Assembly: GCF_004137765.1 (NCBI RefSeq)
Contig: NZ_NOIS01000005.1
Span: 62,001 to 126,000 of the forward strand
Direction of reading: 5' to 3'
Source of the DNA: Rothia uropygialis
GTDB taxonomy: Bacteria > Actinomycetota > Actinomycetes > Actinomycetales > Micrococcaceae
Length of the DNA stretch: 64,000 bases
The position numbers were made by a program, and so were the translations under genes. The notes under the pieces are model-generated. The model was not told where the DNA came from, did not search any database, and was given only the letters and a program-made list of their open reading frames with translations. Of this stretch, positions 1 to 64,000 are shown piece by piece (position 1 is the stretch's first letter; each line of letters begins with the position of its first letter).

Positions 1-605
1 GGTTCAGGACTCTGCCTGACCACGACGACGCCGGCGTCGACCTCGCCCGAGTACCCACCGACCTCGACGAGAACGGGTGGCACGAGCCCTTCCGCGCGCA
101 GGTCTCCCGCGTACCGGCGGTACAAGTCGAGGTAGTCGAAGTCTTCGGCCCCTTGACACACCACGTGCGCGGCGGCGTCGGTCTTCCGGGCGAACTGGTA
201 CATATCCATCGCGCGATGTTTGGGCAGAGTGAAGACGGGTACGACTCCCAGGAGAAAACAACCGCACATATAGGCCATGTACTCGGCCGTGTTCGGTAGT
301 TGCAGCAGGACGCGGTCCCCCGGGACCGCTCCGGCATCCGCCAGCACCCGGGCGGCACGTCGGGCTTCCTCCTCCAGCTGGGCATAGGTCCAGGTCACGG
401 TGGCGAGACTGCTCGCGTCGGAGGTTCGGGCGCTGTGGGCGACCACTGCGGTCCGTTCCGAGAATTCACGGCAGCGGGCCAGGATGAATTCCTGGAGATT
501 TTCATCGATCCAGTAACCCGCATCGCGGTACTTTTGGGCGAATTCTTCCGGAATGCCGGGGAATTCGGCCAGTGGGCTTCGACCGTGGCCCATTAGGGAC
601 GTCAT
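1..605 (-). CDS. entE: 2,3-dihydroxybenzoate-AMP ligase EntE/DhbE, N-terminal part (cut by window edge)
   Basis: The frame is open from an ATG at 605 to the window edge, giving about 201 residues. The start has an AAGAAG ribosome site 7 nt upstream; a second in-frame ATG lies at 593. The protein begins like EntE/DhbE: an N-terminal FAQKYRDAGYW segment, then TWTYAQLEEEARRAA, GDRVLLQLPN and the VFTLPKHR stretch typical of aryl-acid adenylating enzymes. Family members activate 2,3-dihydroxybenzoate with ATP and load it onto an aryl carrier protein. The adenylation core motifs lie beyond the edge. It is the last visible gene of the leftward siderophore operon, 66 nt after the ATPase gene. Identity is firm because of the EntA, EntB and EntC homologues nearby. 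Confidence 0.88.
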   Translation of the reverse strand, partial: MTSLMGHGRSPLAEFPGIPEEFAQKYRDAGYWIDENLQEFILARCREFSERTAVVAHSARTSDASSLATVTWTYAQLEEEARRAARVLADAGAVPGDRVLLQLPNTAEYMAYMCGCFLLGVVPVFTLPKHRAMDMYQFARKTDAAAHVVCQGAEDFDYLDLYRRYAGDLRAEGLVPPVLVEVGGYSGEVDAGVVVVRQSPE

Positions 606-671
606 CTACGTGCTTCTTTCATGTTGAAGGGACTGGATTCGGCGAATCGCCCGTCCGCTCGCCGTGCGGAA

Positions 672-1538
672 TCAATCGTGTGCCGGGACGAGAACCGGAG
701 CGCCTGTCTGCGGGTGGTCCATCAGGTAAACCTTCTGGCCGTAGACCTCTTCGACGCGTTCGGGAGTCAGCACATCGGGAGGCGAACCGTCTGCGACAAG
801 TCGGCTGCGGGAGAACATGAGAACCCGGTCCGCATACCTAGCGGCTTGGTTCAGGTCGTGCAGAACCACGACCAGGGCGGTGCCTTGGTCCGCAAGGCTC
901 CTGGCGGACCGGAGAAGAGACTCCTGATTTTGGAGGTCCATCGCGGCGGTCGGTTCGTCCAAGAGCATGATCGGGGTGGTTTGGGTGACGGTTCGGGCAT
1001 ACGCTACTCGCGCGGATTCGCCCCCAGAAAGAGTCGTGACGTCGCGACGGCGCAGACGCACCAGATCCGAGCCGTCCAACGCGTCCTCGACAATCTGGCG
1101 GTCACGCTGATCGTCGACGTCGTGTGGCAGACGCCCCATTGTCACCGCTTCTTCCACGCTGAACCCGAAGTGCGTGGTCTGCTGCTGAAGCATCACGGAA
1201 CGCCGGCGGGCAAGCTCCAATGCGTGCCATTGCCTGGGGGTGCGGCCGCCGAGAAGGATCTTTCCGCGGCTGGGTTCGAAGTCTCCTGCGAGCAGACCCA
1301 ACATCGTGGATTTGCCGGCACCGTTGGGTCCCACGAGCGCCGTGAGCGTCCCGGAACGGAGACTGAAGGTGACGTCGTCAATCAGGGTTTTGCCGCCGAT
1401 CGTGTAACCGGCGCTGGTCACGTCGATGACCCCGAATTCGGTATTGCCTCCCGTGGTCGAGGAGTCCGCGGGGTGCTTCGAAGCTGCTTCGGGCGCTCGG
1501 TTGGTTTGCCTCCGTGACGAGCGGTCCTTGCGGATCAT
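672..1538 (-). CDS. FecCD-type iron-chelate ABC importer, ATP-binding protein
   Basis: 288 residues, starting at an ATG that overlaps the permease stop (ATGA) with an AGGAGG site upstream. A longer in-frame extension exists but overlaps the permease and is not used. It shows Walker A (GPNGAGKST), a Q-loop region, the signature LSGGESAR, Walker B (IMLLDEPTAAMD) and an H-loop (VVLHDLNQ). It resembles FecE/FepC/HmuV ATPases that drive uptake of ferric siderophores or haem across the cytoplasmic membrane. The first 40 residues are a charged, low-complexity tail before the domain. The siderophore neighbours favour a ferric-catecholate substrate; haem cannot be excluded from sequence alone. Confidence 0.93.
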   Translation of the reverse strand: MIRKDRSSRRQTNRAPEAASKHPADSSTTGGNTEFGVIDVTSAGYTIGGKTLIDDVTFSLRSGTLTALVGPNGAGKSTMLGLLAGDFEPSRGKILLGGRTPRQWHALELARRRSVMLQQQTTHFGFSVEEAVTMGRLPHDVDDQRDRQIVEDALDGSDLVRLRRRDVTTLSGGESARVAYARTVTQTTPIMLLDEPTAAMDLQNQESLLRSARSLADQGTALVVVLHDLNQAARYADRVLMFSRSRLVADGSPPDVLTPERVEEVYGQKVYLMDHPQTGAPVLVPAHD

Positions 1539-2593
1539 GAGATCCTCCTTTTCTCCCGCAGGATCAGGAACAGGAAGAAGGGCGCACCCACCGCGGCCGT
1601 GAACAAACCAATGGGTATTTCGGTCGGCGGGTTCAGGGTGCGCGAGGCGGCATCGGCGGCCACGACCAATACGGCTCCGGCGATAGCCGAGGCCGGCAGC
1701 AGGGCTTTGTGTCCCGGGCCGACAATGAAACGCATGATGTGAGGGACGACGAGCCCGACGAAACCGATGGACCCGGCGAACGCGACGGCGGCCGCGGTCA
1801 ACAGTGCCGTGGTCACGATCACCACGAATCGACTGACCTTGACGTTGAGGCCCAAGTGCTGAGCTTGCCGCTCGCCAAGGGTCAGTACATCGAGAGTCTT
1901 GGACAAGCGAAGGACCAGGAGCATGCCGACAAGAAAAATCGGCGCAACACCGGCCAGCTGTGCCCAATTGGCCCGTCCCAACGAACCCATTTGCCAGAAG
2001 ACCAGGGTCTGAAGCTGCGAATCATCGGCAATATAGGTGAAGAATCCGACCAGGGCCTGACAGGCTGAACCAACCGCGATTCCGACGAGGAGCATCCTCG
2101 CCGTACCCGTGGTCCGGCCTGGTCTGGCCAAGAGGTAGATCAGCGCCGTAACGGCCAGGCCGGCGGCGAATGCGCCCAGGGGAACGACCCACTGGGTTGC
2201 GAACCCACCGGCCAGAACGATCGCGCCGACCGCGCCGACGGACGCCCCGCTGGTGACCCCGACGATGCCGGGGTCGGCCAGCGGATTGTTGAAGAGGCTC
2301 TGAAGGCATGCACCCGATATGGCCAGCGCGGCACCAACCATCACCCCGAGGAGAATGCGGGGAACCCGCAACTGCCACACCACAGAAACATCACGCTGGT
2401 TCAGCGACTCGTCGCCACCGAGAAGGGGTGCCGAGAGGATGTGCCACACATCGACGAGCATGACCCGCACAGGTCCGATCGAGACTGAGAGGACCATGAG
2501 GGCGAGCAGGAGCACAACCCCAAGGGTCAACGTCGCGGAGAGAGGAAGGCGACGGATCTCCTCGCCGTGCGAATTTCTGCGTGTTGTCGGCAT
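1535..2593 (-). CDS. FecCD-family iron-chelate ABC transporter permease
   Basis: 352 residues with about ten hydrophobic segments. The family hallmarks are present: RVPRILLGVMVGAALAISG near residue 77, the NNPLADPGIVGVTSGAS stretch, and GFVGLVVPHIMRFIVGPGH before the last helices. Only one permease gene is present, so it presumably works as a homodimer, as in BtuC-type importers. It starts 6 nt after the lipoprotein stop and its own stop overlaps the ATPase start, so the three genes should be translationally coupled. Role: transmembrane channel for re-import of ferric siderophore. Confidence 0.94.
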   Translation of the reverse strand: MPTTRRNSHGEEIRRLPLSATLTLGVVLLLALMVLSVSIGPVRVMLVDVWHILSAPLLGGDESLNQRDVSVVWQLRVPRILLGVMVGAALAISGACLQSLFNNPLADPGIVGVTSGASVGAVGAIVLAGGFATQWVVPLGAFAAGLAVTALIYLLARPGRTTGTARMLLVGIAVGSACQALVGFFTYIADDSQLQTLVFWQMGSLGRANWAQLAGVAPIFLVGMLLVLRLSKTLDVLTLGERQAQHLGLNVKVSRFVVIVTTALLTAAAVAFAGSIGFVGLVVPHIMRFIVGPGHKALLPASAIAGAVLVVAADAASRTLNPPTEIPIGLFTAAVGAPFFLFLILREKRRIS

Positions 2594-2599
2594 TCAGTC

Positions 2600-3769
2600 T
2601 CAGAACTCCGAAATTGCCTTGGCGAGCGCTTCCGCCCCGGCGCCCAGTTCAGGGCTCGAGTAGCGAACCTGGGCGTCCGGCATGACCACGATTCGCCCTT
2701 CCTTACCGGCTTTGGTCTCCTTGAGGGTCGGGAATGCTTCCCACAATCCGTCTTCTCCTCCCCAAGCCTCGTAGTCCGATTCGGCCAGTACGATCACGTC
2801 CGGATCGGAAGCCAGGATCCCCTCGTTGCTGAATTCACGGGACAGGCCGCGCAGCCCGCTCTCGGCCCCCACGGATTTCATGCCGAGGCTTTCGATCATC
2901 TCGGTTCCGGGTGTTCCTGTACCCGCAACCGAGTTCTGGCCACCGGCCCCGTTGGAGGTGACCTGAATCACTTTGTGGTCCTGGAGGTTGGAGTCCTTGA
3001 CCTTCTTCTTGGCCTTGTCCATATCCGCGTTCAAGGAGTCCACGAGCTTCACGCCGGCATCGTGAGCGCCCACGTAGTCGGCCACTGCCTGAAGTTTGTC
3101 CGCCTGGGTGGTTTGGTCGTCCACCACGACGGCGTCGGTCCCGGCGTCACGGAACTGCTGTGCAACGTCACCGTGCCGTTTGGTGTTGTCCCCAATGAAC
3201 AAGGTTCCGTCCAGGGCCAGAAGTCCTTCGGTTCCGGTCTGCTTGCTGAACTCGAAGTGCTCCGGGGCATCCTTTCCGGCGGGCGAGGTGCTGTTGTTGG
3301 GGGCGGCGTAGATTTTGTCCTGGAGCCCGAGGGCCGCCAAAGTCGACGAAATGCCGTCTCCTGCCGAGATGATCTTGGACGCGTCCTTGACCGTGACCTC
3401 GGTCCCGGTTCCGTCCTTGACCGTGGTGGGCAGGTGGGGATCGGCCTTGATGTCCTCGAAGTCGGTTGTGCCGACCGCGTACTTCCAGCCGGAGGGCAGC
3501 TTGAGGTCCTGTCCACTGCCGGACGATGAGGACTCCGAGCTAGAGCTGGCCTGGTCCCCTTCGGAGGCGGTAGTGGCCGCGTCGCCGCAACCGGCCAGAA
3601 CCAGTGCCCCGATGCTCAGTGCGGCGACCGCGCCCGCCGCGCGCAGGCCTGCCCTGGCGTGGCGGGAGCGTCTTGTGTCGTTGCTTCCGTCCGAGGGACG
3701 GTACGCCCGTTCGCTCTCCTCGACAGCTACGGTCGTCGATTCGATTCGGTTCTCATGATGCGGTGACAT
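2600..3769 (-). CDS. Iron-chelate ABC transporter substrate-binding lipoprotein
   Basis: 389 residues from an ATG at 3769 with a GAAGAGGA site upstream. A longer frame to 3880 would overlap the exporter gene, so I reject it. After a charged N-terminus there is a hydrophobic stretch ending in the lipobox LVLAGC (Cys about residue 61), then a Ser/Glu-rich linker and a helical-backbone solute-binding domain. The pattern DAGTDAVVVDDQTTQADKL, then IESLGMKSVG and ILASDPDVIVLAE, is typical of FepB/FhuD/HmuT-like proteins. It should sit on the outer face of the membrane, capture the loaded siderophore and deliver it to the permease. The unusually long cytoplasmic N-terminus is odd and may mean the true start is not yet resolved. 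Confidence 0.9.
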   Translation of the reverse strand: MSPHHENRIESTTVAVEESERAYRPSDGSNDTRRSRHARAGLRAAGAVAALSIGALVLAGCGDAATTASEGDQASSSSESSSSGSGQDLKLPSGWKYAVGTTDFEDIKADPHLPTTVKDGTGTEVTVKDASKIISAGDGISSTLAALGLQDKIYAAPNNSTSPAGKDAPEHFEFSKQTGTEGLLALDGTLFIGDNTKRHGDVAQQFRDAGTDAVVVDDQTTQADKLQAVADYVGAHDAGVKLVDSLNADMDKAKKKVKDSNLQDHKVIQVTSNGAGGQNSVAGTGTPGTEMIESLGMKSVGAESGLRGLSREFSNEGILASDPDVIVLAESDYEAWGGEDGLWEAFPTLKETKAGKEGRIVVMPDAQVRYSSPELGAGAEALAKAISEF

Positions 3770-3815
3770 GTTTCCTCTTCTCTTCGGGCCGACGAGGCCC
3801 TTCCTTGGGGTTTCT

Positions 3816-6800
3816 TCAGCCTCGCTCGGAAGCTGCGGCTGCGGGGGCGGCGGAAGCGTTGAGCTGGCAGTACCTGCCACCCAGTCGGATCAGCTCGTCA
3901 TGGGTTCCGAATTCGACGATCCGACCGTTCTCCATGACGGCGACGCGGTCGCACCGAGCGGCCGTTGCGAGCCTGTGTGCGACGATCACGGAGGTCGCGT
4001 CCGTGGTTTCTAGCGCATCCATGACGGCCGATTGAGATGCGGCGTCGAGGTGCGCCGTGGCCTCGTCCAGGAGCAGCAGATCCGTTCCGGCGAGCTCGGC
4101 CCGGGCGAGCGCAATGAGCTGGCGATGACCCTGGGCGAGATTCGCCCCGCCGTCGTCGACGCGGTACCGAAAACCTCCGGGCAGCCGAGCAATCGCGAGG
4201 ATCGCCCCGCTGCGCCGTGCGGCCTCTTCGACCTCGGCATCCGTCGCGCCGGGCCGTGCATACCGGATGTTCTCGGCGATCGTGGTGTCGAAAAGGTGCG
4301 GCGCCTGGTCGACCACACCGACTCGCCGCCGATAGGTCTGCCGATTTAGGCCACCGCGTTCTCTGCCACCGACCCGCACTCGACCGTGGTCGGCTTGGTA
4401 GAGCCACGCCATGACCTTGACCAAAGTCGTTTTCCCGGCACCGGTGCTCCCCACCACGGCGAGGCTCGATCCTCTCTCGAGTTCAAGGTCGATGTCCTTC
4501 AGGGCCGGCTGGGAGGCACCATCGTGGGTGTAGCCGACCCCGCTCAAACGGATGTCACCCGAGAGTCGACCTGAATCCTGCGAATGCGGCTCGCCGGGAT
4601 CCACGAGGTCGTTTTCCTCTTGCGGGGTGGACAACAGTTCGTCGGTCCGCTTCTGGCCGATTCGCGCCTGCTGGTACGAATCGAAAATATTGGCCAGCTG
4701 CTGGATCGGCGCATAGAACTGTCCCAGGAACAACAAGAACGCGGCCATGATGCCGGGCGTCAGGCTGCCATCGGAGACGAAGTGCGCGCCGGCGACGAGG
4801 ACCAATGCGTTGGATACCTGGGCGCAGAACACCACGAACGGGAAGTAGAGGGCAATGTAGCGTTGTGCCTTCTCGCGGGATTTCCGGTACGTGTCGGAGA
4901 CCTTCTGGAAGAATCCGGCCGCCACGGACTGTTTTCCGTGCGATTGGACCACACGCAGACCGGAGATGTTCTCCTGCAGAGAGCTGTTGACCTTCCCGAT
5001 GTCCTCTCTCGCCTGGTCGTAGGCCTTGGTGGACAGCTTGCGGAAAATCAGGGTCGCTATGAGAACCAGCGGCATCGGGGACAAAGCAATGACGGCGAGC
5101 AACGGGTTGAAGATCAGCATGGCGACTCCGATCCCGAACATCGAGATCAGGGACATCGTCCCGTTGACCAAGCCCGTCTGCAGGAAACGTGAGAGCGAAT
5201 CGACGTCGACGGTCAGCCGGGTCATAACCTGTCCGCCCTGCTCCTTCTCGAAGTACGGAAGTGAGAATCCGAGCACGTGACGGAAGCTGCGCACACGGAC
5301 ACCGTATTGAACGGCTTCCGAGCCTTTCGAGCTGAACAGCGATTGACCGATGTAGAAGAACCAGTCCCCGGCGATCAGGACCCACGCGAGTACCGCGTAG
5401 AGGAGCAACGTCGAGTGGTCCCCTGGCGCGATCCCGAGATCGATGCCTCGTTGGATCATGAGGGGTACCAGCACGTTGACCAACGCGCTCAGGGCAATCA
5501 GGATTAGGGCCGCGCCGAAGAGGCCTTTGACGGGCTTCAACATCTGTTCGACGCGCGTGACCTTCGGATCGGCGGCCATATTCACCGCCGATTCGGGAAG
5601 GGTCGTGAGCCACGAGCCGCGTTTCGCCGAGTTGTCTTCCGGCTCATCGGTTGCCAAATCATCCTGGGTACCGTCCACGTCCTCGGCCTCGGGCCAAAGA
5701 TTCGCATCACCGGAAACTCGGTCGATGGCCTCGTGTCCACCGGCCATGAGCTCGACGAATTGCGGACAGCCCTGAAGCAGCTGTTCGCGCGTACCGACGC
5801 CCACGGTCCGGCCACGATCCAGGACGACGATCCTGTCCGCGAGGTCGAGGGTACTGCGGCGTCGGGCGATCAAGAGTGTGCAGCGGCGGGCTGAGGGATC
5901 TGCCTGACCGTCGGCGTTCGCGTAGTGCCGCAGGGTTTCGTTGATACCGCTCTCCGTGGTCGCGTCCACAGAGCTTGTGGCGTCGTCGACGATGAGCACC
6001 TTGGGCTGGGTCAGCAGGGCTCGGGCCAGGGCAATTCGTTGCCGCTGTCCGCCCGAGAGGTTCTTTCCGCCTTCGGCCAATTCGGTCTCGTACCCGCGGT
6101 CCAGACCCGCGATGAATTCGTCGGCTCCAGCCGCTCGGGCCGCGGTCCGGATGTCCTCGTCCGAACACTCATGAGTTCCGTATGCGATGTTGTCTCGCAC
6201 CGTGGCGCGGAAAAGGAACGGATCTTCAAAAACCACCCCGACGTTCCGCCGAAGTTCCTTGAGCTTCAATTCCCGGACGTCGCGGGGGCGCTCGTCCTCG
6301 GGACCGGCCGAGGCGTCCGCCGGATCGCCGATGAGCACGGAGCCACCGCTGACGTCGTAGAAGCGCGGCGCCAAAAGCGCGAGGGTTGATTTTCCGGATC
6401 CGGAGGCCCCGACGACCGCGACGGTCTCCCCGGGCCCGACGGTCAGGTTCACGTCGCGAAGAACGGGTTCGTCCGAGGTGTATCCGAAGGAAACGTTGCG
6501 CATTTCCAATCCGGCGCTCCGGGGCGGGGTTGCCTCGCCGTCCCTCATCTCGGGCTTGGCATCCGTCAGCTCAAAGATTCTTTCCGCACACGTGCGGGTC
6601 CGCTGCGCGATCACCAGAAACGAGGCCATGACGCGGGTCGGACCGGTCAGCATGCTCAAGTACGTGGAGAACGCAACAAAGGTCCCGAGGTCAAGGCGTC
6701 CCGTGGTGACCTGCCAGCCGCCGACAAGGAGCAGTGCAGCCTGCCCTGCGGGCGGAAGGGCAAGCATCGTCGCGCTGGGTGCGGCCTGGGCCCGCATGGT

Positions 6801-7541
6801 CTGCATTCGGCGGGAGAAAAGGCAACGGCCTGCCTTCTCGACCCACGTCACATGGCGGGCCTCCTGGACGAATGACTTGACGACCGAGATCCCGGACAGG
6901 GCCGAGCGAATGTTCTCGGTGATCTGCCCGACGTCGTGCTGCGCCCTGGCCGACGTCTCGAATACCCGCTTTCGTGTACGCCATGCAGTCAGACCGAGCA
7001 AAAATACGACGGACACGGCGATGAGGGTCAGACTCGGTGACAGCCAGAGCATGACCCCGATCCCGAAGACGTAGTACGAGATGACAGAGACGGGGACCGG
7101 GCACATCTGCAGCATGGACTGGACCTGTTGCAGATCGTTGTTGGTGCGCGAGACGACTTGTCCGGTCCGCAACGAATCCTGAGCAGGACCGTCGAGCCCC
7201 TGAATCGAGTCGAAGACCCGGCTCCTGAGACGGTGCTGCACGCGCAGGGAGAGCTTGCCTGCCGCGAAGCGACGCAAGTAGTCACCCAGGAAGTCGAATG
7301 CGGCAATCGCCACGAGTCCGGCCCCGAGCCACCACAGTTTGGAGACCTCCCCGTCCATGGCCCCGTTAATGCCTTCTCTCGTCAGCAGAGGACCGGCAAC
7401 GACGGCCGCGATCGTTGCGACGGAAACGATAAGAATCAGGACAACAAGGCGAGGAAATTCGCAGCAGACACGAATCAGTCGACGGAGACCACCGTCTTTT
7501 CGGAGAGCCTCGGCTCCGGTGTGAACGGTCGAAGAGATGAT
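3816..7541 (-). CDS. IroC-like fused ABC exporter (two TMD-NBD halves), unusual start
   Basis: A single chain of two ABC-exporter halves. From the first ATG (7358) it has 1180 residues, but the same frame runs back to the TAG at 7544. Those 61 upstream codons encode a basic N-terminus and a clear first membrane helix (about 7395-7448), so the real protein probably starts upstream. No ATG, GTG or TTG lies in that stretch; I give the full open frame. NBD1 (from the ATG): Walker A GASGSGKST near 317, signature LSGGQRQR, Walker B with Asp (VDDATSSVD) and Arg for the H-loop His. NBD2: Walker A GSTGAGKTT near 970, altered signature LAQGHRQ, intact LLLLDEATAHLD and AHR. This is one degenerate and one canonical ATP site, as in heterodimeric exporters. 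Placement after the glucosyltransferase matches IroC, the salmochelin exporter. Confidence 0.85.
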   Translation of the reverse strand: MISSTVHTGAEALRKDGGLRRLIRVCCEFPRLVVLILIVSVATIAAVVAGPLLTREGINGAMDGEVSKLWWLGAGLVAIAAFDFLGDYLRRFAAGKLSLRVQHRLRSRVFDSIQGLDGPAQDSLRTGQVVSRTNNDLQQVQSMLQMCPVPVSVISYYVFGIGVMLWLSPSLTLIAVSVVFLLGLTAWRTRKRVFETSARAQHDVGQITENIRSALSGISVVKSFVQEARHVTWVEKAGRCLFSRRMQTMRAQAAPSATMLALPPAGQAALLLVGGWQVTTGRLDLGTFVAFSTYLSMLTGPTRVMASFLVIAQRTRTCAERIFELTDAKPEMRDGEATPPRSAGLEMRNVSFGYTSDEPVLRDVNLTVGPGETVAVVGASGSGKSTLALLAPRFYDVSGGSVLIGDPADASAGPEDERPRDVRELKLKELRRNVGVVFEDPFLFRATVRDNIAYGTHECSDEDIRTAARAAGADEFIAGLDRGYETELAEGGKNLSGGQRQRIALARALLTQPKVLIVDDATSSVDATTESGINETLRHYANADGQADPSARRCTLLIARRRSTLDLADRIVVLDRGRTVGVGTREQLLQGCPQFVELMAGGHEAIDRVSGDANLWPEAEDVDGTQDDLATDEPEDNSAKRGSWLTTLPESAVNMAADPKVTRVEQMLKPVKGLFGAALILIALSALVNVLVPLMIQRGIDLGIAPGDHSTLLLYAVLAWVLIAGDWFFYIGQSLFSSKGSEAVQYGVRVRSFRHVLGFSLPYFEKEQGGQVMTRLTVDVDSLSRFLQTGLVNGTMSLISMFGIGVAMLIFNPLLAVIALSPMPLVLIATLIFRKLSTKAYDQAREDIGKVNSSLQENISGLRVVQSHGKQSVAAGFFQKVSDTYRKSREKAQRYIALYFPFVVFCAQVSNALVLVAGAHFVSDGSLTPGIMAAFLLFLGQFYAPIQQLANIFDSYQQARIGQKRTDELLSTPQEENDLVDPGEPHSQDSGRLSGDIRLSGVGYTHDGASQPALKDIDLELERGSSLAVVGSTGAGKTTLVKVMAWLYQADHGRVRVGGRERGGLNRQTYRRRVGVVDQAPHLFDTTIAENIRYARPGATDAEVEEAARRSGAILAIARLPGGFRYRVDDGGANLAQGHRQLIALARAELAGTDLLLLDEATAHLDAASQSAVMDALETTDATSVIVAHRLATAARCDRVAVMENGRIVEFGTHDELIRLGGRYCQLNASAAPAAAASERG

Positions 7542-8657
7542 CTACACCCCCGCCAAGACGTCGGCCAACCGGTCGGCGATCTCGGCCGGTCCCGGCATGG
7601 CCTGGATCTCCGAGCGGACCTGATCGGCTTGTTTCTTATACGCAGGCCCGTCGACCACGGCGCGAATCGTGTCCGCGGTGAGGCCTTCCTCGTCAGGCAC
7701 GATCCCGCAGCCGCGGTCCTGAACGATTTTGGCGTTCATGGGTCGGTCGGCTCCCTCGCCGAAGACGATCTGAGGAACCCCCGCGGCCAAAGCGGTAAAG
7801 GTGTTTCCGGCTCCGCCGTGATGGATGAAGACATCGGAGTTGCTGACCAAGCCGCCCATGGGGATCCAGTCGGTCAGGACGACGTTGTCGGGGAGTTCGT
7901 CGACGAGTTCTTCGCGCGCGTTGTCCTTGAGTTGAAGGACCACTTGGGCATCGATCTCGTCAGCCCGGTGCATGACCCACTGAATCAGATCGAGTCCATC
8001 CACCATGGGCTTGAGAGTTCCAAGGCTCACCAGGACGCGAGGTTTGCTGGGACGAAGCCACCAATCCTGGAAGACAGCTCCGCCGTTGTACGGAACGTAT
8101 CGCATAGGCAGGGTTCTGTCCTTCGGGTGCGCGAGAACGCTCATGCTGGGGGGTGCGACGTCGAGCCAGGCCACGTCCTCACGCGGTTCGCCGACGCCGT
8201 GCTCCTTGAATTTCTCCCTCAATGAGCTGGTGACCGTGTCCACATGCTTCTGCTGGTGTGCAAATCCTACGGTCTGCAGAACAGTCGGTATTCCGAATCG
8301 GGCACCCAGCAGCCGGCCGACCACTCCAAGCGGCGGATAGACGATCAGGTCGGGGCGCCACTGACCCGTGAACTCGACCAATCGGTCCGTCATTTCGTGA
8401 CTGAAGAATGAGAAGTCTCCCGGCTTCGTCCCCAGATTCTGGCGTTTCCGCTCTGCTTCCCGACGTCGGTATTCGGCGTCCGGGTCGAGGCACGGGGCAG
8501 CGTCGAAGGACACGAGACCGGCTTGGACAACACGCTGTGCCATTTCACCGGCGGTTCCCACGACCACCTCGTGCCCTGCCGCCCTGAACCCCTGAGCCAG
8601 GGAAATCACGGGGTACAACAGCCCATAAAGGGGCGGACCGATCACGAGGACTCTCAT
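7542..8657 (-). CDS. iroB: IroB-like enterobactin C-glucosyltransferase
   Basis: 371 residues, ATG at 8657 with AAGGA 5 nt upstream; a TTG one codon earlier sits too close to that site. Compared from memory with enterobacterial IroB, identity is high along the whole length: VIGPPLYGLLYPVISLAQ at the N-terminus, NFSFFS-like GDFSFFSHEMTD, PPSMSVL, RYVPYNGGAV, LVSLGTLKPMVDGLDLI, DWIPMG, IHHGGAGNT and PQIVFGEGADRP. IroB is a GT1-fold enzyme (GT-B, cytoplasmic) that transfers glucose from UDP-glucose to C5 of the DHB rings of enterobactin, giving salmochelins that evade siderocalin. It is the first gene of the leftward operon, and its TAG stop is in frame with the exporter that follows. Substrate assignment is by homology and context. 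Confidence 0.9.
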   Translation of the reverse strand: MRVLVIGPPLYGLLYPVISLAQGFRAAGHEVVVGTAGEMAQRVVQAGLVSFDAAPCLDPDAEYRRREAERKRQNLGTKPGDFSFFSHEMTDRLVEFTGQWRPDLIVYPPLGVVGRLLGARFGIPTVLQTVGFAHQQKHVDTVTSSLREKFKEHGVGEPREDVAWLDVAPPSMSVLAHPKDRTLPMRYVPYNGGAVFQDWWLRPSKPRVLVSLGTLKPMVDGLDLIQWVMHRADEIDAQVVLQLKDNAREELVDELPDNVVLTDWIPMGGLVSNSDVFIHHGGAGNTFTALAAGVPQIVFGEGADRPMNAKIVQDRGCGIVPDEEGLTADTIRAVVDGPAYKKQADQVRSEIQAMPGPAEIADRLADVLAGV

Positions 8658-8702
8658 CAATATCCTTAGAATTCCGGGAGCTAAGCTTTACTGCATACGA
8701 TG

Positions 8703-8721
8703 TTTGTTGAGCCTAACCATA
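8703..8721. promoter_or_regulatory. Candidate IdeR/DmdR iron box between the divergent siderophore operons
   Basis: The 19-mer TTTGTTGAGCCTAACCATA matches 14 of 19 positions of the actinobacterial iron-box consensus TWAGGTWAGSCTWACCTWA, with the right half and centre best conserved. It overlaps a possible leftward promoter, reading on the minus strand TTGATG, 16 nt, TATGGT. A DtxR-family repressor loaded with Fe(II) binding here would shut off the iroB operon when iron is plentiful. A second, weaker AT-rich match lies near 8823-8845 over the rightward promoter. No regulator gene is in the window. Confidence 0.55.
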
Positions 8722-8811
8722 TCCGCGAGTTGTTGTCCATCAAGTCAAACAACATTTCAATCTGAGGCGTGATTCTCGCCGCGCTTCTCGTCACTCGCTT
8801 GCGCGCCGAGA

Positions 8812-8840
8812 TTGGATATGAAATAAGTTAGATTTCTATA
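8812..8840 (+). promoter_or_regulatory. Possible promoter of the esterase-entBAC operon
   Basis: TTGGAT at 8812-8817 and TCTATA at 8835-8840 are separated by 17 nt in an AT-rich patch 68 nt upstream of the esterase start. This is the best sigma-70-like match I see for the rightward siderophore operon. The call rests on motif reading only. Confidence 0.4.
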
Positions 8841-8907
8841 GCCTATTTGCGGAAGATCCCTAAGAATGCCGCAAACGACTGACAACCTTTGAGGATGCAC
8901 CCCAACG

Positions 8908-10206
8908 ATGAACTGCCGGAACCCCCCTTCGAGGATCACTTGCTTCTTAGACGAAGACGCTGTGATCCGATCCTGGGCGCACGCCGAGACCGGTGAACTT
9001 CACCAATGGTGGGAGCAGGTGGCTCGGTGGGGCACTCCGATGAACGACCCCGATTCGAACAGGGTTACTTTTCTCTGGCGGGGAGCCCACGTCCAGGACG
9101 ACCCGCAGGGAGCCGAATCCGTTCACCTCGCCATGAACCGAGTCACGGACAAGGACAACTACGACCACGGTCTGATGCGGCACGTTCCCGGAACCGATAT
9201 CTGGGTCAGGACTTTGGAGCTCGAGCCGAATTTGCGGGTCAGCTACGGCTTCAAACCCATGAAGCCCGAGGAGACCCCGCGCCCGGGCCCGCCCCGATTC
9301 AACCGATACGACACGCTTCGGGACGCCTTCAACGCCTCGGATCCTCTCGTGGATCGCGGCACCCACGGACTTTCCCTGTATTCGGGGCCGCTCTCCCCCG
9401 CCCAGCGAGAATGGGACGGACACAAGTCACGGATCGTGGAAGGCCGCATCTTCAGGAGCACGAGGACGCTGCCCGGCGACGTCGCCGAGGAAACCGCCCG
9501 CGACCACTGGCTTTATGTTCCGTCTCTGGAAGCGCCGGGAGTCGGCGGTTGCACTGTACCCTTGGTCACAATCTTCGACGCGGAGATCTGGTTCGGCAAT
9601 CTCTCGCTCCACCAGGCGATCGAAGCCGCGGTCGAGGCCGGGCGAATACCCCCGCTGGCCGTATTGGGCATCTCCAATACCGATACTCCCGATCGGATTG
9701 CCCATCTCGGCGCGAACTCGGTCTTCCTGCGCGACGTGGCGGAACATTCCATTGCTTGGGCCGAGGAGCGCGCGCGATCCGCCGGAGTGGAATTATCCGG
9801 GCGTGAAGGCCGCGTGATCGTCGGCCAAAGTCTCGGAGGTCTTTCCGCGCTCGTCGCCGCCCTCGAACTTCCCGACGTCTTCGGTCATGCCCTGGCCCAT
9901 TCGCCCTCACTGTGGTGGACCCCCGACGGGGCCTCGAAACCCCGAGATCTCGGAACCCGTGAAGGAATGGACTGGATCACCGAAAGGTTTCACCAATCCG
10001 CGTCCGGCGACGTCAGAGTCAGCGTGGCCGTCGGCGAGCGCGAGGGGCTGACCCTTCCCCGTGGCCGAATACTCCACCGGGTCATGCTCGACGCGGGTTG
10101 GGCAACAACGTTCGATACGTACGCCGGAGGGCACGATTTCGCCTGGTGGCGTGGGGCCGTCCTCGACGGTCTCAACCACACATTCATGTCTTTGCTTTCT
10201 CGGTGA
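8908..10206 (+). CDS. Enterochelin (catecholate siderophore) esterase, Fes/IroD-like
   Basis: 432 residues. An N-terminal beta-sandwich domain (WWEQVARWGTP, VTFLWRG, ending near residue 170) precedes an alpha/beta-hydrolase domain with the nucleophile elbow VGQSLGG near residue 308 and the catalytic His in GGHDFAWWR near residue 414. Both domains and the length fit Fes (about 400) and IroD (about 409). There is no signal peptide, so it should act in the cytoplasm, opening the ester backbone of imported ferric siderophore to release iron. The GAGGA site lies about 12 nt upstream of the ATG, somewhat far, so the first residues are uncertain. It leads the rightward operon and is 44 nt from entB. 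Confidence 0.9.
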   Translation: MNCRNPPSRITCFLDEDAVIRSWAHAETGELHQWWEQVARWGTPMNDPDSNRVTFLWRGAHVQDDPQGAESVHLAMNRVTDKDNYDHGLMRHVPGTDIWVRTLELEPNLRVSYGFKPMKPEETPRPGPPRFNRYDTLRDAFNASDPLVDRGTHGLSLYSGPLSPAQREWDGHKSRIVEGRIFRSTRTLPGDVAEETARDHWLYVPSLEAPGVGGCTVPLVTIFDAEIWFGNLSLHQAIEAAVEAGRIPPLAVLGISNTDTPDRIAHLGANSVFLRDVAEHSIAWAEERARSAGVELSGREGRVIVGQSLGGLSALVAALELPDVFGHALAHSPSLWWTPDGASKPRDLGTREGMDWITERFHQSASGDVRVSVAVGEREGLTLPRGRILHRVMLDAGWATTFDTYAGGHDFAWWRGAVLDGLNHTFMSLLSR

Positions 10207-10250
10207 GAAAGCAATTCCCATCATCTCGACCCCACCTGTGAGGAGACCCT

Positions 10251-10916
10251 TTGCCACTGCCCAGCATCCTGCCCTATCGCCTCGATTCCCCCATGCCCTG
10301 GCCGAACCGGACGGAGTGGCGGCTTGACCCCCAACGGGCCTTGCTCCTGATCCACGACATGCAGAACCATTTCATCGACGCATTCGATCGCTCGCCGGAT
10401 TCGCAGATCAATGCCGCGGTGAACAACACTGCGGCCCTCCGTCAGGCTTTTCACCGCGCAGAGGTTCCAGTGGTCTACACCGCCCAGCCTCCGTCCCAGG
10501 ACCCTGCCGACCGCCAGTTGCTGACGGACTTCTGGGGCCCGGGACTGACGGATGAGGAGGCGGCCCGAATCATCGACGAGCTCGCTCCCGATGCGGTAGA
10601 CACAGTTCTGACGAAGTGGCGATACAGTGCGTTCTACCGCAGCGACCTCGAACACCGGTTGCGCAATCATGGGAAGGACCAGCTGGTGATCACCGGGGTC
10701 TATTCCCACATCGGGTGCCTGGCTACCGCGTTGGAAGCGTATATGAGGGGTATCCAGGTCTTCTTCGTTGCCGATGCCCAAGCGGATTTCGACCGTGACC
10801 ACCATCAGATGGCCCTCGATTACGTCGCCGGCCGCTGCGGCCAGGTGTGCGCAACCTCGGCCCTGGTAGAAGAGTTCGGTGCTGCTTTGCGTCCACTCGA
10901 GGAGATGGCTTCGTGA
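10251..10916 (+). CDS. entB: Isochorismatase, EntB-like, lacking the aryl carrier domain
   Basis: 221 residues from a TTG start preceded by GAGGAG. The opening MPLPSILPYRL aligns with the first residues of E. coli EntB, which supports the TTG over the internal ATG at 10293. Catalytic residues are visible: Asp in LLIHDMQNHF, Lys in LTKWRYSAF and Cys in ITGVYSHIGC. The enzyme cleaves the enol ether of isochorismate to 2,3-dihydro-2,3-dihydroxybenzoate and pyruvate. E. coli EntB has about 285 residues because an aryl carrier protein is fused at the C-terminus. Here the chain stops at that boundary and no phosphopantetheine serine motif follows, so the carrier must be encoded elsewhere. Its stop overlaps the entA start (GTGA). 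Confidence 0.93.
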   Translation: MPLPSILPYRLDSPMPWPNRTEWRLDPQRALLLIHDMQNHFIDAFDRSPDSQINAAVNNTAALRQAFHRAEVPVVYTAQPPSQDPADRQLLTDFWGPGLTDEEAARIIDELAPDAVDTVLTKWRYSAFYRSDLEHRLRNHGKDQLVITGVYSHIGCLATALEAYMRGIQVFFVADAQADFDRDHHQMALDYVAGRCGQVCATSALVEEFGAALRPLEEMAS

Positions 10917-11713
10917 AAGAACTTCCTCACGCAATTGTCGTAACAGGCGGCTCGGGAGGGATCGGAGGCCAGATTGTCAGCCTGTTGAGGCGCCGCTCTG
11001 CCGATCACCGTGATGCCGTGGTCATTTCGACGGACCGTACCGGCGCGGCCACTCATGGTACCGACGAGCAGAGACATTCGGGGGTCGAGTACATCGACCT
11101 CGATGTCACGGACGCTGAGGCGGTCACGGAGGTTTTCGACGAATTGTCCTCACGGTACCGTCTTCGGTCAGTGATCAACGCTGCCGGAATCATCGCGACC
11201 GGACCGGCGCTGGAAGCCCCCGAATCGGAAGTCCGTCACATGATTGAGGTCAATGCGCTCGGTGTCGTCAACGTCAGTTCCACCGCCGCTCGCGTCATGG
11301 TCCGGCAGGCTGATCACGAGCCGGGTCAACGCCCTGAAAGATCCATCGTGACGGTCGCGTCCAACGCGGGCACCGGACCGCGTGCTGACTTCGCCGCTTA
11401 TGGTGCTAGCAAGGCCTTCGCCTCCCACTACACCCGCAGCCTCGGATTGGAGATCGGTTCGGCCGGAATCCGCTGCGTCGTCGTAAACCCGGGTACAACG
11501 CGCACTCCCATGGTGGAGTCCCTGTGGCAAGGTGCCGACCGCACGGAACAGACCGTGGCGGGCGATTCCCGTCTGTATCGGACCGGCATCCCGTTGGGGC
11601 GCATCGCCGAGCCCGCGGATATCGCTGAGGTCGTCGAGTTCTTGGTTTCGGCGAGGGCAGTTCACATCACGGCGGCGGAGCTGACCGTAGACGGAGGAGC
11701 CACCCAACGATGA
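10913..11713 (+). CDS. entA: 2,3-dihydro-2,3-dihydroxybenzoate dehydrogenase EntA (SDR)
   Basis: 266 residues from the GTG at 10913 that overlaps the entB stop. A longer frame exists but runs inside entB. It is a classical short-chain dehydrogenase: nucleotide-binding TGGSGGIGG near residue 12, NAAG near 89, and the catalytic YGASK motif. The reaction is NAD-dependent oxidation of 2,3-dihydro-2,3-dihydroxybenzoate to 2,3-dihydroxybenzoate. SDRs are functionally diverse, so the assignment rests mainly on the position between isochorismatase and isochorismate synthase, with ATGA overlap into entC. Confidence 0.9.
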   Translation: MKELPHAIVVTGGSGGIGGQIVSLLRRRSADHRDAVVISTDRTGAATHGTDEQRHSGVEYIDLDVTDAEAVTEVFDELSSRYRLRSVINAAGIIATGPALEAPESEVRHMIEVNALGVVNVSSTAARVMVRQADHEPGQRPERSIVTVASNAGTGPRADFAAYGASKAFASHYTRSLGLEIGSAGIRCVVVNPGTTRTPMVESLWQGADRTEQTVAGDSRLYRTGIPLGRIAEPADIAEVVEFLVSARAVHITAAELTVDGGATQR

Positions 11714-12867
11714 ATTCCTCTACGCTGACGGCGCATCCGGCGACAAACCCGGACCGAGCCACGGACCCCGAACCGAATTTCACGTTCTCATCAGGCCAAT
11801 GGGCACTCGAGGCATCGGGCGGTGAGATTCTGCACCCGGTGTTCGCCCACGAATCGGGTGCGGCCGGCGACCTCATGAATCGGTTGCGCGACCGAGAGCA
11901 GGCCACGAGCCGGACGCAGGTGCTCTACGGCATCATTCCCTTCGACACTTCAGAGCCGGCCGAGTTGCGGATAACTGGCGATGCAGCGTGGATTCCGCAG
12001 AAGGTGTCGAGACGTACAGTTTCGGCTCCGACAACACGGCACACCACACCGGATTCTCCGCATTACCGGAGAATCGTCTCGGAAGCCCTCGACCGGATCG
12101 AGCTCGGCGAGATGAAGAAGATCGTGCTGTCCCGTTCGATGACCTTGCCCCTTCCGGGAGAGGACCCGGAATCTGCCGAGCAACGGATCCTGGAGCGGCT
12201 CTCCGCGGCAGGAGGCAGGGCCGATATCTTTCGGATGCGGCTGAGCGACGGGGTGACATGGCTCGGTGCCAGCCCGGAAATCATTGCGGATGTCAACGAG
12301 TCCAGGTTCGTGACCCATCCCTTGGCAGGTTCCCTCGGTCGTTCACCGGACGGGCCCGAGGCCGACGAGGCCGCCCGACTTCTCGGCTCCTCGCCCAAGG
12401 ACATACACGAACACGGCTTCGTGACCCGACATATCCGCGATGCTCTCTGCCCTCTCGCGCGTGAACTCCGTGTCCCCGCCGAACCGGAGCTCTTCGGGAC
12501 GGACTCCATGTGGCATTTGGGGACCCGGATCACGGGTCTTCTGAAGCCAGGCGTTTCGGCGCTGGAGGCGGCCCTGGCCGTCCACCCGACCCCTGCCGTG
12601 GGTGGAACACCGGCGGCGCAGGCCGTCGCGGCGATTCGAGATCTCGAAGGCCAATCCAGGCGTTACTATTCCGGCTTGGTGGGATGGACCGATTCCACCG
12701 GAAACGGTCGGTGGTCCCTCGTTCTTCGGTGTGCGAGCATTCAGGAGCGGAACATTACGCTCTACGCGGGAGCCGGTATCGTCCAGGGATCCACGCCCGA
12801 GAGCGAACACGCCGAGACGGCCTCCAAGTTCGGGACAATATTGCGCACGCTGGAGGGGCTGGCCTGA
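11710..12867 (+). CDS. entC: Isochorismate synthase EntC/DhbC
   Basis: 385 residues, ATG overlapping the entA stop. It has the chorismate-binding enzyme core: a general-base Lys in MKKIVLSRSMTLPL, WLGASPEI, the HPLAGSLGRS stretch, HEHGFVTRHIRD, MWHLGTRITG, VHPTPAVGGTP and LYAGAGIVQGSTPE. Length is close to EntC (391). It converts chorismate to isochorismate, the first committed step of DHB synthesis. It is the last gene of the rightward operon and is followed by a strong terminator. The salicylate synthase alternative is less likely because isochorismatase and the dehydrogenase are co-transcribed. Confidence 0.94.
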   Translation: MNSSTLTAHPATNPDRATDPEPNFTFSSGQWALEASGGEILHPVFAHESGAAGDLMNRLRDREQATSRTQVLYGIIPFDTSEPAELRITGDAAWIPQKVSRRTVSAPTTRHTTPDSPHYRRIVSEALDRIELGEMKKIVLSRSMTLPLPGEDPESAEQRILERLSAAGGRADIFRMRLSDGVTWLGASPEIIADVNESRFVTHPLAGSLGRSPDGPEADEAARLLGSSPKDIHEHGFVTRHIRDALCPLARELRVPAEPELFGTDSMWHLGTRITGLLKPGVSALEAALAVHPTPAVGGTPAAQAVAAIRDLEGQSRRYYSGLVGWTDSTGNGRWSLVLRCASIQERNITLYAGAGIVQGSTPESEHAETASKFGTILRTLEGLA

Positions 12868-12885
12868 GCGGATTGGTTCACCGGA

Positions 12886-12928
12886 CAGAACGTCCCCGGC
12901 GGCTTCCAAAGCCGTCGGGGACGTTCTG
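12886..12928. terminator. Terminator after entC
   Basis: Two 18-nt arms (12886-12903 and 12911-12928) pair with one G-T wobble around a 7-nt loop. The hairpin lies between entC and the convergent SGNH hydrolase stop at 12933 and may serve both strands. No long T-run follows. Confidence 0.75.
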
Positions 12929-12932
12929 CGGT

Positions 12933-13643
12933 TTACCCCGTGGGCGAGCCGACGGTGACTTCTCGAAGAACAGGCTCAAGGACACGGACCCACGCCTGAT
13001 ACCCGGGTCCGTTGAGGTGGAGTTCGTCTTCGCTCAGTTCCGGACGCAAGGTCCCCTCCGGGGTAGCCAATGCCGGCCACAGGTCGAGGTACCGAATATC
13101 CTCCGGGTACGAGGCAACGATCTCCCGGATTCTCTCATTGGCCCAGAGAACCTCGCCGCGGTAGGAAAGAGCCCGGGGCATGATCGACTGGACCACCACG
13201 GGCGTCCCCGGGGCGCAATAATGGATGTGGTCCAAGACCCCGGCGAGGTTGTTCAGGATTCCTTCGGTCGGTTGCCCCTGGCCGATGTCGTTGGTACCCA
13301 TCAGGAGCATGACGGCCGACGGGCTGTTGATGACGCCATCCACCCGTTCGAGTATTTCCCCGCTGGTCTCTCCTCCGACTCCGCGATTGACGACGGGGAT
13401 GTCCGGGAACCATTCCTGCCACTGCCCTTGTTCGGTGATGCTGTCTCCGAGAAAAACCACGCGCCCCGCAGGCAATGGCAACGTGTCCAGCTGGGACCGC
13501 CGGCTGATTTGCTGAGGTTTGTATCGCCGCGCTGACAGTCTGCTTCTGACGCGTCTTCGCAAGGCGGTCGTCGCACCGGTCCTGTCCGCTGTGTCCGCCG
13601 CTGCCTGTGAGGAATTCACAATATTCTTCAGCCCTCTCGACAT
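12933..13643 (-). CDS. SGNH/GDSL-family hydrolase
   Basis: 236 residues. After a basic N-terminal tail of about 55 residues, the SGNH blocks follow in order: VVFLGDSIT (nucleophile Ser), GVGGETSGEI (Gly), LLMGTNDIG (Asn) and EDELHLNGPGY (Asp/His). This fold carries lipases, acylesterases and thioesterases; the blocks are nearest to GDSL acyl-esterases of the platelet-activating-factor acetylhydrolase subfamily. There is no signal peptide or membrane helix. It converges on entC and is not in an obvious operon. The substrate is unknown; deacylation of a cell-wall or lipid ester is possible. Confidence 0.8.
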   Translation of the reverse strand: MSRGLKNIVNSSQAAADTADRTGATTALRRRVRSRLSARRYKPQQISRRSQLDTLPLPAGRVVFLGDSITEQGQWQEWFPDIPVVNRGVGGETSGEILERVDGVINSPSAVMLLMGTNDIGQGQPTEGILNNLAGVLDHIHYCAPGTPVVVQSIMPRALSYRGEVLWANERIREIVASYPEDIRYLDLWPALATPEGTLRPELSEDELHLNGPGYQAWVRVLEPVLREVTVGSPTG

Positions 13644-13786
13644 GTTGTGTCCCGTCCCTTTGTCGTTCGTCCCAAGACCCGTCCGGTCACAGGTTCTTAC
13701 CCAGAAACGTAGTACACATCATCGCCATGGTGTGGCAGCCGCGGCCCGATGACGCGTTCTGCGCCCGGGCCGTGGCGCACACAAGA

Positions 13787-14836
13787 TCAGAGCATTCTCT
13801 TGGCACCTGAGAACTCGCTCTTCGAGTCCCACTGCTTCCAGTCGGTGATCGAAACGGTGGTCGACTCGTTGGGGGCGTGGATCATTTTCCCGTCGCCCAT
13901 GTACATGCCGACGTGGTGAACGGCACCCGTGCCTCCCGGCTGGGCGAAGAACAGCAGGTCGCCGGGTTGCAAGTCGCTTTCCGCGACGTCCTGACCGAAT
14001 TCGGCCTGTGCGTCCGCGTCGCGCGGGATATCGATCCCGTGGGCTCGGTACATGCTGTAGGTGAAGCCGGAGCAGTCGTATCCGTAGGCTGAGACGCCGG
14101 CCCACAGGTAACGCAGGCCCAAGAACTGTTTGCCGGTTTCGACTACCTCGCTGCCGGTCGGACGGGATGGTCCGTCACCCGGGGAATAGATCGCGACGTC
14201 GTCCGGCCGGACCCAACCCGTACCACCGTCGGGCAGGCTGACTTGCACCCCGGATCCGGTCTGCTGGACCACAGGAAGCTCGGTATTGAAGCTCAGCTCC
14301 AGGTTCTCGTCCGCGTTCCCCGAGTCATTGGTCAGCGTGGACTTCTTCGATGTGACGACCGCTCGTTGACGGGCATCCTTCTGGTGGTCGAAGGTGTTGT
14401 TCTCGATCAATTGCCGAGTCGGAACCCACCCCGGGTACCCCTGTTCGTTCTTCGGGGTCGATTGGTCATGTACCACGACCTTGGACCAGTCGCCCTGAAT
14501 TTCGGTGACCGAAACCTCGGAGCCGTAGACTGCCTGGGTTTCCGTGTTGCCGGTCAGCCAGCCTCGGGTTTCGGTATCCTCCATATTCTTGTTCCACTGG
14601 TCGAGATCCACCGGGTTGGTTGTGGACGGTTTGTCGATCGGTCGATCCTTGCCGGGCTCGCCCCACAGGGTTGCGACCGTAGTGTCGACGAATGCAGTGT
14701 CGCCGACGCTGATCCCCTCACCAGGCAAGGCATCCTGGGCGCTTGCTCCGTCGGACTCCGCCATGGCCGGTGATCCGGCGAGAGAACATGCCAGCCCCAG
14801 TGCTCCGGCGGCCGCGATAATTCGGTGAAATCTCAT
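13787..14836 (-). CDS. Secreted NlpC/P60 peptidase with SH3-like domains (YkfC-type)
   Basis: 349 residues with a signal peptide (basic start, hydrophobic core, cleavage near AMA at residue 26). Two SH3b-like regions follow (about 45-140 and 160-225), then an NlpC/P60 domain with catalytic Cys in YDCSGF, His in AVHHVGMYMGDG and a downstream His in MIHAPN. The layout matches YkfC-type gamma-D-glutamyl-diamino-acid endopeptidases, which cut murein stem peptides to release L-Ala-gamma-D-Glu. The start overlaps the epimerase stop (ATGA), which supports a joint role in using cell-wall peptides. The peptidase would act outside the membrane. Confidence 0.85.
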   Translation of the reverse strand: MRFHRIIAAAGALGLACSLAGSPAMAESDGASAQDALPGEGISVGDTAFVDTTVATLWGEPGKDRPIDKPSTTNPVDLDQWNKNMEDTETRGWLTGNTETQAVYGSEVSVTEIQGDWSKVVVHDQSTPKNEQGYPGWVPTRQLIENNTFDHQKDARQRAVVTSKKSTLTNDSGNADENLELSFNTELPVVQQTGSGVQVSLPDGGTGWVRPDDVAIYSPGDGPSRPTGSEVVETGKQFLGLRYLWAGVSAYGYDCSGFTYSMYRAHGIDIPRDADAQAEFGQDVAESDLQPGDLLFFAQPGGTGAVHHVGMYMGDGKMIHAPNESTTVSITDWKQWDSKSEFSGAKRML

Positions 14837-15945
14837 GATGCTGTTCCTTCCGTGAGTGAGGGGTCAAGGTCCATGCCGAGCCCCGGAGTCTCAGCGAGGG
14901 AAATTCTTGACCCCTCGCGCTCGTACCCTCGCGCGATGCGTGGGTCTTGGATCCATTCGGCGGAGTCCAAGTCAATCAGCTGAATGTTCGGATGAGCCAG
15001 CGCCGCGTGCGCGGCCGCGGCAATGGAAACGCGAGGTTCCATCATGGCCCCCATCATGCAGCCGACGCCGCAGGCAGCCGCCAGATCGGCGATCGACATG
15101 GCCGAGCGAATGCCTCCGCATTTTGCGAGTTTGATGTTGAGCAGATCCGCTGCCTCCCGGCGGAGCACGTTCAGGGCGTCGTGCTCGGTAGCCACCGATT
15201 CGTCGGCCATGATCGGGGTCTCGACGGCGGCCGTTACCTTCGCGAGGGCTTCCAAGTTCTCCTTGGGCGTGGGTTGTTCGACGAGGTCCACCGGTATCCC
15301 CGTATCTTCAAGACGCCGAATCATGCGTATCGCTTCCTTGGCTTCCCACCCCTGGTTGGCATCCAGCCGAAACCGTGCGGACGGGACCGCTTCGTGGACC
15401 GCCTCGAGCCTGTCCAGATCGGTCCGCGGGTCGCTGCCCAACTTGATCTTGAGAATTTCGAAGCCTTCCTCGCTGGCCGTGACGGCTTCCCGGGCCATGG
15501 AATCCGGCGTCCCCAAGCTGATCGTCATGTCGGTCACGGCGTGCGCATCGCTGCGCCCGCCGAGCGCCGCGACGAGGGGCAGCCCCAGGCTCGATGCCCA
15601 CGCATCGTGGAGAGCGACGTCGACCGCGGCTTTGGCGCTCATATTGCCTTCGCAACTGCCCGCGAGCGCGTCCTCCGCTTCCCGCAAGGACATCTCCTCT
15701 CCGATGAGGGCCTCGAAGACGGGTCCGTTGATCGCGGCGAGGACAGAGGCGACGGATTCTCCGGTGACTGCCCACGTTTCCGCGGCGGTGCCGAATCCGT
15801 GGGAGCCGTCATCGAGATCCATTTCGACGAGGACCCCTTGGACGGAATCGACGCGTCGGCGCGAGGTGACAAAGGGGCGCTTGAGAGGCCCGCTGTACGG
15901 CATGGCACGGATGTCCCGCACCCGGATTTGTCCGTTCGAAACCAT
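14833..15945 (-). CDS. Dipeptide epimerase, enolase superfamily (YkfB/YcjG-like)
   Basis: 370 residues from an ATG at 15945 preceded by GGAAGGA. Longer frames run back into the DUF819 gene and are rejected. Enolase-superfamily features of the muconate-lactonizing subgroup: KxK motif in LKIKLG, metal ligands in RLDANQGW, VEQPTP and ADESV, and the second catalytic Lys in NIKLAKCGG. These fit L-Ala-D/L-Glu epimerases, which convert L-Ala-D-Glu to L-Ala-L-Glu so that ordinary peptidases can use it. The neighbours (NlpC/P60 peptidase and a transporter-like protein) favour this over muconate or N-acylamino acid chemistry, but substrate specificity is inferred. Confidence 0.85.
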   Translation of the reverse strand: MVSNGQIRVRDIRAMPYSGPLKRPFVTSRRRVDSVQGVLVEMDLDDGSHGFGTAAETWAVTGESVASVLAAINGPVFEALIGEEMSLREAEDALAGSCEGNMSAKAAVDVALHDAWASSLGLPLVAALGGRSDAHAVTDMTISLGTPDSMAREAVTASEEGFEILKIKLGSDPRTDLDRLEAVHEAVPSARFRLDANQGWEAKEAIRMIRRLEDTGIPVDLVEQPTPKENLEALAKVTAAVETPIMADESVATEHDALNVLRREAADLLNIKLAKCGGIRSAMSIADLAAACGVGCMMGAMMEPRVSIAAAAHAALAHPNIQLIDLDSAEWIQDPRIARGYEREGSRISLAETPGLGMDLDPSLTEGTAS

Positions 15946-15980
15946 ATTTTTCTTTTCCTTCCCTGACGTGGAGTGTGGCA

Positions 15981-17135
15981 TCACAGAACCGACAGAACTT
16001 GGGCGGTCATGAGTCCGAAGAAGGTGCCCGCAAATGCCCCGATCAAGGCGAAGAGCACACCAACGGGCACGAGTTGGCGGTTGAACGCGCTGGCTACCAC
16101 GGGTGCGGAAGCGATACCGCCGATATTCGCTGTACTGGCAACCGCCAGGCTGAATAGCTCCGTCCGGGTCAATTTGGCGTAGATGACCACGATCCCGATG
16201 TGGACGATCATCACAATCACACCGGCCACCAGGTAGAGCGGGGCCTGTCCGAGCGACGCGAAGTCGGACTGGGAGGCGATGATTCCGATGATCAGGTAGA
16301 GCATGACCATCGCAATTTCGTTGGATCCCGCGACGTTGCCGAGTTTCGTCGAACCGATAACCAGCCCCAGGACGCTGACGATGAGAATCGTCCAGGTGCT
16401 GGAGGTGACCACAACGCCGATTTCCGGGAGCAATTCTCCGACTTTGGTTGCCGCGGAGGAGATGAAAATGCTGAAGCCGATCACGCAGATCAGTGACACC
16501 AGATCGATCGGCTTCTGCGCCGGTCCTTCTTCGGCATTCGAATGGACATCGAGATAACGGGTATCGGCTTTGGTCCAGGCGTTGAATTTGTCCGAAATCG
16601 AGACGGATCCGAACATGACCAGCAACCACACCGAGTACACAATCGTGTCGACGATCAGAACGTAACCGAAGACGTCCTGGGGCGCCTGCAGGATCGATTG
16701 CACGGCGACCATATTGGCCGAACCGCCGGTCCAGGAAGCGGAAAGCGCCCCGAGCGCTTTCCAGGCTTCGGGATCGAGGACGCTGTGGAGGATCAGGTAC
16801 GCCACCACGAATCCGACGAAAATACTGAATGCCGTGACCACGTAGGTCAGCAGAAGTTTGGGACCGAGTTTGATGATCTTGCGGACGTCGCATTGGAACA
16901 GAAGCAACAGGATCATTGCCGGCAAGAGAGCATCTTGGACTCCCGAGCCCAGGTCCACGACGTCGTCACTCTGGCCGAATGCCCCCACCGTGTTGAGCAG
17001 CGCCGTGACGATGTACATGAGCACGAAGCCCGGAACGTATCGAAAGAATTTGTAGCGAGAGCGCTTCTCGCAAAACACGATGATGGCGGCCAGTGCAAGC
17101 AAGACCCCCAAGAAGAGGAAGCCATCGGTGATCAT
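15981..17135 (-). CDS. DUF819 (YjcL-like) multi-pass membrane protein, possible peptide transporter
   Basis: 384 residues from an ATG at 17135 with a GGAAGG site; the frame extends further but without a ribosome site. About ten to eleven hydrophobic helices with the DUF819 pattern: LPAMILLLLFQCDVRKI, SASWTGGSANMVAVQ, GSNEIAMVMLYLIIG and ASTANIGGIASAPVVA in inverted halves. The two Gly-rich re-entrant segments resemble secondary transporters. DUF819 proteins have no settled function. The tight spacing to the epimerase (35 nt) and peptidase suggests uptake of the released dipeptide; this is inference. Confidence 0.8.
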   Translation of the reverse strand: MITDGFLFLGVLLALAAIIVFCEKRSRYKFFRYVPGFVLMYIVTALLNTVGAFGQSDDVVDLGSGVQDALLPAMILLLLFQCDVRKIIKLGPKLLLTYVVTAFSIFVGFVVAYLILHSVLDPEAWKALGALSASWTGGSANMVAVQSILQAPQDVFGYVLIVDTIVYSVWLLVMFGSVSISDKFNAWTKADTRYLDVHSNAEEGPAQKPIDLVSLICVIGFSIFISSAATKVGELLPEIGVVVTSSTWTILIVSVLGLVIGSTKLGNVAGSNEIAMVMLYLIIGIIASQSDFASLGQAPLYLVAGVIVMIVHIGIVVIYAKLTRTELFSLAVASTANIGGIASAPVVASAFNRQLVPVGVLFALIGAFAGTFFGLMTAQVLSVL

Positions 17136-17160
17136 GCTCGTTTCCTTCCCGCACCCCTTG

Positions 17161-17210
17161 TAACAAAAAAGTCGGAAACACCGGGACAAAGTTGTCTGGT
17201 ATTTCCGACT
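17161..17210 (-). terminator. Rho-independent terminator between DUF3870 and DUF819 genes
   Basis: Arms 17170-17178 and 17202-17210 (AGTCGGAAA / TTTCCGACT) are perfect, with further inner pairing. On the minus strand they are followed by TTTTTTG. It ends the DUF3870 transcript or attenuates read-through into the murein-peptide operon. Confidence 0.8.
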
Positions 17211-17254
17211 GGATCCGGTCCCCGCCGAGGGACCAGGCAATCAGGGGATGCCTG

Positions 17255-17569
17255 TCAAGTCTTGGTGGTCGCGCAACGATACTTGGTCGCCGCATTGTGC
17301 AACGCGGTGATCAAGGCCCGTTGTGACGACCCGTGGTATCTGACGGAGATCTGCTCCGCCAGGCTTTCCTCCTCTTCGATGCTGGCCCCGACGATCAAGC
17401 TCCTGACGAAGGTATTCGTCAGCGCCAACGTCGCCGTGCATTCTGCATCGAGAATTCGGTGAGTGTCCGTATCGATGATGAGCCCGATGAAGAAGAGACC
17501 GAACTGGTTGGTGATCGGGTTATTCGACGGGGACTTCGCTTCGCCTGTCACGAAGATCGAGGAACACAT
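17255..17569 (-). CDS. DUF3870 domain protein
   Basis: 104 residues from the ATG at 17569; an upstream ATG (17599) would add ten residues. The second start is preferred because AAGG lies 8 nt upstream and the family normally begins shortly before IFVTGEAK. Conserved patterns: VTGEAKSPSNNPIT, FFIGLIIDTDTHRILDAECTATL and RYHGSSQRALITALHNA. The function of the family is unknown. It is divided from the DUF819 operon by a terminator, yet the two keep the same orientation, so regulatory or metabolic linkage is possible. Confidence 0.75.
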   Translation of the reverse strand: MCSSIFVTGEAKSPSNNPITNQFGLFFIGLIIDTDTHRILDAECTATLALTNTFVRSLIVGASIEEEESLAEQISVRYHGSSQRALITALHNAATKYRCATTKT

Positions 17570-17609
17570 GCGTAAAACCTTAACCCAGATCACATTCAAA
17601 ACATAGCTA

Positions 17610-18980
17610 TTACGAGCCGACGGCGGCTTGGCGTGCCGCGGCGACCCCGGTTCCGACCCAGGTGGTCACGGTATCGCGTGCTGCCAGTTCCCCGGCGAGG
17701 CCTTGGACTTCCTGTGCCGTGACCGCACGAATGTTGTCGTGGAGTTCGTCGAGGTCCGTGAAATGGCCGGTGTCCAATTCGGATCGGCCCAGTCGGGACA
17801 TGCGGGATCCGGCGTCCTCGCTGCCGAGAATCGTTGCGCCGCTGAGTTGTCCCGTGACCTTATCCAACTCCGTCTCCTGCAGGCCCTTGTCCGCGAGGCG
17901 GTCCAATTCGGCTCTCATCAGGTCCACGACTACGGGCGCCTTGTCAGCGGTGCACCCCGCGTACATTCCGAAATAACCGGCGTCGGAGTAGGAACCGCCG
18001 AAAGAGAATGTGTTGTAGGCGAGTCCGCGCTTTTCGCGGATCTCCTGGAACAGACGAGAGGACATCCCACCGCCCAGGCACGCGTTGAGCACGGACATCG
18101 CGAATCTTTGCTGTGACCCGGCGATTAGACCCGTGGTTCCCAGAATCACGTTGGCCTGCTCGAAGGGCCGGTCGACCGTGTGGCCACCGAATTCCGGCGA
18201 AATATCGGTCGGGTGGCGGACCCGTCTGGCCGCGGGAATCGCACCTTCCGTGAGATCCCACCCGGCGACCTCGAGGGCGTCGAGAACGAGCCGGACGATT
18301 TCGCGGTGTTCGAGCCCGCCCGCCGCGGAGATGACCAAACGATCCGGAGTGTAATGCTTCTTGTAATGCTCCCACACCGCTTCGCGCGCGACGCTCGTGA
18401 TCTCGGACGGTGTGCCGCCGATCGGCCTGCCCAAAGGGTGCTGACCCATGATCTTCGCGGTGAAGTTCTCGAAGGCCACGTCGGTCGGGTCGTCGAGGTC
18501 CATGGCGATCTCTTCGAGAATGACCCCGCGTTCCTGCTCGAGTTCGCGGGGATCGATCTTCGCCGAGGTCACCATGTCCGCGATGACTTCCACAGCCATG
18601 CGAACGTCTTCGGACAGGACTCGCGCGTAGTAGCAGGTATGTTCTTTGGCCGTCAGCGCATTGGATTCGCCGCCGACGGCGTCGAACTCTTCCGCGATGT
18701 CAAGCGCGCTGCGTGATGGGGTTCCTTTGAACAGCAAGTGTTCCAAGAAGTGCGTCGAACCATACATGCCCGGTGTCTCATCACGCGACCCCACGCCGAG
18801 CCAGAATCCCAACGCGACGCTGCGCTGGCCAGGCATGCGTTCGGTCAGAACGCGTACGCCTCCGGGCAGGACGGAACGGCGGACTTCATTGCCGCCTTCC
18901 CCCGCGCACACGAGGCGCCCTTCCTCGTAATTCAGCTCTTCCACGAGGTCCTCGGGGTTCAAGCCCAATGCGTATGGCAT
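17610..18980 (-). CDS. M16 family zinc metallopeptidase (PepR-like)
   Basis: 456 residues from an ATG at 18980. The inverted zinc motif HFLEH lies near residue 80 with the third ligand expected about 75 residues on (LEQERGVILEEIAMD). The C-terminal half keeps GGGMSSRLFQEIREKRGLAY, the hallmark of the second M16 repeat. Such proteins usually work as homo- or heterodimeric processing peptidases in the cytoplasm. The place immediately after pnp is conserved in many actinobacteria. A terminator-like hairpin between pnp and this gene suggests at least partly separate transcription. Confidence 0.93.
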   Translation of the reverse strand: MPYALGLNPEDLVEELNYEEGRLVCAGEGGNEVRRSVLPGGVRVLTERMPGQRSVALGFWLGVGSRDETPGMYGSTHFLEHLLFKGTPSRSALDIAEEFDAVGGESNALTAKEHTCYYARVLSEDVRMAVEVIADMVTSAKIDPRELEQERGVILEEIAMDLDDPTDVAFENFTAKIMGQHPLGRPIGGTPSEITSVAREAVWEHYKKHYTPDRLVISAAGGLEHREIVRLVLDALEVAGWDLTEGAIPAARRVRHPTDISPEFGGHTVDRPFEQANVILGTTGLIAGSQQRFAMSVLNACLGGGMSSRLFQEIREKRGLAYNTFSFGGSYSDAGYFGMYAGCTADKAPVVVDLMRAELDRLADKGLQETELDKVTGQLSGATILGSEDAGSRMSRLGRSELDTGHFTDLDELHDNIRAVTAQEVQGLAGELAARDTVTTWVGTGVAAARQAAVGS

Positions 18981-19107
18981 GTATTCAGTCAGTTCCTCAG
19001 ATTGATCAGGTGGCAGGGGGACGAGCCGGTTCGCAATGAGTCGTCGTCGATCGCGGCGGCCTCCGGCGACGAGTCTAAGGCCCCCGGACATATCGTCCAA
19101 TTCGACG

Positions 19108-19147
19108 AAAACCCCGGCCGGGATCCGCTGGGATCCGACCGGGGTTT
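19108..19147 (-). terminator. Hairpin terminator after pnp
   Basis: AAACCCCGG (19109-19117) pairs with CCGGGGTTT (19139-19147), with further pairing of the GGATCC halves inside. On the minus strand it is followed by TTTTCG. It lies 24 nt beyond the pnp stop. Confidence 0.7.
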
Positions 19148-19170
19148 CCGTGGGAGAGATTCGGAGGAAA

Positions 19171-21414
19171 TTACTCCTCGTCGTCACTCTCGGTGGCGGT
19201 TGCGGCCTCTTCTTCCGAGACCACAGGGGCCAACGAGAGCTTGCCGCGGTCGTCAACCTTGGTGATCTCGACCTGTACCTTCTGCCCGACGCCAACGACG
19301 TCTTCGACGTCGCTCACGCGATTGCCATCGTTGAGCTTGCGCAGCTCAGAGATGTGCAACAGCCCGTCCTTGCCCGGAGTCAGGGAAACGAACGCACCGA
19401 AGGTCGTGGTCTTGACGACCGTGCCCAAGTAGCGTTCTCCGACCTCGGGAACCTGGGGGTTGGCGATCGCGTTGATCGCCGACCTGGCGGCCTCAGCGGA
19501 AGGACCGTCCACGGCACCGATGTAAACGGTTCCGTCGTCCTCGATCGTGATGTCCGCGCCGGTGTCTTCCTGGATCTGGTTGATCATCTTGCCCTTCGGG
19601 CCGATGACCTCGCCGATCTTGGAGACGGGAACGTGCACGGTGATGATGCGCGGGGCGAACTCGCTCATTTCATCCGGAACGTCGATCGCGGCCGTCAGCA
19701 CGTCAAGGATGTGCAGGCGGGCTTCGCGAGCCTGTTTGAGCGCGGCACCGAGCACCGAGGCGGGGATTCCGTCGAGCTTGGTGTCGAGCTGGATCGCGGT
19801 CACGAATTCGGATGTACCCGCGACCTTGAAGTCCATATCGCCCAATGCGTCCTCTGCGCCGAGGATGTCGGTCAGAGCGGCGTAACGAGTTTCGCCGTCG
19901 ACCTCGTCCGAGACCAAGCCCATCGCGATACCTGCCACCGGAGCGCGCAGCGGCACACCGGCGTTGAGCAGCGAGAGGGTCGAGGCACACACGGATCCCA
20001 TTGACGTTGAACCGTTGGAGCCGAGCGCCTCGGAAACCTGGCGAATCGCGTAAGGGAATTCCTCACGCGACGGCAGGACCGGGGTGATCGCGCGTTCCGC
20101 AAGCGCACCGTGACCGATTTCGCGGCGCTTCGGGGAACCGACGCGGCCGGTCTCACCCGTGGAATACGGCGGGAAGTTGTAGTGGTGGATGTACCTCTTG
20201 GTCTTGACCGGAGAGAGGGAGTCGATCTGCTGCTCGAGCTTGAGCATATTGAGCGTGGTGACACCCATGATCTGGGTTTCGCCGCGCTCGAAGATCGCGG
20301 ATCCGTGCACGCGCGGCAGAACTTCTACCTCTGCCGTGAGCTGACGGATATCGGTCAGTCCTCGGCCGTCGATGCGGACCTGATCCGTCAGAATGCGCTG
20401 GCGCACGGTCTGTTTGGTCAAGGCGTTGAAAGCACCATTGACTTCCTCGAGGCGGCCTTCGAACTCTTTGCCTTCACCGGCGAGTTCCTCGGCAACTTCC
20501 TTCTGCAGGTTTTCGGAAGCGATCTCGCGCTCCTGCTTGCCTGCGATGGAGTAGACGTCCTTGATCTTTGAGGAGAACTTGGACTCGACCGCCTGGGCCA
20601 CCTCTTCGGCGTATCCGCCGAAGCGCTCGATCTCCATGGCCGGCTTGCCGGCACGCTTGGCCAGATCCGACTGGGCATCGCACAGCGCCTTGATGAAGGG
20701 CTTGGCTGCCTCGAGGCCTTCCGCCACGACGTCCTCGGTCGGCGCTGTCGCGCCGGACTGGACGAGGTCCCATGAGGTGTCGGTGGCTTCGGCCTCCACC
20801 ATCATGATCGCGACGTCTTCGGTTCCGTCGGCCTTGGTCACAACGCGTCCCGCAACCGCCATGTCGAACACGGCGTTTTCCAGCTGCGAATGCTTGGGGA
20901 ATGCAACCCACTGACCGTCGATCAGCGCGACGCGGACGCCGCCAACCGGCCCCTGGAACGGCATTCCGGAGAGGGTCGTGGACATCGAAGCCGCGTTGAT
21001 GGCAACGGTGTTGTAAATCTCGTCGGGATCGATCGTCAGAACGGTCACGACGACCTGGACCTCATTGCGGATTCCCTTGCCGAACGCGGGGCGCAATGGG
21101 CGGTCGATCAGACGGCAGGCCAGGATGGCGTCCGTCGAGGGGCGTCCCTCACGGCGGAAGAACGAGCCCGGGATGCGGCCCGCGGCGTACATGCGCTCTT
21201 CGACGTCGACCGTCAGCGGGAAGAAATCGAATCCTTCACGGGGGTGCTTGCCGACGGCGGTTGCCGACAGCATGCTGGTTTCTTCGTCGATGGACACGAG
21301 CGTGGAGCCCGCTGCCTGCTTGGCCAAGCGGCCTGTTTCGAAGCGAACGGTACGCTGACCAAATTTGCCATTGTCGATAATGGCTTCTGCGAATTGAATC
21401 TCGGGACCCTCCAA
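19171..21414 (-). CDS. pnp: Polyribonucleotide nucleotidyltransferase (PNPase)
   Basis: 747 residues from a TTG start with GGAGGTG 6 nt upstream; the ATG 13 nt earlier is out of frame. Domains in order: RNase PH 1 (about 15-150), alpha-helical linker, RNase PH 2 (about 345-560, with [18 protein letters not shown]), KH ([13 protein letters not shown] near 600) and S1 ([16 protein letters not shown] near 670), then an acidic tail. It degrades RNA phosphorolytically from the 3' end and is the core of RNA turnover. It follows rpsO, as in most bacteria, with hairpins in between. Confidence 0.98.
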
Positions 21415-21552
21415 GGGTCACCTCCATTTCTTGTACTTCGCGCGGACCCGCCTCGACTCGGTCTTCGATCGAGGCCCACGGATGAATTCATCCGGAGGCC
21501 ACTACCGAGGACCGCAAGGAGAGGATGGGCCCTACGCGTATTTTTACTGAAG

Positions 21553-21664
21553 TCCCACGGATCCTTCCGTGGGAACTCGCTATGGGTAGCGAGAGGGCGG
21601 CGCTGCCGTCCGTTATCCAGTCTTCCATGTTTGGAAGCCGGATTCCGTCACAGCGGCGCCGCCC
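21553..21664 (-). promoter_or_regulatory. Tandem RNA hairpins in the rpsO-pnp intergenic region
   Basis: Perfect hairpins occur at 21553-21574 (9-bp stem, TCCT loop) and 21576-21593 (7-bp stem, 4-nt loop). A 9-bp GC stem joins 21595-21603 to 21656-21664, closing around a small TTCCA/TGGAA hairpin. In E. coli the equivalent region holds an RNase III processing stem that controls pnp. These could be the rpsO terminator and a pnp autoregulatory processing site. No T-run is evident. Confidence 0.6.
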
Positions 21665-21680
21665 CTCACGCTTGTCGTCT

Positions 21681-21950
21681 TTATCGGCGAATTCCGAGAC
21701 GCTGAATCAGCGCGCGGTAACGCTCGATGTCGATCCGACGCAGGTAGCCGAGCATGTTGCGGCGGCGACCGACGAGAATCATGAGACCACGACGCGAGTG
21801 GTGGTCGTGCTTGTGGGACTTAAGGTGTTCGGTCAAGTCACTGATGCGACGAGTCAGAACTGCAACCTGAACCTCGGGCGAACCGGTATCGCCCTCGTGG
21901 GTTGCGTATTCCTTGATGATTTCCTGCTTGACAGCGGGATCCAGTGCCAC
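21681..21950 (-). CDS. rpsO: 30S ribosomal protein S15
   Basis: 89 residues, the standard S15 length. Family residues are clear: [40 protein letters not shown] and LLRIDIERY-like [14 protein letters not shown]. It binds 16S rRNA early in 30S assembly. It lies upstream of pnp in the conserved pair. Confidence 0.98.
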
Positions 21951-22203
21951 TGATTAACTCCTAGAGTTAGTGCCGTGAACGGCCCGATACGGCGAATGCC
22001 GCCGGGGACCCAACGCACCGAGGACAGTCCCGGACGGATATCGCCGACCGAGGATCACGGCACGAGGGACGCCTGGCAACCACGGACTGCAGCCAGACGT
22101 AATCTCCAGCTTAGCTGATCGAACCGATCTGCGGAAGAACACCCGCCCGGACGGGCCGTTTCCGAACTGTGAGACTCGCGACCCGGCGTGCCACGATGGT
22201 GCA

Positions 22204-22809
22204 ATGATCGATTTCACCCAGTCTGCCGACATCGTGGCCCCCCAGCTTCTGGGGGCAGTAATTCATCGTGGCCAGGTCGCGATCAGGTTGACGGAAGTCG
22301 AGGCCTACCTCGGCACAGTGGATCCGGCGTCGCACGCCCACAAGGGTCCGACGCCGCGATGCGCGACGATGTTCGGCGAGCCCAGCCACCTCTATGTTTA
22401 CGCGTCGTACGGGATTCACCGTGCCGGGAACCTGGTCTGCTCCCCCGACGGAACCGCCTCCGGTTGTCTGATGCGGGCCGGAGAGGTGGTTTCCGGGTGG
22501 GATGAGGTGCGGATCCGACGCGGCGAGAGCGTCCTCGACGCCGGCCTGGCCCGAGGACCCGGGAACCTGGGTTCCGCCCTGGGGCTCAGCTTGATGGACA
22601 ACGGAACACCGGTCCATCAAGCGGTTCGGGGACGCCACATCTCGGATTCCACCATTGAATTCTGGATAGAAGAACCTCGAGAACCGGTCGAGCACGTCAG
22701 AGGCAAGCGCATCGGCATCAGCAAGAATGCGGATGCTCCCTTGCGGTATTGGATCCCCAACGATCCGACGGTCAGTTCCCCGCGTTCGCGACGTGTCGCA
22801 GTCGGCTGA
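22204..22809 (+). CDS. 3-methyladenine (alkyladenine) DNA glycosylase, AAG/MPG family
   Basis: 201 residues. AAG hallmarks are present: LLG at the N-terminus, LTEVEAYLG with the catalytic Glu, DPASHAHKGPTPRC, YVYASYGIH and the ARGPGNL stretch. It excises alkylated or deaminated purines such as 3-methyladenine and hypoxanthine to start base-excision repair. It is transcribed rightward between two leftward units and appears monocistronic. The ribosome site is weak, so the start is tentative, although no earlier start fits better. Confidence 0.93.
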   Translation: MIDFTQSADIVAPQLLGAVIHRGQVAIRLTEVEAYLGTVDPASHAHKGPTPRCATMFGEPSHLYVYASYGIHRAGNLVCSPDGTASGCLMRAGEVVSGWDEVRIRRGESVLDAGLARGPGNLGSALGLSLMDNGTPVHQAVRGRHISDSTIEFWIEEPREPVEHVRGKRIGISKNADAPLRYWIPNDPTVSSPRSRRVAVG

Positions 22810-22888
22810 GCCCGGATGTCCCGGCGAGACGGCTCCTGCGCAACGCCCCGACACAGCGCATCATTGTCGTCTCGCAGAAAGGACGGGG

Positions 22889-24106
22889 TCACGCCTTCAG
22901 CTGTTCCGCCTCGTAGGCGGCAACCGCTCGGCCAAGTCGCGCCACGCCTTCGACGATTTCCTCTTCCGCGTTGGTGACGAAGGAGATTCGCATCGTGTTC
23001 CGGATGCTCGTGTCCACGTGGAATGAGCTGCCGGGTACAAACCCAACACCTTCCCGCATCGCATACGGCAGCAGAGCATCCGTGTCATATGCCTCCGGCA
23101 ATTCGGCCCACAAGAACATTCCCCCTTGGGGCGAGGTCACTCGAGAGCCTTCTGGAAGAGCATGAGGCAGCTCGCGAACCATCGCTTGCAGACGCTCGCC
23201 ATAAACCCGGAGCTTCTCCTCATCGGATTGATGCGTCTCCGGATGAGCGAGATAGTAAGCGGCCGCATACTGATCCACGGTGGAGCTGTGCAGGTCAATG
23301 GCCTGCTTGCCGACGATCATCGCGTCGCGGATCGAGGACGGCACGCGCGCCCAACCGAGGCGGATACCGGGAGCAACGGATTTGGACAATGTCTGCAGGA
23401 GCGCAGTCTGCTCCGCCATGCCTTCGATCGCGCAGATCGGCTCGAGCGCTTCACCGGAATACCGGAGGCTCGAATACGGGTCATCCTCGATCAGCATGGT
23501 TTGGGTCCTGAGAAGGATCTGGGCAACGTCGTTGCGACGCCGCGCCGACATCGTGCGACCGCTCGGATTCTGGTAACTCGGGATGAGGTAGACGAGCTTT
23601 GGCCGATGCGCTGCTATCGCCCGGTCCAAGGCCTCGGGAATCACGCCTTCGTCGTCGCACTCGACGGCCTCAAAACGTGCTCCAGCCAACCCGAAGGTCT
23701 GCAATGCGGCCAGATACGTGGGGTCTTCGACGAGGATGACATCCCCCTTGTCGACCATCACCTGTCCCATGAGGGTCAGGCCCTGCTGCGAGCCCGTGGT
23801 GATCAGAATGTCGTCGGACTGGGAGGCAATACCTTCGGACGTGAGGTTCGCGGCGATCACTTCGCGAAGCTCGAGCTCGCCCTCGCTCGACGAGTACTGG
23901 AGCGAACGCTCCGGCCGAGCCAGGGATGCCTCGTAGGCCGCGCGGATGGCGCTCAGGTCGAAAAAGGACGAGTCCGGAATACCGCCCGCGAAGGAGATCA
24001 CCCCGGGTCGGCTCACCAGGTCCAGGAGCGCACGGACCGGAGAATCTTCGGTATCCGCAAAATTGCGCGCGAGCCGTGGGGTGAATTCGGTATTTCCCGT
24101 AGTCAT
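22889..24106 (-). CDS. PLP-dependent aminotransferase, class I/II (LysN/2-aminoadipate-like)
   Basis: 405 residues. Fold-type I features: VISFAGGIPDSSFF, LQYSSSEGELELRE, ITTGSQQGL, VEDPTYLAA, the LIPSYQNPSG patch, IEDDPYSSLRY, and the PLP-Lys in LQTLSKSVAPGIRLGW. It lacks the N-terminal GntR domain of MocR regulators and so looks like a free-standing enzyme. The closest group by motif is the 2-aminoadipate/aromatic aminotransferase subfamily, which is broad in substrate. Good AGAAGA ribosome site. It is followed, on the opposite strand, by the glycosylase. Confidence 0.9.
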   Translation of the reverse strand: MTTGNTEFTPRLARNFADTEDSPVRALLDLVSRPGVISFAGGIPDSSFFDLSAIRAAYEASLARPERSLQYSSSEGELELREVIAANLTSEGIASQSDDILITTGSQQGLTLMGQVMVDKGDVILVEDPTYLAALQTFGLAGARFEAVECDDEGVIPEALDRAIAAHRPKLVYLIPSYQNPSGRTMSARRRNDVAQILLRTQTMLIEDDPYSSLRYSGEALEPICAIEGMAEQTALLQTLSKSVAPGIRLGWARVPSSIRDAMIVGKQAIDLHSSTVDQYAAAYYLAHPETHQSDEEKLRVYGERLQAMVRELPHALPEGSRVTSPQGGMFLWAELPEAYDTDALLPYAMREGVGFVPGSSFHVDTSIRNTMRISFVTNAEEEIVEGVARLGRAVAAYEAEQLKA

Positions 24107-24183
24107 TAGTCTTCTTTCCGCGTGTCGTGTGATTTCCTCGATATCTCACATCTTGGTACAACTCGTGAGGTCGAGTCGGGACA

Positions 24184-25029
24184 TCAGGTTTCGGCGAGCC
24201 GCGCGGCCACGACGAATACCCGACGGAACGGCATCACGGTCCCGTGGGCTTCGGCCGGGTATGCCGTCCGAAGCGCTGCTTTGTATTCGTCGACGAACTC
24301 GCTCTTGACGGGCTCCGGGAGGGCATTGAGCACCGGACGGGCCCCGGTTGAGGAGATCCAGTCGAATACGGGGTCTTCCCCTTGCAGAACGTGGAGATAC
24401 GTTGTTTCCCAGGCGTCCACCGACCATCCCGGACGGGACAGGAGAGCCAAATACTCCCGGGCCCGGATGATTTTGTCCCGGAGCTTTTCGTGGATATGCC
24501 TGGCATACTTCGGTTGGCCAGCGATCTCGCGCAACAGAACGTGGGACGGTGCGTCGAAATTGCCCGGCACCTGAAAAGCGAAGACACCGCCGTTCGGCAG
24601 GAGGTCTGCCACTTGCGGAAGCCATCTCTCGTGGCCGTCGACCCATTGGAACAGGGCGTTAGAGACAATGAGTTGGGGCACCTCGCCTGCCCAGCCATGG
24701 ACTTGGCGGGCGGCCAACCACTCTTTGACGTCGGCACGCTCGTACCGAGCGGAAGACCCCCCTTGGACTCGGGCGGCGTCGATCATCTGCTGGCTGCTGT
24801 CGACACCGTGCACCACCGCCTCGGGCCAGTGCCCGTGAATGACCGGGGTATCGGAACCCGGCCCACAACCCAAGTCCACGACGTTCCGGACCGTGGTCAG
24901 CGGAATCCTCTGGAGGAGGTCCACGAGCGGCCGAGCTCGTTCAGAACCGAATTTGAGGTACTGCTCGGGATCCCACCGCGTGCGTTCCTGCGCAGCGCCT
25001 GCCGAATCCGGGGAAGGCAATGTGCTCAC
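24184..25029 (-). CDS. Trans-aconitate 2-methyltransferase-like SAM methyltransferase
   Basis: 281 residues from a GTG start overlapping the stop of the upstream small membrane protein. SAM motif I is VVDLGCGPGSDT near residue 50, followed by HGVDSSQQMIDAAR and a post-motif LIVSNALFQWVDGHERWLP, which is the Tam pattern (SNAxxQWxxDH). Tam methylates trans-aconitate, a spontaneous by-product that inhibits aconitase. Length fits (about 255-280). Family members with other carboxylate substrates exist, so the exact substrate is moderately sure. Confidence 0.85.
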   Translation of the reverse strand: MSTLPSPDSAGAAQERTRWDPEQYLKFGSERARPLVDLLQRIPLTTVRNVVDLGCGPGSDTPVIHGHWPEAVVHGVDSSQQMIDAARVQGGSSARYERADVKEWLAARQVHGWAGEVPQLIVSNALFQWVDGHERWLPQVADLLPNGGVFAFQVPGNFDAPSHVLLREIAGQPKYARHIHEKLRDKIIRAREYLALLSRPGWSVDAWETTYLHVLQGEDPVFDWISSTGARPVLNALPEPVKSEFVDEYKAALRTAYPAEAHGTVMPFRRVFVVAARLAET

Positions 25030-25349
25030 TACTTGGTGGAGGTGCGCGATGCGACGTCGCGCCCCAAAACGGCCGACGCGGCACCGGTCGCCGCAGTCAC
25101 CGCATAAACACTCGGCCAGGCCCCGATCTTCTTGGCCAGCGGATGGGACAGACCGAAGGAGAGGACATAAAAACCGGTCAGGACCGCAGCCGTTCCGGTT
25201 CCCGCATTTTTCTGCCAGCCTTTGAACGCGGCCGCACCGGCAACAGCCAGAACAGCGCCGCCGAGCGGGCGGTTTCCCGTGGAGCGAGCTACTTTATAGC
25301 CTCCGATCAAACCTGCGGTAGAGAACAGCGTGGGGGCGAGAGCGGACAT
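25029..25349 (-). CDS. Small membrane protein of unknown function
   Basis: 106 residues from an ATG at 25349 with AGGTGG upstream; a start seven codons earlier is also open. Three hydrophobic stretches alternate with Gly/Ala-rich segments (TLFSTAGLIGGYKVA, GGAVLAVAGAAAF, TAAVLTGFYVLSFGLSHPLA). I do not recognise the family. The stop overlaps the start of the methyltransferase gene, suggesting co-transcription. Confidence 0.65.
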   Translation of the reverse strand: MSALAPTLFSTAGLIGGYKVARSTGNRPLGGAVLAVAGAAAFKGWQKNAGTGTAAVLTGFYVLSFGLSHPLAKKIGAWPSVYAVTAATGAASAVLGRDVASRTSTK

Positions 25350-25431
25350 TTTCCGCCACCTTTCCTTCAAGACAATCTGACTTGTCCGGTATAGCGCACC
25401 ACAGGAATGTTCGCCAATGAGACGTGATGAT

Positions 25432-26790
25432 TCAGACGACCTTGAGCTCCGCGAAACGGGTCAGGGCGGGATCCAGCTCGGGGAATTCTTCGCGTAATGC
25501 CGCGGCCGCCCGACGCACGCGCTCGCGAGTGACGTCCGCGATCGTCGAGAATTCACCGGCCACCGTTGGCTTCCGCGCCGCATTGATCGGCTCGTCGAGT
25601 TGCACGAGGACGAACTTCCGGCTGCCACCGTCTTGAGCGTTCTGCCGCATCACCGCATGAGCCGTGGTGCCCGACCCGGCGAAGAAGTCGAGCACGAGTG
25701 AATCTTTGCCGGTGGTGACCTGAAGGAGTCGCTGGATTAGGCGCACGGGCTTCGGGGTCTCGAACACGGCCGTGGTTCCGAAGAGCTTTTTGATGTCGTT
25801 TTTGGCCAGATGATTGTGCCCGGCAAAGTCGCGAGTCCAGAGGGTCGTCGGAACAACTCCATCCTGGACTTCCCCAAGGTATCGCTTGAGTTGAGGGGCG
25901 CGTGTTCCGTCCGCGCCCCAATATATCCGCCCCGCGTCGATCAAACGCTGCATGGCCTGAGGCGAATATCCCCAGCTCCGCCCGGGAGGCGGAAAATGCT
26001 TGACTCCGGTCAGCGGGTTCACCACGGCATAGTCCGCGGCCTGCGAATATGTGCGTACCGAGAGGTCGCTCGTCCGGTAGAGGCCACGACCATCGGCGTC
26101 GTCGTAGCGGTACGGCCGATTGATGGCCTCGGTCCGAGGCAGGAGGTTGCGGCGAAAGGCAGGTGATGCCGCATAGAGAATCAGGTAATCGTGAACGACC
26201 GAGAAGTTTCGGCAGTCGTTGGCCGGGGAGTATTTCTTTTCCCAGACGATCGTCGCGCAGAAATTCTCCTCTCCGTAGATCTCGTCCAGGAGCAGCCTGA
26301 GTCTGGGCGCTTCTGCGTCATCGATCGAAACGGCAATGACCCCATTGGACGCGAGCAGCTCGCGCGCGACTCGAAGCCTGGGGTACATGAGATCCAGCCA
26401 GAGCGAATGCAACCGGCCTGCGCTAGAGCGAGCGGTACACCGCCCCGGCTCCTCGGACACTCCTGCGGCGCGATCCTCGAGAGCCTGAGACCGATGAAAA
26501 GAGTCCCGGTAGTCGGCCTTCGTCCCCACGTTGTACGGAGGGTCGATGTAGATCAGCCCGAAGGCTCCGACGTGCGTGCGCCTCAAGATTTTCAGGGCCT
26601 CGAGGCTGTCGCCCTCGATCACGAGGTTCCCCTCCGCAACGGGGGCTCCGGCTTTCCCCGGGGAATGGGGAACCAGGCGGGCCGAGGTCGCGCTCTCCCC
26701 CAGCCTCTGGGATTCTGACTTGCCGGGCCAGGTAAGACCGTATGTTTCGATGGGGCCTCCAGCTGCGTTCCGGCGGGCCTGTGTTTGCAC
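25432..26790 (-). CDS. Mod-like DNA methyltransferase (beta class), apparently orphan
   Basis: 452 residues from a GTG with GGGG 8-9 nt upstream. The catalytic motif DPPY (YIDPPYN, about 83-86) precedes the SAM-binding DFFAGSGTT (about residue 370), the order of beta-class N6-adenine or N4-cytosine methyltransferases such as type III Mod subunits. The central region (WEKKYSPANDCRNFSVVHDYL, then RPYRYDDADGRGLYR) resembles Mod proteins and may hold target recognition. No helicase/endonuclease (Res) or other restriction gene is adjacent. It diverges from an XRE regulator over a 106-nt gap with repeats. Confidence 0.9.
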   Translation of the reverse strand: MQTQARRNAAGGPIETYGLTWPGKSESQRLGESATSARLVPHSPGKAGAPVAEGNLVIEGDSLEALKILRRTHVGAFGLIYIDPPYNVGTKADYRDSFHRSQALEDRAAGVSEEPGRCTARSSAGRLHSLWLDLMYPRLRVARELLASNGVIAVSIDDAEAPRLRLLLDEIYGEENFCATIVWEKKYSPANDCRNFSVVHDYLILYAASPAFRRNLLPRTEAINRPYRYDDADGRGLYRTSDLSVRTYSQAADYAVVNPLTGVKHFPPPGRSWGYSPQAMQRLIDAGRIYWGADGTRAPQLKRYLGEVQDGVVPTTLWTRDFAGHNHLAKNDIKKLFGTTAVFETPKPVRLIQRLLQVTTGKDSLVLDFFAGSGTTAHAVMRQNAQDGGSRKFVLVQLDEPINAARKPTVAGEFSTIADVTRERVRRAAAALREEFPELDPALTRFAELKVV

Positions 26791-26809
26791 TGTTGTACCC
26801 CTACCTCAT

Positions 26810-26861
26810 GCCATGTACACTTTGCACACAAGGATAGCGAAGTTTTGCCATGTGCACTTGG
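26810..26861. repeat. Two 15-bp direct repeats between methyltransferase and XRE genes, candidate operator
   Basis: GCCATGTACACTTTG (26810-26824) and GCCATGTGCACTTGG (26847-26861) match at 13 of 15 positions, start to start 37 bp apart. Each holds a near-palindromic TGTRCA core. They sit in the 106-bp divergent promoter region, as expected for binding sites of the adjacent XRE protein. Confidence 0.6.
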
Positions 26862-26896
26862 TAGACCTGACCTCCGGGCGACCCGATTCTGGTGCA

Positions 26897-27184
26897 ATGA
26901 CTTCCGACTCCCTTGATCGCCAGACCGCGTTGCGACTCGGGAGCCTTCTGCAGTCCCATCGGGCCGATCTGGGTATCACTCAGGAGAAGGTGGCTCTGGA
27001 AGCCGGAATCTCCCGCCAGCACTATCAGCAAATGGAATACGGGTTCAGCGATCGAGCGACTCGGAGCCCATCGAATCCGAAATTGCGATCTCTCATGAAA
27101 GTCGTCGCAATCCTCGAGATTCCCCGGGAAGAAGTCCTCAAAGCGCTCTGGCCTGACGACGCCGACGAGGGTCTCACCACCTAG
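26897..27184 (+). CDS. XRE-family HTH transcriptional regulator
   Basis: 95 residues from the ATG at 26897; a longer frame would run back through the divergent promoter and into the methyltransferase. The HTH occupies residues 10-65: LRLGSLLQSHRADLGITQEKVALEAGISRQHYQQMEYG, with turn GIS and a recognition helix. An Arg-rich insert and a helical tail follow. It resembles small controller-type or phage-like repressors. Divergent placement suggests that it controls the methyltransferase and itself. No clear ribosome site precedes the ATG, so translation could be leaderless. Confidence 0.8.
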   Translation: MTSDSLDRQTALRLGSLLQSHRADLGITQEKVALEAGISRQHYQQMEYGFSDRATRSPSNPKLRSLMKVVAILEIPREEVLKALWPDDADEGLTT

Positions 27185-27210
27185 CTACATTACGGTCCGT
27201 TCTGCCGCCC

Positions 27211-27240
27211 CTGACTTAAACCGCACATGTGCGCGACAAT
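27211..27240 (+). promoter_or_regulatory. Possible luxS promoter giving a leaderless mRNA
   Basis: CTGACT (27211-27216) and GACAAT (27235-27240) lie 18 nt apart. The -10-like box ends 6 nt before the luxS ATG at 27247, and no Shine-Dalgarno is visible, so transcription might begin at or next to the start codon. Confidence 0.45.
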
Positions 27241-27246
27241 TGATGC

Positions 27247-27705
27247 ATGCAGAAGATGAACGTTGAATCCTTCAACTTGGACCACACCAAGGTCGCCGCG
27301 CCGTACGTGCGCATTGCTGACCGCAAAGAACTACCCGGCGGGGATACCCTGATCAAGTACGATGTCCGGTTCTCCCAGCCCAATCAGGGTCACCTCGAGA
27401 TGCCGGTCGTCCATTCGATCGAACACCTCACGGCCGAGCACATGCGCAATCACACGGATGCCCTCATCGATTTCTCCCCGATGGGTTGCCAGACCGGGTT
27501 CTACGCCCTGACCCTCGGACTGGAACCAGATGCATTCCTCCCGATACTGGAAGCGACGTTCCGCGACATTCTCGGCGCGACCGAAGTTCCCGCGGCCAAC
27601 GAAACCCAGTGCGGGTGGGGTGCCAACCACACCCTGGCCGGGGCACAGGGCGCCGTCGGAGGCTTCCTCGACCAGCGTGAGGTCTGGGACGAGGTCTACG
27701 CGTGA
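27247..27705 (+). CDS. luxS: S-ribosylhomocysteine lyase LuxS
   Basis: 152 residues, typical LuxS length. The metal site is visible: [14 protein letters not shown] supplies the His pair and Glu, and TQCGWG supplies the Cys; [12 protein letters not shown] is the other family signature with the catalytic Cys. It cleaves S-ribosylhomocysteine to homocysteine and DPD, the AI-2 precursor. The second ATG (27256) is an alternative start. Its stop overlaps the next gene, the SAH/MTA nucleosidase, which makes the LuxS substrate. Confidence 0.97.
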
Positions 27706-28457
27706 GCCCAGCCCGCATCAACCCGTTGTCGGAGGACATGTGCGAAGCGGTGGCCGGCGGGGTAGTCGTCCAAGTCGCCATGGATGAGGAAGCTTCCCCT
27801 TTCCTCGATTCCTGCGACCGATTGGGCAAACCGGTCGATTTCGGCAGAGCCCGCTATACTCCCCTGACTCACCGGGGGCGCCCGATCCTGTTGGTCCGGT
27901 CCGGCATCGGCCTCGTCAACGCGGCCAGCGCCGCGACTACGGCGATCGCCGCGTGCGAACCACGGGCGTTGTTGTCTGCCGGTAGTGCCGGAGGCTTGCG
28001 CCGGGACGTCGAGGTAGGCGACCTGGCGGTGGGAGACTCGTACACGTTCACGGATGCCGATGCGACCGCATTCGGCTACGAGCGGGGCCAGGTCCCTGGC
28101 ATGCCGGTCGACTATGCCTCGGATGAGACCTTGCTCGACGCGGCTCGCTCGGTCGCTGCTCGCGAAGGGACGCACCATGTGGGACAGATGCTCGCGGGAG
28201 GTTCCTTCGTCACCGAATCGAACGTCAAGGACGCGCGGGAAGCTTTTCCCCACGCGATTTCGACCGATATGGAAACCACCGCTATCGCTCAGGTGTGCTC
28301 GAGCCACGGAACCCGGTTCTTGTCCATCAGGGGCATCTCGGATCTTTGCGGGCCGGCGGCCGACCAAGACTTTCACATGGCCGTGGAAGTTGTTGCCCAG
28401 AGGTCTGCGGAGGCCGTCCTGGCCGTGATCCGTACGAGCCATCTCCCGGACGCGTAA
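27702..28457 (+). CDS. mtnN: 5'-methylthioadenosine/S-adenosylhomocysteine nucleosidase (Pfs/MtnN)
   Basis: 251 residues from a GTG overlapping the luxS stop (GTGA). Nucleosidase features: [13 protein letters not shown] at the N-terminus with the catalytic Glu, [34 protein letters not shown] with purine/ribose contacts, and the catalytic Asp in RGISDLCG. It cleaves SAH to adenine and S-ribosylhomocysteine, feeding LuxS in the activated-methyl cycle. The N-terminus is about 15 residues longer than in E. coli. Confidence 0.93.
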
Positions 28458-28498
28458 ACTCGCGTCAGGAGACCACAACCGAATTTCAGGAGACCCTA

Positions 28499-29326
28499 AT
28501 GCTTACTCATAACCTGCGCGATGGCCATGAGATCCCGGCCGTCGGTTTCGGAACCTACCCCATGTCCGATGCCGAGGCGGAGGTCAATGTCGCCGAGGCC
28601 ATTATGCGCGGTCACCGCTTAATCGACACGGCCGCACAATACGGAAACGAAGAAGGCGTAGGGCGAGGAATCCACAATTCCGGCGTAGACCGGAAAGAGA
28701 TCTTCGTGACGACCAAGCTAGCGGGCAAGGACCACGGATACGAGCCAACCATCGCCGCGGCCAAGGAGTCCCTCCGGAAGATGGGTCTGGACTACCTGGA
28801 CCTTTACTTGATTCATTGGCCCAACCCCAAGGTGAATCTCTACGTCGAATCGTGGAAAGCCTTAATCGCGCTCAAGGACGAAGGACTCGTGCGGTCGATC
28901 GGCACCTCCAATTTCTTGCCCGAGCACATCGACCGTCTCGGCGAGGAGACCAGCGAACTTCCTGTGGTCAACCAGATCGAGCTCCAGGTGCGACAGCAGC
29001 AGGAAAAGCTCCGTGCCTACCACGAGAAGAAGAAGATCGTGACCCAAGCGTGGTCACCACTGGGCCGCATGCAAGGTCTCGAGGATACCCCCGAACTGGG
29101 CGATATTGCCGACACCATCGGCGTGACCCCGGCCCAGGTCGTTCTACGATGGATGGTCCAGAACAAGATCGTCCCGATTCCGAAGACCTCGACACCCGAG
29201 CGGATGGAAGAGAACCTCAACGTCTTCGAATGGGATCTCAGCCCTGAGCAGATGGGCGTCATCAAGCGTCTCCACACGGGGATCGCATTCAAGGGGTACG
29301 ATCCCCGCACCCACGAAGAGTTCTAG
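28499..29326 (+). CDS. Aldo/keto reductase
   Basis: 275 residues from an ATG with AGGAGA 5 nt upstream; a longer frame lies inside mtnN. Motifs of the AKR barrel: HRLIDTAAQYGNEEGVGRG (Asp and Tyr of the tetrad), FVTTKL (Lys), YLIHWPNP (His), SIGTSNF and IPKTSTPERMEEN for NADPH. This is the 2,5-diketo-gluconate reductase / AKR5-like group, of broad carbonyl substrate range. It is 41 nt after mtnN with the same orientation; a second GAG-rich site makes co-transcription likely but a metabolic link to DPD or AI-2 is only speculative. Confidence 0.9.
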   Translation: MLTHNLRDGHEIPAVGFGTYPMSDAEAEVNVAEAIMRGHRLIDTAAQYGNEEGVGRGIHNSGVDRKEIFVTTKLAGKDHGYEPTIAAAKESLRKMGLDYLDLYLIHWPNPKVNLYVESWKALIALKDEGLVRSIGTSNFLPEHIDRLGEETSELPVVNQIELQVRQQQEKLRAYHEKKKIVTQAWSPLGRMQGLEDTPELGDIADTIGVTPAQVVLRWMVQNKIVPIPKTSTPERMEENLNVFEWDLSPEQMGVIKRLHTGIAFKGYDPRTHEEF

Positions 29327-29329
29327 AGA

Positions 29330-29385
29330 CCGCATAGACAGAAGCCCCAGCGAGGATGTCCTCGCTGGGGCTTCTGTCTATGCGG
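29330..29385. terminator. Long perfect inverted repeat, probably bidirectional terminator
   Basis: The arms 29330-29356 and 29359-29385 are perfect 27-bp complements separated by only TG. They separate the convergent aldo/keto reductase (stop 29326) and ribF (stop 29397). GC-rich core with TGTCTATGCGG at one end; no T-run. Confidence 0.8.
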
Positions 29386-29396
29386 ATGATTGTCCT

Positions 29397-30398
29397 TCAG
29401 GCCTCGTCAGGGCCCAGCACGCGCCAAGCGTCGTCGACGTCCTTCGACATCTGACGGATCAAGGCGTCCATACCTTCATAGGCGACCATTGGCCTCAAAT
29501 GCGCCACGAATTCCAGCAGCACATGTTGGCCGTACAAGTCAAAATCCTCGACCTCTTCGTGCGGCCGCCCCATCACGTGCGCTTCGACCTGCCGTGATAC
29601 TCCTTCGAAGGTCGGATTTGACCCCACGGAAATAGCCACCGGCCACCGCATTCCCGCCTCGTCATGGAGCCAGCCGGCATATACGCCGTCGGCGGGGATC
29701 AATCCATCGGATTCCGGAGACATATTCGCCGTGGGAAAGCCTAGTTCCCGTCCCCGAGCAGCGCCGTGGATCACTTCTCCGCGCATCCGGTGATAGCGGC
29801 CCAACAGGTGCGTTGCGGCCTCGACGTCCCCTGCCGCGAGGAGCTCACGAATCCAAGTCGAAGAACACCGCCGATGCGGGTCTTCGTCGTGCAGTTCGTT
29901 CAGGTCGTTGTCGGTCGAGAGGTCCTCGACCACGACGACCTCGAAGCCGTACTCCACCCCCAGTTCCTGCATTGTGGTGAGATCGCCCGAATTGTCGCGG
30001 CCGAACCGGACGTCCGCTCCGATCACGACTTTCTTGGCCCGGAGACCTTCGACGAAGGTTTCCCGGATGAAATCCTCGGGCGTCTCTCGCGCAAACTCGA
30101 GGGAATACGGCAGCAGAACCAGGGCGTCCAGCCCAAGTTCCTCGAGGAGGTCAAGGCTGTCCTGCAGGCCCATGATGGGAAGGTGCGGGACGTCCGGTCG
30201 GTGCACCAAAGCAGGATGGGGATCGAAGGAAATCGCAACGGCTTGCAGCCCGGCGGAATGGGCTTCCGAAACGACCGTCTCGATGACGCGAGCATGGCCG
30301 CGATGGACTCCGTCGAAATTTCCGATGGTCACCGCCGTGGGGCCGAATTCCTCCGGGATCTCGTCCAGGCTCCTGAAACAGTCCACGAATCTCCTCAT
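29397..30398 (-). CDS. ribF: Bifunctional riboflavin kinase / FAD synthetase
   Basis: 333 residues. The N-terminal FAD synthetase part shows VTIGNFDGVHRGH (HxGH-like nucleotidyltransferase) near 24, SFDPHPA near 59 and STWIRELLAAGD near 185; the C-terminal kinase part shows GRELGFPTAN with the family PTAN motif and VSVGSNPTF. The enzyme makes FMN from riboflavin and ATP, then FAD. The ATG at 30398 has no clear ribosome site, whereas a GTG four codons on (30386) has AGGAG just upstream and fits the usual family start; either is possible. Convergent with the aldo/keto reductase. Confidence 0.96.
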   Translation of the reverse strand: MRRFVDCFRSLDEIPEEFGPTAVTIGNFDGVHRGHARVIETVVSEAHSAGLQAVAISFDPHPALVHRPDVPHLPIMGLQDSLDLLEELGLDALVLLPYSLEFARETPEDFIRETFVEGLRAKKVVIGADVRFGRDNSGDLTTMQELGVEYGFEVVVVEDLSTDNDLNELHDEDPHRRCSSTWIRELLAAGDVEAATHLLGRYHRMRGEVIHGAARGRELGFPTANMSPESDGLIPADGVYAGWLHDEAGMRWPVAISVGSNPTFEGVSRQVEAHVMGRPHEEVEDFDLYGQHVLLEFVAHLRPMVAYEGMDALIRQMSKDVDDAWRVLGPDEA

Positions 30399-30478
30399 GC
30401 CAGACCGCGGCTCGGTTCTCGAGCCGCGGCCATCAGTCTAGTCCTTGTGCGCTCGCACTGCCGTTCCCGAGGGTGCAG

Positions 30479-31204
30479 TTATGAACGCTTTTTACCGCGT
30501 TTGTTTCGGGGTGCGGCCTGCGGAGCACCCTGAGACATTTCGACACGAATACGATTGGCCTTACTGATCCAGGCGTGCCAGACCAGCAGGCAGGGCGGGA
30601 TCACGAGGTCGAGCACCATGACCACAATCATCACGGCATGGGGAAGTCCGAAAATCGCCCACGAGAAGATTCGGCCGATTCCGCCGAGGAAAATCATGAG
30701 GCAGACGAACCACAGGACGTTGGCCCATTTGAACTTGACGGCAATCGCGACGAAAGCGGCTCCCACGCCGCACAGAACCGCCGCAAGGGCTCCGTAGGAC
30801 GAGGCCGCGGTGGCGCTGGGTTCCTCCGTCTCACCGGGCAAGGAAGCCGTTCCGGCGAAGATCTGCCATACGCCGTATGCAATGATCACCAAACCATAGA
30901 GTGCAACGACGGTCCGGAAGATTCCCCAGTCCTGCTGTTTGCCGGGCTTGGACGACGTCTTGGCCGGCCCGGGGGTGGCGGATGTCTTCTTCCGGGCCTG
31001 TTCAGCATGGGGCTGGCGAGGCTGCGGCCTCGTTCGAGACTCGGATGCCTCGGACCGTTCCGGCCCGGCAGTCGAGGACGGCTCGGCGCTATCTCGCGAT
31101 GTTCCGGCCGGACCGGTCGACTCCGATTCCGGGCTGTTCTCCCAGGGGCCCCTGGGCTGGCCGTTTTGCTCGTTGTTGTTCTCCGGGCTGGACGGGTGAG
31201 TCAC
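30479..31204 (-). CDS. DUF4345-like membrane protein with long disordered N-terminus
   Basis: 241 residues from a GTG with AAAGGAG upstream. The first 90 residues are Pro/Ser/Glu-rich and low complexity; four hydrophobic helices follow (residues about 97-225) and a basic tail ends in KRGKKRS. The IFLGGIGRIFSWAIFGLPH stretch resembles the conserved end of DUF4345 proteins. Function is unknown. It is the last gene of a run of three small membrane proteins downstream of truB. Confidence 0.7.
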   Translation of the reverse strand: MTHPSSPENNNEQNGQPRGPWENSPESESTGPAGTSRDSAEPSSTAGPERSEASESRTRPQPRQPHAEQARKKTSATPGPAKTSSKPGKQQDWGIFRTVVALYGLVIIAYGVWQIFAGTASLPGETEEPSATAASSYGALAAVLCGVGAAFVAIAVKFKWANVLWFVCLMIFLGGIGRIFSWAIFGLPHAVMIVVMVLDLVIPPCLLVWHAWISKANRIRVEMSQGAPQAAPRNKRGKKRS

Positions 31205-31273
31205 GATTGGCTCCTTTCACGGAGTATCAGATCTGTCTTGCACCACTTTATGGCCGATAGGGCCGGTCATGGT

Positions 31274-31735
31274 CTACTTCGCGCGTTCAACGCCGCGACC
31301 GGGTCGGTTTCGGTACAGCCACAGGAGCCCGATGATAGGCAGGACCAGAGGCACATATCCGTACCCGGAGCCGAAATGCGACCACACGGATGCCAGCGGG
31401 AACAGATCCGGTCGAAGGTAAGAGAAGATCCCGACGCCGATCACGCCGCACAGCTCGATTGCTATGGCCCACACGGCGGCCCAGTACGCTCCCAGACCTT
31501 TGCGCGCCAAGGAAATGGTCGCGTAGATGTAGATCGCGGCGGCGACTCCGGAAAGGACGAAGGATACGGGCGCCTCATCGAATTTGGCGATGATTTGGTA
31601 GAGCGCACGGGCCCCTGCCGACAGGGAGAAAAGCGCGTACACGGCTACCAGCAGCATTCCGGGGCCTTTGGATTTCGCGGCAGGTCCCCGGGTCTGATGT
31701 GCGGCGTTCGCCTCGACGTCGTTCATGTCAGTCAT
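31274..31735 (-). CDS. Integral membrane protein of unknown function
   Basis: 153 residues with four hydrophobic helices (from LLVAVYALFSLSAGARALY to LVLPIIGLLWLYR) and charged ends. An alternative start at the second ATG (four codons in) has better spacing from AGAGG. I recognise no named family; similar proteins occur near truB and ribF in related actinobacteria. Probably co-transcribed with the gene before it. Confidence 0.7.
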   Translation of the reverse strand: MTDMNDVEANAAHQTRGPAAKSKGPGMLLVAVYALFSLSAGARALYQIIAKFDEAPVSFVLSGVAAAIYIYATISLARKGLGAYWAAVWAIAIELCGVIGVGIFSYLRPDLFPLASVWSHFGSGYGYVPLVLPIIGLLWLYRNRPGRGVERAK

Positions 31736-31766
31736 GACCTCTCTGATGGCTCTCTCGGGATAGGAC

Positions 31767-32138
31767 TCAGTAGTAGTACCACAGTACGTTCATGCGTTGG
31801 ACCATCACGAGGATGATCGGTCCGGCAACGGCCAACACCAACGTTGACCACCGGGTTCTTTCGGTCAACGACCACACGAAAGTTCCTGCGGGTATCAGCA
31901 TTGCGGTCAGCAGATAACCGTAATACTCCCAGGCGTCACCGGAGGGCCCATCGGTGACTATTTGCATCACAACCGAGCCGACCAGATACACCACGAGGAA
32001 CGCCTCGAGGATCAGGACCGAGCCCTGGGAGAAGTCGTCCGGAACCTTGCCACGGAGGAATTGCACCAAGCAGACCAGCGCCGACACGAGGCCCAGGACC
32101 AGAGCGATCCAGAACCACAGGTCATAACCTGCGATCAT
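31767..32138 (-). CDS. Integral membrane protein of unknown function
   Basis: 123 residues with four hydrophobic helices and few charged residues. The start overlaps the truB stop (ATGA) and has GGAGG upstream. The C-terminus ends NVLWYYY. No family is recognised; it may work with the neighbouring small membrane proteins. Confidence 0.7.
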   Translation of the reverse strand: MIAGYDLWFWIALVLGLVSALVCLVQFLRGKVPDDFSQGSVLILEAFLVVYLVGSVVMQIVTDGPSGDAWEYYGYLLTAMLIPAGTFVWSLTERTRWSTLVLAVAGPIILVMVQRMNVLWYYY

Positions 32139-33196
32139 GATTCAGCCTCCTTTTCCGCTTCGACAGGAAAAGTCGTGCCCGATCGGAATACGAGGTGCGG
32201 AACCGCGACGTCGAGCCCCCTGCGGCGCTGGTTCTGTGCCAGCGCGACCAAGGTCCCGTCCGGGGCGAAACCCGCGGCCAATTCGCAAGCCGGAACGATC
32301 TCGTTGGCCCGCTTCCCACTGGCCCCGGGGGAACCTGGCTCGATCTGAGCGCTCGGGGCGATCCACCGACCGTTCGACAGCGAGGTCGCCTCGTCATTGC
32401 TCAGATTCCGGCGCACAAAGATTCTCTCCGCCGCATGCTCGACCGAGAGCATGGGGATGGTACGGCCTTCGTCCCTCGCCTGGGCCAGCTCTTCGAGAGT
32501 CGAGGAGTCGTCTATGGATACCTCGCCGATATTCAACCGCTCCAGGCGCGTCAGATGGCCTCCCACACCGAGCCGTGCACCCATGTCGCGGGCTAACGCC
32601 CGAATATAGGTGCCGGCCGAACACGAAACCGTGACGTCGACGTCGATCACGGATGTCTCCCCCGATTCCTCGGATGCCGTCGAGACGCGCCGAATGTCGT
32701 GGACGTCGAAGGACTCAATCGTGACGGGGCGGGCCTCGAGCTCGACGTCTTGCCCCGACCGGACCCTGGCATATGACCTGACCCCGTCGACCTTGATCGC
32801 GGATACGGACGACGGAACCTGCAGGATCCGGCCTGTCAGTTCGGTGACCGCGGCGTTGATCGCGGATTCCTCGAGGGACGCCACCTTCACGGGGTCAGCC
32901 GTGATGCTCACCTCGCCCTCGGAATCGTCGGTCACGGTCCCCTGCCCCAGTCGGATCGTCGCACTGTAGGTCTTGGACTCGCCGCTGACCCAGGTGAGCA
33001 ACTTGGTGGCCTTGTTGACGCCCAGAATGAGTACGCCGGTGGCCATCGGGTCCAAAGTCCCAGCGTGACCGACACGCCGCGTACCGGTTATCTTCCGCAT
33101 TCTGGCGACGACGTCATGACTGGTCAGACCCGCCGGCTTGTCGACGACGACGAGGCCCGAAGGCCCGCCATCGTGGCGGTCGCGATGACGTGCCAC
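32135..33196 (-). CDS. truB: tRNA pseudouridine(55) synthase TruB
   Basis: 353 residues from a GTG directly after the rbfA stop. TruB motifs: GLVVVDKPAGLTSHDVV, RRVGHAGTLDPMATGVLI with the catalytic Asp near residue 49, and the YSATIRLGQGT and GTYIRALARDMG stretches. The C-terminal extension of about 100 residues holds a PUA-like region. It makes Psi55 in the T-loop of tRNA. Confidence 0.97.
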   Translation of the reverse strand: MARHRDRHDGGPSGLVVVDKPAGLTSHDVVARMRKITGTRRVGHAGTLDPMATGVLILGVNKATKLLTWVSGESKTYSATIRLGQGTVTDDSEGEVSITADPVKVASLEESAINAAVTELTGRILQVPSSVSAIKVDGVRSYARVRSGQDVELEARPVTIESFDVHDIRRVSTASEESGETSVIDVDVTVSCSAGTYIRALARDMGARLGVGGHLTRLERLNIGEVSIDDSSTLEELAQARDEGRTIPMLSVEHAAERIFVRRNLSNDEATSLSNGRWIAPSAQIEPGSPGASGKRANEIVPACELAAGFAPDGTLVALAQNQRRRGLDVAVPHLVFRSGTTFPVEAEKEAES

Positions 33197-33799
33197 CTAC
33201 TCGGTATCCCCCGATGTCTCACGGACCTCTTTGGCCCCTGAATCGGGATCGCTGCTGGAGCCGTCTCCGAAGTCTTCCTCGACCGGATCGTAGGCGGTCC
33301 GAAGGTTGCCGCTGTCCCCGCGGGCGGCGTCCATGTGGGGGGTCGCGACGGCCTCGTCCGGGCCCTGCGCTTCCGTCTCTTCGTCCTCGCGTCGGTACGG
33401 ATCGGCATCACCGGCGAAAGTCTTGCCCTCGGCGGCCTCGGCCAATTCGGCGTCGCGGGCGCGGGCCTGCCTCAGAATGTCCTCGAGGTGGCTCGCATTC
33501 ACGGGAACTTCGTCGGCAACGAAAGTCAGCGTCGGCGTCAGGCGAGCCGTAATGTTCTTCCCGACCTCCGAACGGAGGATGCCTTTCGCCGATTCGAGGG
33601 CGGCGCGGGTGCCTGCCTGTTCCTCTTCGGTCCCGTAGACCGTGTAGTAAACGGTGGCGTGCTGAAGGTCATTGGTGACCCGAGCATCCGTGACCGTCAC
33701 GAAGCCGAGGCGGGGATCCTTGATTCGGCGTTCGAGGGCTTGGGCCACGATGACCTTGATGCGGTCCGCCATGCGAGCCGCGCGGGCTGCGTCAGCCAT
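33197..33799 (-). CDS. rbfA: Ribosome-binding factor A with acidic C-terminal extension
   Basis: 200 residues; the KH-like RbfA domain covers residues 1-115 (RMADRIKVIVAQALE, DPRLGFVTVTDARVTNDLQHATVYYTV, LTPTLTFVADE). It is followed by an 85-residue acidic, presumably disordered tail rich in Glu, Asp and Ser, longer than in most bacteria. RbfA helps 30S maturation at 16S helix 1. Start has GAGGAG upstream. Confidence 0.96.
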   Translation of the reverse strand: MADAARAARMADRIKVIVAQALERRIKDPRLGFVTVTDARVTNDLQHATVYYTVYGTEEEQAGTRAALESAKGILRSEVGKNITARLTPTLTFVADEVPVNASHLEDILRQARARDAELAEAAEGKTFAGDADPYRREDEETEAQGPDEAVATPHMDAARGDSGNLRTAYDPVEEDFGDGSSSDPDSGAKEVRETSGDTE

Positions 33800-33860
33800 G
33801 ATCTCTCCTCATGTCATTGCGCCCTGGTGGGCGCGGAAAATTGTGCATTCCGTGGAAAAC

Positions 33861-33895
33861 GGGCCGGTGTCCAGGTTACTCCTGGACACCGGCCC
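33861..33895 (-). terminator. Terminator between infB and rbfA
   Basis: Perfect 15-bp stem (33861-33875 / 33881-33895) with loop TTACT. On the minus strand it is followed by GTTTTCC. It lies 49 nt after the infB stop and should limit read-through into rbfA-truB. Confidence 0.8.
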
Positions 33896-33943
33896 GATGC
33901 TTCTTCAACCGCTACTCAGGCGGCAGGTCCTTCAACCACGCGA

Positions 33944-36931
33944 TCAGTCGCGGGGCTTCTCCTGCATCTCCCAAGTCTCGATCATGTCGCCTTCTCTGAT
34001 GTCATTGAAGGATCCGAGCCCAATACCGCACTCGTAACCGTCACGGACCTCGGTTGCATCGTCCTTGAAGCGACGCAGCGACTCGATGTTGAGCGAATCC
34101 GCAATCACGTTGCCGTCACGTACCAGGCGAGCCTTGGCATTGCGGCGAATGAGACCGCTCCGCACGATCGAGCCGGCGATGTTGCCCCACTTGGAAGAGC
34201 GGAAGACCTCGCGGACTTCTGCGGAACCAAGGTCGACTTCCTCGTACTCCGGCTTGAGCATGCCCTTGAGAGCCTGCTCGACCTCGTCGATGGCCTGGTA
34301 GATGACGCTGTAGAACTTCATCTCCACGCCTTCGCGGTCGGCGAGTTCGGTGACTCGCTCGGCCGGACGGACGTTGAAGCCGATGATGATCGCGTTGTCC
34401 ACGGTGGCCAAGTTGACGTCGTTCTGAGTGATAGCACCGACGCCACGGTGGATCACACGCAGCTGAACCTCATTGCCGTCTCCGACCTCGATCTTGAGCA
34501 GCGAATCTTCGAGGGCCTCCACGGCACCCGAGACGTCGCCCTTGATGATGAGGTTGAGCGTGTCCATCTTGCCTTCGGCCACGGCCTCGTCGAAGGACTC
34601 GAGCGTGACGCGCTTGCGGCGCTTGGCCAGCTGAGCGTTACGGTCCGCAGCCTCGCGCTTTTCAGCGATCTGACGGGCAGTGCGCTCTTCCTGTGTCGAC
34701 AGGAACGTGTCGCCTGCACGCGGAACCGTGGACAGGCCCAAGACCTGGACGGGTCGCGAAGGACCGGCCTCGGCGACGTTCTGACCGTTCTCATCGAACA
34801 TCGCTCGGACACGGCCGTGAGCGACGCCCGCGACGATGCTGTCGCCGACGTGCAGCGTACCGGACTGGACCAGCACGGTCGAGACCGCACCGCGTCCCTT
34901 GTCCAGATTCGCTTCGATCGCGACACCGCGGGCTTCCTTGTCAGGGTTGGCCTGCAGTTCGAGCGCGCCGTCGGCGGTCAGACAGATAGCCTCGAGCAGT
35001 TCCTCGATGTTCTGGTTCTGGCGAGCCGAAACGTCGACGAACATGGTCTCACCGCCGTATTCCTCGGGCACCAGACCGTACTCGGTCAGCTGGCCGCGGA
35101 TCTTGTCCGCGTTCGCGCCTTCCTTGTCGATCTTGTTGACCGCGACCACGATCGGCACGTTGGCCGCCTGGGCGTGGTTCAAGGCCTCAACGGTCTGGGG
35201 CATCACGCCGTCATCGGCGGCGACAACCAGCACGGCGATGTCCGTGACCTTCGCACCGCGGGCACGCATGGCGGTGAACGCCTCGTGACCTGGGGTATCG
35301 ATGAAAGTGATCAAGCGGTCGGTGCCGTCCACATTGGTTGTGATCTGGTAAGCGCCGATGTGCTGGGTAATGCCGCCGGCCTCGCCTTCGATCACATTGG
35401 TGTGGCGGATGGCATCCAGCAGACGGGTCTTGCCGTGGTCGACGTGACCCATCACGGTGACTACGGGGGGACGCGCCTCGAGCTGCTCTTCGGTCTCTGC
35501 CTCACGCTCGGCGTCGAGGTTGATGTCGAAGGATTCGAGGAGCTCGCGCTCCTCGTCCTCGGGCGAGACGATCTGGACCCTGTAGCCCAGCTCTTCGCCC
35601 AGCAGCTCGAACGTTTCCTGGTCCAAGGACTGGGTTTGTGTCGCCATCTCACCCAGGTGGATGAGGACGGTGACCAGTGCGGCCGGGTTGGCGTTGATCT
35701 TCTCCGCGAAGTCCATGACCGAAGCACCGCGACGCATGCGTACGACCGTATCGCCATTGCCCCGGGGAACGACGACGCCGCCCACCGAGGGTGCCTGCAT
35801 CTGCTCCAACTCATGGCGCTTTGCCTGCTTCGATTTACGCTGCTTCCGACGCGAATTTCCGCGTCCGAAAGCGCCCTGGGCGTTGCCGCGTCCGCGACCG
35901 CCGCCGCGCGGAGGACCACCGGCACTCGGGCCGCCGCGACGGGGACCGTTTCCCCCGCCGGGGCTGCCGCCACCGGGACGTCCGCCGACATTGGAGGGCA
36001 TCTTGGCCGGCATCATGTTCGGGCTAGGACGGTTTCCACCGGATGCGGCCGGGCGAGGAGCGTTCCCCCGCTGACCGCCTGCACCCGCGCCAGCGGCGGG
36101 CCGAGGTCCGGCAGGGCGCGGTCCGCCCTGACCCTGGCCCTGGGCAGGACGCGGTGCGCCGGGGCGCGGTCCGCCCTGGCCTTGTCCCTGGGCGGGACGC
36201 GGACCACCGCGGCGATTGCCGTTGTTGCTGCCGCGCATGCCCTGCTGGGAGCTGAACGGGTTGTTGCCGGGACGCGGGGCGCCAGGCTTGGGAGCGCCCC
36301 CACGCGATGCCGCAGGACGGGGTCCCGGGGTCGGCACCGAGCCGGGCTTAGGCGCGGAAGAATCCGTGCGCATGCCCTGCTGGGAACTGAACGGGTTGTT
36401 GCCGGGACGAGCCCCGGGCTTGGGCGCATTGCCCGATTTGGGAGCCGAGTCCTGGTCAGACTTTTCCTGAGCCTTTTCGTCGGACCTCGCGGACGCAGCC
36501 TCGGTCGTCGACGGAGTCGGTTCCGGCCGTGCTGCGGGCTTCTCTTCCGCCACGGCCGCCTTTTCTTCCGCTGCCGGCTTGGGAGCCGACTTCCCTGCTG
36601 TGGCAGGGGTTGGGCCGGAAGGCTTGGGCTTCGCGCCTGGCTTGGGTGCGGCCGATGTCGTGGGCGTAGGCGCCTCGGCCTTGTTGGTCTCGGCCTTCTG
36701 ATCAGAGGGCTCGGATGAAGTCGACGCCTTCTTGCCTCCGGACTTCTTGCCCGACTCAGACGGCGACTGTGCGCGGTCCGCAAACGCGGCGCGCAGTTTT
36801 TTCACCACGGGGGGCTCCACCGTGGAAGATGCACCACGAACGAATTCGCCCAAGTCTTGAAGCTTGGCGATCGCTTCTTTCGAGGTGATGTTGAGCTCTT
36901 TCGCGAGCTCGTGAACGCGGGGCTTGGCCAC
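33944..36931 (-). CDS. infB: Translation initiation factor IF-2
   Basis: 995 residues from a GTG with AGGAG upstream. The N-terminus has the IF2_N region ([16 protein letters not shown]), then about 320 residues of Pro/Gly/Ala-rich low complexity with repeated units, then a second IF2_N-like helix set. The G domain shows [30 protein letters not shown] and NKIDKEG; domains II-IV follow. IF-2 places fMet-tRNA in the 30S P-site and promotes subunit joining. The actinobacterial-length N-terminal extension is encoded by DNA with direct repeats. Confidence 0.98.
36233..36409. repeat. Direct repeats within the infB linker
   Basis: A 42-bp unit at 36233-36274 recurs at 36368-36409 with one mismatch, encoding the peptide [12 protein letters not shown] twice. 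Shorter GGTCCGCC-type repeats encoding QGQGGPRP units lie at about 36110-36200. They lie in the disordered linker and could recombine to change its length. Confidence 0.85.
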
Positions 36932-37083
36932 ATTACTCCTGTCTCGGTCTGCGCCGAAACAGGCACAAACCGCTTAATTCCGTATAAGGCTCCCGGCAAT
37001 CACGTAATTGCCTTGGGACTCGCCGTTTGCAGAGCACAGTGAAGTACTCATTGCGCGGCACTCATCGGGTTTCCATCGGTTTT

Positions 37084-37440
37084 CTACTCGCTTTCTTCAG
37101 ACGCTCGTGCGCCCGTTGATTGAGCTAGGGGGTGTTCCTCACTGGTCGCATAACGCCGCAGGACGGCGTTTTCTTCCGCGCGCCACAGACCTTCGAGGTG
37201 TTCGGAATCGACTCGGGTACGGAAAGATCTGGCGAATGCCTTGGTCTTGACCGCCCGGTCCAAACACTCCTGGTCAGGGTGTAACCAGGCGCCACGTCCT
37301 TTCAAGGACCTTTTGGGATCCAGGACGACGACGCCGGTTCGCGCTCCCTGCGACCGTTGCAGGACCACACGTACTAGTGCGGTTTGATCTTCGCTCCGCC
37401 GACAGCCGATGCAGGTACGAATACCGGGAGGGGAAGACAT
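37084..37440 (-). CDS. YlxR/RnpM family protein (DUF448)
   Basis: 118 residues, ATG with GGGGAAAG upstream. The YlxR motif IRTCIGCRRSEDQTALVRVV at the N-terminus and KGRGAWLHPDQECLDRAVKTKAF are clear. In Firmicutes the protein modulates RNase P activity (RnpM) and binds RNA; in actinobacteria the role is less studied. It sits between nusA and infB as in most Gram-positive genomes. Confidence 0.92.
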   Translation of the reverse strand: MSSPPGIRTCIGCRRSEDQTALVRVVLQRSQGARTGVVVLDPKRSLKGRGAWLHPDQECLDRAVKTKAFARSFRTRVDSEHLEGLWRAEENAVLRRYATSEEHPLAQSTGARASEESE

Positions 37441-37590
37441 AGGCTTTCCCCTTTCCGGACCGTTCCTGCTTGTTCGGGCCGTCGCTCGCAGTCGATGACC
37501 GCATTCCAGTCTATCCCCCCACCGGGCGTTTCCCCCAAAGATTCGGCAAAATACACCGTCCCGTGTGAGGACCGTTACCAGAATGACCGG

Positions 37591-38580
37591 TTATTCGGCG
37601 AGATCCGCCGCCCGAGCCTTGGACTCGGAGACGATGTCGATGCGCCAATTCGTCAGTTTCGCGGCCAGACGTGCGTTCTGGCCTTCCTTTCCGATCGCCA
37701 GGGAGAGCTGGTCGTCGGGGACGATGGCCCGGGCCTGGAACCTGCCATGGGGATCCACCTCGACCGAGGCTACTCGAGCGGGGCTCAAAGCGCCGGCAAT
37801 GTAGTCGGCAGGGTCCTCGGAGTAGCTGACGATATCAATTTTCTCGTTGTTGAGTTCGGAAGTCACGGCCCGGACGCGCGAACCCATTTCTCCGATGCAG
37901 GAACCCTTGGCGTTGATCCCTTCCCTCGTCGCCCTCACGGCGATTTTGGTGCGGTGACCGGCTTCGCGAGCGATCGACATGATTTCGACCGAGCCGTCCT
38001 CGATCTCGGGCACCTCGTGTTCGAAGAGGCGTCGAACCAAGTCCGGGTGGGAACGGGACAGCGTGATCGAAGGACCTTTGAACCCGCGACGGGCTTCGAC
38101 GACGAATGCGCGGATGCGAGAACCATGAGAGTAGCTTTCGCCGGGCACCTGTTCGTGCGGGGGAAGAACACCTTCCACGGTTCCCAGGTCGATCTGGACC
38201 ATGTTGTTCCGACCGCCCTGCTGGATCTGCCCGGAGACGAGCTGTCCCTCACGGTCTCGGAAGTCGCCAAGGACCTGATTGTCCTCGGCTTCGCGCAATC
38301 GCTGGAAAATCACCTGTCGAGCCGTGGCCGCAGCGATGCGACCGAAGTTGCGCGGAGTGTCATCGAATTCGCCGACGACCTCGCCGTCTTCGTCGATCTC
38401 CGGAGCCATAATGCGCACGTGACCTGTATCGCGGTCAACGATGGCGCGCGCGTTGCGGATCGCACCGGGGTTCTTCTCGTAGGCCAGCAATAGAGCGGAC
38501 TCGATCATCTGGATCAGCTGACCGACTGGGATGTCACGCTCCTTCTCCAAGAGTCGGAGGTTGCTCATGTCGATGTCCAT
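37591..38580 (-). CDS. nusA: Transcription termination/antitermination protein NusA
   Basis: 329 residues; the shorter actinobacterial form without the C-terminal acidic repeats. N-terminal RNA-polymerase-binding domain (MSNLRLLEKERDIPVG ... ALLLAYEK), S1 domain (DREGQLVSGQIQQGGRNN and VEGVLPPHEQ), then KH1 and KH2 (HRTKIAVRAT, GSCIGEMGSRVRAV, IVPDDQLSLAIGKEGQNARL). It modulates pausing, termination and rRNA antitermination. Confidence 0.97.
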   Translation of the reverse strand: MDIDMSNLRLLEKERDIPVGQLIQMIESALLLAYEKNPGAIRNARAIVDRDTGHVRIMAPEIDEDGEVVGEFDDTPRNFGRIAAATARQVIFQRLREAEDNQVLGDFRDREGQLVSGQIQQGGRNNMVQIDLGTVEGVLPPHEQVPGESYSHGSRIRAFVVEARRGFKGPSITLSRSHPDLVRRLFEHEVPEIEDGSVEIMSIAREAGHRTKIAVRATREGINAKGSCIGEMGSRVRAVTSELNNEKIDIVSYSEDPADYIAGALSPARVASVEVDPHGRFQARAIVPDDQLSLAIGKEGQNARLAAKLTNWRIDIVSESKARAADLAE

Positions 38581-38702
38581 TGCTGGCCTTTCCTTGCTCT
38601 ATGTGCCAAAGCACCGGAACGCTTCAGCGCTCCGGTACCCGACTGGGCCTGGATCCCGTCCTGGGCGGCCCCTGTGTTCCGACCTATTCTAGCCGGGATG
38701 TC

Positions 38703-39350
38703 CTAGTGGCTGAACTCGATTTCGACCTGGGCCGATTCGACGTCCTCAACCGAGATCTCCTCCGGTTCCAGATACTTGGCCGGGACACCCTTGGGAGTCT
38801 GTTTCCGACGTGCAATCGTCGCGGTACGCCCATCCGTTTCCTCGAGGCGGGCGACGAAGGTTTCGCCGTCCGAAAGGCGCAGGTTGAGAAGCCGGCCGCG
38901 CGAGCGCTTCCAGTGACGAGGTTCGGTCAGTGTGCGGGTTGCACCGGGGGATGTCACCTCGAGCAGGTACGTCTCTTCCGGGTCTCCATCGGTTCGGTCC
39001 AGGGTCTCGGAAATCGCTCCGGAGACCTCGGCGATGGTGTCCAGGCTGACGCTGCCTTCCTCGTCTTCCTGAAGATCGACGACGACGGTCACGGTCTGAT
39101 TCTTTCCTGCGCCGCGGGCGGTGACCTCTTCGAGAACCAGGTCGAACTGCCCGACGACCGGCGAAATGGCCTCGTGCAAGGACGGCAGGTCCAGCGTGTC
39201 GGACAGGGAATTCCTCGGATGTGCCTGGTCCGAGTATCCGGCGTTGGCCTTCATCCGAGCGGTCCGACGGCGTTGACGAGAAGTATTCTTGCTGGTGGTG
39301 GACTTGGGGTTCGAGCCGTTGTTGGCCAAGAGACCTCCTGTAATGGTCAT
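38703..39350 (-). CDS. rimP: Ribosome maturation factor RimP
   Basis: 215 residues from an ATG at 39350 with GAGAGGA 6 nt upstream; a TTG at 39329 after AGGAGG and an ATG at 39254 are other possible starts. RimP features: VGQFDLVLEEV, VVDLQEDEEG, EVSGAISETLD, YLLEVTSPGATRTLTEPRHWKRSRGRLL and the C-terminal SH3-like part. The N-terminus before residue 45 is not conserved. It acts in 30S assembly and precedes nusA. Confidence 0.95.
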   Translation of the reverse strand: MTITGGLLANNGSNPKSTTSKNTSRQRRRTARMKANAGYSDQAHPRNSLSDTLDLPSLHEAISPVVGQFDLVLEEVTARGAGKNQTVTVVVDLQEDEEGSVSLDTIAEVSGAISETLDRTDGDPEETYLLEVTSPGATRTLTEPRHWKRSRGRLLNLRLSDGETFVARLEETDGRTATIARRKQTPKGVPAKYLEPEEISVEDVESAQVEIEFSH

Positions 39351-39448
39351 GTCATGTCCTCTCCCCAGGTTAGCGCCCACAGCCCTGCCCGACATGCCAT
39401 GATGGTGAGTTGACCCTGGACCGCAACGCATCAGAGGACCACGTTCGG

Positions 39449-40504
39449 ATGAAAAGTTCCGCCGCAAAGACCGTTTTTGTTTTCTTGCTGATCGTGCTCT
39501 TGCTCCTGGCCGCAGTTTCAGGGTTCGTCTGGTGGCGAACCACACACAATCAGGGCGGCGTCGCGGCCCAGCAGCAGGCGGCGGCAGAGCTGAAGAGTCT
39601 TCAAGTGGCTGTCCAGAGCTCGCGCGTCGCCGGGTCCCAAAAGGACAGCCTCGAATCGGATATTCACGATCAGCTCGATGCGCTGAACCGCTCGGCGGTC
39701 GAGGATGCCCAGCCCGAGGAGGATCACGCGCCCCAGGACGTACAGGCCCTGGCACAGCGGATGACTCAGAGTTCACAACGCATTTACGGCCTTGCTTCGA
39801 ACGCAGGTCTGTCCTCGGACGAGTCCGCCACTCTGACGTCCATCTCGGTCGGTCAATGGGCCACGGTCCAGCTCTTGAACGGAACATTGGCCGAGGTCGC
39901 TGACCCGTCGTCGGCGGCGAGCAAGGAGCTCAAGGACCTCACCGGTTTGGGGCAGAACGAGGCGTTGAATGCCGACGGGTTGTGCCCTGCCATGTCCGAC
40001 GATGCCAAGGACAAGGCCTCCGGGGGCGCTGATTCCCAGCAAGCCGGCGACGGATCGAACGCGGAAGATTCCGAGGACCTCACGAAGGTTCTGACGGGCC
40101 TCTACACATCGACCTGGTCCGAGTCCTACTTCCAGGCCCGCGAGGACGTCGACAATATACCGGAAGACACCTCAGAACGGATCGGGGTCGCCGCCACGGT
40201 TCATTCTTCCCAGCTTCAACAGCTGCGTGCCGGATTGGATCAGAATTGCTCCGCGATTCCGCAGCCGAAGGCTGCCTACAAGCTCCCCGATGCTGCTACG
40301 CGGGACGCGGGGAAAATCATGGCCGAACAGGCGGATCACATCGGCAGCGAATCGATCGGGGTGATCCGATCCCAGAAGCCGGGCAAGTCCGATGCTCGGG
40401 GATCTGATTCCTGGACCGCTTGGGGCGCCCGTTCGCTGGCCCTCAACACCGCGATCTCGACCCAGATCAGCGGGGATGTGCCGGCCCTGCCCGGAATTTC
40501 CTGA
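39449..40504 (+). CDS. Membrane-anchored protein, DUF4439 (ferritin-like) type
   Basis: 351 residues from the ATG at 39449; a TTG 13 codons earlier is less likely. A single N-terminal hydrophobic helix (VFVFLLIVLLLLAAVSGFVWW) acts as signal anchor. The rest is helical and extracellular, with GLYTSTWSESYFQAREDV, VHSSQLQQLRAGLDQNC, PQPKAAYKLPD and a last helix ending in DVPALPG, which resembles the DUF4439 ferritin-like family often found beside rimP in Micrococcaceae. No complete di-iron ExxH pair is obvious. The role is unknown. Confidence 0.7.
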   Translation: MKSSAAKTVFVFLLIVLLLLAAVSGFVWWRTTHNQGGVAAQQQAAAELKSLQVAVQSSRVAGSQKDSLESDIHDQLDALNRSAVEDAQPEEDHAPQDVQALAQRMTQSSQRIYGLASNAGLSSDESATLTSISVGQWATVQLLNGTLAEVADPSSAASKELKDLTGLGQNEALNADGLCPAMSDDAKDKASGGADSQQAGDGSNAEDSEDLTKVLTGLYTSTWSESYFQAREDVDNIPEDTSERIGVAATVHSSQLQQLRAGLDQNCSAIPQPKAAYKLPDAATRDAGKIMAEQADHIGSESIGVIRSQKPGKSDARGSDSWTAWGARSLALNTAISTQISGDVPALPGIS

Positions 40505-40556
40505 CGGATGGTCCCACAGCGGGGTACTGAAATCGGGAGCTGAACAGGTCTCGTCC

Positions 40557-41351
40557 TTATGCGATAGCGTCGGCGTAGATATCCCAGCCGGTTTTGACGA
40601 TCAAAACGGCCACCACGGCCAGGAACACGACTCGGATGAACCTGTTCCCTCGGGACACGGCACTTCTGGCCCCGGTATAGCCTCCGACCATGTTGGCGAT
40701 GCCCAGAAGCAGGCCCAGAGCCCAGACCACCGAACCGTGGAACCCGAAAAACGCCAAGGCACCGAGATTCGTCGCCATGTTGACGACTTTCGCCTGGGCG
40801 CTGGCCCGCAAGAAGTTCTGGCCGAGCAGTGTGATGAGACCGATGATCAGAAATGAGCCCGTTCCTGGGCCGAGAACACCGTCGTAGAAACCTATGACGA
40901 GCCCCAGCACGGTCGAACGAACGAGCACGCTGCGGGAATCCATCGTGGGCTTGGTCAGCGTCCCCGCGTTCGGTTTGAGCACGGTGAACACGGCCACCGC
41001 GATCAGGGCCGCGAGGATCACGGGTTTGAAAACGGCTTGAGGCAAGGATGCGGCCACCGCAGCTCCCGCGAAACTGCCGAAGAATGCTACGCCCGCCATC
41101 GGCAACGAGGGCCGGAGCGGCGTCGTCGTGCGACGGAAGTACGTGACCGCGCTGGTGCTGGTTCCGAGCAGAGAACCGAATTTGTTGGTTGCGAGGGCCT
41201 GCACCGGGGTCATGCCCGGGATCATGAGCACAACGGGCAATTGAATCAGGCCACCGCCGCCCACCACGGCATCAACCCAACCGGCCAGGAACCCGCCGAC
41301 GAGTACAAGAACCAGGGTGCCCGGATCCAGGGATTCGATTCCCGCGATCAC
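40557..41351 (-). CDS. TSUP-family (TauE/SafE) membrane permease
   Basis: 264 residues, GTG start, about eight helices in two halves with conserved GGFLAGWVDAVVGGGGLIQLP and LGLVIGFYDGVLGPGTGSFL, the inverted-repeat signatures of the family. Members export or import sulfite, sulfoacetate, thiosulfate or other small anions. No sulfur-metabolism gene is adjacent, so the substrate is open. It converges on the DUF4439 gene. Confidence 0.92.
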   Translation of the reverse strand: MIAGIESLDPGTLVLVLVGGFLAGWVDAVVGGGGLIQLPVVLMIPGMTPVQALATNKFGSLLGTSTSAVTYFRRTTTPLRPSLPMAGVAFFGSFAGAAVAASLPQAVFKPVILAALIAVAVFTVLKPNAGTLTKPTMDSRSVLVRSTVLGLVIGFYDGVLGPGTGSFLIIGLITLLGQNFLRASAQAKVVNMATNLGALAFFGFHGSVVWALGLLLGIANMVGGYTGARSAVSRGNRFIRVVFLAVVAVLIVKTGWDIYADAIA

Positions 41352-41413
41352 CTCCCGGGCACCCCGCTTTCATTCGGCTCTATCGTTCAGCGGTTCACGT
41401 TACAGAACTCGGT

Positions 41414-43228
41414 TCAGTCGTCGGAAGCGACCGACGTGGTTTCCTTTACGACTTCGTCCACCACAATCGAGATGTCGACCTCACGGGATTCGCCGCTGGT
41501 CCGGTCCTTGATCTCGACTTTGCCGTCCTTGTACCCGCGTCCGATGACCAAGATCGTCGGAACACCGAGCAGCTCGGCGTCGCCGAACTTCACGCCGGGA
41601 GACGCCTTGGCACGGTCGTCGAAGATCACCTGCAAACCAGCTCGTTCCAGCTGCTCCACGATGCCTTCGGCGCCGCTCATGATCTCCTCGCCCTTGCCGG
41701 CGGCGACCACGTGAACATCCGCCGGTGCCAGGTCGCGGGGCCAGATCAGACCCCGCTCATCGTGATTGGATTCGGCAATGGCAGCGAGCGCTCTGGTGAC
41801 GCCGACGCCGTACGAACCCATGGTCACGGTGACGAGTTTGCCGTTGGAGTCCAGCACACGAAGCCCTAGGGCATCCGCGTACTTGCGACCGAGGGCGAAG
41901 ATGTGACCCATCTCGATTCCGCGGGCGGTATGCAAGGGCCCCGAACCATCCGGAGCCTGGTCGCCTTCACGGACTTCACACGCTTCGACGACACCGTCCC
42001 AGGTGAAATCCCGCCCGGCAACCAGATCGAAGACATGTCGACCTTGCAGATTCGCGCCCGTGATCCAGGCGGATCCCTCGACCACGCGAGGATCCACGAA
42101 ATACGGAATGCCAGTCGTCGATTCGGTGCCCAGTGTCGCGGCATCGGTGCTCAGACCGGGCCCGATGTAGCCCTTGACGAGCATCGGGTAGCTGCGCAAG
42201 TCTGAATCGTCGGCCTGGTTGACCTCGACTTCGCCGCCGACTTCCAGGGCGTCGCTGAGGCTGACTTCGAGCCGTTTGAGATCGACGGCCCGGTCCCCCG
42301 GCACGCCGACGGCGACGATCTGTTTCTCCCCGCTCGGAAGGGTCACGGCCACCAGAAGGTTCTTCAGGGTGTCGGCAGCCGTCCACTGGTGACCGTCTTT
42401 CGCGTGGAGCGCATTGGCTTGGGCAACGAGGGTGTCGATGGTCGGCGAGTCCGGAGTTTCCTCGACGTGCGCAGCCGCCTGGCCCTCGATGTCGATGGCC
42501 TCGGGGGCCACGGTCGTGACGGCCTCGACGTTGGCTGCGTATCCGCCCTCGGACCGGACGAAGGTATCTTCGCCGATGGGTGTCGGGTGCAGGAATTCCT
42601 CGGAGCGTGAGCCGCCCATGGCACCGGACTGCGCCTGAACGATGACGACCTCCAGACCCAAGCGTTTGAAGATTCGCTGATAAGCGCCTCGATGGGCTTG
42701 GTAGGCCGCTTCGAGGCCTTCGTCGTCCACGCTGAAGGAGTAGGAATCCTTCATAATGAATTCGCGGCCCCGCAGAAGACCCGCACGGGGACGTGCTTCG
42801 TCACGGTATTTGGTCTGGATTTGGTACAAGGTCACCGGCAGGTCCTTGTACGAGGAATACATGTCCTTGACCAGGAGCGTAAACATTTCCTCATGCGTAG
42901 GGGCCAAGAGGTAGTCCGCGTCCTTGCGGTCCTTCAGGCGGAAGAGATTCTCTCCGTATTCCTCCCAACGATTGGACGTTTCATACGGCTCACGGGGCAG
43001 CAATGCCGGAAAGTGGACTTCCTGGGCGCCGATCGCATCCATTTCCTCGCGAACGATCGCCTCGACCTTGGTCAGGACCCGTAGGCCCAGCGGCAACCAC
43101 GAATAGATACCGGGAGCCGCCCGGCGGATGTAACCGGCGCGCACCAGGAGTTTATGGCTATCCACTTCCGCGTCGACCGGGTCTTCGCGAAGGGTGCGGA
43201 GGAAAAGCGAGGATAGGCGTATGGCCAA
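41414..43228 (-). CDS. proS: Prolyl-tRNA synthetase, bacterial type
   Basis: 604 residues from a TTG. Class II motif 1 ([20 protein letters not shown]), motif 2 ([24 protein letters not shown]) and motif 3 ([12 protein letters not shown]) are present, with the INS editing domain between residues 225 and 400 and the anticodon-binding domain at the C-terminus. The opening [14 protein letters not shown] fits relatives, supporting the start although the ribosome site is weak. It charges tRNA-Pro. Confidence 0.97.
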
Positions 43229-43323
43229 CTATGAAGTCCGTTTCTTTGAGGTGCCGGTTGTCTCTCGGATAAGTCTAAAGGAGCCCACCGTGGAGTACAT
43301 ACCAGCAGGACAGGAGGCGCCGG

Positions 43324-44262
43324 TTACATCAGGATCGTCGAGAAGGTCCCGACCTGTTGGAAACCGACGGCCCGGTACAGGGCTCGAGCCGGCCCGTTGT
43401 AGTCGTTGACGTACAGGCTGATCCTCGGAAACCGCGGGGCGATCAGCTCGCAAGCCTGTGCCATGAACGATTCCGAAAGCCCTTGGCCCCTGAGACGGGG
43501 AGCAAGCCACACGCCCTGGAGCTGGCACATGTCCTGGGCTGCGAGGCCAAGATCCGTCTTGAAGATCACCTTTCCCCTCGTGTCCGTCGCAACGACCGTG
43601 CGTCCGGATCGGACGGTTTCGAGGACTCGTTGTGAGTATCCCTCCGGGTTGTGTTCCATCGGCGAGTAGCCGACTTCCTCGGTGAACATTGACACGCTCG
43701 CGGGCAGGAGCTCTTCCAGGTCGCTCGGCACGGCCCACCGTACCGGCGACAGACCAGTCGTGGTTTCCCGGTGAGCCACTCGACGCGCGGTCTCATGATC
43801 AACCAGGCTCATGAGCGGCTGTTGTGGGCGAATGTCGAAAGGCCGGGGCAGGCCACCGCGAATCAGCTCCCACAGGGGCATGACGAATTCCGCTGGACCG
43901 AACAACGATGCGGGCTTTTTGTGGGTCCGCAGGATGTAATCTGCAACCCGGGAGAAGTGGTGACGCTCAAGACGGATGGGTACCAGATTCGCGCCGAACC
44001 ACACCGCTCCCGTCAGTTCGGAGAGTTCGGTTCTTCCCATCTCCTCAGACGGCTCGAAGACGCCGAGAAAAGGCGAGGCGGAATGCATCCGCGTCAGGAA
44101 CGAGGGGCGCGGCAGACCGATTCGCTCGTAATGCTCCAGAGGGAACAGATTGGCCACGGGAGACTGGTTGATCAGTCCGAGAAGACTCTCGGTATCGTCG
44201 ACGGTCAAGGGACGAACGGTCGGCCCCGAGATACGATCTGCGCGTTGCGTCAGGAATTTCAC
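43324..44262 (-). CDS. GNAT-family N-acetyltransferase with DUF4081 domain
   Basis: 312 residues from a GTG with GGGAG about 10 nt upstream. The N-terminal half is DUF4081-like (VANLFPLEHYERIG, GPAEFVMPLWELI), the C-terminal half is a GNAT fold with LQGVWLAPRLRGQGLSESFMA (acetyl-CoA loop) and LYVNDYNGPARALYRAVGF. The substrate is unknown. The position between rseP and proS is conserved in actinobacteria. Confidence 0.9.
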   Translation of the reverse strand: MKFLTQRADRISGPTVRPLTVDDTESLLGLINQSPVANLFPLEHYERIGLPRPSFLTRMHSASPFLGVFEPSEEMGRTELSELTGAVWFGANLVPIRLERHHFSRVADYILRTHKKPASLFGPAEFVMPLWELIRGGLPRPFDIRPQQPLMSLVDHETARRVAHRETTTGLSPVRWAVPSDLEELLPASVSMFTEEVGYSPMEHNPEGYSQRVLETVRSGRTVVATDTRGKVIFKTDLGLAAQDMCQLQGVWLAPRLRGQGLSESFMAQACELIAPRFPRISLYVNDYNGPARALYRAVGFQQVGTFSTILM

Positions 44263-44281
44263 GAAGTCATAGCTCCCGGGG

Positions 44282-45643
44282 TCATAGGATTTTCACCGGG
44301 TCGAAAATGTCCGCGGCGATCAGCAGAACCGACATCCCCATGAAGGCCGCCGCAACCACGTAGGTCAGGGGCAGTAACCTGATCGGGTCGAAATGACCGG
44401 GGTCGGCTTTCTTTCTCAACCGGGCCCAGGACCGCCGTATTCCTTCCCATAGGGCGCCCGCAACGTGACCACCATCCAACGGCAGAAGCGGAATCAGATT
44501 GAAGACGAAGAGGCTGAAGTTCAACGTTCCCAGAACAGAGACGATGTAGGCAGCTTTGGTCTTGGTGGTGATGTCTTGGGTAGAGGCCACTTCTCCCGCC
44601 ACACGCCCGACTCCGACCACCGACATCGGAGAATCGGCAGGCCGTTCTTTCTGGGTGAAGAGCGCAACCCCTACGTCCCATACCCGCACCGGAAGCTTGA
44701 TGATGACGCCGCCGATCTGGTTGAAGGTTTGCCCGATCACCGGCGGAATCTCGGAAATGCTCCCGGCTTTGAGGTCCTGCTCGGGGCTGATCCCGATGAA
44801 TCCGACTTCTTGCGTTCGGGTCTTGCCCTCGGTGTCCGTCTGGGGCACGCCGGCGGCATCGGTGACGGGACGTTGGGTGATCATCGGGCTCATGCTGAGA
44901 CCGACTTCGCGGCCGTCCCGTTCGACGACCACGGGTACGTCCTGGTTGCCGTGTTCACGAATGAGACGGCTGAGCTGATCCCAGGAGTCGATATCCTGGT
45001 TCGCGAAGCGCACAATCTTGTCACCCGGCTTGATCCCGGCCTCATAGGCGGGTGCCGCTGGGTCCTCTGCCCCGCATTCGGTTTTCTGCTCTTCCTGACC
45101 GGCCTGGACCTTTTGAATGCATTGATTGACCGCCGAAACTTTGGTGGTCGGCTGGGCCGTCCCGAAGGACAGAACCACGACACTCAGGCAGAGGATTCCG
45201 ATCAAGAGATTCATGCAGGGGCCGCCCAGCATGATGATGATTCGCTTGTAGATCGGCAATTGGTAGAACTGACGGTTCTCGTCCCCCGGTTGCAGGCGCT
45301 CGGCCTCCATGCTGCGCGTTTCCGAGACCATCTGTTGGACGAGCCCAGTCGAATCGCTCGTGATCTTCTCGCCGTTCTTGTCCGGAGGATACATCCCGAT
45401 CATCGAGATATACCCGCCGAGCGGTATGGCCTTGAGCCCGTACTCGGTCTCTGCCTTTCGTCGGGAAAAGATGGTTTTGCCAAAACCGATCATGTACTGG
45501 GTGACCCGGACATTGAATAATTTGGCGGGCACCAAATGTCCGACTTCGTGCAGTGCGATCGACACAGCGATGCCCACGGCCATGATGAGGACGCCGAGCA
45601 CGAACATGAGCCATGACCCGCCCAGAACTTGAGAAAGATCCAC
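44282..45643 (-). CDS. rseP: RIP metalloprotease RseP (site-2 protease)
   Basis: 453 residues from a GTG with GGGAGG upstream. Zinc motif ALHEVGHLVPAKLF in the first membrane helix, one PDZ domain (about 200-300, AYEAGIKPGDKIVRF), and the last helices with LFNLIPLLPLDGGHV. Family members cut transmembrane anti-sigma factors within the membrane (regulated intramembrane proteolysis). Length and topology are normal for actinobacteria. Confidence 0.96.
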   Translation of the reverse strand: MDLSQVLGGSWLMFVLGVLIMAVGIAVSIALHEVGHLVPAKLFNVRVTQYMIGFGKTIFSRRKAETEYGLKAIPLGGYISMIGMYPPDKNGEKITSDSTGLVQQMVSETRSMEAERLQPGDENRQFYQLPIYKRIIIMLGGPCMNLLIGILCLSVVVLSFGTAQPTTKVSAVNQCIQKVQAGQEEQKTECGAEDPAAPAYEAGIKPGDKIVRFANQDIDSWDQLSRLIREHGNQDVPVVVERDGREVGLSMSPMITQRPVTDAAGVPQTDTEGKTRTQEVGFIGISPEQDLKAGSISEIPPVIGQTFNQIGGVIIKLPVRVWDVGVALFTQKERPADSPMSVVGVGRVAGEVASTQDITTKTKAAYIVSVLGTLNFSLFVFNLIPLLPLDGGHVAGALWEGIRRSWARLRKKADPGHFDPIRLLPLTYVVAAAFMGMSVLLIAADIFDPVKIL

Positions 45644-45763
45644 TAAAGCCTCCCGTCCGTTCCCATCGTGGACGGTTCTCCGCCCCCGCGCTCGATTCTA
45701 CGGTTTCCCGACCGCATTAATGACCCCTATGGAGCGGTGTACCACCGACGACCACGCATGGGC

Positions 45764-47620
45764 TCATCCCACAATGCCGAATTTCTTGAGCCGCTGGCGG
45801 TCCGCAGCGGTGGCCGACATCTGCAATCGCAATAATTCCGAGTAAATACCGCCCGAGGACGCAAGCTCGCTGGGAGTTCCGATTTCACGGATCCTACCGT
45901 TCTCCAACGTCACGATGCGGTCGACAGCCGAGATCGTGGACAGGCGGTGGGCAATGATCAGACTCGTTCGTCCGACCATCAGCCGGTCGAGAGCATCCTG
46001 AACGACTCGCTCGGACCGAGTATCCAAGGCGCTTGTCGCTTCATCAAGGATCAGGATCGGAGCGTCCTTGAGGATCGCCCGGGCCACGGCGATCCTCTGT
46101 TTCTGTCCGCCCGAAAGCTTCAAACCCCGCTCCCCGATCAGCGAGTCGTAACCGTCGGCGAATTTCCGGACGAAGATGTCAGCGTTGGCCTGTTCTGCGG
46201 CCTTCACGATCTCTTGACGGCTCGCATCGGGCCGAGCGTAGGCGATGTTTTCCGCGATGGTTCCCGAGAAGAGAGATGCGTCCTGGAAGACCATGCCCAT
46301 CGCGGCCCTCAACTGTCCGAGGGTCGACGTAGAGGTATCGAAGCCGGCGACCGTCACTCTTCCCGTCGTGGGCATGTACAGGCCTTGCAGAAGGGACATT
46401 AGGGTCGATTTGCCGCCTCCCGACTCTCCAACGAAGGCTACTTTCTCGCCACGGGCGATCGAGAGCGTGATGTCTTCAAGAACCGCCTGTTCGCCGTCAT
46501 AGGCGAACGAGACGCGGTCGAAGGTGATCACGGGGTCCGGCAGTCGGTCAGTGCGCGGGGTCGACGGCTCAGGTACAGCAGGCGTTTCCGGCGAAACCTG
46601 TTGGATCGTTCCGGTCACCGTCGGGGCCACAACGGAACCGGCACGAGGATCGTTCGGCAGGTTCATGACCTCGAAGTACTCCCGCGAGCCCGCAATCGCG
46701 CGCTGGGCCGAGTCGATGATCCACGAGAGCATCGCGACGGGCTGTGACGCCATAGCCATGAGCTGGATCATGAGCACCATGTCTCCCAAGGAGAAATCGC
46801 CTTCGAGTGTCTTCCAGAAGATCAGCAGGTACATCGCGAAGAACACTAGGTTGAGAACGGACCTCCGGTAGTTGTCCATACGGTGCCAATGCCGAGACTG
46901 GTCTTTCGTCAGGGATACGGTGTCCGTGAAGTGACGGGTGAAGGCCGCCAATTCCCTGGCTTGGGTTCCGAAGGACTTGACCACCCTCAGCTGGGAGATG
47001 ACTTCGTTGAATCTGCCTCCGGCCAGGTCGATGTGCTCGTTCTTGTCCCGCTCCCAGACTTGCCATTTCTTGCTGGTCAACCCGGTCAGCCAGAGATACA
47101 TCGGATAGATGATCAGCAGGAGAACGGCCAGGGGCCAGTAGTAGACGAACATGATAACCAGCACGGCGATGGTCGTGATGATCGTCGAGAAGAAGTTGTT
47201 CGACATCGACTTGATGAAGAAGGTGACTTCCGCGATCGACCGGTTCAGCCGGGAGACGACGGACCCGGTGAGTTGAGTATCGAAATAGCTTTGGGGAAGG
47301 CTCAACAGCTTGTGGAAATACCGGGTCGAGAGCAGGGAACGCATCCGTTGCCCCATGATGTCGCCCAGGTATCCGCCGTAGTTGGAGATGAAGGTGCTGA
47401 ACAGCTGCATGATCAGATACAGGCCCGCAAACGTGAAAATGATGCGGACGGTCGAGTCGCCGTGCCCGTTGAGGGCCGCGACCACAGCATCTGTCGCGAA
47501 TTTCAAGACGAATGGGGTCGCCAGGGACGCGATTGCCGTCAAGACCGAACAGATGAGGATACCGACGTAAAACGGCCAGAGGGATCCGGTGGCCTTCATG
47601 ATGCGGAATATGCTCCGCAT
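45764..47620 (-). CDS. ABC exporter, TMD-NBD half-transporter
   Basis: 618 residues, ATG with GGAAGGAG upstream. Six helices (1-330), a linker of about 45 residues rich in Pro and Thr, then an NBD with Walker A GESGGGKST, signature LSGGQKQR, Walker B ILILDEATSALD and AHRLSTI, all canonical. It should act as a homodimer, exporting lipids, drugs or peptides. It lies at the rseP-cdsA locus, where relatives encode rlmN and dxr. Confidence 0.92.
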   Translation of the reverse strand: MRSIFRIMKATGSLWPFYVGILICSVLTAIASLATPFVLKFATDAVVAALNGHGDSTVRIIFTFAGLYLIMQLFSTFISNYGGYLGDIMGQRMRSLLSTRYFHKLLSLPQSYFDTQLTGSVVSRLNRSIAEVTFFIKSMSNNFFSTIITTIAVLVIMFVYYWPLAVLLLIIYPMYLWLTGLTSKKWQVWERDKNEHIDLAGGRFNEVISQLRVVKSFGTQARELAAFTRHFTDTVSLTKDQSRHWHRMDNYRRSVLNLVFFAMYLLIFWKTLEGDFSLGDMVLMIQLMAMASQPVAMLSWIIDSAQRAIAGSREYFEVMNLPNDPRAGSVVAPTVTGTIQQVSPETPAVPEPSTPRTDRLPDPVITFDRVSFAYDGEQAVLEDITLSIARGEKVAFVGESGGGKSTLMSLLQGLYMPTTGRVTVAGFDTSTSTLGQLRAAMGMVFQDASLFSGTIAENIAYARPDASRQEIVKAAEQANADIFVRKFADGYDSLIGERGLKLSGGQKQRIAVARAILKDAPILILDEATSALDTRSERVVQDALDRLMVGRTSLIIAHRLSTISAVDRIVTLENGRIREIGTPSELASSGGIYSELLRLQMSATAADRQRLKKFGIVG

Positions 47621-47722
47621 AGTACTTCTCCTTCCAGAGCACGACGCCGTGGTGCCGGAAGGATCACGGCGGTTTCAACCTCGAGCCCCGAAGGGTGAGA
47701 CTGTGAAGCGCCGTGCCACGCG

Positions 47723-48343
47723 TCAGCGCAATGCTTGGGTCAGCTGAATGGCCTTCTCCAGGAAGGCATCCACCTGCGCTTCGTCATAGGCATGTTTGGA
47801 TGTGGCCGCTCGGAACGAGGCCCGTCGAATCAAGGTCGGCTTGAGATCGTCGCTGTGACGGAAATATTCCAACAAGTCCGCACACAGGCTATCGACATCG
47901 CCCACGAAGTAGCCTTCGATGCGACGTCGCGCCGGTCGTCTGAATCGCTCACCGTCATTTCTCTTCAAACGACCCATCACGAGGTCAGCCAGTTGCGAGG
48001 CGTAGTCGTGCCATGCCTCGTGGCCGTTCTGCTGAATCGATATCTGTTTCTCCACAGTAGCGAATCTGTCCTCGTAGGACTCCAGCGCGAAGTCCACGTC
48101 CGCGGGCTCGTATCCGCCCTTCTCGGGTTCGAACTCAACGGCGCGGATCTCGTCCGCGGTGATAACGCCCTCGGCTAGACCTTGTCGCAGCAATTCCATG
48201 TCCCTGCCGCACCGATCCAGAATTTCCCGAACCTGTCGAACAGAATACCCGCTCTTCTTGGGATCGACCCGACCGATTCGGCCTAGTTCTTGGGTAGCCG
48301 AAATAGAGTCGTCGTTCTGTTCCGGAATGGATGAGCCGGGCAT
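47723..48343 (-). CDS. DivIVA-domain repeat protein
   Basis: 206 residues, ATG with GGAGG. Three or four copies of the DivIVA-like turn-helix unit are visible: GYSVRQVREILD (about 33), GYEPADVDFALE (about 76), a variant at GYFVGDVDSLCA (about 143) and the last AYDEAQVDAFLEKAIQL (about 184), often preceded by a phenylalanine-arginine pair. Between them the helices are basic. A role in polar growth or septation is inferred. It follows cdsA in the same direction, 27 nt away. Confidence 0.75.
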   Translation of the reverse strand: MPGSSIPEQNDDSISATQELGRIGRVDPKKSGYSVRQVREILDRCGRDMELLRQGLAEGVITADEIRAVEFEPEKGGYEPADVDFALESYEDRFATVEKQISIQQNGHEAWHDYASQLADLVMGRLKRNDGERFRRPARRRIEGYFVGDVDSLCADLLEYFRHSDDLKPTLIRRASFRAATSKHAYDEAQVDAFLEKAIQLTQALR

Positions 48344-48370
48344 GTATTCCTCCAGTGAGCGTTGATGGGG

Positions 48371-49219
48371 TCAGACCAGAAGTGCTGCGAAGATGACGTA
48401 TCCAATGGCGGCTGCGAAGACGATTGAGTCAAGCCGGTCCATCACACCACCGTGACCAGGCAAGATGTTGCTCATGTCCTTGATCCCGATTTCTCTTTTG
48501 ACCATGGACTCGGACAAATCTCCTACGGTGGAAGCGATCACCAGAAGGACGGCGATCACAATGCCGTTCCACCACGGCGACCCCAGTAGGAAGACCGCGC
48601 ACAATACTGCCACGATCATGGACCCGATCATGGACCCGGCAAAGCCTTCCCAGGTTTTTTTGGGGCTAATCCTAGGTGCCATGGGGTGTTTACCGAAGAA
48701 AACGCCGGCGATGTAGCCCCAGGTGTCATTACCTACGGCCATGAGGACGATTGTGAACACCTTTGCAGCACCGTTGTCTTCGCGGAAGATCAGGACTGCT
48801 AACGCGAGCATGAACGGAACCCAGCACATCACAAAGATCCCACCCATGATGGACAGCAACATCCCGGATTTCTGCCCGAACGCTCGCCACAGTGTCAGGA
48901 GACTGACGGCGCCCAACACGGACAGTATCAGTGCTTCTCCCCCGCCGAAATACGCGGCGAAAGGCAGCAGGGCGCCCGTGACGAGGGCAGGAATGAGCGG
49001 CACGCGCATCCCGCGCTTGTGGTTCAGAGCTTGGCCGACCTCCCAAGTTCCCACGGCCGCCGCCAGGGCGGCGAAGGCCACGATCACCATCGGAACAAAG
49101 AACAGCCCGATGATGACGACGACCACCAGGGTCACGCCAACCCCGATAGCCGCCGGGAGGTCTCTGCCTGCCCGAGACTTCTTCTCTGGGGTCGACGAAG
49201 ACTCTGTAGGAGACGACAT
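48371..49219 (-). CDS. cdsA: Phosphatidate cytidylyltransferase
   Basis: 282 residues with about eight membrane helices. The signature VKREIGIKDMSNILPGHGG and VMDRLDS is complete and carries the metal-binding Asp residues. It makes CDP-diacylglycerol from phosphatidate and CTP, the precursor of phosphatidylglycerol and cardiolipin. Its start overlaps the frr stop by one base (TGATG). Confidence 0.97.
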   Translation of the reverse strand: MSSPTESSSTPEKKSRAGRDLPAAIGVGVTLVVVVIIGLFFVPMVIVAFAALAAAVGTWEVGQALNHKRGMRVPLIPALVTGALLPFAAYFGGGEALILSVLGAVSLLTLWRAFGQKSGMLLSIMGGIFVMCWVPFMLALAVLIFREDNGAAKVFTIVLMAVGNDTWGYIAGVFFGKHPMAPRISPKKTWEGFAGSMIGSMIVAVLCAVFLLGSPWWNGIVIAVLLVIASTVGDLSESMVKREIGIKDMSNILPGHGGVMDRLDSIVFAAAIGYVIFAALLV

Positions 49220-49776
49220 CAGACCTCGAGAAGCTCGGCTTCCTTGCGCTTGAACAGATCGTCGATCTGGTCGATGTGCTTCTTGGTGATGGAATCCAAC
49301 TCCTTTTCGGCGCGGTTGCCTTCATCCTCGCCCGCGTCCCCGTCCTTGACGATCTTCTCGATCGCGGTCTTGGCCGTGCGTCGGATGTTGCGAACCGCCA
49401 CGCGGGCGTCCTCGGCCTTGCCGGAGACCATGCGCACGTATTCCTTGCGTCGTTCTTCGGTCAGTTCAGGCATCACAATGCGAATCACATTGCCGTCGTT
49501 GGCTGGATTCGCACCCATGTCGGAATCTCGCAAGGCTTTCTCGATGTCGCCCAGGGCCGACTTGTCGAAAGGCGTAATGAGAAGGGTACGTGCTTCCGGG
49601 TTCTGGAAAGAAGCCAACTGCTGCAGGGGCGTCGGGGTTCCGTAGTAGCTCACCAGGACGCCCGAGAACAGCGAGGGGTTGGCACGGCCAGTGCGCACCG
49701 CGGCGAAGTCGTCCTTCGCCGTGTCGACCGCTTTGCCCATCTTGGTACGGGCTTCGGACAGGGAATCTTCGATCAA
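49219..49776 (-). CDS. frr: Ribosome recycling factor
   Basis: 185 residues from a TTG at 49776 with GAGGAG 6 nt upstream. The frame extends to an ATG at 49809, but that ATG has no ribosome site and lies in a hairpin, while the TTG form starts [13 protein letters not shown], has exactly the usual length of RRF and matches the family N-terminus. [27 protein letters not shown] and the C-terminal helix [16 protein letters not shown] are typical. It recycles ribosomes with EF-G after termination. Confidence 0.95.
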
Positions 49777-49936
49777 TTCGATCTCCTCATTCGGTGTAGT
49801 CACATCCATTCGGATGTGGCCTAGACGGCCGCCGCCGACCGGCCCGGAAAGACCGGGTACGGCACCGTCTAAAGTCTCCTTGATTCAGTTTAGCGACCTG
49901 ATTCGGGGACGGGCGAACCCATCCGCCCTCGTCACA

Positions 49937-50671
49937 CTAGGCAGTGACCAGGGTTCCGATTTCTTCACCGAGGATCGCGCGGGCAACGTTGCCCTCGCCC
50001 TGCATGCCGAATACACGCATCGTCACGTTGTTGTCCTTGCAGAGGCTGAATGCCGTCTGGTCCATGACGCGGATGTTCCGTTGCAGCGCCTCGTCGTAAG
50101 TCAGGTGAGTCAGACGTTCCGCGGTGGGGTCGACCTTGGGGTCGGCAGTGTAGACACCGTCGACGCCGTTCTTGGCAACGAGCACCTCGTCCGCACGGAT
50201 TTCCAAGGCTCGTTGCGCCGCGACCGTGTCGGTCGAGAAATACGGAAGACCTGCCCCGGCCCCGAAGATCACCACACGATCCTTTTCCATGTGCCGGATG
50301 GCCCGACGCGGAATGTAATTCTCCGCGACCTGGGCCATTTCGATGGCCGACTGCACGCGAGTGTCCACGCCGCTCTGCTCCAGGATGTCCTGGAGCGCCA
50401 GGGAATTCATGACCGTTCCGAGCATGCCCATGTAATCGGCGCGGGACCGATCGAGACCCGCGGAAGACAGTTCGGCACCCCGAAAGAAATTGCCGCCACC
50501 GACGACGATCGACGTTTCGGCCTGACCAACCGTCGAAGCGATCTGTTCGGCGAACTTTCGGACCACGGTCGTGTCGATACCGACGCGGCCGCCGCCGAAG
50601 ACCTCCCCGGAAAGCTTGAGCAAGACCCTGCGGCGCTGTGGTTCGGCTGAAGGGGTGGTATTGACGGACAT
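49937..50671 (-). CDS. pyrH: UMP kinase
   Basis: 244 residues, ATG with AGGAGG. Amino-acid-kinase motifs: [49 protein letters not shown] and [12 protein letters not shown]. It phosphorylates UMP to UDP and is hexameric. It precedes frr; a GC-rich hairpin region (49822-49871) lies between them. Confidence 0.97.
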
Positions 50672-50740
50672 GGATCCTCCTGGGCTCTTGACCCTGCGTT
50701 CTCGTGGTTGGGCTGGTCGTCCCCAGCTAGCTTACGCAAA

Positions 50741-50773
50741 GAGGGAGCGTCCACACATGGTGGACGCTCCCTC
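50741..50773 (-). terminator. Terminator between tsf and pyrH
   Basis: Perfect 14-bp stem (50741-50754 / 50760-50773) with a 5-nt loop. On the minus strand it is followed by TTTGCG. It lies 15 nt after the tsf stop. Confidence 0.8.
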
Positions 50774-50787
50774 AAACACTCCGTTGA

Positions 50788-51618
50788 TCAGTTGCCAACT
50801 CGGAAGCGGACAAAGCCGGTGGCCTTGGCTCCTGCTTCCTCCAGCACCTGTCCGACGGACTTCTTGGAGTCCTTGGCGAAGTCCTGATCGACCAGGGTGT
50901 TCTCCTTGAAGAAGCCCTTCAGGCGACCCTGAACGATCTGCGGAATGATCTTCTCCGGCTTGCCCTCGGAACGGGCGGTCTCCTCGGCGATGTGACGCTC
51001 GGATTCGACCTGCTCGGCCGGGATGCCCGACTCGTCCAAGAACTTCGGAGCCATAGCTGCAATGTGGACGGCAACGTCATGTGCGACCTCGTCCGCGTCC
51101 TTGCCATCGACGGCGAGCAGGACGCCAACCTGAGCCGGGAGGTCCTTCGAGGTCTTGTGGAGGTAGACGGCAACGTTCTCGCCCTCGAGGCGAGCAACAC
51201 GGCGCACAACGACCTTCTCCCCGAGAAGAGCGCCCGCCTCGGTGACCTGCTCCTCGACGGTCTTGCCGTTCGAGGTGGCCTTGAGGAGGTCCTCCAAGTT
51301 GTCGACGTCGGCGCTCACGGCCGCGTCGAGAACCGAGTTGCCGAATTCGATGAACGGGGCCGACTTCGCCACGAAATCGGTCTCCGAGTTGACCTCGACG
51401 AGATAGCCGACGCCGTTCTCGACGCGTGCAGCGACGAGACCTTCGGCGGTCGCACGACCTTCACGCTTGGTCACGCCCTTGAGGCCCTTCACGCGGATGA
51501 TCTCGAGAGCTTTCTGCTGATCTCCCTCGGCCTCGTCCAAAGCCTTCTTGACATCGAGCATGCCGGCACCGGTGCGCTCGCGCAGCGCCTTGATATCGGC
51601 TGCAGTGTAGTTCGCCAT
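50788..51618 (-). CDS. tsf: Translation elongation factor Ts
   Basis: 276 residues, ATG with AAGGAG. The N-terminal UBA-like part (KALRERTGAGMLDVKKALDEA) and the family signature VNSETDFVAKSAPF are clear. It is the nucleotide exchange factor of EF-Tu. It follows rpsB in the conserved pair. Confidence 0.98.
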   Translation of the reverse strand: MANYTAADIKALRERTGAGMLDVKKALDEAEGDQQKALEIIRVKGLKGVTKREGRATAEGLVAARVENGVGYLVEVNSETDFVAKSAPFIEFGNSVLDAAVSADVDNLEDLLKATSNGKTVEEQVTEAGALLGEKVVVRRVARLEGENVAVYLHKTSKDLPAQVGVLLAVDGKDADEVAHDVAVHIAAMAPKFLDESGIPAEQVESERHIAEETARSEGKPEKIIPQIVQGRLKGFFKENTLVDQDFAKDSKKSVGQVLEEAGAKATGFVRFRVGN

Positions 51619-51653
51619 GTGAACTCCTTAGGTTTTTTGATGAGCACGTGAAC

Positions 51654-51684
51654 GCAAGGCCGGGCCGGTGCGGCCCGGCCTTGC
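51654..51684 (-). terminator. GC-rich hairpin between rpsB and tsf (partial terminator)
   Basis: A perfect 13-bp stem (51654-51666 / 51672-51684) with a 5-nt loop. No T-run follows on the minus strand (GTTCACG), so it may be an attenuator or an RNA-stabilising hairpin rather than a full stop. Confidence 0.65.
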
Positions 51685-51728
51685 GGATACTGTGCGGTCC
51701 GATCAAGCGCGGACCGGTCAGCTACGGA

Positions 51729-52601
51729 TTAGTTGGAAGAGGCCTCGGTGGACTCTTCAGCCTCGGTCTTCTCCGAGCCCTCGGACTCTGAAGCCTTCTC
51801 GGCCTCGGAAGCGGTCTCGGATGCCTTCTGAGCCTCGTGCTGCTCGAGAAGTTCCTTCTCCCACTCTGCCATGGGCTCCTCTGCGGCGTCAGCCTTGCCG
51901 GACTGCTTGTTGTTGCGCTCAAGAAGGCCCTCGGCCACAGCGTCGGCGACGACGCGAGTCAGCAGGTTCACGGAGCGGATGGCGTCATCGTTGCCCGGGA
52001 TCGGGAAAGCGACTTCGTCCGGATCGCAGTTGGTGTCCAGGATGGCCACGACCGGGATGCCCAATTTCTGGGCCTCGTCGACCGCGAGGTGCTCCTTCTT
52101 CGTGTCAACTACCCACAACAGTGACGGGGTCTTGGACAGATTGCGGATACCGCCCAAGGTCTTCTCGAGCTTCTCGAACTCGCGACGGAGCAGAAGCAGT
52201 TCCTTCTTGGTGTACTGCGATGCGGCGACGTCGTCGAAGTCGACCTGCTCGAGTTCCTTCATGCGGTCAATACGCTTGGAAACGGTTGCGAAGTTGGTCA
52301 GCATACCGCCGAGCCAGCGATGGTTGACGTAAGGCATGTTGACGCGGGTGGCCTGCTCGGCAATGGCCTCCTGGGCCTGCTTCTTGGTACCCACGAAAAG
52401 AATGGTTCCACCGTGTGCAACGGTCGCCTTGACGGCTTCGAAGGCACGATCAATGAATTCGAGCGACTGCTGCAAATCGATGATGTAGATGCCGTTGCGC
52501 TCGGTAAAGATGAAACGCTTCATCTTCGGGTTCCAACGACGGGTCTGGTGGCCGAAATGGACACCGGAATCGAGCAACTGACGCATAGTTACGACGGGCA
52601 T
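51729..52601 (-). CDS. rpsB: 30S ribosomal protein S2
   Basis: 290 residues, ATG with AAAGGAG. S2 signatures: [43 protein letters not shown] and [14 protein letters not shown]-terminal acidic extension (about 60 residues, rich in Glu, Ser and Ala) is longer than in model bacteria. First gene of the rpsB-tsf unit. Confidence 0.98.
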
Positions 52602-52992
52602 GTCGTCTCCTTTGTGCGATGCGCCCCAAATACTTTAGGGCAGCGCATCGGCCTAGTAGTTATCGGTTTTCCATGAAGCGAGCATGTAACCCGCTCCATT
52701 CCTAGCGACCTGCGATTCCCATGCCGGTTGCCCGGCTGGATCCAGAACCTACCGTTACCGTCTCCTTCAAAAGCGACGGACCGTTGGTAGGCACCGCCCT
52801 CCGTATGCGGAGGGCGCGCTGGCCACGCGAAGTCAGCGGACATAGTTGTTCCGCTGCTACGGCAACTATACAGCACGCCAAAGCCCTCCACCGTCCGAGC
52901 ATCCACCGATCTGAATCACACTTTTCCACCGAAGTAGGTATTCACGCCGAATTCTTCCGAAACGGCTCGTGACGAGGGCCTTTGATGGTGAC
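52602..52992 (-). promoter_or_regulatory. rpsB leader and promoter region with two hairpins
   Basis: This 391-nt stretch separates rpsB from the divergent M23 gene. An 8-bp stem with inner CCC/GGG pairing (52617-52650) lies just upstream of the rpsB ribosome site and a perfect 9-bp stem with TATG loop (52795-52816) lies farther upstream. Such structured leaders may mediate S2 autoregulation. The distal part (52850-52990) is AT-richer and likely holds promoters for both directions; I see no further gene. Confidence 0.5.
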
Positions 52993-53508
52993 ATGAACGC
53001 TGTCCTTGCCTTTGCCCTCGCCGCCGTCCTGGGAGTGGCGCCCGCGCTTGGCATACCGCCTTACACGCCTTCCGGGGTGCCCCGGTGGGTATGGCCGACC
53101 TCACCCGTCCCCGCGGTCGAAAGAAAATTCGAGAAACCCGCCCGAAAGTGGGACCCGGGCCACCGAGGCGTGGACCTGGCCGCGAGCCCCGGGCAGACGA
53201 TCAGATCGCCGACGTCGGGAATCGTGACCTTTTCCGGTCGGGTCGTTGACCGTGGCGTCATCACGGTGACCACGGACGATGGCTATCTCACGAGTTTCGA
53301 GCCCGTGACCGAACAGCTGCCTCGGGGCACCCGGGTCTCTTCGGGCGATGTCATAGCGAGACGAGACCCGGAGCAACCGCACGACGGGTGCTTTTCCTGC
53401 CTCCACTGGGGCGTTCGACACGGCGGTGACTACGTGAATCCGCTCTTGTTGGTGGGAGCCCTTCGCCCGTCCATCTTGTGGCCTCTCCCCCGCGGTCCAG
53501 GCCTCTGA
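52993..53508 (+). CDS. Secreted M23-family peptidase
   Basis: 171 residues from the ATG at 52993; a GTG eight codons earlier is possible but the ATG begins a signal peptide (MNAVLAFALAAVLGVAPALG). The LytM/M23 zinc site shows as HRGVDLAASPGQTI and the LHWGVRHGG motif. It should act on peptidoglycan cross-links outside the cell. Family members often serve in cell division or as activators; a stand-alone short form like this is common next to rpsB in actinobacteria. Confidence 0.88.
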   Translation: MNAVLAFALAAVLGVAPALGIPPYTPSGVPRWVWPTSPVPAVERKFEKPARKWDPGHRGVDLAASPGQTIRSPTSGIVTFSGRVVDRGVITVTTDDGYLTSFEPVTEQLPRGTRVSSGDVIARRDPEQPHDGCFSCLHWGVRHGGDYVNPLLLVGALRPSILWPLPRGPGL

Positions 53509-53645
53509 CCTTGAGCCATGGCCCAAGACCCCTGTCTTTCCATTCCATGATGTGGATTTGTACATGCCAGGAACTCTGCAATCCCTTAGTGTGAATGTGC
53601 GAAGCTTCGCTCAGAGCCTCTCGCTGGAAAGGACGCCGATCACTC

Positions 53646-53864
53646 GTGACCATTCACTACGTCAGCCGACACAAGATCGCAGTGGCCCTGGGAATGACGC
53701 CTGCGGCCATACAACAACGTCACAACGCAGGCACGATGCCCAAGCCTGACGCCATCCTGCACGGGTCCAAGGCATCGGAATGGTTCGGGTGGAAGAGGGA
53801 AACCATCGAGAAATGGGCTCCCAGCATCGGGCGAAAAGTCGACTGGACGCGGTCCGGAAAATAG
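53646..53864 (+). CDS. Small protein, possible helix-turn-helix
   Basis: 72 residues from a GTG; the frame could extend upstream. Residues 5-35 (SRHKIAVALGMTPAAIQQRHNAGTMPKPD) resemble the HTH of small AlpA/MerR-like DNA-binding proteins, followed by a basic tail ending in VDWTRSGK. It stands alone between the M23 gene and a tRNA gene. Codon use looks normal but the ribosome site is poor, so I am only moderately sure that it is a gene. Confidence 0.5.
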   Translation: MTIHYVSRHKIAVALGMTPAAIQQRHNAGTMPKPDAILHGSKASEWFGWKRETIEKWAPSIGRKVDWTRSGK

Positions 53865-53936
53865 GTTGAGGCCAACCAAATCGCGATGAGCCCGCTTGCG
53901 GCCGTCATCGTGCGGCCGGAAGCGAGCTCATTTCGG

Positions 53937-54010
53937 TAGGGGGTGCGGGGCTTGAACCCGCGACCAAAGGATTATGAGTCCTCTGCTCTGACCAGCTGAG
54001 CTAACCCCCC
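53937..54010 (-). tRNA. tRNA with CAT anticodon (Ile2 or elongator Met)
   Basis: 74 nt fold into a cloverleaf: acceptor GGGGGGT/ACCCCCT, D arm GCTC...GAGC, anticodon arm GAGGA-CTCATAA-TCCTT with CAT, and T arm GCGGG-TTCAAGC-CCCGC. Position 1-72 is G-U. CCA is not encoded. The TTAGCTCAG start and TGGTCGC before the T arm are more like lysidine-type tRNA-Ile2 than elongator Met, but I cannot decide without comparison. Confidence 0.9.
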
Positions 54011-54153
54011 GAATGATATTTGCCTGGTCCTACACAAAGAGCAGGACCAAACAGCTATCTAGAATACCGCATGTAGACCCCGCCCACGGTCACCCCGGAT
54101 CATTGGCCGTTTCTTCACGTCCTTGCGTACCGCAAAAATACGGTTGGCCGCGA

Positions 54154-55338
54154 TCACTGCCCCTCGGGCCCATTGTAAGAGCCGTCGTACATGGCCTCGA
54201 AAGCGTCCCACGTCTTCTCCACGGAATGCTGCTTGGCCATGGTGTGGCTGATTTCACCCATTCGGCGTCGTGTCTCGTCCGAGGCCGTCAAGACACTCAA
54301 GAGCTTGTCGCTGAGGTCCTTTTCATTCCCGGGCTCGAACAGATAACCGTTCTCGCCTTCGCGCACCAAGTGGGGCAACGCCAAAGCATCGGCCAGAACT
54401 ACGGGCGTGGAGGCCGACATCGCCTCCAGCGTGACCAGAGACTGCAATTCTGCGGTCCCGGGCTGGCAGAAGATATCGGCCCGGAGGTATCCGGCGCGCA
54501 ATTCGGCGTCCGACACGAAGCCCAGAAAATCGACACGGTCCTCGACCCCGAATTCGCGAGAAACTTCTTTGAGTTGATCCTCGATCTCTCCGCTTCCCGC
54601 CAATTCAACGTGGGCGTTCAGGTGGGCAGGCAAGAGAGACAGCGCCTTGATCAGAACGTCGATGTTCTTCTCGACCGCGAGCCGACCGGCGAAGAAGATC
54701 ACGGGATAGTCCTTCTTGTCGATCTGCTCCCCGTGCTCCAACTCGTAGACGGACGAGTCGATTCCGTTGGAAACCGGAATGACCGGCGTTTTGAAACCGT
54801 GATCGTGCATCGCTTTCGCACCGATCGGCGTCGGCGTGGTGACGTATTCGGCCCGCCCAAGGACCCTTTCCATGTCCTTCCATGAACACTTCGAGATGAA
54901 GTCCAGCGCTATCTGCGGAAACGGCAGAAACGGGTTCAGGTTCTCCGGCATGAAGTGGTTGGTCGCAACCATTCGTATCCCTCGACGCTTGCACTCCCAG
55001 GACAGCATCCGACCAATGATGTAGTGGCATTGGATGTGGACCACATCCGGCTTGACCTGGTCCAGGATCCGCCCCACATGCAATTGCATCTCCCAAGGAA
55101 AGCAAAACCGGAAATAGGGGTGCGTCGGCGGGTGGTGCGATCGCAGGCGATGCTCCCTAATCCCGTCGATCTCGATGTCGTACGAGGCGCCGCCCGTAGT
55201 ACGAGCCGCGATGACGTGGACTTCGTGGCCACGGTCCTTCATTCCCAGGGCCAATCGGTGGCCGAACTGGGCCGCACCATTGACGTCGGGCGGGTAAGTA
55301 TCCGCACCAATGAGGATCTTGAGGGGCTTGGTAGTCAT
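54154..55338 (-). CDS. GT4-family glycosyltransferase
   Basis: 394 residues. GT-B fold: N-terminal ADTYPPDVNGAAQFGHRLA and the HIQCHYIIG region, then the C-terminal donor domain with IFFAGRLAVEKNIDVLIKA, LAGSGE, FLGFVSDAELRAGYLRAD and the EAMSASTPVV motif containing the second Glu of EX7E. Such enzymes transfer sugars from UDP- or GDP-sugars to lipids or polysaccharides (PimB or MgtA-like). The acceptor is unknown. The ribosome site is weak. It lies downstream of a membrane-protein gene after a terminator. Confidence 0.92.
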   Translation of the reverse strand: MTTKPLKILIGADTYPPDVNGAAQFGHRLALGMKDRGHEVHVIAARTTGGASYDIEIDGIREHRLRSHHPPTHPYFRFCFPWEMQLHVGRILDQVKPDVVHIQCHYIIGRMLSWECKRRGIRMVATNHFMPENLNPFLPFPQIALDFISKCSWKDMERVLGRAEYVTTPTPIGAKAMHDHGFKTPVIPVSNGIDSSVYELEHGEQIDKKDYPVIFFAGRLAVEKNIDVLIKALSLLPAHLNAHVELAGSGEIEDQLKEVSREFGVEDRVDFLGFVSDAELRAGYLRADIFCQPGTAELQSLVTLEAMSASTPVVLADALALPHLVREGENGYLFEPGNEKDLSDKLLSVLTASDETRRRMGEISHTMAKQHSVEKTWDAFEAMYDGSYNGPEGQ

Positions 55339-55476
55339 AAGTCGGTGGCGTTCCGTCGTCTATTCGAAGGGTCGTGGCGTCCACGCGGTCCCCAACAGTC
55401 TACCGATCCCTCACCTGCTGTCGCCGAGGCCACCCTGAGGCGTGGCTCATGGTTCCGAGGCCCCGCACAACGCAAC

Positions 55477-55508
55477 GACGCCCGCCCACCGGAAGGTGAG
55501 CGGGCGTC
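55477..55508 (-). terminator. Hairpin terminator after the DUF1469 gene
   Basis: GACGCCCGC (55477-55485) pairs with GCGGGCGTC (55500-55508), with CACC/GGTG paired inside. It lies 41 nt after the stop at 55549. The tail is not T-rich. Confidence 0.65.
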
Positions 55509-55548
55509 CTCGTGAATCAAGGTCCGGCTGGTGCCGGGGACCGTTGCC

Positions 55549-56433
55549 TTACTTCTTCTTGAAGAGGCGTCCGAGGAACACGAAGAACGCGCCGACCGAC
55601 ACTGCGAAGGCAGTGAGCGGCTTCCAGCGTGCCTTGAGATTCTCCGGGTCGGAAATGTTCGCGGTGAAGTTCGATGCGGCAGACTTCGCGCGATCCGGCG
55701 CCGACTGGGCATCCGACTTGGACTTATCCACGAGTCCGGTAGCAGAGGACTGCACCGAAGAGAACTGGTTGCCGAAGTCGTCCCGCAATGACTTGAGGTG
55801 ATCGCGGCGCGCCTTGGTGCGCTGCTCCAGCTGGTCCTGCGTCGGCTGAGCGTTCTGCGGAGCCTGGCCGGACTTCTCCTGGCGCTTCTTCTCTTCCTTG
55901 GCTTTCTGCTTCTCGTCGGCCTTGGCTTCTTGCTTCTCTTGCATCTCACGACGCACGCGGCTCGAGGTGTAAGACGAGCCTTCCTTGGCCACTCCAAGGT
56001 CGTAGAGGAATCCGAAGATCGCAGACTCCGGCTTGAGCGGCATCTGCTTCTTGATCTTCATCAAACCAACGAGAGCGAAGATCGCCAGAAGGACGATAAA
56101 CAGCGCGGCGAAGAGCAAGGCCGAAAGCCACAGCGGCATAACGGTCGCGAGGCCGGCGATGGCGGCCCCGATCAATGCGATCGTCGCGAAGAGTAGGAAT
56201 ACCAGCCCTACGACGACGAATGCCGCACCGACGCCGAGCTTGATGCCCTTGTCCTTCAGCTCGAGCTTCGCAATTTGGATTTCGTCTTTGATCTGCTTGG
56301 GGCCCAGTCGGGAGGCCACCTTGCCGATACCCAGTACCTGACTGGCCCCAGCCTTGAGAGAGCTGAAGCCTCCCCGGTACGAACGGGGCTTTTGGTAGTT
56401 AGCGGTCTCTCCGTTGTCGATGGAGTGAGACAT
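55549..56433 (-). CDS. DUF1469 / phage-holin-like membrane protein with Lys/Glu-rich tail
   Basis: 294 residues; ATG at 56433 preceded by GGAGG. Residues 50-140 hold the DUF1469 part (QIKDEIQIAKLELKDKGIKLG and two long helices). A highly charged central helix of about 80 residues (QEKQEAKADEKQKAKEEKK) suggests a coiled coil, and another helix closes the chain near KRLFKKK-like RLFKKK. Function in actinobacteria is unknown; holin-like activity is not established. Confidence 0.8.
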   Translation of the reverse strand: MSHSIDNGETANYQKPRSYRGGFSSLKAGASQVLGIGKVASRLGPKQIKDEIQIAKLELKDKGIKLGVGAAFVVVGLVFLLFATIALIGAAIAGLATVMPLWLSALLFAALFIVLLAIFALVGLMKIKKQMPLKPESAIFGFLYDLGVAKEGSSYTSSRVRREMQEKQEAKADEKQKAKEEKKRQEKSGQAPQNAQPTQDQLEQRTKARRDHLKSLRDDFGNQFSSVQSSATGLVDKSKSDAQSAPDRAKSAASNFTANISDPENLKARWKPLTAFAVSVGAFFVFLGRLFKKK

Positions 56434-57151
56434 CAAGCCTCCCTAGTGAATGCCGGTGAACGTCACAGCCAAACCTATCATTTTTGGGCCCATATCGAGA
56501 GTTGCGCCACTTGAACCCCAGGAATTACCAATATTTAAGACCTCAGGCCCGAGTCTCGGTACACCACATGACAATGTTTCAAATCGAGAACAAACCTCGA
56601 ATGCCAGACAGATACAGGAGCTCCGGGTTCCTTGCGCGCGGAAGACCTCAGCGGCCGGCACCAATAAACACGACGCGGCCCAATGGCGGAGAACATGCAG
56701 CAGAATACTCAATGTTCCGGAAAACCTTGCAGTTTGCCCGTTGGAGCACCATCGGGGTGCAACAAGCAATCACCGGCATCGCAATTTTCCGAGGCCGTGA
56801 TGCTATAACCCGTCAGATGCCGCCCTAATGATGTACCGAATGGGAAAAGAACGTCGAATCCTTGAGCAGGTTCAATTGAGCTATCGGCAGCTATAGAAGT
56901 ATCCTTGGGGAATGTCGGAAGGGGTCCGACGGATGTCGCGGCGGGTCTATCCCCCATTTCGATTCGCCGCCACATCATCCAACCCCTAGGCGCCCCGGTT
57001 TGCCCATAGCCTACCGGGGCGCCGTTCTATTTGGCATGAAAGAGAATAGTCCAGAAATGAGTACGTGCATTCGTTCAACTGGACAAAAGAAAAACCCGGT
57101 ATCACTTTCATGATACCGGGTTACTTCACACCGCACATGCGATGGTTACCG
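56434..57151. other. AT-richer intergenic region without a convincing gene
   Basis: About 720 nt with visibly lower GC than its neighbours. Open frames here (for example 56450-56800 and 56484-56828 on plus) have no known motif or ribosome site and I do not call them. A perfect 11-bp hairpin with a 13-nt loop occurs at 56989-57023, oriented with a TTCTATTTGG tail on the plus strand, which suggests that a short plus-strand RNA may end there. The region borders the tRNA-Asn gene. Confidence 0.5.
57093..57122 (-). terminator. Terminator downstream of tRNA-Asn
   Basis: AACCCGGTATCA (57093-57104) pairs perfectly with TGATACCGGGTT (57111-57122), loop CTTTCA. On the minus strand it is followed by TTTCTTTTG. 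This is the clearest intrinsic terminator in the window. Confidence 0.9.
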
Positions 57152-57224
57152 CTCCCCCGACTGGACTCGAACCAGTAACCCTTCGATTAACAGTCGAATG
57201 CTCTGCCAATTGAGCTACGGGGGA
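57152..57224 (-). tRNA. tRNA-Asn (GTT)
   Basis: 73-nt cloverleaf: acceptor TCCCCCG/CGGGGGA with G73, D arm GCTC-AATTGGCA-GAGC, anticodon arm TTCGA-CTGTTAA-TCGAA with anticodon GTT, T arm CTGG-TTCGAGT-CCAG. No CCA encoded. It is closed by a strong terminator and lies near the AT-richer region. Confidence 0.95.
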
Positions 57225-57314
57225 CCGCTACCGAACGTTTATCAACGTTCGCAACAGCATTAGACTTTACAGCTTCCGGCGCCGGGACGCAAAACCGCAT
57301 GAGAGTGACGCTTG

Positions 57315-59192
57315 TCACCGCACCTCGGACAGCTGCCGACGTTTGGCCTCCAGGTCGAGGATCTCCCGCTGGATGCTCCGAAAACGCTTTGCCTCGACCA
57401 CGGAATCGACCCGTTCGAGCTCGCGCACCTTGTCCCGCTGTCGGACGCTCAGCTCTTGAGCAAGCAGCCTGTTCAGAATCGACACGGCATGGTTCTCGAG
57501 CTGCCGTTGCGTCGTCGCCGGCAAAGGAGCCACGGTCAGCTCCGCCAACAAGGCGTGCGCGGCATCGTCAGTGTGGTTGCGGATGCCATTGACCCAACGG
57601 GTGCCGGGAGCGGCCTCGGTGTCTTCGTGAGCCGCCAGCACCCCCCGCAGGATCTCGTGGTGGATCCGGTACCGCACCCTGATGGAGCCGAGGGCTTCCC
57701 ATTGCGATTGTTCGACCAAGTCAGGAACCTGGACCAGCACTTCGAGAGCCTGCTTTTCCCGGCGGGCTGCGGCATCGTTCCTGTAATCCGGCATCTCCGC
57801 TTCGGGCCGGGAAACCGTTTCATGCTCGGCGGAAGCGGCCTGAATCTCTTCTTGACGTCGCTCCGCCGGCTGCCGGGCCGCCGCACGAACTGCCCCGTCG
57901 AGCTCCTGCAGGTCGACGCCGATCCAGCGGGAAACCTCTCGTTGGTAGGCCTGCCGAAGCCCCGAGTCCCGAATCGAGGCCACCATGGGCGCGATCGCAC
58001 GCATCGCACGTATGCGACCTTCGATGCTCTCCAGGTCATAATCCCGGAGCGTGACCCGTATCGCGAATTCGAAGAGAGGACGCTTGGCCTTGAGCAGGTC
58101 CCGGACTGCCCTGTCCCCCCGCTTGAGCCGCAAGTCGCACGGGTCCATCCCGTCAGGTGCGACGCACACGTAGGTTTGGGCGGTGAACCGCTGATCCTCT
58201 TGGAAAGCGTGGAGCGCGGCCTTCTGCCCGGCGTCGTCCCCGTCGAAAGTGAACACCACTTCTCCGCCGGTTCCGTCGTCCCCGAGCAGACGTCGCACGA
58301 TCTTGATGTGCTCCGTCCCGAAAGCGGTACCGCACGTCGCGACGGCGGTTTCAATACCGGCCAAGTGCGCGGCCATCACATCCGTGTACCCCTCGACGAC
58401 GACGATCTGCTTGCCCTGCGCGATTTTTCGTTTGGCCAGGTCGATCCCGTAGAGAACTTGGGACTTCTTGTAGAGCTGCGTTTCCGGCGTGTTGAGGTAT
58501 TTGGGGCCTTTGTCATCCTCGAAGAGTCTTCGCGCCCCAAAGCCTATGGTCTCGCCCGTGATGTTTCGGATAGGCCAGATCAGGCGGCCTCGAAAACGGT
58601 CGTACAGGCCCCGCTGCCCCTCCGAAAACATGCCGGTGGCCTTGAGCTCTTCGTCGGTGAATCCCCGATCCCGAAGGTGTTTGAGCAGATTCGACCAACC
58701 CTGCGGTGCATAGCCGATACCGAATTTCCGGGCGGCCTCTCCGTCGAATCCGCGGCCGCCCAGGAAATTCTGTGCGACCGAGGCTTGGCGGGTGTACAAG
58801 GCCTTCTCGAAGAATTCCTGTGCAATTTTGTGGGCGTCGATGAGGCGCTGCCGACGCCCCTTCTCTTCCCGAGTCGGGCCGGTGCCCTGTTCATAGTGCA
58901 GTTCGAAACCGATGCGAGCCGCCAGTCGCTCGACCGTCTCGGAGAACGACGTGTGATCCATCTCCATGAGGAAGGCGATGACGTCGCCCGACTCGCCGCA
59001 ACCGAAGCAGTGGTACGTACCCATTTGGGGCCGGACATGGAATGAAGGGGTCCGCTCGTCGTGAAAAGGGCACAGTCCCTTGTAAGAGCCGATGCCCGCG
59101 GATTTGAGCGTGACGTAGCCTTCGACAACCTCTCGGATGTCGGTGCGAGAGCGCACCTCGTCTATGTCCTCGCGTCGAATCAAACCAGCCAC
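57315..59192 (-). CDS. dnaG: DNA primase
   Basis: 625 residues from a GTG at 59192. The start gives the family opening AGLIRREDIDEVRSR; a TTG 20 codons upstream beside the dgt stop is another choice. Zinc finger CPFH...HCFGCGESGD near 40-65, the RNAP-basal domain, and a TOPRIM core with VVVEGYTDVMA and TFDGDDAG. It makes the RNA primers of replication. It follows dgt closely and is probably in one transcript with it. Confidence 0.97.
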   Translation of the reverse strand: MAGLIRREDIDEVRSRTDIREVVEGYVTLKSAGIGSYKGLCPFHDERTPSFHVRPQMGTYHCFGCGESGDVIAFLMEMDHTSFSETVERLAARIGFELHYEQGTGPTREEKGRRQRLIDAHKIAQEFFEKALYTRQASVAQNFLGGRGFDGEAARKFGIGYAPQGWSNLLKHLRDRGFTDEELKATGMFSEGQRGLYDRFRGRLIWPIRNITGETIGFGARRLFEDDKGPKYLNTPETQLYKKSQVLYGIDLAKRKIAQGKQIVVVEGYTDVMAAHLAGIETAVATCGTAFGTEHIKIVRRLLGDDGTGGEVVFTFDGDDAGQKAALHAFQEDQRFTAQTYVCVAPDGMDPCDLRLKRGDRAVRDLLKAKRPLFEFAIRVTLRDYDLESIEGRIRAMRAIAPMVASIRDSGLRQAYQREVSRWIGVDLQELDGAVRAAARQPAERRQEEIQAASAEHETVSRPEAEMPDYRNDAAARREKQALEVLVQVPDLVEQSQWEALGSIRVRYRIHHEILRGVLAAHEDTEAAPGTRWVNGIRNHTDDAAHALLAELTVAPLPATTQRQLENHAVSILNRLLAQELSVRQRDKVRELERVDSVVEAKRFRSIQREILDLEAKRRQLSEVR

Positions 59193-59253
59193 AGGGGCAA
59201 GTTTATCCGGCCTGACAAATCGTCGTCGCACGGATTCTCCGACCGTGGACAAT

Positions 59254-60558
59254 TCACCACAGAGGCTTGTCTCCGATGCGCCAGTTCAATCCGGTGATGC
59301 GGTCGTGAAGGCGTACGGCCGAGGAATCGGTGAGCGATGCAACCTGGTCGACGACCAGCCGCAACCGGCCGGCCTCGTCCTGCCGATCCGTCTCCCGCCA
59401 ATCCGCGGCGAACACAGGGTCAAGGAAGAGTCCGTCGGTATCCATGAGGGCCTCGACCAGCACGGCAAGCATTTCGCGCTGATTCTCGTACAAAGGTCCC
59501 TGATCCCTGACCGCCATGACGTACGCGGTAGCAATCCCCTTCATGACCGCGATCTCCGTGAGGGTGTCTCGCGGGATGCGCAACTGGGCATCGTAACGAG
59601 TCAGATTGCCCTGGCCATACTCCGCACGGGTCGCCGCAATGGCCTCTCCTGCGAACCGCCCAATGAGTCGGCTCGTCAGCGCCTTGAGAGCCGCCATCGA
59701 TGCCCGCGTTCCGGTCATCAGGGGCAACCACTCGTCCAGATGCTGAAGCCGCACCAGCGCGGCTTCGAGTTCCTCGGGGTCGGTATCCGGCATGTACCAT
59801 CGCTGGGTCCACGTCATGACCCGATCGCGTTCCGTTGGTCGATCCATCCACCCCAACTGCACATGGCCCCCGAAGACCGCGTCCTCGACGTCGTGCACGG
59901 AATAGGAAATGTCGTCAGCGAGGTCCATGACCTGGGCTTCCAAGCATTTCTGGCCTGCAGGTGCGCCCTCCCGGAACCATTCGAAGACAGGCAGGTCATC
60001 CTCGTAGACACCGAATTTCCGACTCTTGCGTCCGTCGGTGACCGGTGCGTCTTCCTTGGTCCACGGGTATTTGCACGCGGCGTCGAGACAAGCGCGCGTC
60101 AGATTCAGGCCCGCGGATTGTCCATTGGGCATGATCACCTTGGGCTCGAGTCGACTCAGGAGGCGAAGGGTCTGGGCGTTGCCTTCGAACCCTCCTGCTT
60201 GTGCCGCGATCACGTCCAGGGCCGCCTCTCCGTTATGCCCGAAGGGCGGGTGACCCAGGTCGTGGGCCAGGCATGCGGCGTCGACGACGTCCGGGTCGCA
60301 GCCGATCATGCGCCCCACCTCTCGACCCACTTGGGCGACCTCGAGCGAGTGCGTCAGGCGGGTGCGGATGAAATCATCCGAACTCGGCGAGACTACTTGG
60401 GTTTTGAAACCCAGACGGCGCAGGGCCGAAGAGTGGAGAACCCTGGCCCGATCGCGCTCGAACTGGCTCCGGTAGAGGTTCTTGTGGTGCTCCGGCAACC
60501 ACCGGTCTGCATCACGCGGCGAGTAGCCGGGCTGATTCGGTTCAGTCGGGGAAGACAT
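59254..60558 (-). CDS. dgt: Deoxyguanosinetriphosphate triphosphohydrolase-like HD protein
   Basis: 434 residues from an ATG at 60558; a longer frame has no ribosome site. HD-domain ligands: RTRLTHSLEV, CLAHDLGHPPFGHNGE and, later, DLADDISYSVHDVEDA. The type-2 dGTPase family hydrolyses dNTPs to nucleosides and triphosphate. It precedes dnaG as in most actinobacteria. Confidence 0.94.
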   Translation of the reverse strand: MSSPTEPNQPGYSPRDADRWLPEHHKNLYRSQFERDRARVLHSSALRRLGFKTQVVSPSSDDFIRTRLTHSLEVAQVGREVGRMIGCDPDVVDAACLAHDLGHPPFGHNGEAALDVIAAQAGGFEGNAQTLRLLSRLEPKVIMPNGQSAGLNLTRACLDAACKYPWTKEDAPVTDGRKSRKFGVYEDDLPVFEWFREGAPAGQKCLEAQVMDLADDISYSVHDVEDAVFGGHVQLGWMDRPTERDRVMTWTQRWYMPDTDPEELEAALVRLQHLDEWLPLMTGTRASMAALKALTSRLIGRFAGEAIAATRAEYGQGNLTRYDAQLRIPRDTLTEIAVMKGIATAYVMAVRDQGPLYENQREMLAVLVEALMDTDGLFLDPVFAADWRETDRQDEAGRLRLVVDQVASLTDSSAVRLHDRITGLNWRIGDKPLW

Positions 60559-60665
60559 GGACGCGTGCACCTTTGTCGGAGAAATCGAACAAACCCCACA
60601 GTACCGCGCGGTGCCGCGGATGCATGGTGTTTTTCCACAACAACAACACCGCAAGCCATCCGGTA

Positions 60666-61835
60666 TCAGCCTCCCGAGATGTCCAGCTCCGCGTCGGCGA
60701 GGCCCAAGCGTTCGGCATCGCCGAGAATTCGAGAGTCGAGCCAGCCGTCGGGCAGATGCGGCTTCTTGGGCGAACCCGCGCGCCCACGAGGTCCTTCGAC
60801 GTCGGCACCCGGATAAGGCAAGGACAGATCCAGGTGGCGCAGCAATTCACGGAACTGTTCAAGACGCTCGACCTGGGCCATCTGCGCCCGCAGTTCCCCA
60901 CCGACGGGGTACCCCTTGAAGTACCACGCGATATGTTTGCGGATCTCGCGCATACCGCGGTGCTCTTCGCCGAAGGTCTCCACGAGCAATTCGGCGTGAC
61001 GGTAGATGATCTGGGCAACCTCCGCGACGCCGGGGCGGAATCGGTCTTCCCGGCCCTCGAAGGCCGCTTGCAGATCTCCGAAAAGCCATGGTCGGCCTTG
61101 GCAGCCGCGCCCGATGACGACGCCGTCGACTCCCGTCTGCTCGACCATGCGCGCAGCATCCTCGGCGGACCAGATGTCCCCGTTGCCGAGGACCGGGACA
61201 TCCGGGATCGCTTCTCGGAGTTCGGCGATGGAATCCCAATCGGCCTGGCCCGAATAGTGTTGGGCCGCCGTGCGGCCGTGCAAGGCGATCGCGGCTACTC
61301 CGGCATCACGGGCGGTCTTCGCGGCGTCGAGGAACGTGATGTGCTCGTCGTCTATGCCTTTGCGCATCTTGACCGTGACCGGGATGTCGGCACGTGAGGC
61401 CTCCCGTACCGCGGTTTTCACGATCGCTTCGAAGAGATCGGTTTTCCATGGCAGGGCCGAGCCGCCACCGTTCTTGGTGACTTTCGGAACGGGACACCCG
61501 AAATTGAGGTCAATGTGATCAGCACGCCCCTCCTCTGCGACCATCCGCACGGCTTTTCCGACATTGACCGCGTCCACTCCGTAGATCTGGATCGAGCGGA
61601 TCTTTTCGTCCTCATCATGCTCGATGATGCGCAACGATTCCGGACGGCGCTCGGCCAGCGCCCGGGCGGTCACCATCTCCGTCACGTAGAGGCCCCCGCC
61701 GTATTCCCGGCACAGTCTGCGGAAGGACCTGTTGGTCACACCCGCCATGGGGGCAAGTACCACCGGCACGTCCACCGTGAGGTGGCCGAGCTGAAGCGGG
61801 GGCAATGCGAGACGCGTAGGAAGTGCTGTAGTCAC
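60666..61835 (-). CDS. dusB: tRNA-dihydrouridine synthase DusB
   Basis: 389 residues from a GTG. FMN-barrel motifs: LAPMAGVTNRSFRRLCR, YVTEMVTA, DLNFGCPVPKV with the catalytic Cys, GGGSALPWK, KMRKGIDDEH, LHGRTAAQHYSG and VIGRGCQGRPW. It reduces uridines in the D-loop of tRNAs. The ribosome site is weak. It precedes dgt. Confidence 0.95.
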   Translation of the reverse strand: MTTALPTRLALPPLQLGHLTVDVPVVLAPMAGVTNRSFRRLCREYGGGLYVTEMVTARALAERRPESLRIIEHDEDEKIRSIQIYGVDAVNVGKAVRMVAEEGRADHIDLNFGCPVPKVTKNGGGSALPWKTDLFEAIVKTAVREASRADIPVTVKMRKGIDDEHITFLDAAKTARDAGVAAIALHGRTAAQHYSGQADWDSIAELREAIPDVPVLGNGDIWSAEDAARMVEQTGVDGVVIGRGCQGRPWLFGDLQAAFEGREDRFRPGVAEVAQIIYRHAELLVETFGEEHRGMREIRKHIAWYFKGYPVGGELRAQMAQVERLEQFRELLRHLDLSLPYPGADVEGPRGRAGSPKKPHLPDGWLDSRILGDAERLGLADAELDISGG

Positions 61836-61961
61836 CGGCCAATTTTCTCACAGTCGGAAGGCTCCGTGCGCGGTCTCTGCTGAACTGACCAGGGTGAGAT
61901 CGCACTACCTTGCGCTCGAACGGCTCCGAAACGCCCACGCATGCTGCCCCCCGTGACGGCG

Positions 61962-63335
61962 TCAGACGGTGTGCGCGTCCGCCACGGTCAGCGCCGTGTC
62001 GATGATCTCGAGTCCTTCCCGCGCTTGTTCGTCCGTCAAGTTCAACGGGGGCGCGACGTGTATGCGATTGAAGTTGGCGAACGGCAGCATGCCGGCCGCC
62101 TTGAGAGCGCCGATCAGCTCGTTCATTTCCGGTGAGGAGCCTCCGTACTCGGCCAACGGCTCCTTGGTGTCGCGGTTCTTGACCAATTCGATCGCCCAAA
62201 AACAGCCGAGGCCCCGTACATCTCCGACCGACGGATGTCTTTCGGCGATCTCCTGCAGTCCCGGCCCAAAGATATCCGTCCCGAGGTGCGCAGCGTTGTC
62301 GACCATCTTCTCGGAGGTCATAGTTTGAATCGTGGCCACCGCAGCGGCGCAGGCCAGCGGATGCCCCGAATACGTCAGCCCACCCGGATAGGGCCGTTCC
62401 GCGAATGTCTGGTAAATGGCCTCGGAAATCGCGACGCCGCCCAACGGAACATAACCGGAATTGACGCCCTTGGCGAAGGTCATGAGGTCGGGACGAACGT
62501 CCCAGTGCTCGACCGCGAACCAGGCCCCGGTGCGGCCGAATCCGGCCATCACTTCGTCGGCTATGTAGACAATTCCATATCGGTCGGCCAATTCGCGCAC
62601 ACCCTGCAGATATCCGGGCGGGGGCAAGTATATTCCGGCCGTTCCGGGCACTGTCTCCAAGATGATGGCTGCGATCGTCTGCGGGCCCTCGAGCAGAATC
62701 ACGTCCTCCAGATGCCGCAGTGCTCGCTGCGTCTCTTCCGTTTCACTGGTGGAATTGAAGTAGGAGCGGTACGGATAGGCCGGCATGAAGTGCGCGACGC
62801 CCGCATCACCGTGATCGTTGGCGAACCGCCGGGGGTCCCCGGTCACGTTGACCGCGAGCTCCGTCCCACCGTGGTAACTGCGGTAGGCGGAGAGCACCTT
62901 GCGCCGGCCGGTGTGCAGCCGGGCCATCCGAATCGCGTGCTCATTCGCATCCGCTCCCCCGTTGGTGAAGAAGATATGGTTCAGATCGCCCGGCGCGAGC
63001 TCGGCGATGAGCCGCGCCGCCTCGGAGCGGGCCGCGTTGACGTGGGACGGTGCGATCGTGCAGATCTTCTCGGCCTGATCCCGGATGGCCTGTACCACTG
63101 CCGGGTGCTGGTGCCCAATATTGGTGTTGACCATTTGAGACGAGAAATCGAGCAGTCTGCGTCCTTCCCCGTCCCAGACAAAAGGACCTTCGGTTTTGGT
63201 CACAGTCATCGGCTTCAAAGACGCCTGCGCGGACCAGGAATGGAATACGTGCTCACGGTCGAGGTCGTAGGCCCGCAGCCCCTCGGCGATCTCGGCCTCG
63301 CTGGGCCCCGAAATTCCTGTACCGGTGGTATTCAC
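61962..63335 (-). CDS. Class III PLP-dependent aminotransferase
   Basis: 457 residues from a GTG with GGAGGAG. FFTNGGADANEHAIRMAR, SYHGGTELA, ETVPGTAGIYLPPPG, ADEVMAGFGRTG and the PLP-Lys in TFAKGVNSGYVPLGG are the family motifs. It resembles taurine-pyruvate and omega-amino acid aminotransferases. Divergent from the SDR gene; both may belong to an amine-catabolic unit that continues past the window. Substrate unknown. Confidence 0.88.
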   Translation of the reverse strand: MNTTGTGISGPSEAEIAEGLRAYDLDREHVFHSWSAQASLKPMTVTKTEGPFVWDGEGRRLLDFSSQMVNTNIGHQHPAVVQAIRDQAEKICTIAPSHVNAARSEAARLIAELAPGDLNHIFFTNGGADANEHAIRMARLHTGRRKVLSAYRSYHGGTELAVNVTGDPRRFANDHGDAGVAHFMPAYPYRSYFNSTSETEETQRALRHLEDVILLEGPQTIAAIILETVPGTAGIYLPPPGYLQGVRELADRYGIVYIADEVMAGFGRTGAWFAVEHWDVRPDLMTFAKGVNSGYVPLGGVAISEAIYQTFAERPYPGGLTYSGHPLACAAAVATIQTMTSEKMVDNAAHLGTDIFGPGLQEIAERHPSVGDVRGLGCFWAIELVKNRDTKEPLAEYGGSSPEMNELIGALKAAGMLPFANFNRIHVAPPLNLTDEQAREGLEIIDTALTVADAHTV

Positions 63336-63510
63336 TCAGGTCTCCTCCGCATGGCTTCCGCCGAACATACTTGGTTTACACATTCTATTCGTCCCTGCGA
63401 TGAATTCGACCACACGTCTCGACGTTTGATCGGTCGACTTTCTACGGTTGCAGTGCCGGGATGTTCCCGGTCTGGCGAGGAGCCAGCTGGCTTATGAAGA
63501 AGGACATACC

Positions 63511-64000
63511 ATGCAACGATTCCAGAACCGCCGGGTCGTCATCACGGGAGCAGCCACCGGAATCGGACAGGCATCGGCCCGCCGTTTGGGTGAAGAAGGA
63601 GCAACCCTGGCCCTCGTGGATGTCAATTCCGATGATTTGGCCAAAACCGCCGACTCGGTGCGGGAAACCGGGGCCGAGGTACAGACCCACGTCGTGGACA
63701 TCTCGGACGAAGAAGCCGTCAAGGGCCTGGCTTCTGAACTCGGCAGAGCGTGGGGCGGAGTGGACGTATTGATCAACAACGCCGGAGTGGACAGCAAAGG
63801 CGGGAAGGTCCACGAATACCCCACGGAGCTTTTCGACAAAATCATCGCCGTGGATCTCAGAGGGACGTTCCTCATGACGAAATACCTCGTTCCCCTGATG
63901 TTCGAGCACGGCAAGGGAGCAATCGTCAACATGGCCTCCTTCTCGGGGCTCGCCGCGGATGCCGACCGATCCGGGTACAACGCCGCCAAGGGCGGCGTCG
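63511..64000 (+). CDS. Short-chain dehydrogenase/reductase, N-terminal part (cut by window edge)
   Basis: 163 codons are visible from an ATG with AGAAGGA 6 nt upstream. Rossmann motif TGAATGIG near residue 14, NNAGVD near 88, an active-site Ser region and YNAAKGG near 158 are in SDR order, so the catalytic Tyr and Lys are already inside the visible part. The C-terminal substrate-binding region is missing, so the substrate cannot be guessed. Divergent from the aminotransferase. Confidence 0.88.
   Translation, partial: MQRFQNRRVVITGAATGIGQASARRLGEEGATLALVDVNSDDLAKTADSVRETGAEVQTHVVDISDEEAVKGLASELGRAWGGVDVLINNAGVDSKGGKVHEYPTELFDKIIAVDLRGTFLMTKYLVPLMFEHGKGAIVNMASFSGLAADADRSGYNAAKGGV

What the first reader, a model, noticed from the sequence alone, without database searches (positions are those of the whole stretch)
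1..12867. Complete salmochelin-type module (IroB, IroC-like, Fes/IroD-like) with entBAC and entE in an actinobacterium
The glucosyltransferase matches enterobacterial IroB in nearly every block I can recall, the fused exporter fits IroC, and the esterase fits IroD/Fes, beside genes for DHB synthesis. C-glucosylated enterobactin is known from enterobacteria. Rothia enterobactin is known from published work, but I know of no Gram-positive salmochelin operon of this form. It could let an upper-airway commensal escape host siderocalin.
Basis: partly seen in the sequence, partly recalled or inferred. Interest (0 to 1): 0.8.

Follow-up and report, generated by a model that had tools for sequence, protein, structure and literature searches.

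The report
Salmochelin-type siderophore cluster in Rothia
A Gram-positive bacterium of the genus Rothia carries, in one chromosomal block, genes to build the iron-scavenger enterobactin, attach sugar to it, export it, take it back up and open it; the sugar-adding part is the same kind that enterobacteria such as Klebsiella use, and it probably arose among actinobacteria.

Summary
The window lies in a Rothia genome; 1-12867 is most of an enterobactin cluster with IroB, fused exporter IroC and a Fes/IroD-type esterase. Its NRPS (EntF), a stand-alone aryl carrier protein and the rest of EntE lie just left of the window. IroB is a true orthologue: 57-59% identical over 98% to annotated enterobacterial IroB, inside a 100/100-supported IroB clade away from 33 other GT1 rows. 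IroB occurs in 4 of 35 Rothia genomes; the two that could be named come from seafood and sandalwood, so the airway-commensal story is not supported. The Fes-IroB-IroC triad also sits in 10 of 392 genomes of a Streptomyces-type genus and in one further genus. Enterobacterial IroB nests inside this actinobacterial radiation (the alternative is rejected, AU p=8e-5); IroC and IroD trees, rooted only at the midpoint, agree. So the enterobacterial module probably came from actinobacteria. Prior art: 'glycosyltransferase IroB' was annotated in a Brevibacterium catecholate cluster in 2017. The product is inferred, not shown. Extra find: 6 of 7 loci of a sister Streptomyces branch carry dTDP-rhamnose genes.

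The parts
3..605 (-). entE (2,3-dihydroxybenzoate-AMP ligase), first 201 of 580 aa; the rest, the stand-alone aryl carrier protein and EntF lie left of the window (L006:11442-17605)
   Evidence: ORF and Pfam AMP-binding; 39.6% to E. coli EntE
672..1538 (-). FepC-like ATPase of a ferric-siderophore importer
   Evidence: NCBIfam PRK13548 above cut-off; start ATG 1538
1535..2593 (-). FecCD-family permease (single gene)
   Evidence: Pfam FecCD 2.6e-95
2600..3769 (-). siderophore-binding lipoprotein (Peripla_BP_2)
   Evidence: Pfam 1.1e-20; likely start 3769, followed by a lipobox-like LVLAGC
3816..7541 (-). iroC, fused double ABC exporter; exact start codon unresolved (homology from about 7496, no in-frame ATG/GTG/TTG before 7358)
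   Evidence: 48.5% over 1,219 aa to K. aerogenes IroC, 83% to R. koreensis
7542..8657 (-). iroB, C-glucosyltransferase, 371 aa
   Evidence: 57-59% to annotated enterobacterial IroB over 98%; IroB clade 100/100
8703..8721 (.). DtxR/IdeR-like box in the iroB-fes divergent intergenic region
   Evidence: best match in the whole window (14 of 19 to a recalled consensus) and best match of the stretch scanned in R. koreensis, G025 and G023 too; not in R. santali; the score alone is not above shuffles
8908..10206 (+). fes/iroD-type ferric-enterobactin esterase
   Evidence: Pfam Enterochelin_N + Esterase; groups with IroD, 97/96
10251..10916 (+). entB, isochorismatase domain only
   Evidence: Pfam 1.2e-40; 50.5% to residues 1-207 of E. 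coli EntB
10913..11713 (+). entA, 2,3-dihydro-2,3-DHB dehydrogenase (likely start GTG 10913)
   Evidence: NCBIfam dhbA best hit 4.8e-64, below its cut-off; 37.7% to EntA; start
11710..12867 (+). entC, isochorismate synthase
   Evidence: NCBIfam isochor_syn TIGR00543 above cut-off; 36% to EntC

Best explanation
This is a self-contained salmochelin-type system. EntC, EntB and EntA make 2,3-dihydroxybenzoate; EntE loads it on the free-standing carrier protein; the one-module NRPS EntF joins it to serine and its thioesterase releases the cyclic trimer enterobactin. IroB adds glucose from UDP-glucose to carbon 5 of the catechol rings; IroC exports the product across the single membrane; the lipoprotein/FecCD/FepC importer brings back the iron complex; the Fes/IroD-type esterase opens the trilactone to free the iron. 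The glucosylation-export-esterase triad is inherited from an actinobacterial stock from which enterobacteria also got iroBCD. Shown here: gene content, orthology, phylogeny. Inferred: product, sugar, direction of export, regulation.
For: IroB 57-59% over 98% to annotated IroB, in a clade at 100/100 against 33 other GT1 rows. Donor loop GAGNT is shared by 12 of 12 rows of the glucose-type branch and is GAGTT in 8 of 8 rows of the sister branch, most of which sit beside rhamnose genes; no rfbA/B/C/D-like genes were found near Rothia iroB. EntF has C-A-T-TE domains, and its A-domain pocket stretch reads like E. coli serine-specific EntF. EntE 40% and EntB 50% to E. coli. IroC 48.5% full length. 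The triad is kept together in 4 Rothia genomes, 10 Streptomyces-type genomes and G1672. IroB/MceC chemistry (C5; IroB up to three glucoses): PMC5499518 passages. Enterobactin shown in R. mucilaginosa: PMC7190385 passages.
Against: No metabolite data. NCBIfam gave no IroB-specific hit, only GT models below cut-off. iroC has no ordinary start codon at the homologous place in the window. Antarctic Rothia with related enterobactin clusters gave no clear siderophore signal (PMC13347742). R. santali keeps IroB though its EntF is matched only in separate stretches, one with a stop, and EntE/EntBAC were not found in the 40 kb around it, so the module may have other use or be decaying there.
Confidence: 0.8

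Rival explanations
1. The enzyme glycosylates the catecholate, but with another sugar or through oxygen; the final molecule is a glycosyl-enterobactin that is not salmochelin.
For: A sister branch of the IroB family sits beside dTDP-rhamnose genes in 6 of 7 loci read plus a S. rimosus plasmid, so the family does appear to change donor.
Against: The Rothia protein is in the branch of annotated IroB, with the same GAGNT donor loop, and no rfbA/B/C/D-like genes (E<=1e-20) were found in the about 37 kb read.
Confidence: 0.1
2. The iroBC cassette came to Rothia from enterobacteria rather than the reverse.
For: In the first concatenated tree Rothia and Klebsiella are direct sisters (100/99), 89/91 with G1672 added, so one transfer either way between them fits; some Rothia have the cluster without the cassette (G023).
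Against: Enterobacteria nest inside actinobacterial IroB (AU p 8.03e-5 and 7.73e-5 against actinobacterial unity); cassette GC is close to its surroundings; the order of Rothia species in the IroB tree agrees with the PNPase tree. Even so, a path Streptomyces-type to enterobacteria to Rothia is not excluded: Rothia+G1672 as a pair is not rejected (p 0.077) but is not the best tree.
Confidence: 0.2
3. IroB serves a siderophore-peptide (microcin-like) product, as MceC does, not a free siderophore.
For: IroB-type enzymes do this in enterobacteria; Pantoea's copy sits beside MchC and a toxin-activating acyltransferase, and no iroC is annotated beside it.
Against: The genes identified in the cluster are synthesis, export, uptake and esterase genes, and iroB is next to iroC and fes in each of the 4 Rothia and 10 Streptomyces-type loci read.
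Confidence: 0.03
4. The cluster is silent or decaying and makes nothing.
For: R. santali and G827 show damage; some Rothia with enterobactin clusters gave no siderophore signal (PMC13347742).
Against: In the window's genome the frames are open, and the relative G025 keeps every cluster gene at about 90-97% identity.
Confidence: 0.07

Closest known systems
Enterobacterial iroA cluster (iroBCDEN) with chromosomal ent/fep/fes
   Same: IroB, IroC and an IroD-type esterase are orthologous; enterobactin pathway equivalent
   Different: One contiguous locus holds synthesis, tailoring, export and uptake; no IroE match and no IroN-like protein in the cluster; EntB split into isochorismatase and a separate carrier protein; one FecCD gene instead of FepD+FepG
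Rothia mucilaginosa enterobactin cluster (PMC7190385)
   Same: Genus; DHB/serine NRPS siderophore
   Different: The passages read report enterobactin; 'glycosyl' has no occurrence in the text; 31 of 35 Rothia genomes, unnamed, had no IroB at E<=1e-60
Brevibacterium linens ATCC 9174 catecholate cluster (PMC5719810)
   Same: Actinobacterial catecholate cluster annotated with glycosyltransferase IroB, DHB genes, an NRPS and one siderophore exporter (passages)
   Different: The word salmochelin does not occur there; reported as a horizontally acquired insertion; sequence not compared here
Streptomyces-type group-B loci and S. rimosus plasmid pSRP1.2 (found here)
   Same: IroB-like + IroC-like pair beside siderophore permeases
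   Different: 44-47% IroB identity, GAGTT donor loop, and a dTDP-rhamnose cassette in 6 of 7 loci plus the plasmid

Membership tests
IroB (salmochelin C-glucosyltransferase) | Closer to annotated IroB than to any other GT1 family in a rooted tree | tested here: met
   IroB clade 100/100 against 33 GT1 rows; clade of Rothia, enterobacteria and Streptomyces-type group A 100/100
IroB (salmochelin C-glucosyltransferase) | Residues shared by the branch: FSFF stretch and GAGNT donor loop | tested here: met
   Present in 4 Rothia and 4 enterobacterial rows; absent from G187 and the three other GT1 rows of the printed alignment. FSFF alone is also in group B. The acidic residue recalled as essential is conserved, but its role is recalled, not from a call
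IroB (salmochelin C-glucosyltransferase) | Transfers glucose from UDP-glucose to C5 of enterobactin catechols | not testable with these tools
   Needs an enzyme assay
IroC exporter | Single-chain double ABC exporter next to iroB, orthologous over full length | tested here: met
   48.5% over 1,219 aa; groups with Klebsiella IroC 100/99, tree rooted at the midpoint
IroD/Fes esterase | Enterochelin_N + esterase domains; IroD-type rather than E. coli Fes-type | tested here: met
   Pfam; Rothia+IroD 97/96 (with a long-branch warning for just this join); IroD with K-12 Fes rejected p 0.0038, IroD with group A p 0.038, Rothia+group A without IroD p 0.0056
Enterobactin synthesis | EntC, EntB, EntA, EntE, an aryl carrier protein and a Ser-specific C-A-T-TE NRPS | tested here: met
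   NRPS and carrier protein lie outside the window
Enterobacterial iroA cluster | Periplasmic esterase IroE | tested here: not met
   No match among the 14 proteins compared; rest of the genome not searched; expected for a Gram-positive
Enterobacterial iroA cluster | Outer-membrane receptor IroN | not tested
   No separate search; no such protein among those scanned

The most novel reading that the evidence does not exclude
Sugar-tailored enterobactin is an old actinobacterial invention with at least two sugar versions (glucose in Rothia, Streptomyces-type group A and G1672; probably L-rhamnose in group B), and the iroBCD virulence module of enterobacteria was captured from the glucose branch, from a lineage near Rothia. 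Escape from vertebrate siderocalin would then be a secondary use of a trait that evolved for competition among environmental bacteria.
Probability: 0.6. Interest if true: 0.8.

Novelty: new variant of a known kind. Interest (0 to 1): 0.64.

Why it matters
Salmochelin is known as an enterobacterial stealth siderophore. A Gram-positive lineage with the whole pathway in one locus gives a tractable system outside the enterobacteria (R. koreensis is named and its genome is held), suggests a source for a well-known virulence module, and points to a possible rhamnosyl-enterobactin family in Streptomyces. It also warns that the trait need not signal host adaptation.

Tried and rejected
Rejected: G187 (another genus of the same family), a GT at 37-41% identity, is not IroB: no fes, iroC or ent match in its 20 kb, and it falls among other GT1 rows. 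A first PNPase species tree was spoiled by taking wrong-strand ORFs and was replaced. The DtxR-box score alone is not significant: 14 or more of 19 was reached in 6 of 20 shuffles; only its repeated position is suggestive. Rfam at the gathering threshold found two tRNAs and an Actino-pnp element, nothing in the cluster. A paper on IroB chemistry was not held and a search for catalytic-residue work found none. No structure prediction was run, since the fold was not in doubt. Rows dropped from trees: G827 IroB (75-aa gap) and GT1_L112 (cut at a stop); the truncated G827 IroC (960 aa) was kept and left out; 7 of 35 genomes have no row in the PNPase tree (five had no locus returned, and I left out two incomplete genomes, G024 and G031). 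Salmonella and Escherichia IroB hits were not fetched, so enterobacteria are represented by Klebsiella (2), Enterobacter and Pantoea for IroB, and by Klebsiella alone for IroC and IroD. Beyond Actinomycetota, only the plasmid collection and one pattern scan of named genomes for close relatives were run; that scan returned R. koreensis and R. santali alone and so is blind to IroB at the 60% level.
Full report
Place and organism. The window is G000:C5:62001-126000 of a 2.96 Mb genome. Two genomes of its genus that hold IroB match named contigs: Rothia koreensis JCM 15915 (85% IroB identity) and R. santali AR01 (75%), so the genus is Rothia. No tool names the species.

Anatomy. The minus-strand arm runs iroB (7542-8657), iroC (3816-~7541), binding lipoprotein (2600-3769), FecCD permease (1535-2593), FepC ATPase (672-1538), entE (from 605 leftwards), then outside the window a 77-aa stand-alone carrier protein with an LGMDSIS motif (Pfam PP-binding 3.2e-9) and EntF of 1384 aa with C-A-T-TE domains. 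The plus-strand arm runs fes (8908-10206), entB (isochorismatase only), entA and entC to 12867. The arms diverge from a 250-bp region that holds the window's best DtxR-like site; the best site of the stretch scanned lies in the same region in G025, R. koreensis and G023, not in R. santali. The score by itself is within the range of shuffles, and the consensus is recalled.

Enzyme matches. Against E. coli K-12: EntB 50.5%, EntE 39.6%, EntA 37.7%, EntC 36.2%, EntF 29.2%, Fes 27.0%. Against K. aerogenes: IroB 59.3%, IroC 48.5%, IroD 35.4%. The carrier protein matches EntB residues 216-273 weakly (32%, E 3.7e-5). The EntF A-domain stretch reads FDVHVW, LHFVP, VCSGEAL, NLYGPTEAAID against FDVSVW, THFVP, FCSGEAL, NLYGPTEAAVD in E. 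coli, in keeping with serine (reading the pocket from these motifs is recalled practice).

IroB identity. In the plasmid collection 994 records matched. The rows listed start with enterobacterial IroB at 57-59% over 98-99%, then a Salmonella glycosyltransferase at 54%; the further GT1 rows in the spread list are 22-36%. One record in the 60-80% band was not among the rows listed. The collection also holds an IroB-like protein of S. rimosus at 44.5%. In rooted trees the IroB rows form one clade at 100/100 against 33 GT1 rows.

Distribution. At E<=1e-60, 4 of 35 Rothia genomes hold IroB, against 18 of 35 with EntF at E<=1e-100. Family sample: 4 of 295, three of them Rothia and one (G187) not a true IroB. 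Order sample: 3 of 396 (window genome, G025 and G1672). Phylum sample at E<=1e-50: 1 of 396, the window's own. A class sample gave 86 of 394 at the loose cut of 1e-20, of which the own genome and G827 (2e-97) stood far out and the next was 1.5e-55. In the genus of G827, 10 of 392 at E<=1e-75.

Context elsewhere. The 10 genomes each have Fes, IroB and IroC together; group A is G827, G1388 and G1194, group B the other seven. EntA, C, E, B and F lie in the stretch read in 3 of 10 (G827, G1388, G1380); EntF alone of the five in two more (G1097, G1085); G1245 reaches EntA near the contig end; none of the five was found in the stretches read for G1194, G1052, G1070 and G1369. G1672 has EntB, E, C, A, IroC, IroB, Fes, EntF, binding protein, permease and ATPase in one stretch.

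Within Rothia. G025 and R. koreensis have the same cluster in the same order. G023 has the cluster without iroBC, with fes and the binding-protein gene side by side. R. santali keeps Fes, IroB, IroC and the importer, while EntF is matched only in separate stretches, one with a stop, and EntE and EntBAC were not found in the 40 kb read; EntE-like genes at 46-53% lie on other contigs. On a PNPase tree of 28 of 35 genomes (gene identity checked), IroB against EntF-without-IroB needs two changes among the 13 rows counted, which fits one early gain with losses, or two gains.

Origin. IroB places enterobacteria inside the actinobacterial clade; holding the actinobacterial rows together is rejected (p-AU 8.03e-5; 7.73e-5 with G1672 added). 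The order among Rothia, group A and enterobacteria is not resolved by IroB alone (Rothia+A p 0.108; Rothia+enterobacteria p 0.267; with G1672 added, Rothia+G1672 97/90 and the rest open). IroC joins Klebsiella with Rothia at 100/99 (midpoint root). The esterase tree joins IroD with Rothia Fes at 97/96 and these with group A at 100/98 (midpoint root); the program warned that long branches meet in just that join, and the K-12 Fes branch is long. Tests on that tree reject IroD with K-12 Fes (p 0.0038), Rothia+group A without IroD (p 0.0056) and, narrowly, IroD with group A (p 0.038). The three genes together, rooted on group B as the IroB outgroup tree indicates, give Rothia+Klebsiella 100/99 and reject both alternatives (p 0.00027 and 0.00024). 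With G1672 added the Rothia+Klebsiella node falls to 89/91 inside a 100/98 group with G1672. IroB+IroC without the esterase gives 92/94; there, holding the glucose-branch actinobacteria together without Klebsiella is rejected at p 0.023, while Rothia+G1672 is not rejected (p 0.077). So nesting of enterobacteria within the actinobacterial IroB family is firm on this sample; Rothia as the very nearest kin is likely, not firm. Several rows have an unusual letter make-up, which these models do not allow for. A route through enterobacteria into Rothia is not excluded.

Sugar donor. The glucose-type branch (4 Rothia, 4 enterobacteria, 3 group A, G1672) has GAGNT in the donor loop, 12 of 12; group B and the S. 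rimosus protein have GAGTT, 8 of 8; of the other GT1 rows with a readable motif 16 have T and 4 have S there. In 6 of 7 group-B loci, and on S. rimosus plasmid pSRP1.2, four genes annotated or matching as dTDP-rhamnose synthesis (rfbA, B, D, C) sit between the exporter and the permeases; G1245 lacks them; the search found none in the Rothia, G1672, group-A or Klebsiella stretches read. This favours UDP-glucose for Rothia and suggests a rhamnosyl variant in group B. Both are inferences.

Literature. IroB and MceC place up to three (IroB) or two (MceC) glucoses on C5 of enterobactin, and salmochelins are not sequestered by lipocalin-2 (PMC5499518, passages). R. mucilaginosa makes enterobactin (PMC7190385, passages). 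Antarctic Rothia with enterobactin-like clusters gave no clear siderophore signal; the same paper mentions an enterobactin-associated cluster in bird-associated R. uropygioeca found only at a relaxed threshold, and salmochelin once, in the title of a cited work (PMC13347742, passages). IroB in a Brevibacterium catecholate cluster is in print (PMC5719810, passages); 'salmochelin-mediated iron acquisition' appears as a subsystem label in a Streptomyces genome paper (PMC13260306, passage). In my searches I saw no listed title or abstract opening that reports glucosylated enterobactin from an actinobacterium or an actinobacterial origin of iroBC; only open-licence papers are held, and only the top of each list was seen.

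Judgement. A real, complete salmochelin-type cluster in a Gram-positive; product unproven. The finding matters more for where the enterobacterial module came from than for an airway-commensal story.

Noticed in passing
L128-L133 and L156:15623-22876: Streptomyces-type group-B IroB/IroC pairs carry a dTDP-L-rhamnose cassette (6 of 7 loci, G1245 being the exception, plus S. rimosus plasmid pSRP1.2), suggesting C-rhamnosylated enterobactin.
   Followed up: partly
window 7359-7541 (-): iroC has no in-frame ATG/GTG/TTG at the homologous start in the window; the four Rothia sequences share no ordinary start codon there, and iroC follows iroB's TAG in the same frame.
   Followed up: partly
L042, L043, L152 (R. 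santali): IroB, IroC, Fes and importer kept, EntF in separate stretches with a stop, EntE and EntBAC not found beside it: possibly a former producer.
   Followed up: partly
L114:15483-16360 and L115:6-3046: G827 IroB lacks residues 24-98 in frame, and its IroC frame changes near residue 928: the module looks damaged there.
   Followed up: no
L044:555-3188 (G023): Same enterobactin cluster with iroBC absent and fes beside the binding-protein gene.
   Followed up: yes
G000:C5:187827-195710 (L007): A second NRPS with an open frame of 3557 aa in the same genome.
   Followed up: no
L010:6014-10104 (Pantoea agglomerans plasmid): IroB-type gene beside MchC and a toxin-activating acyltransferase, with no iroC annotated: looks like a siderophore-microcin locus.
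   Followed up: no
window 21457-21516 (-): Actino-pnp cis-regulatory RNA ahead of the PNPase gene.
   Followed up: no
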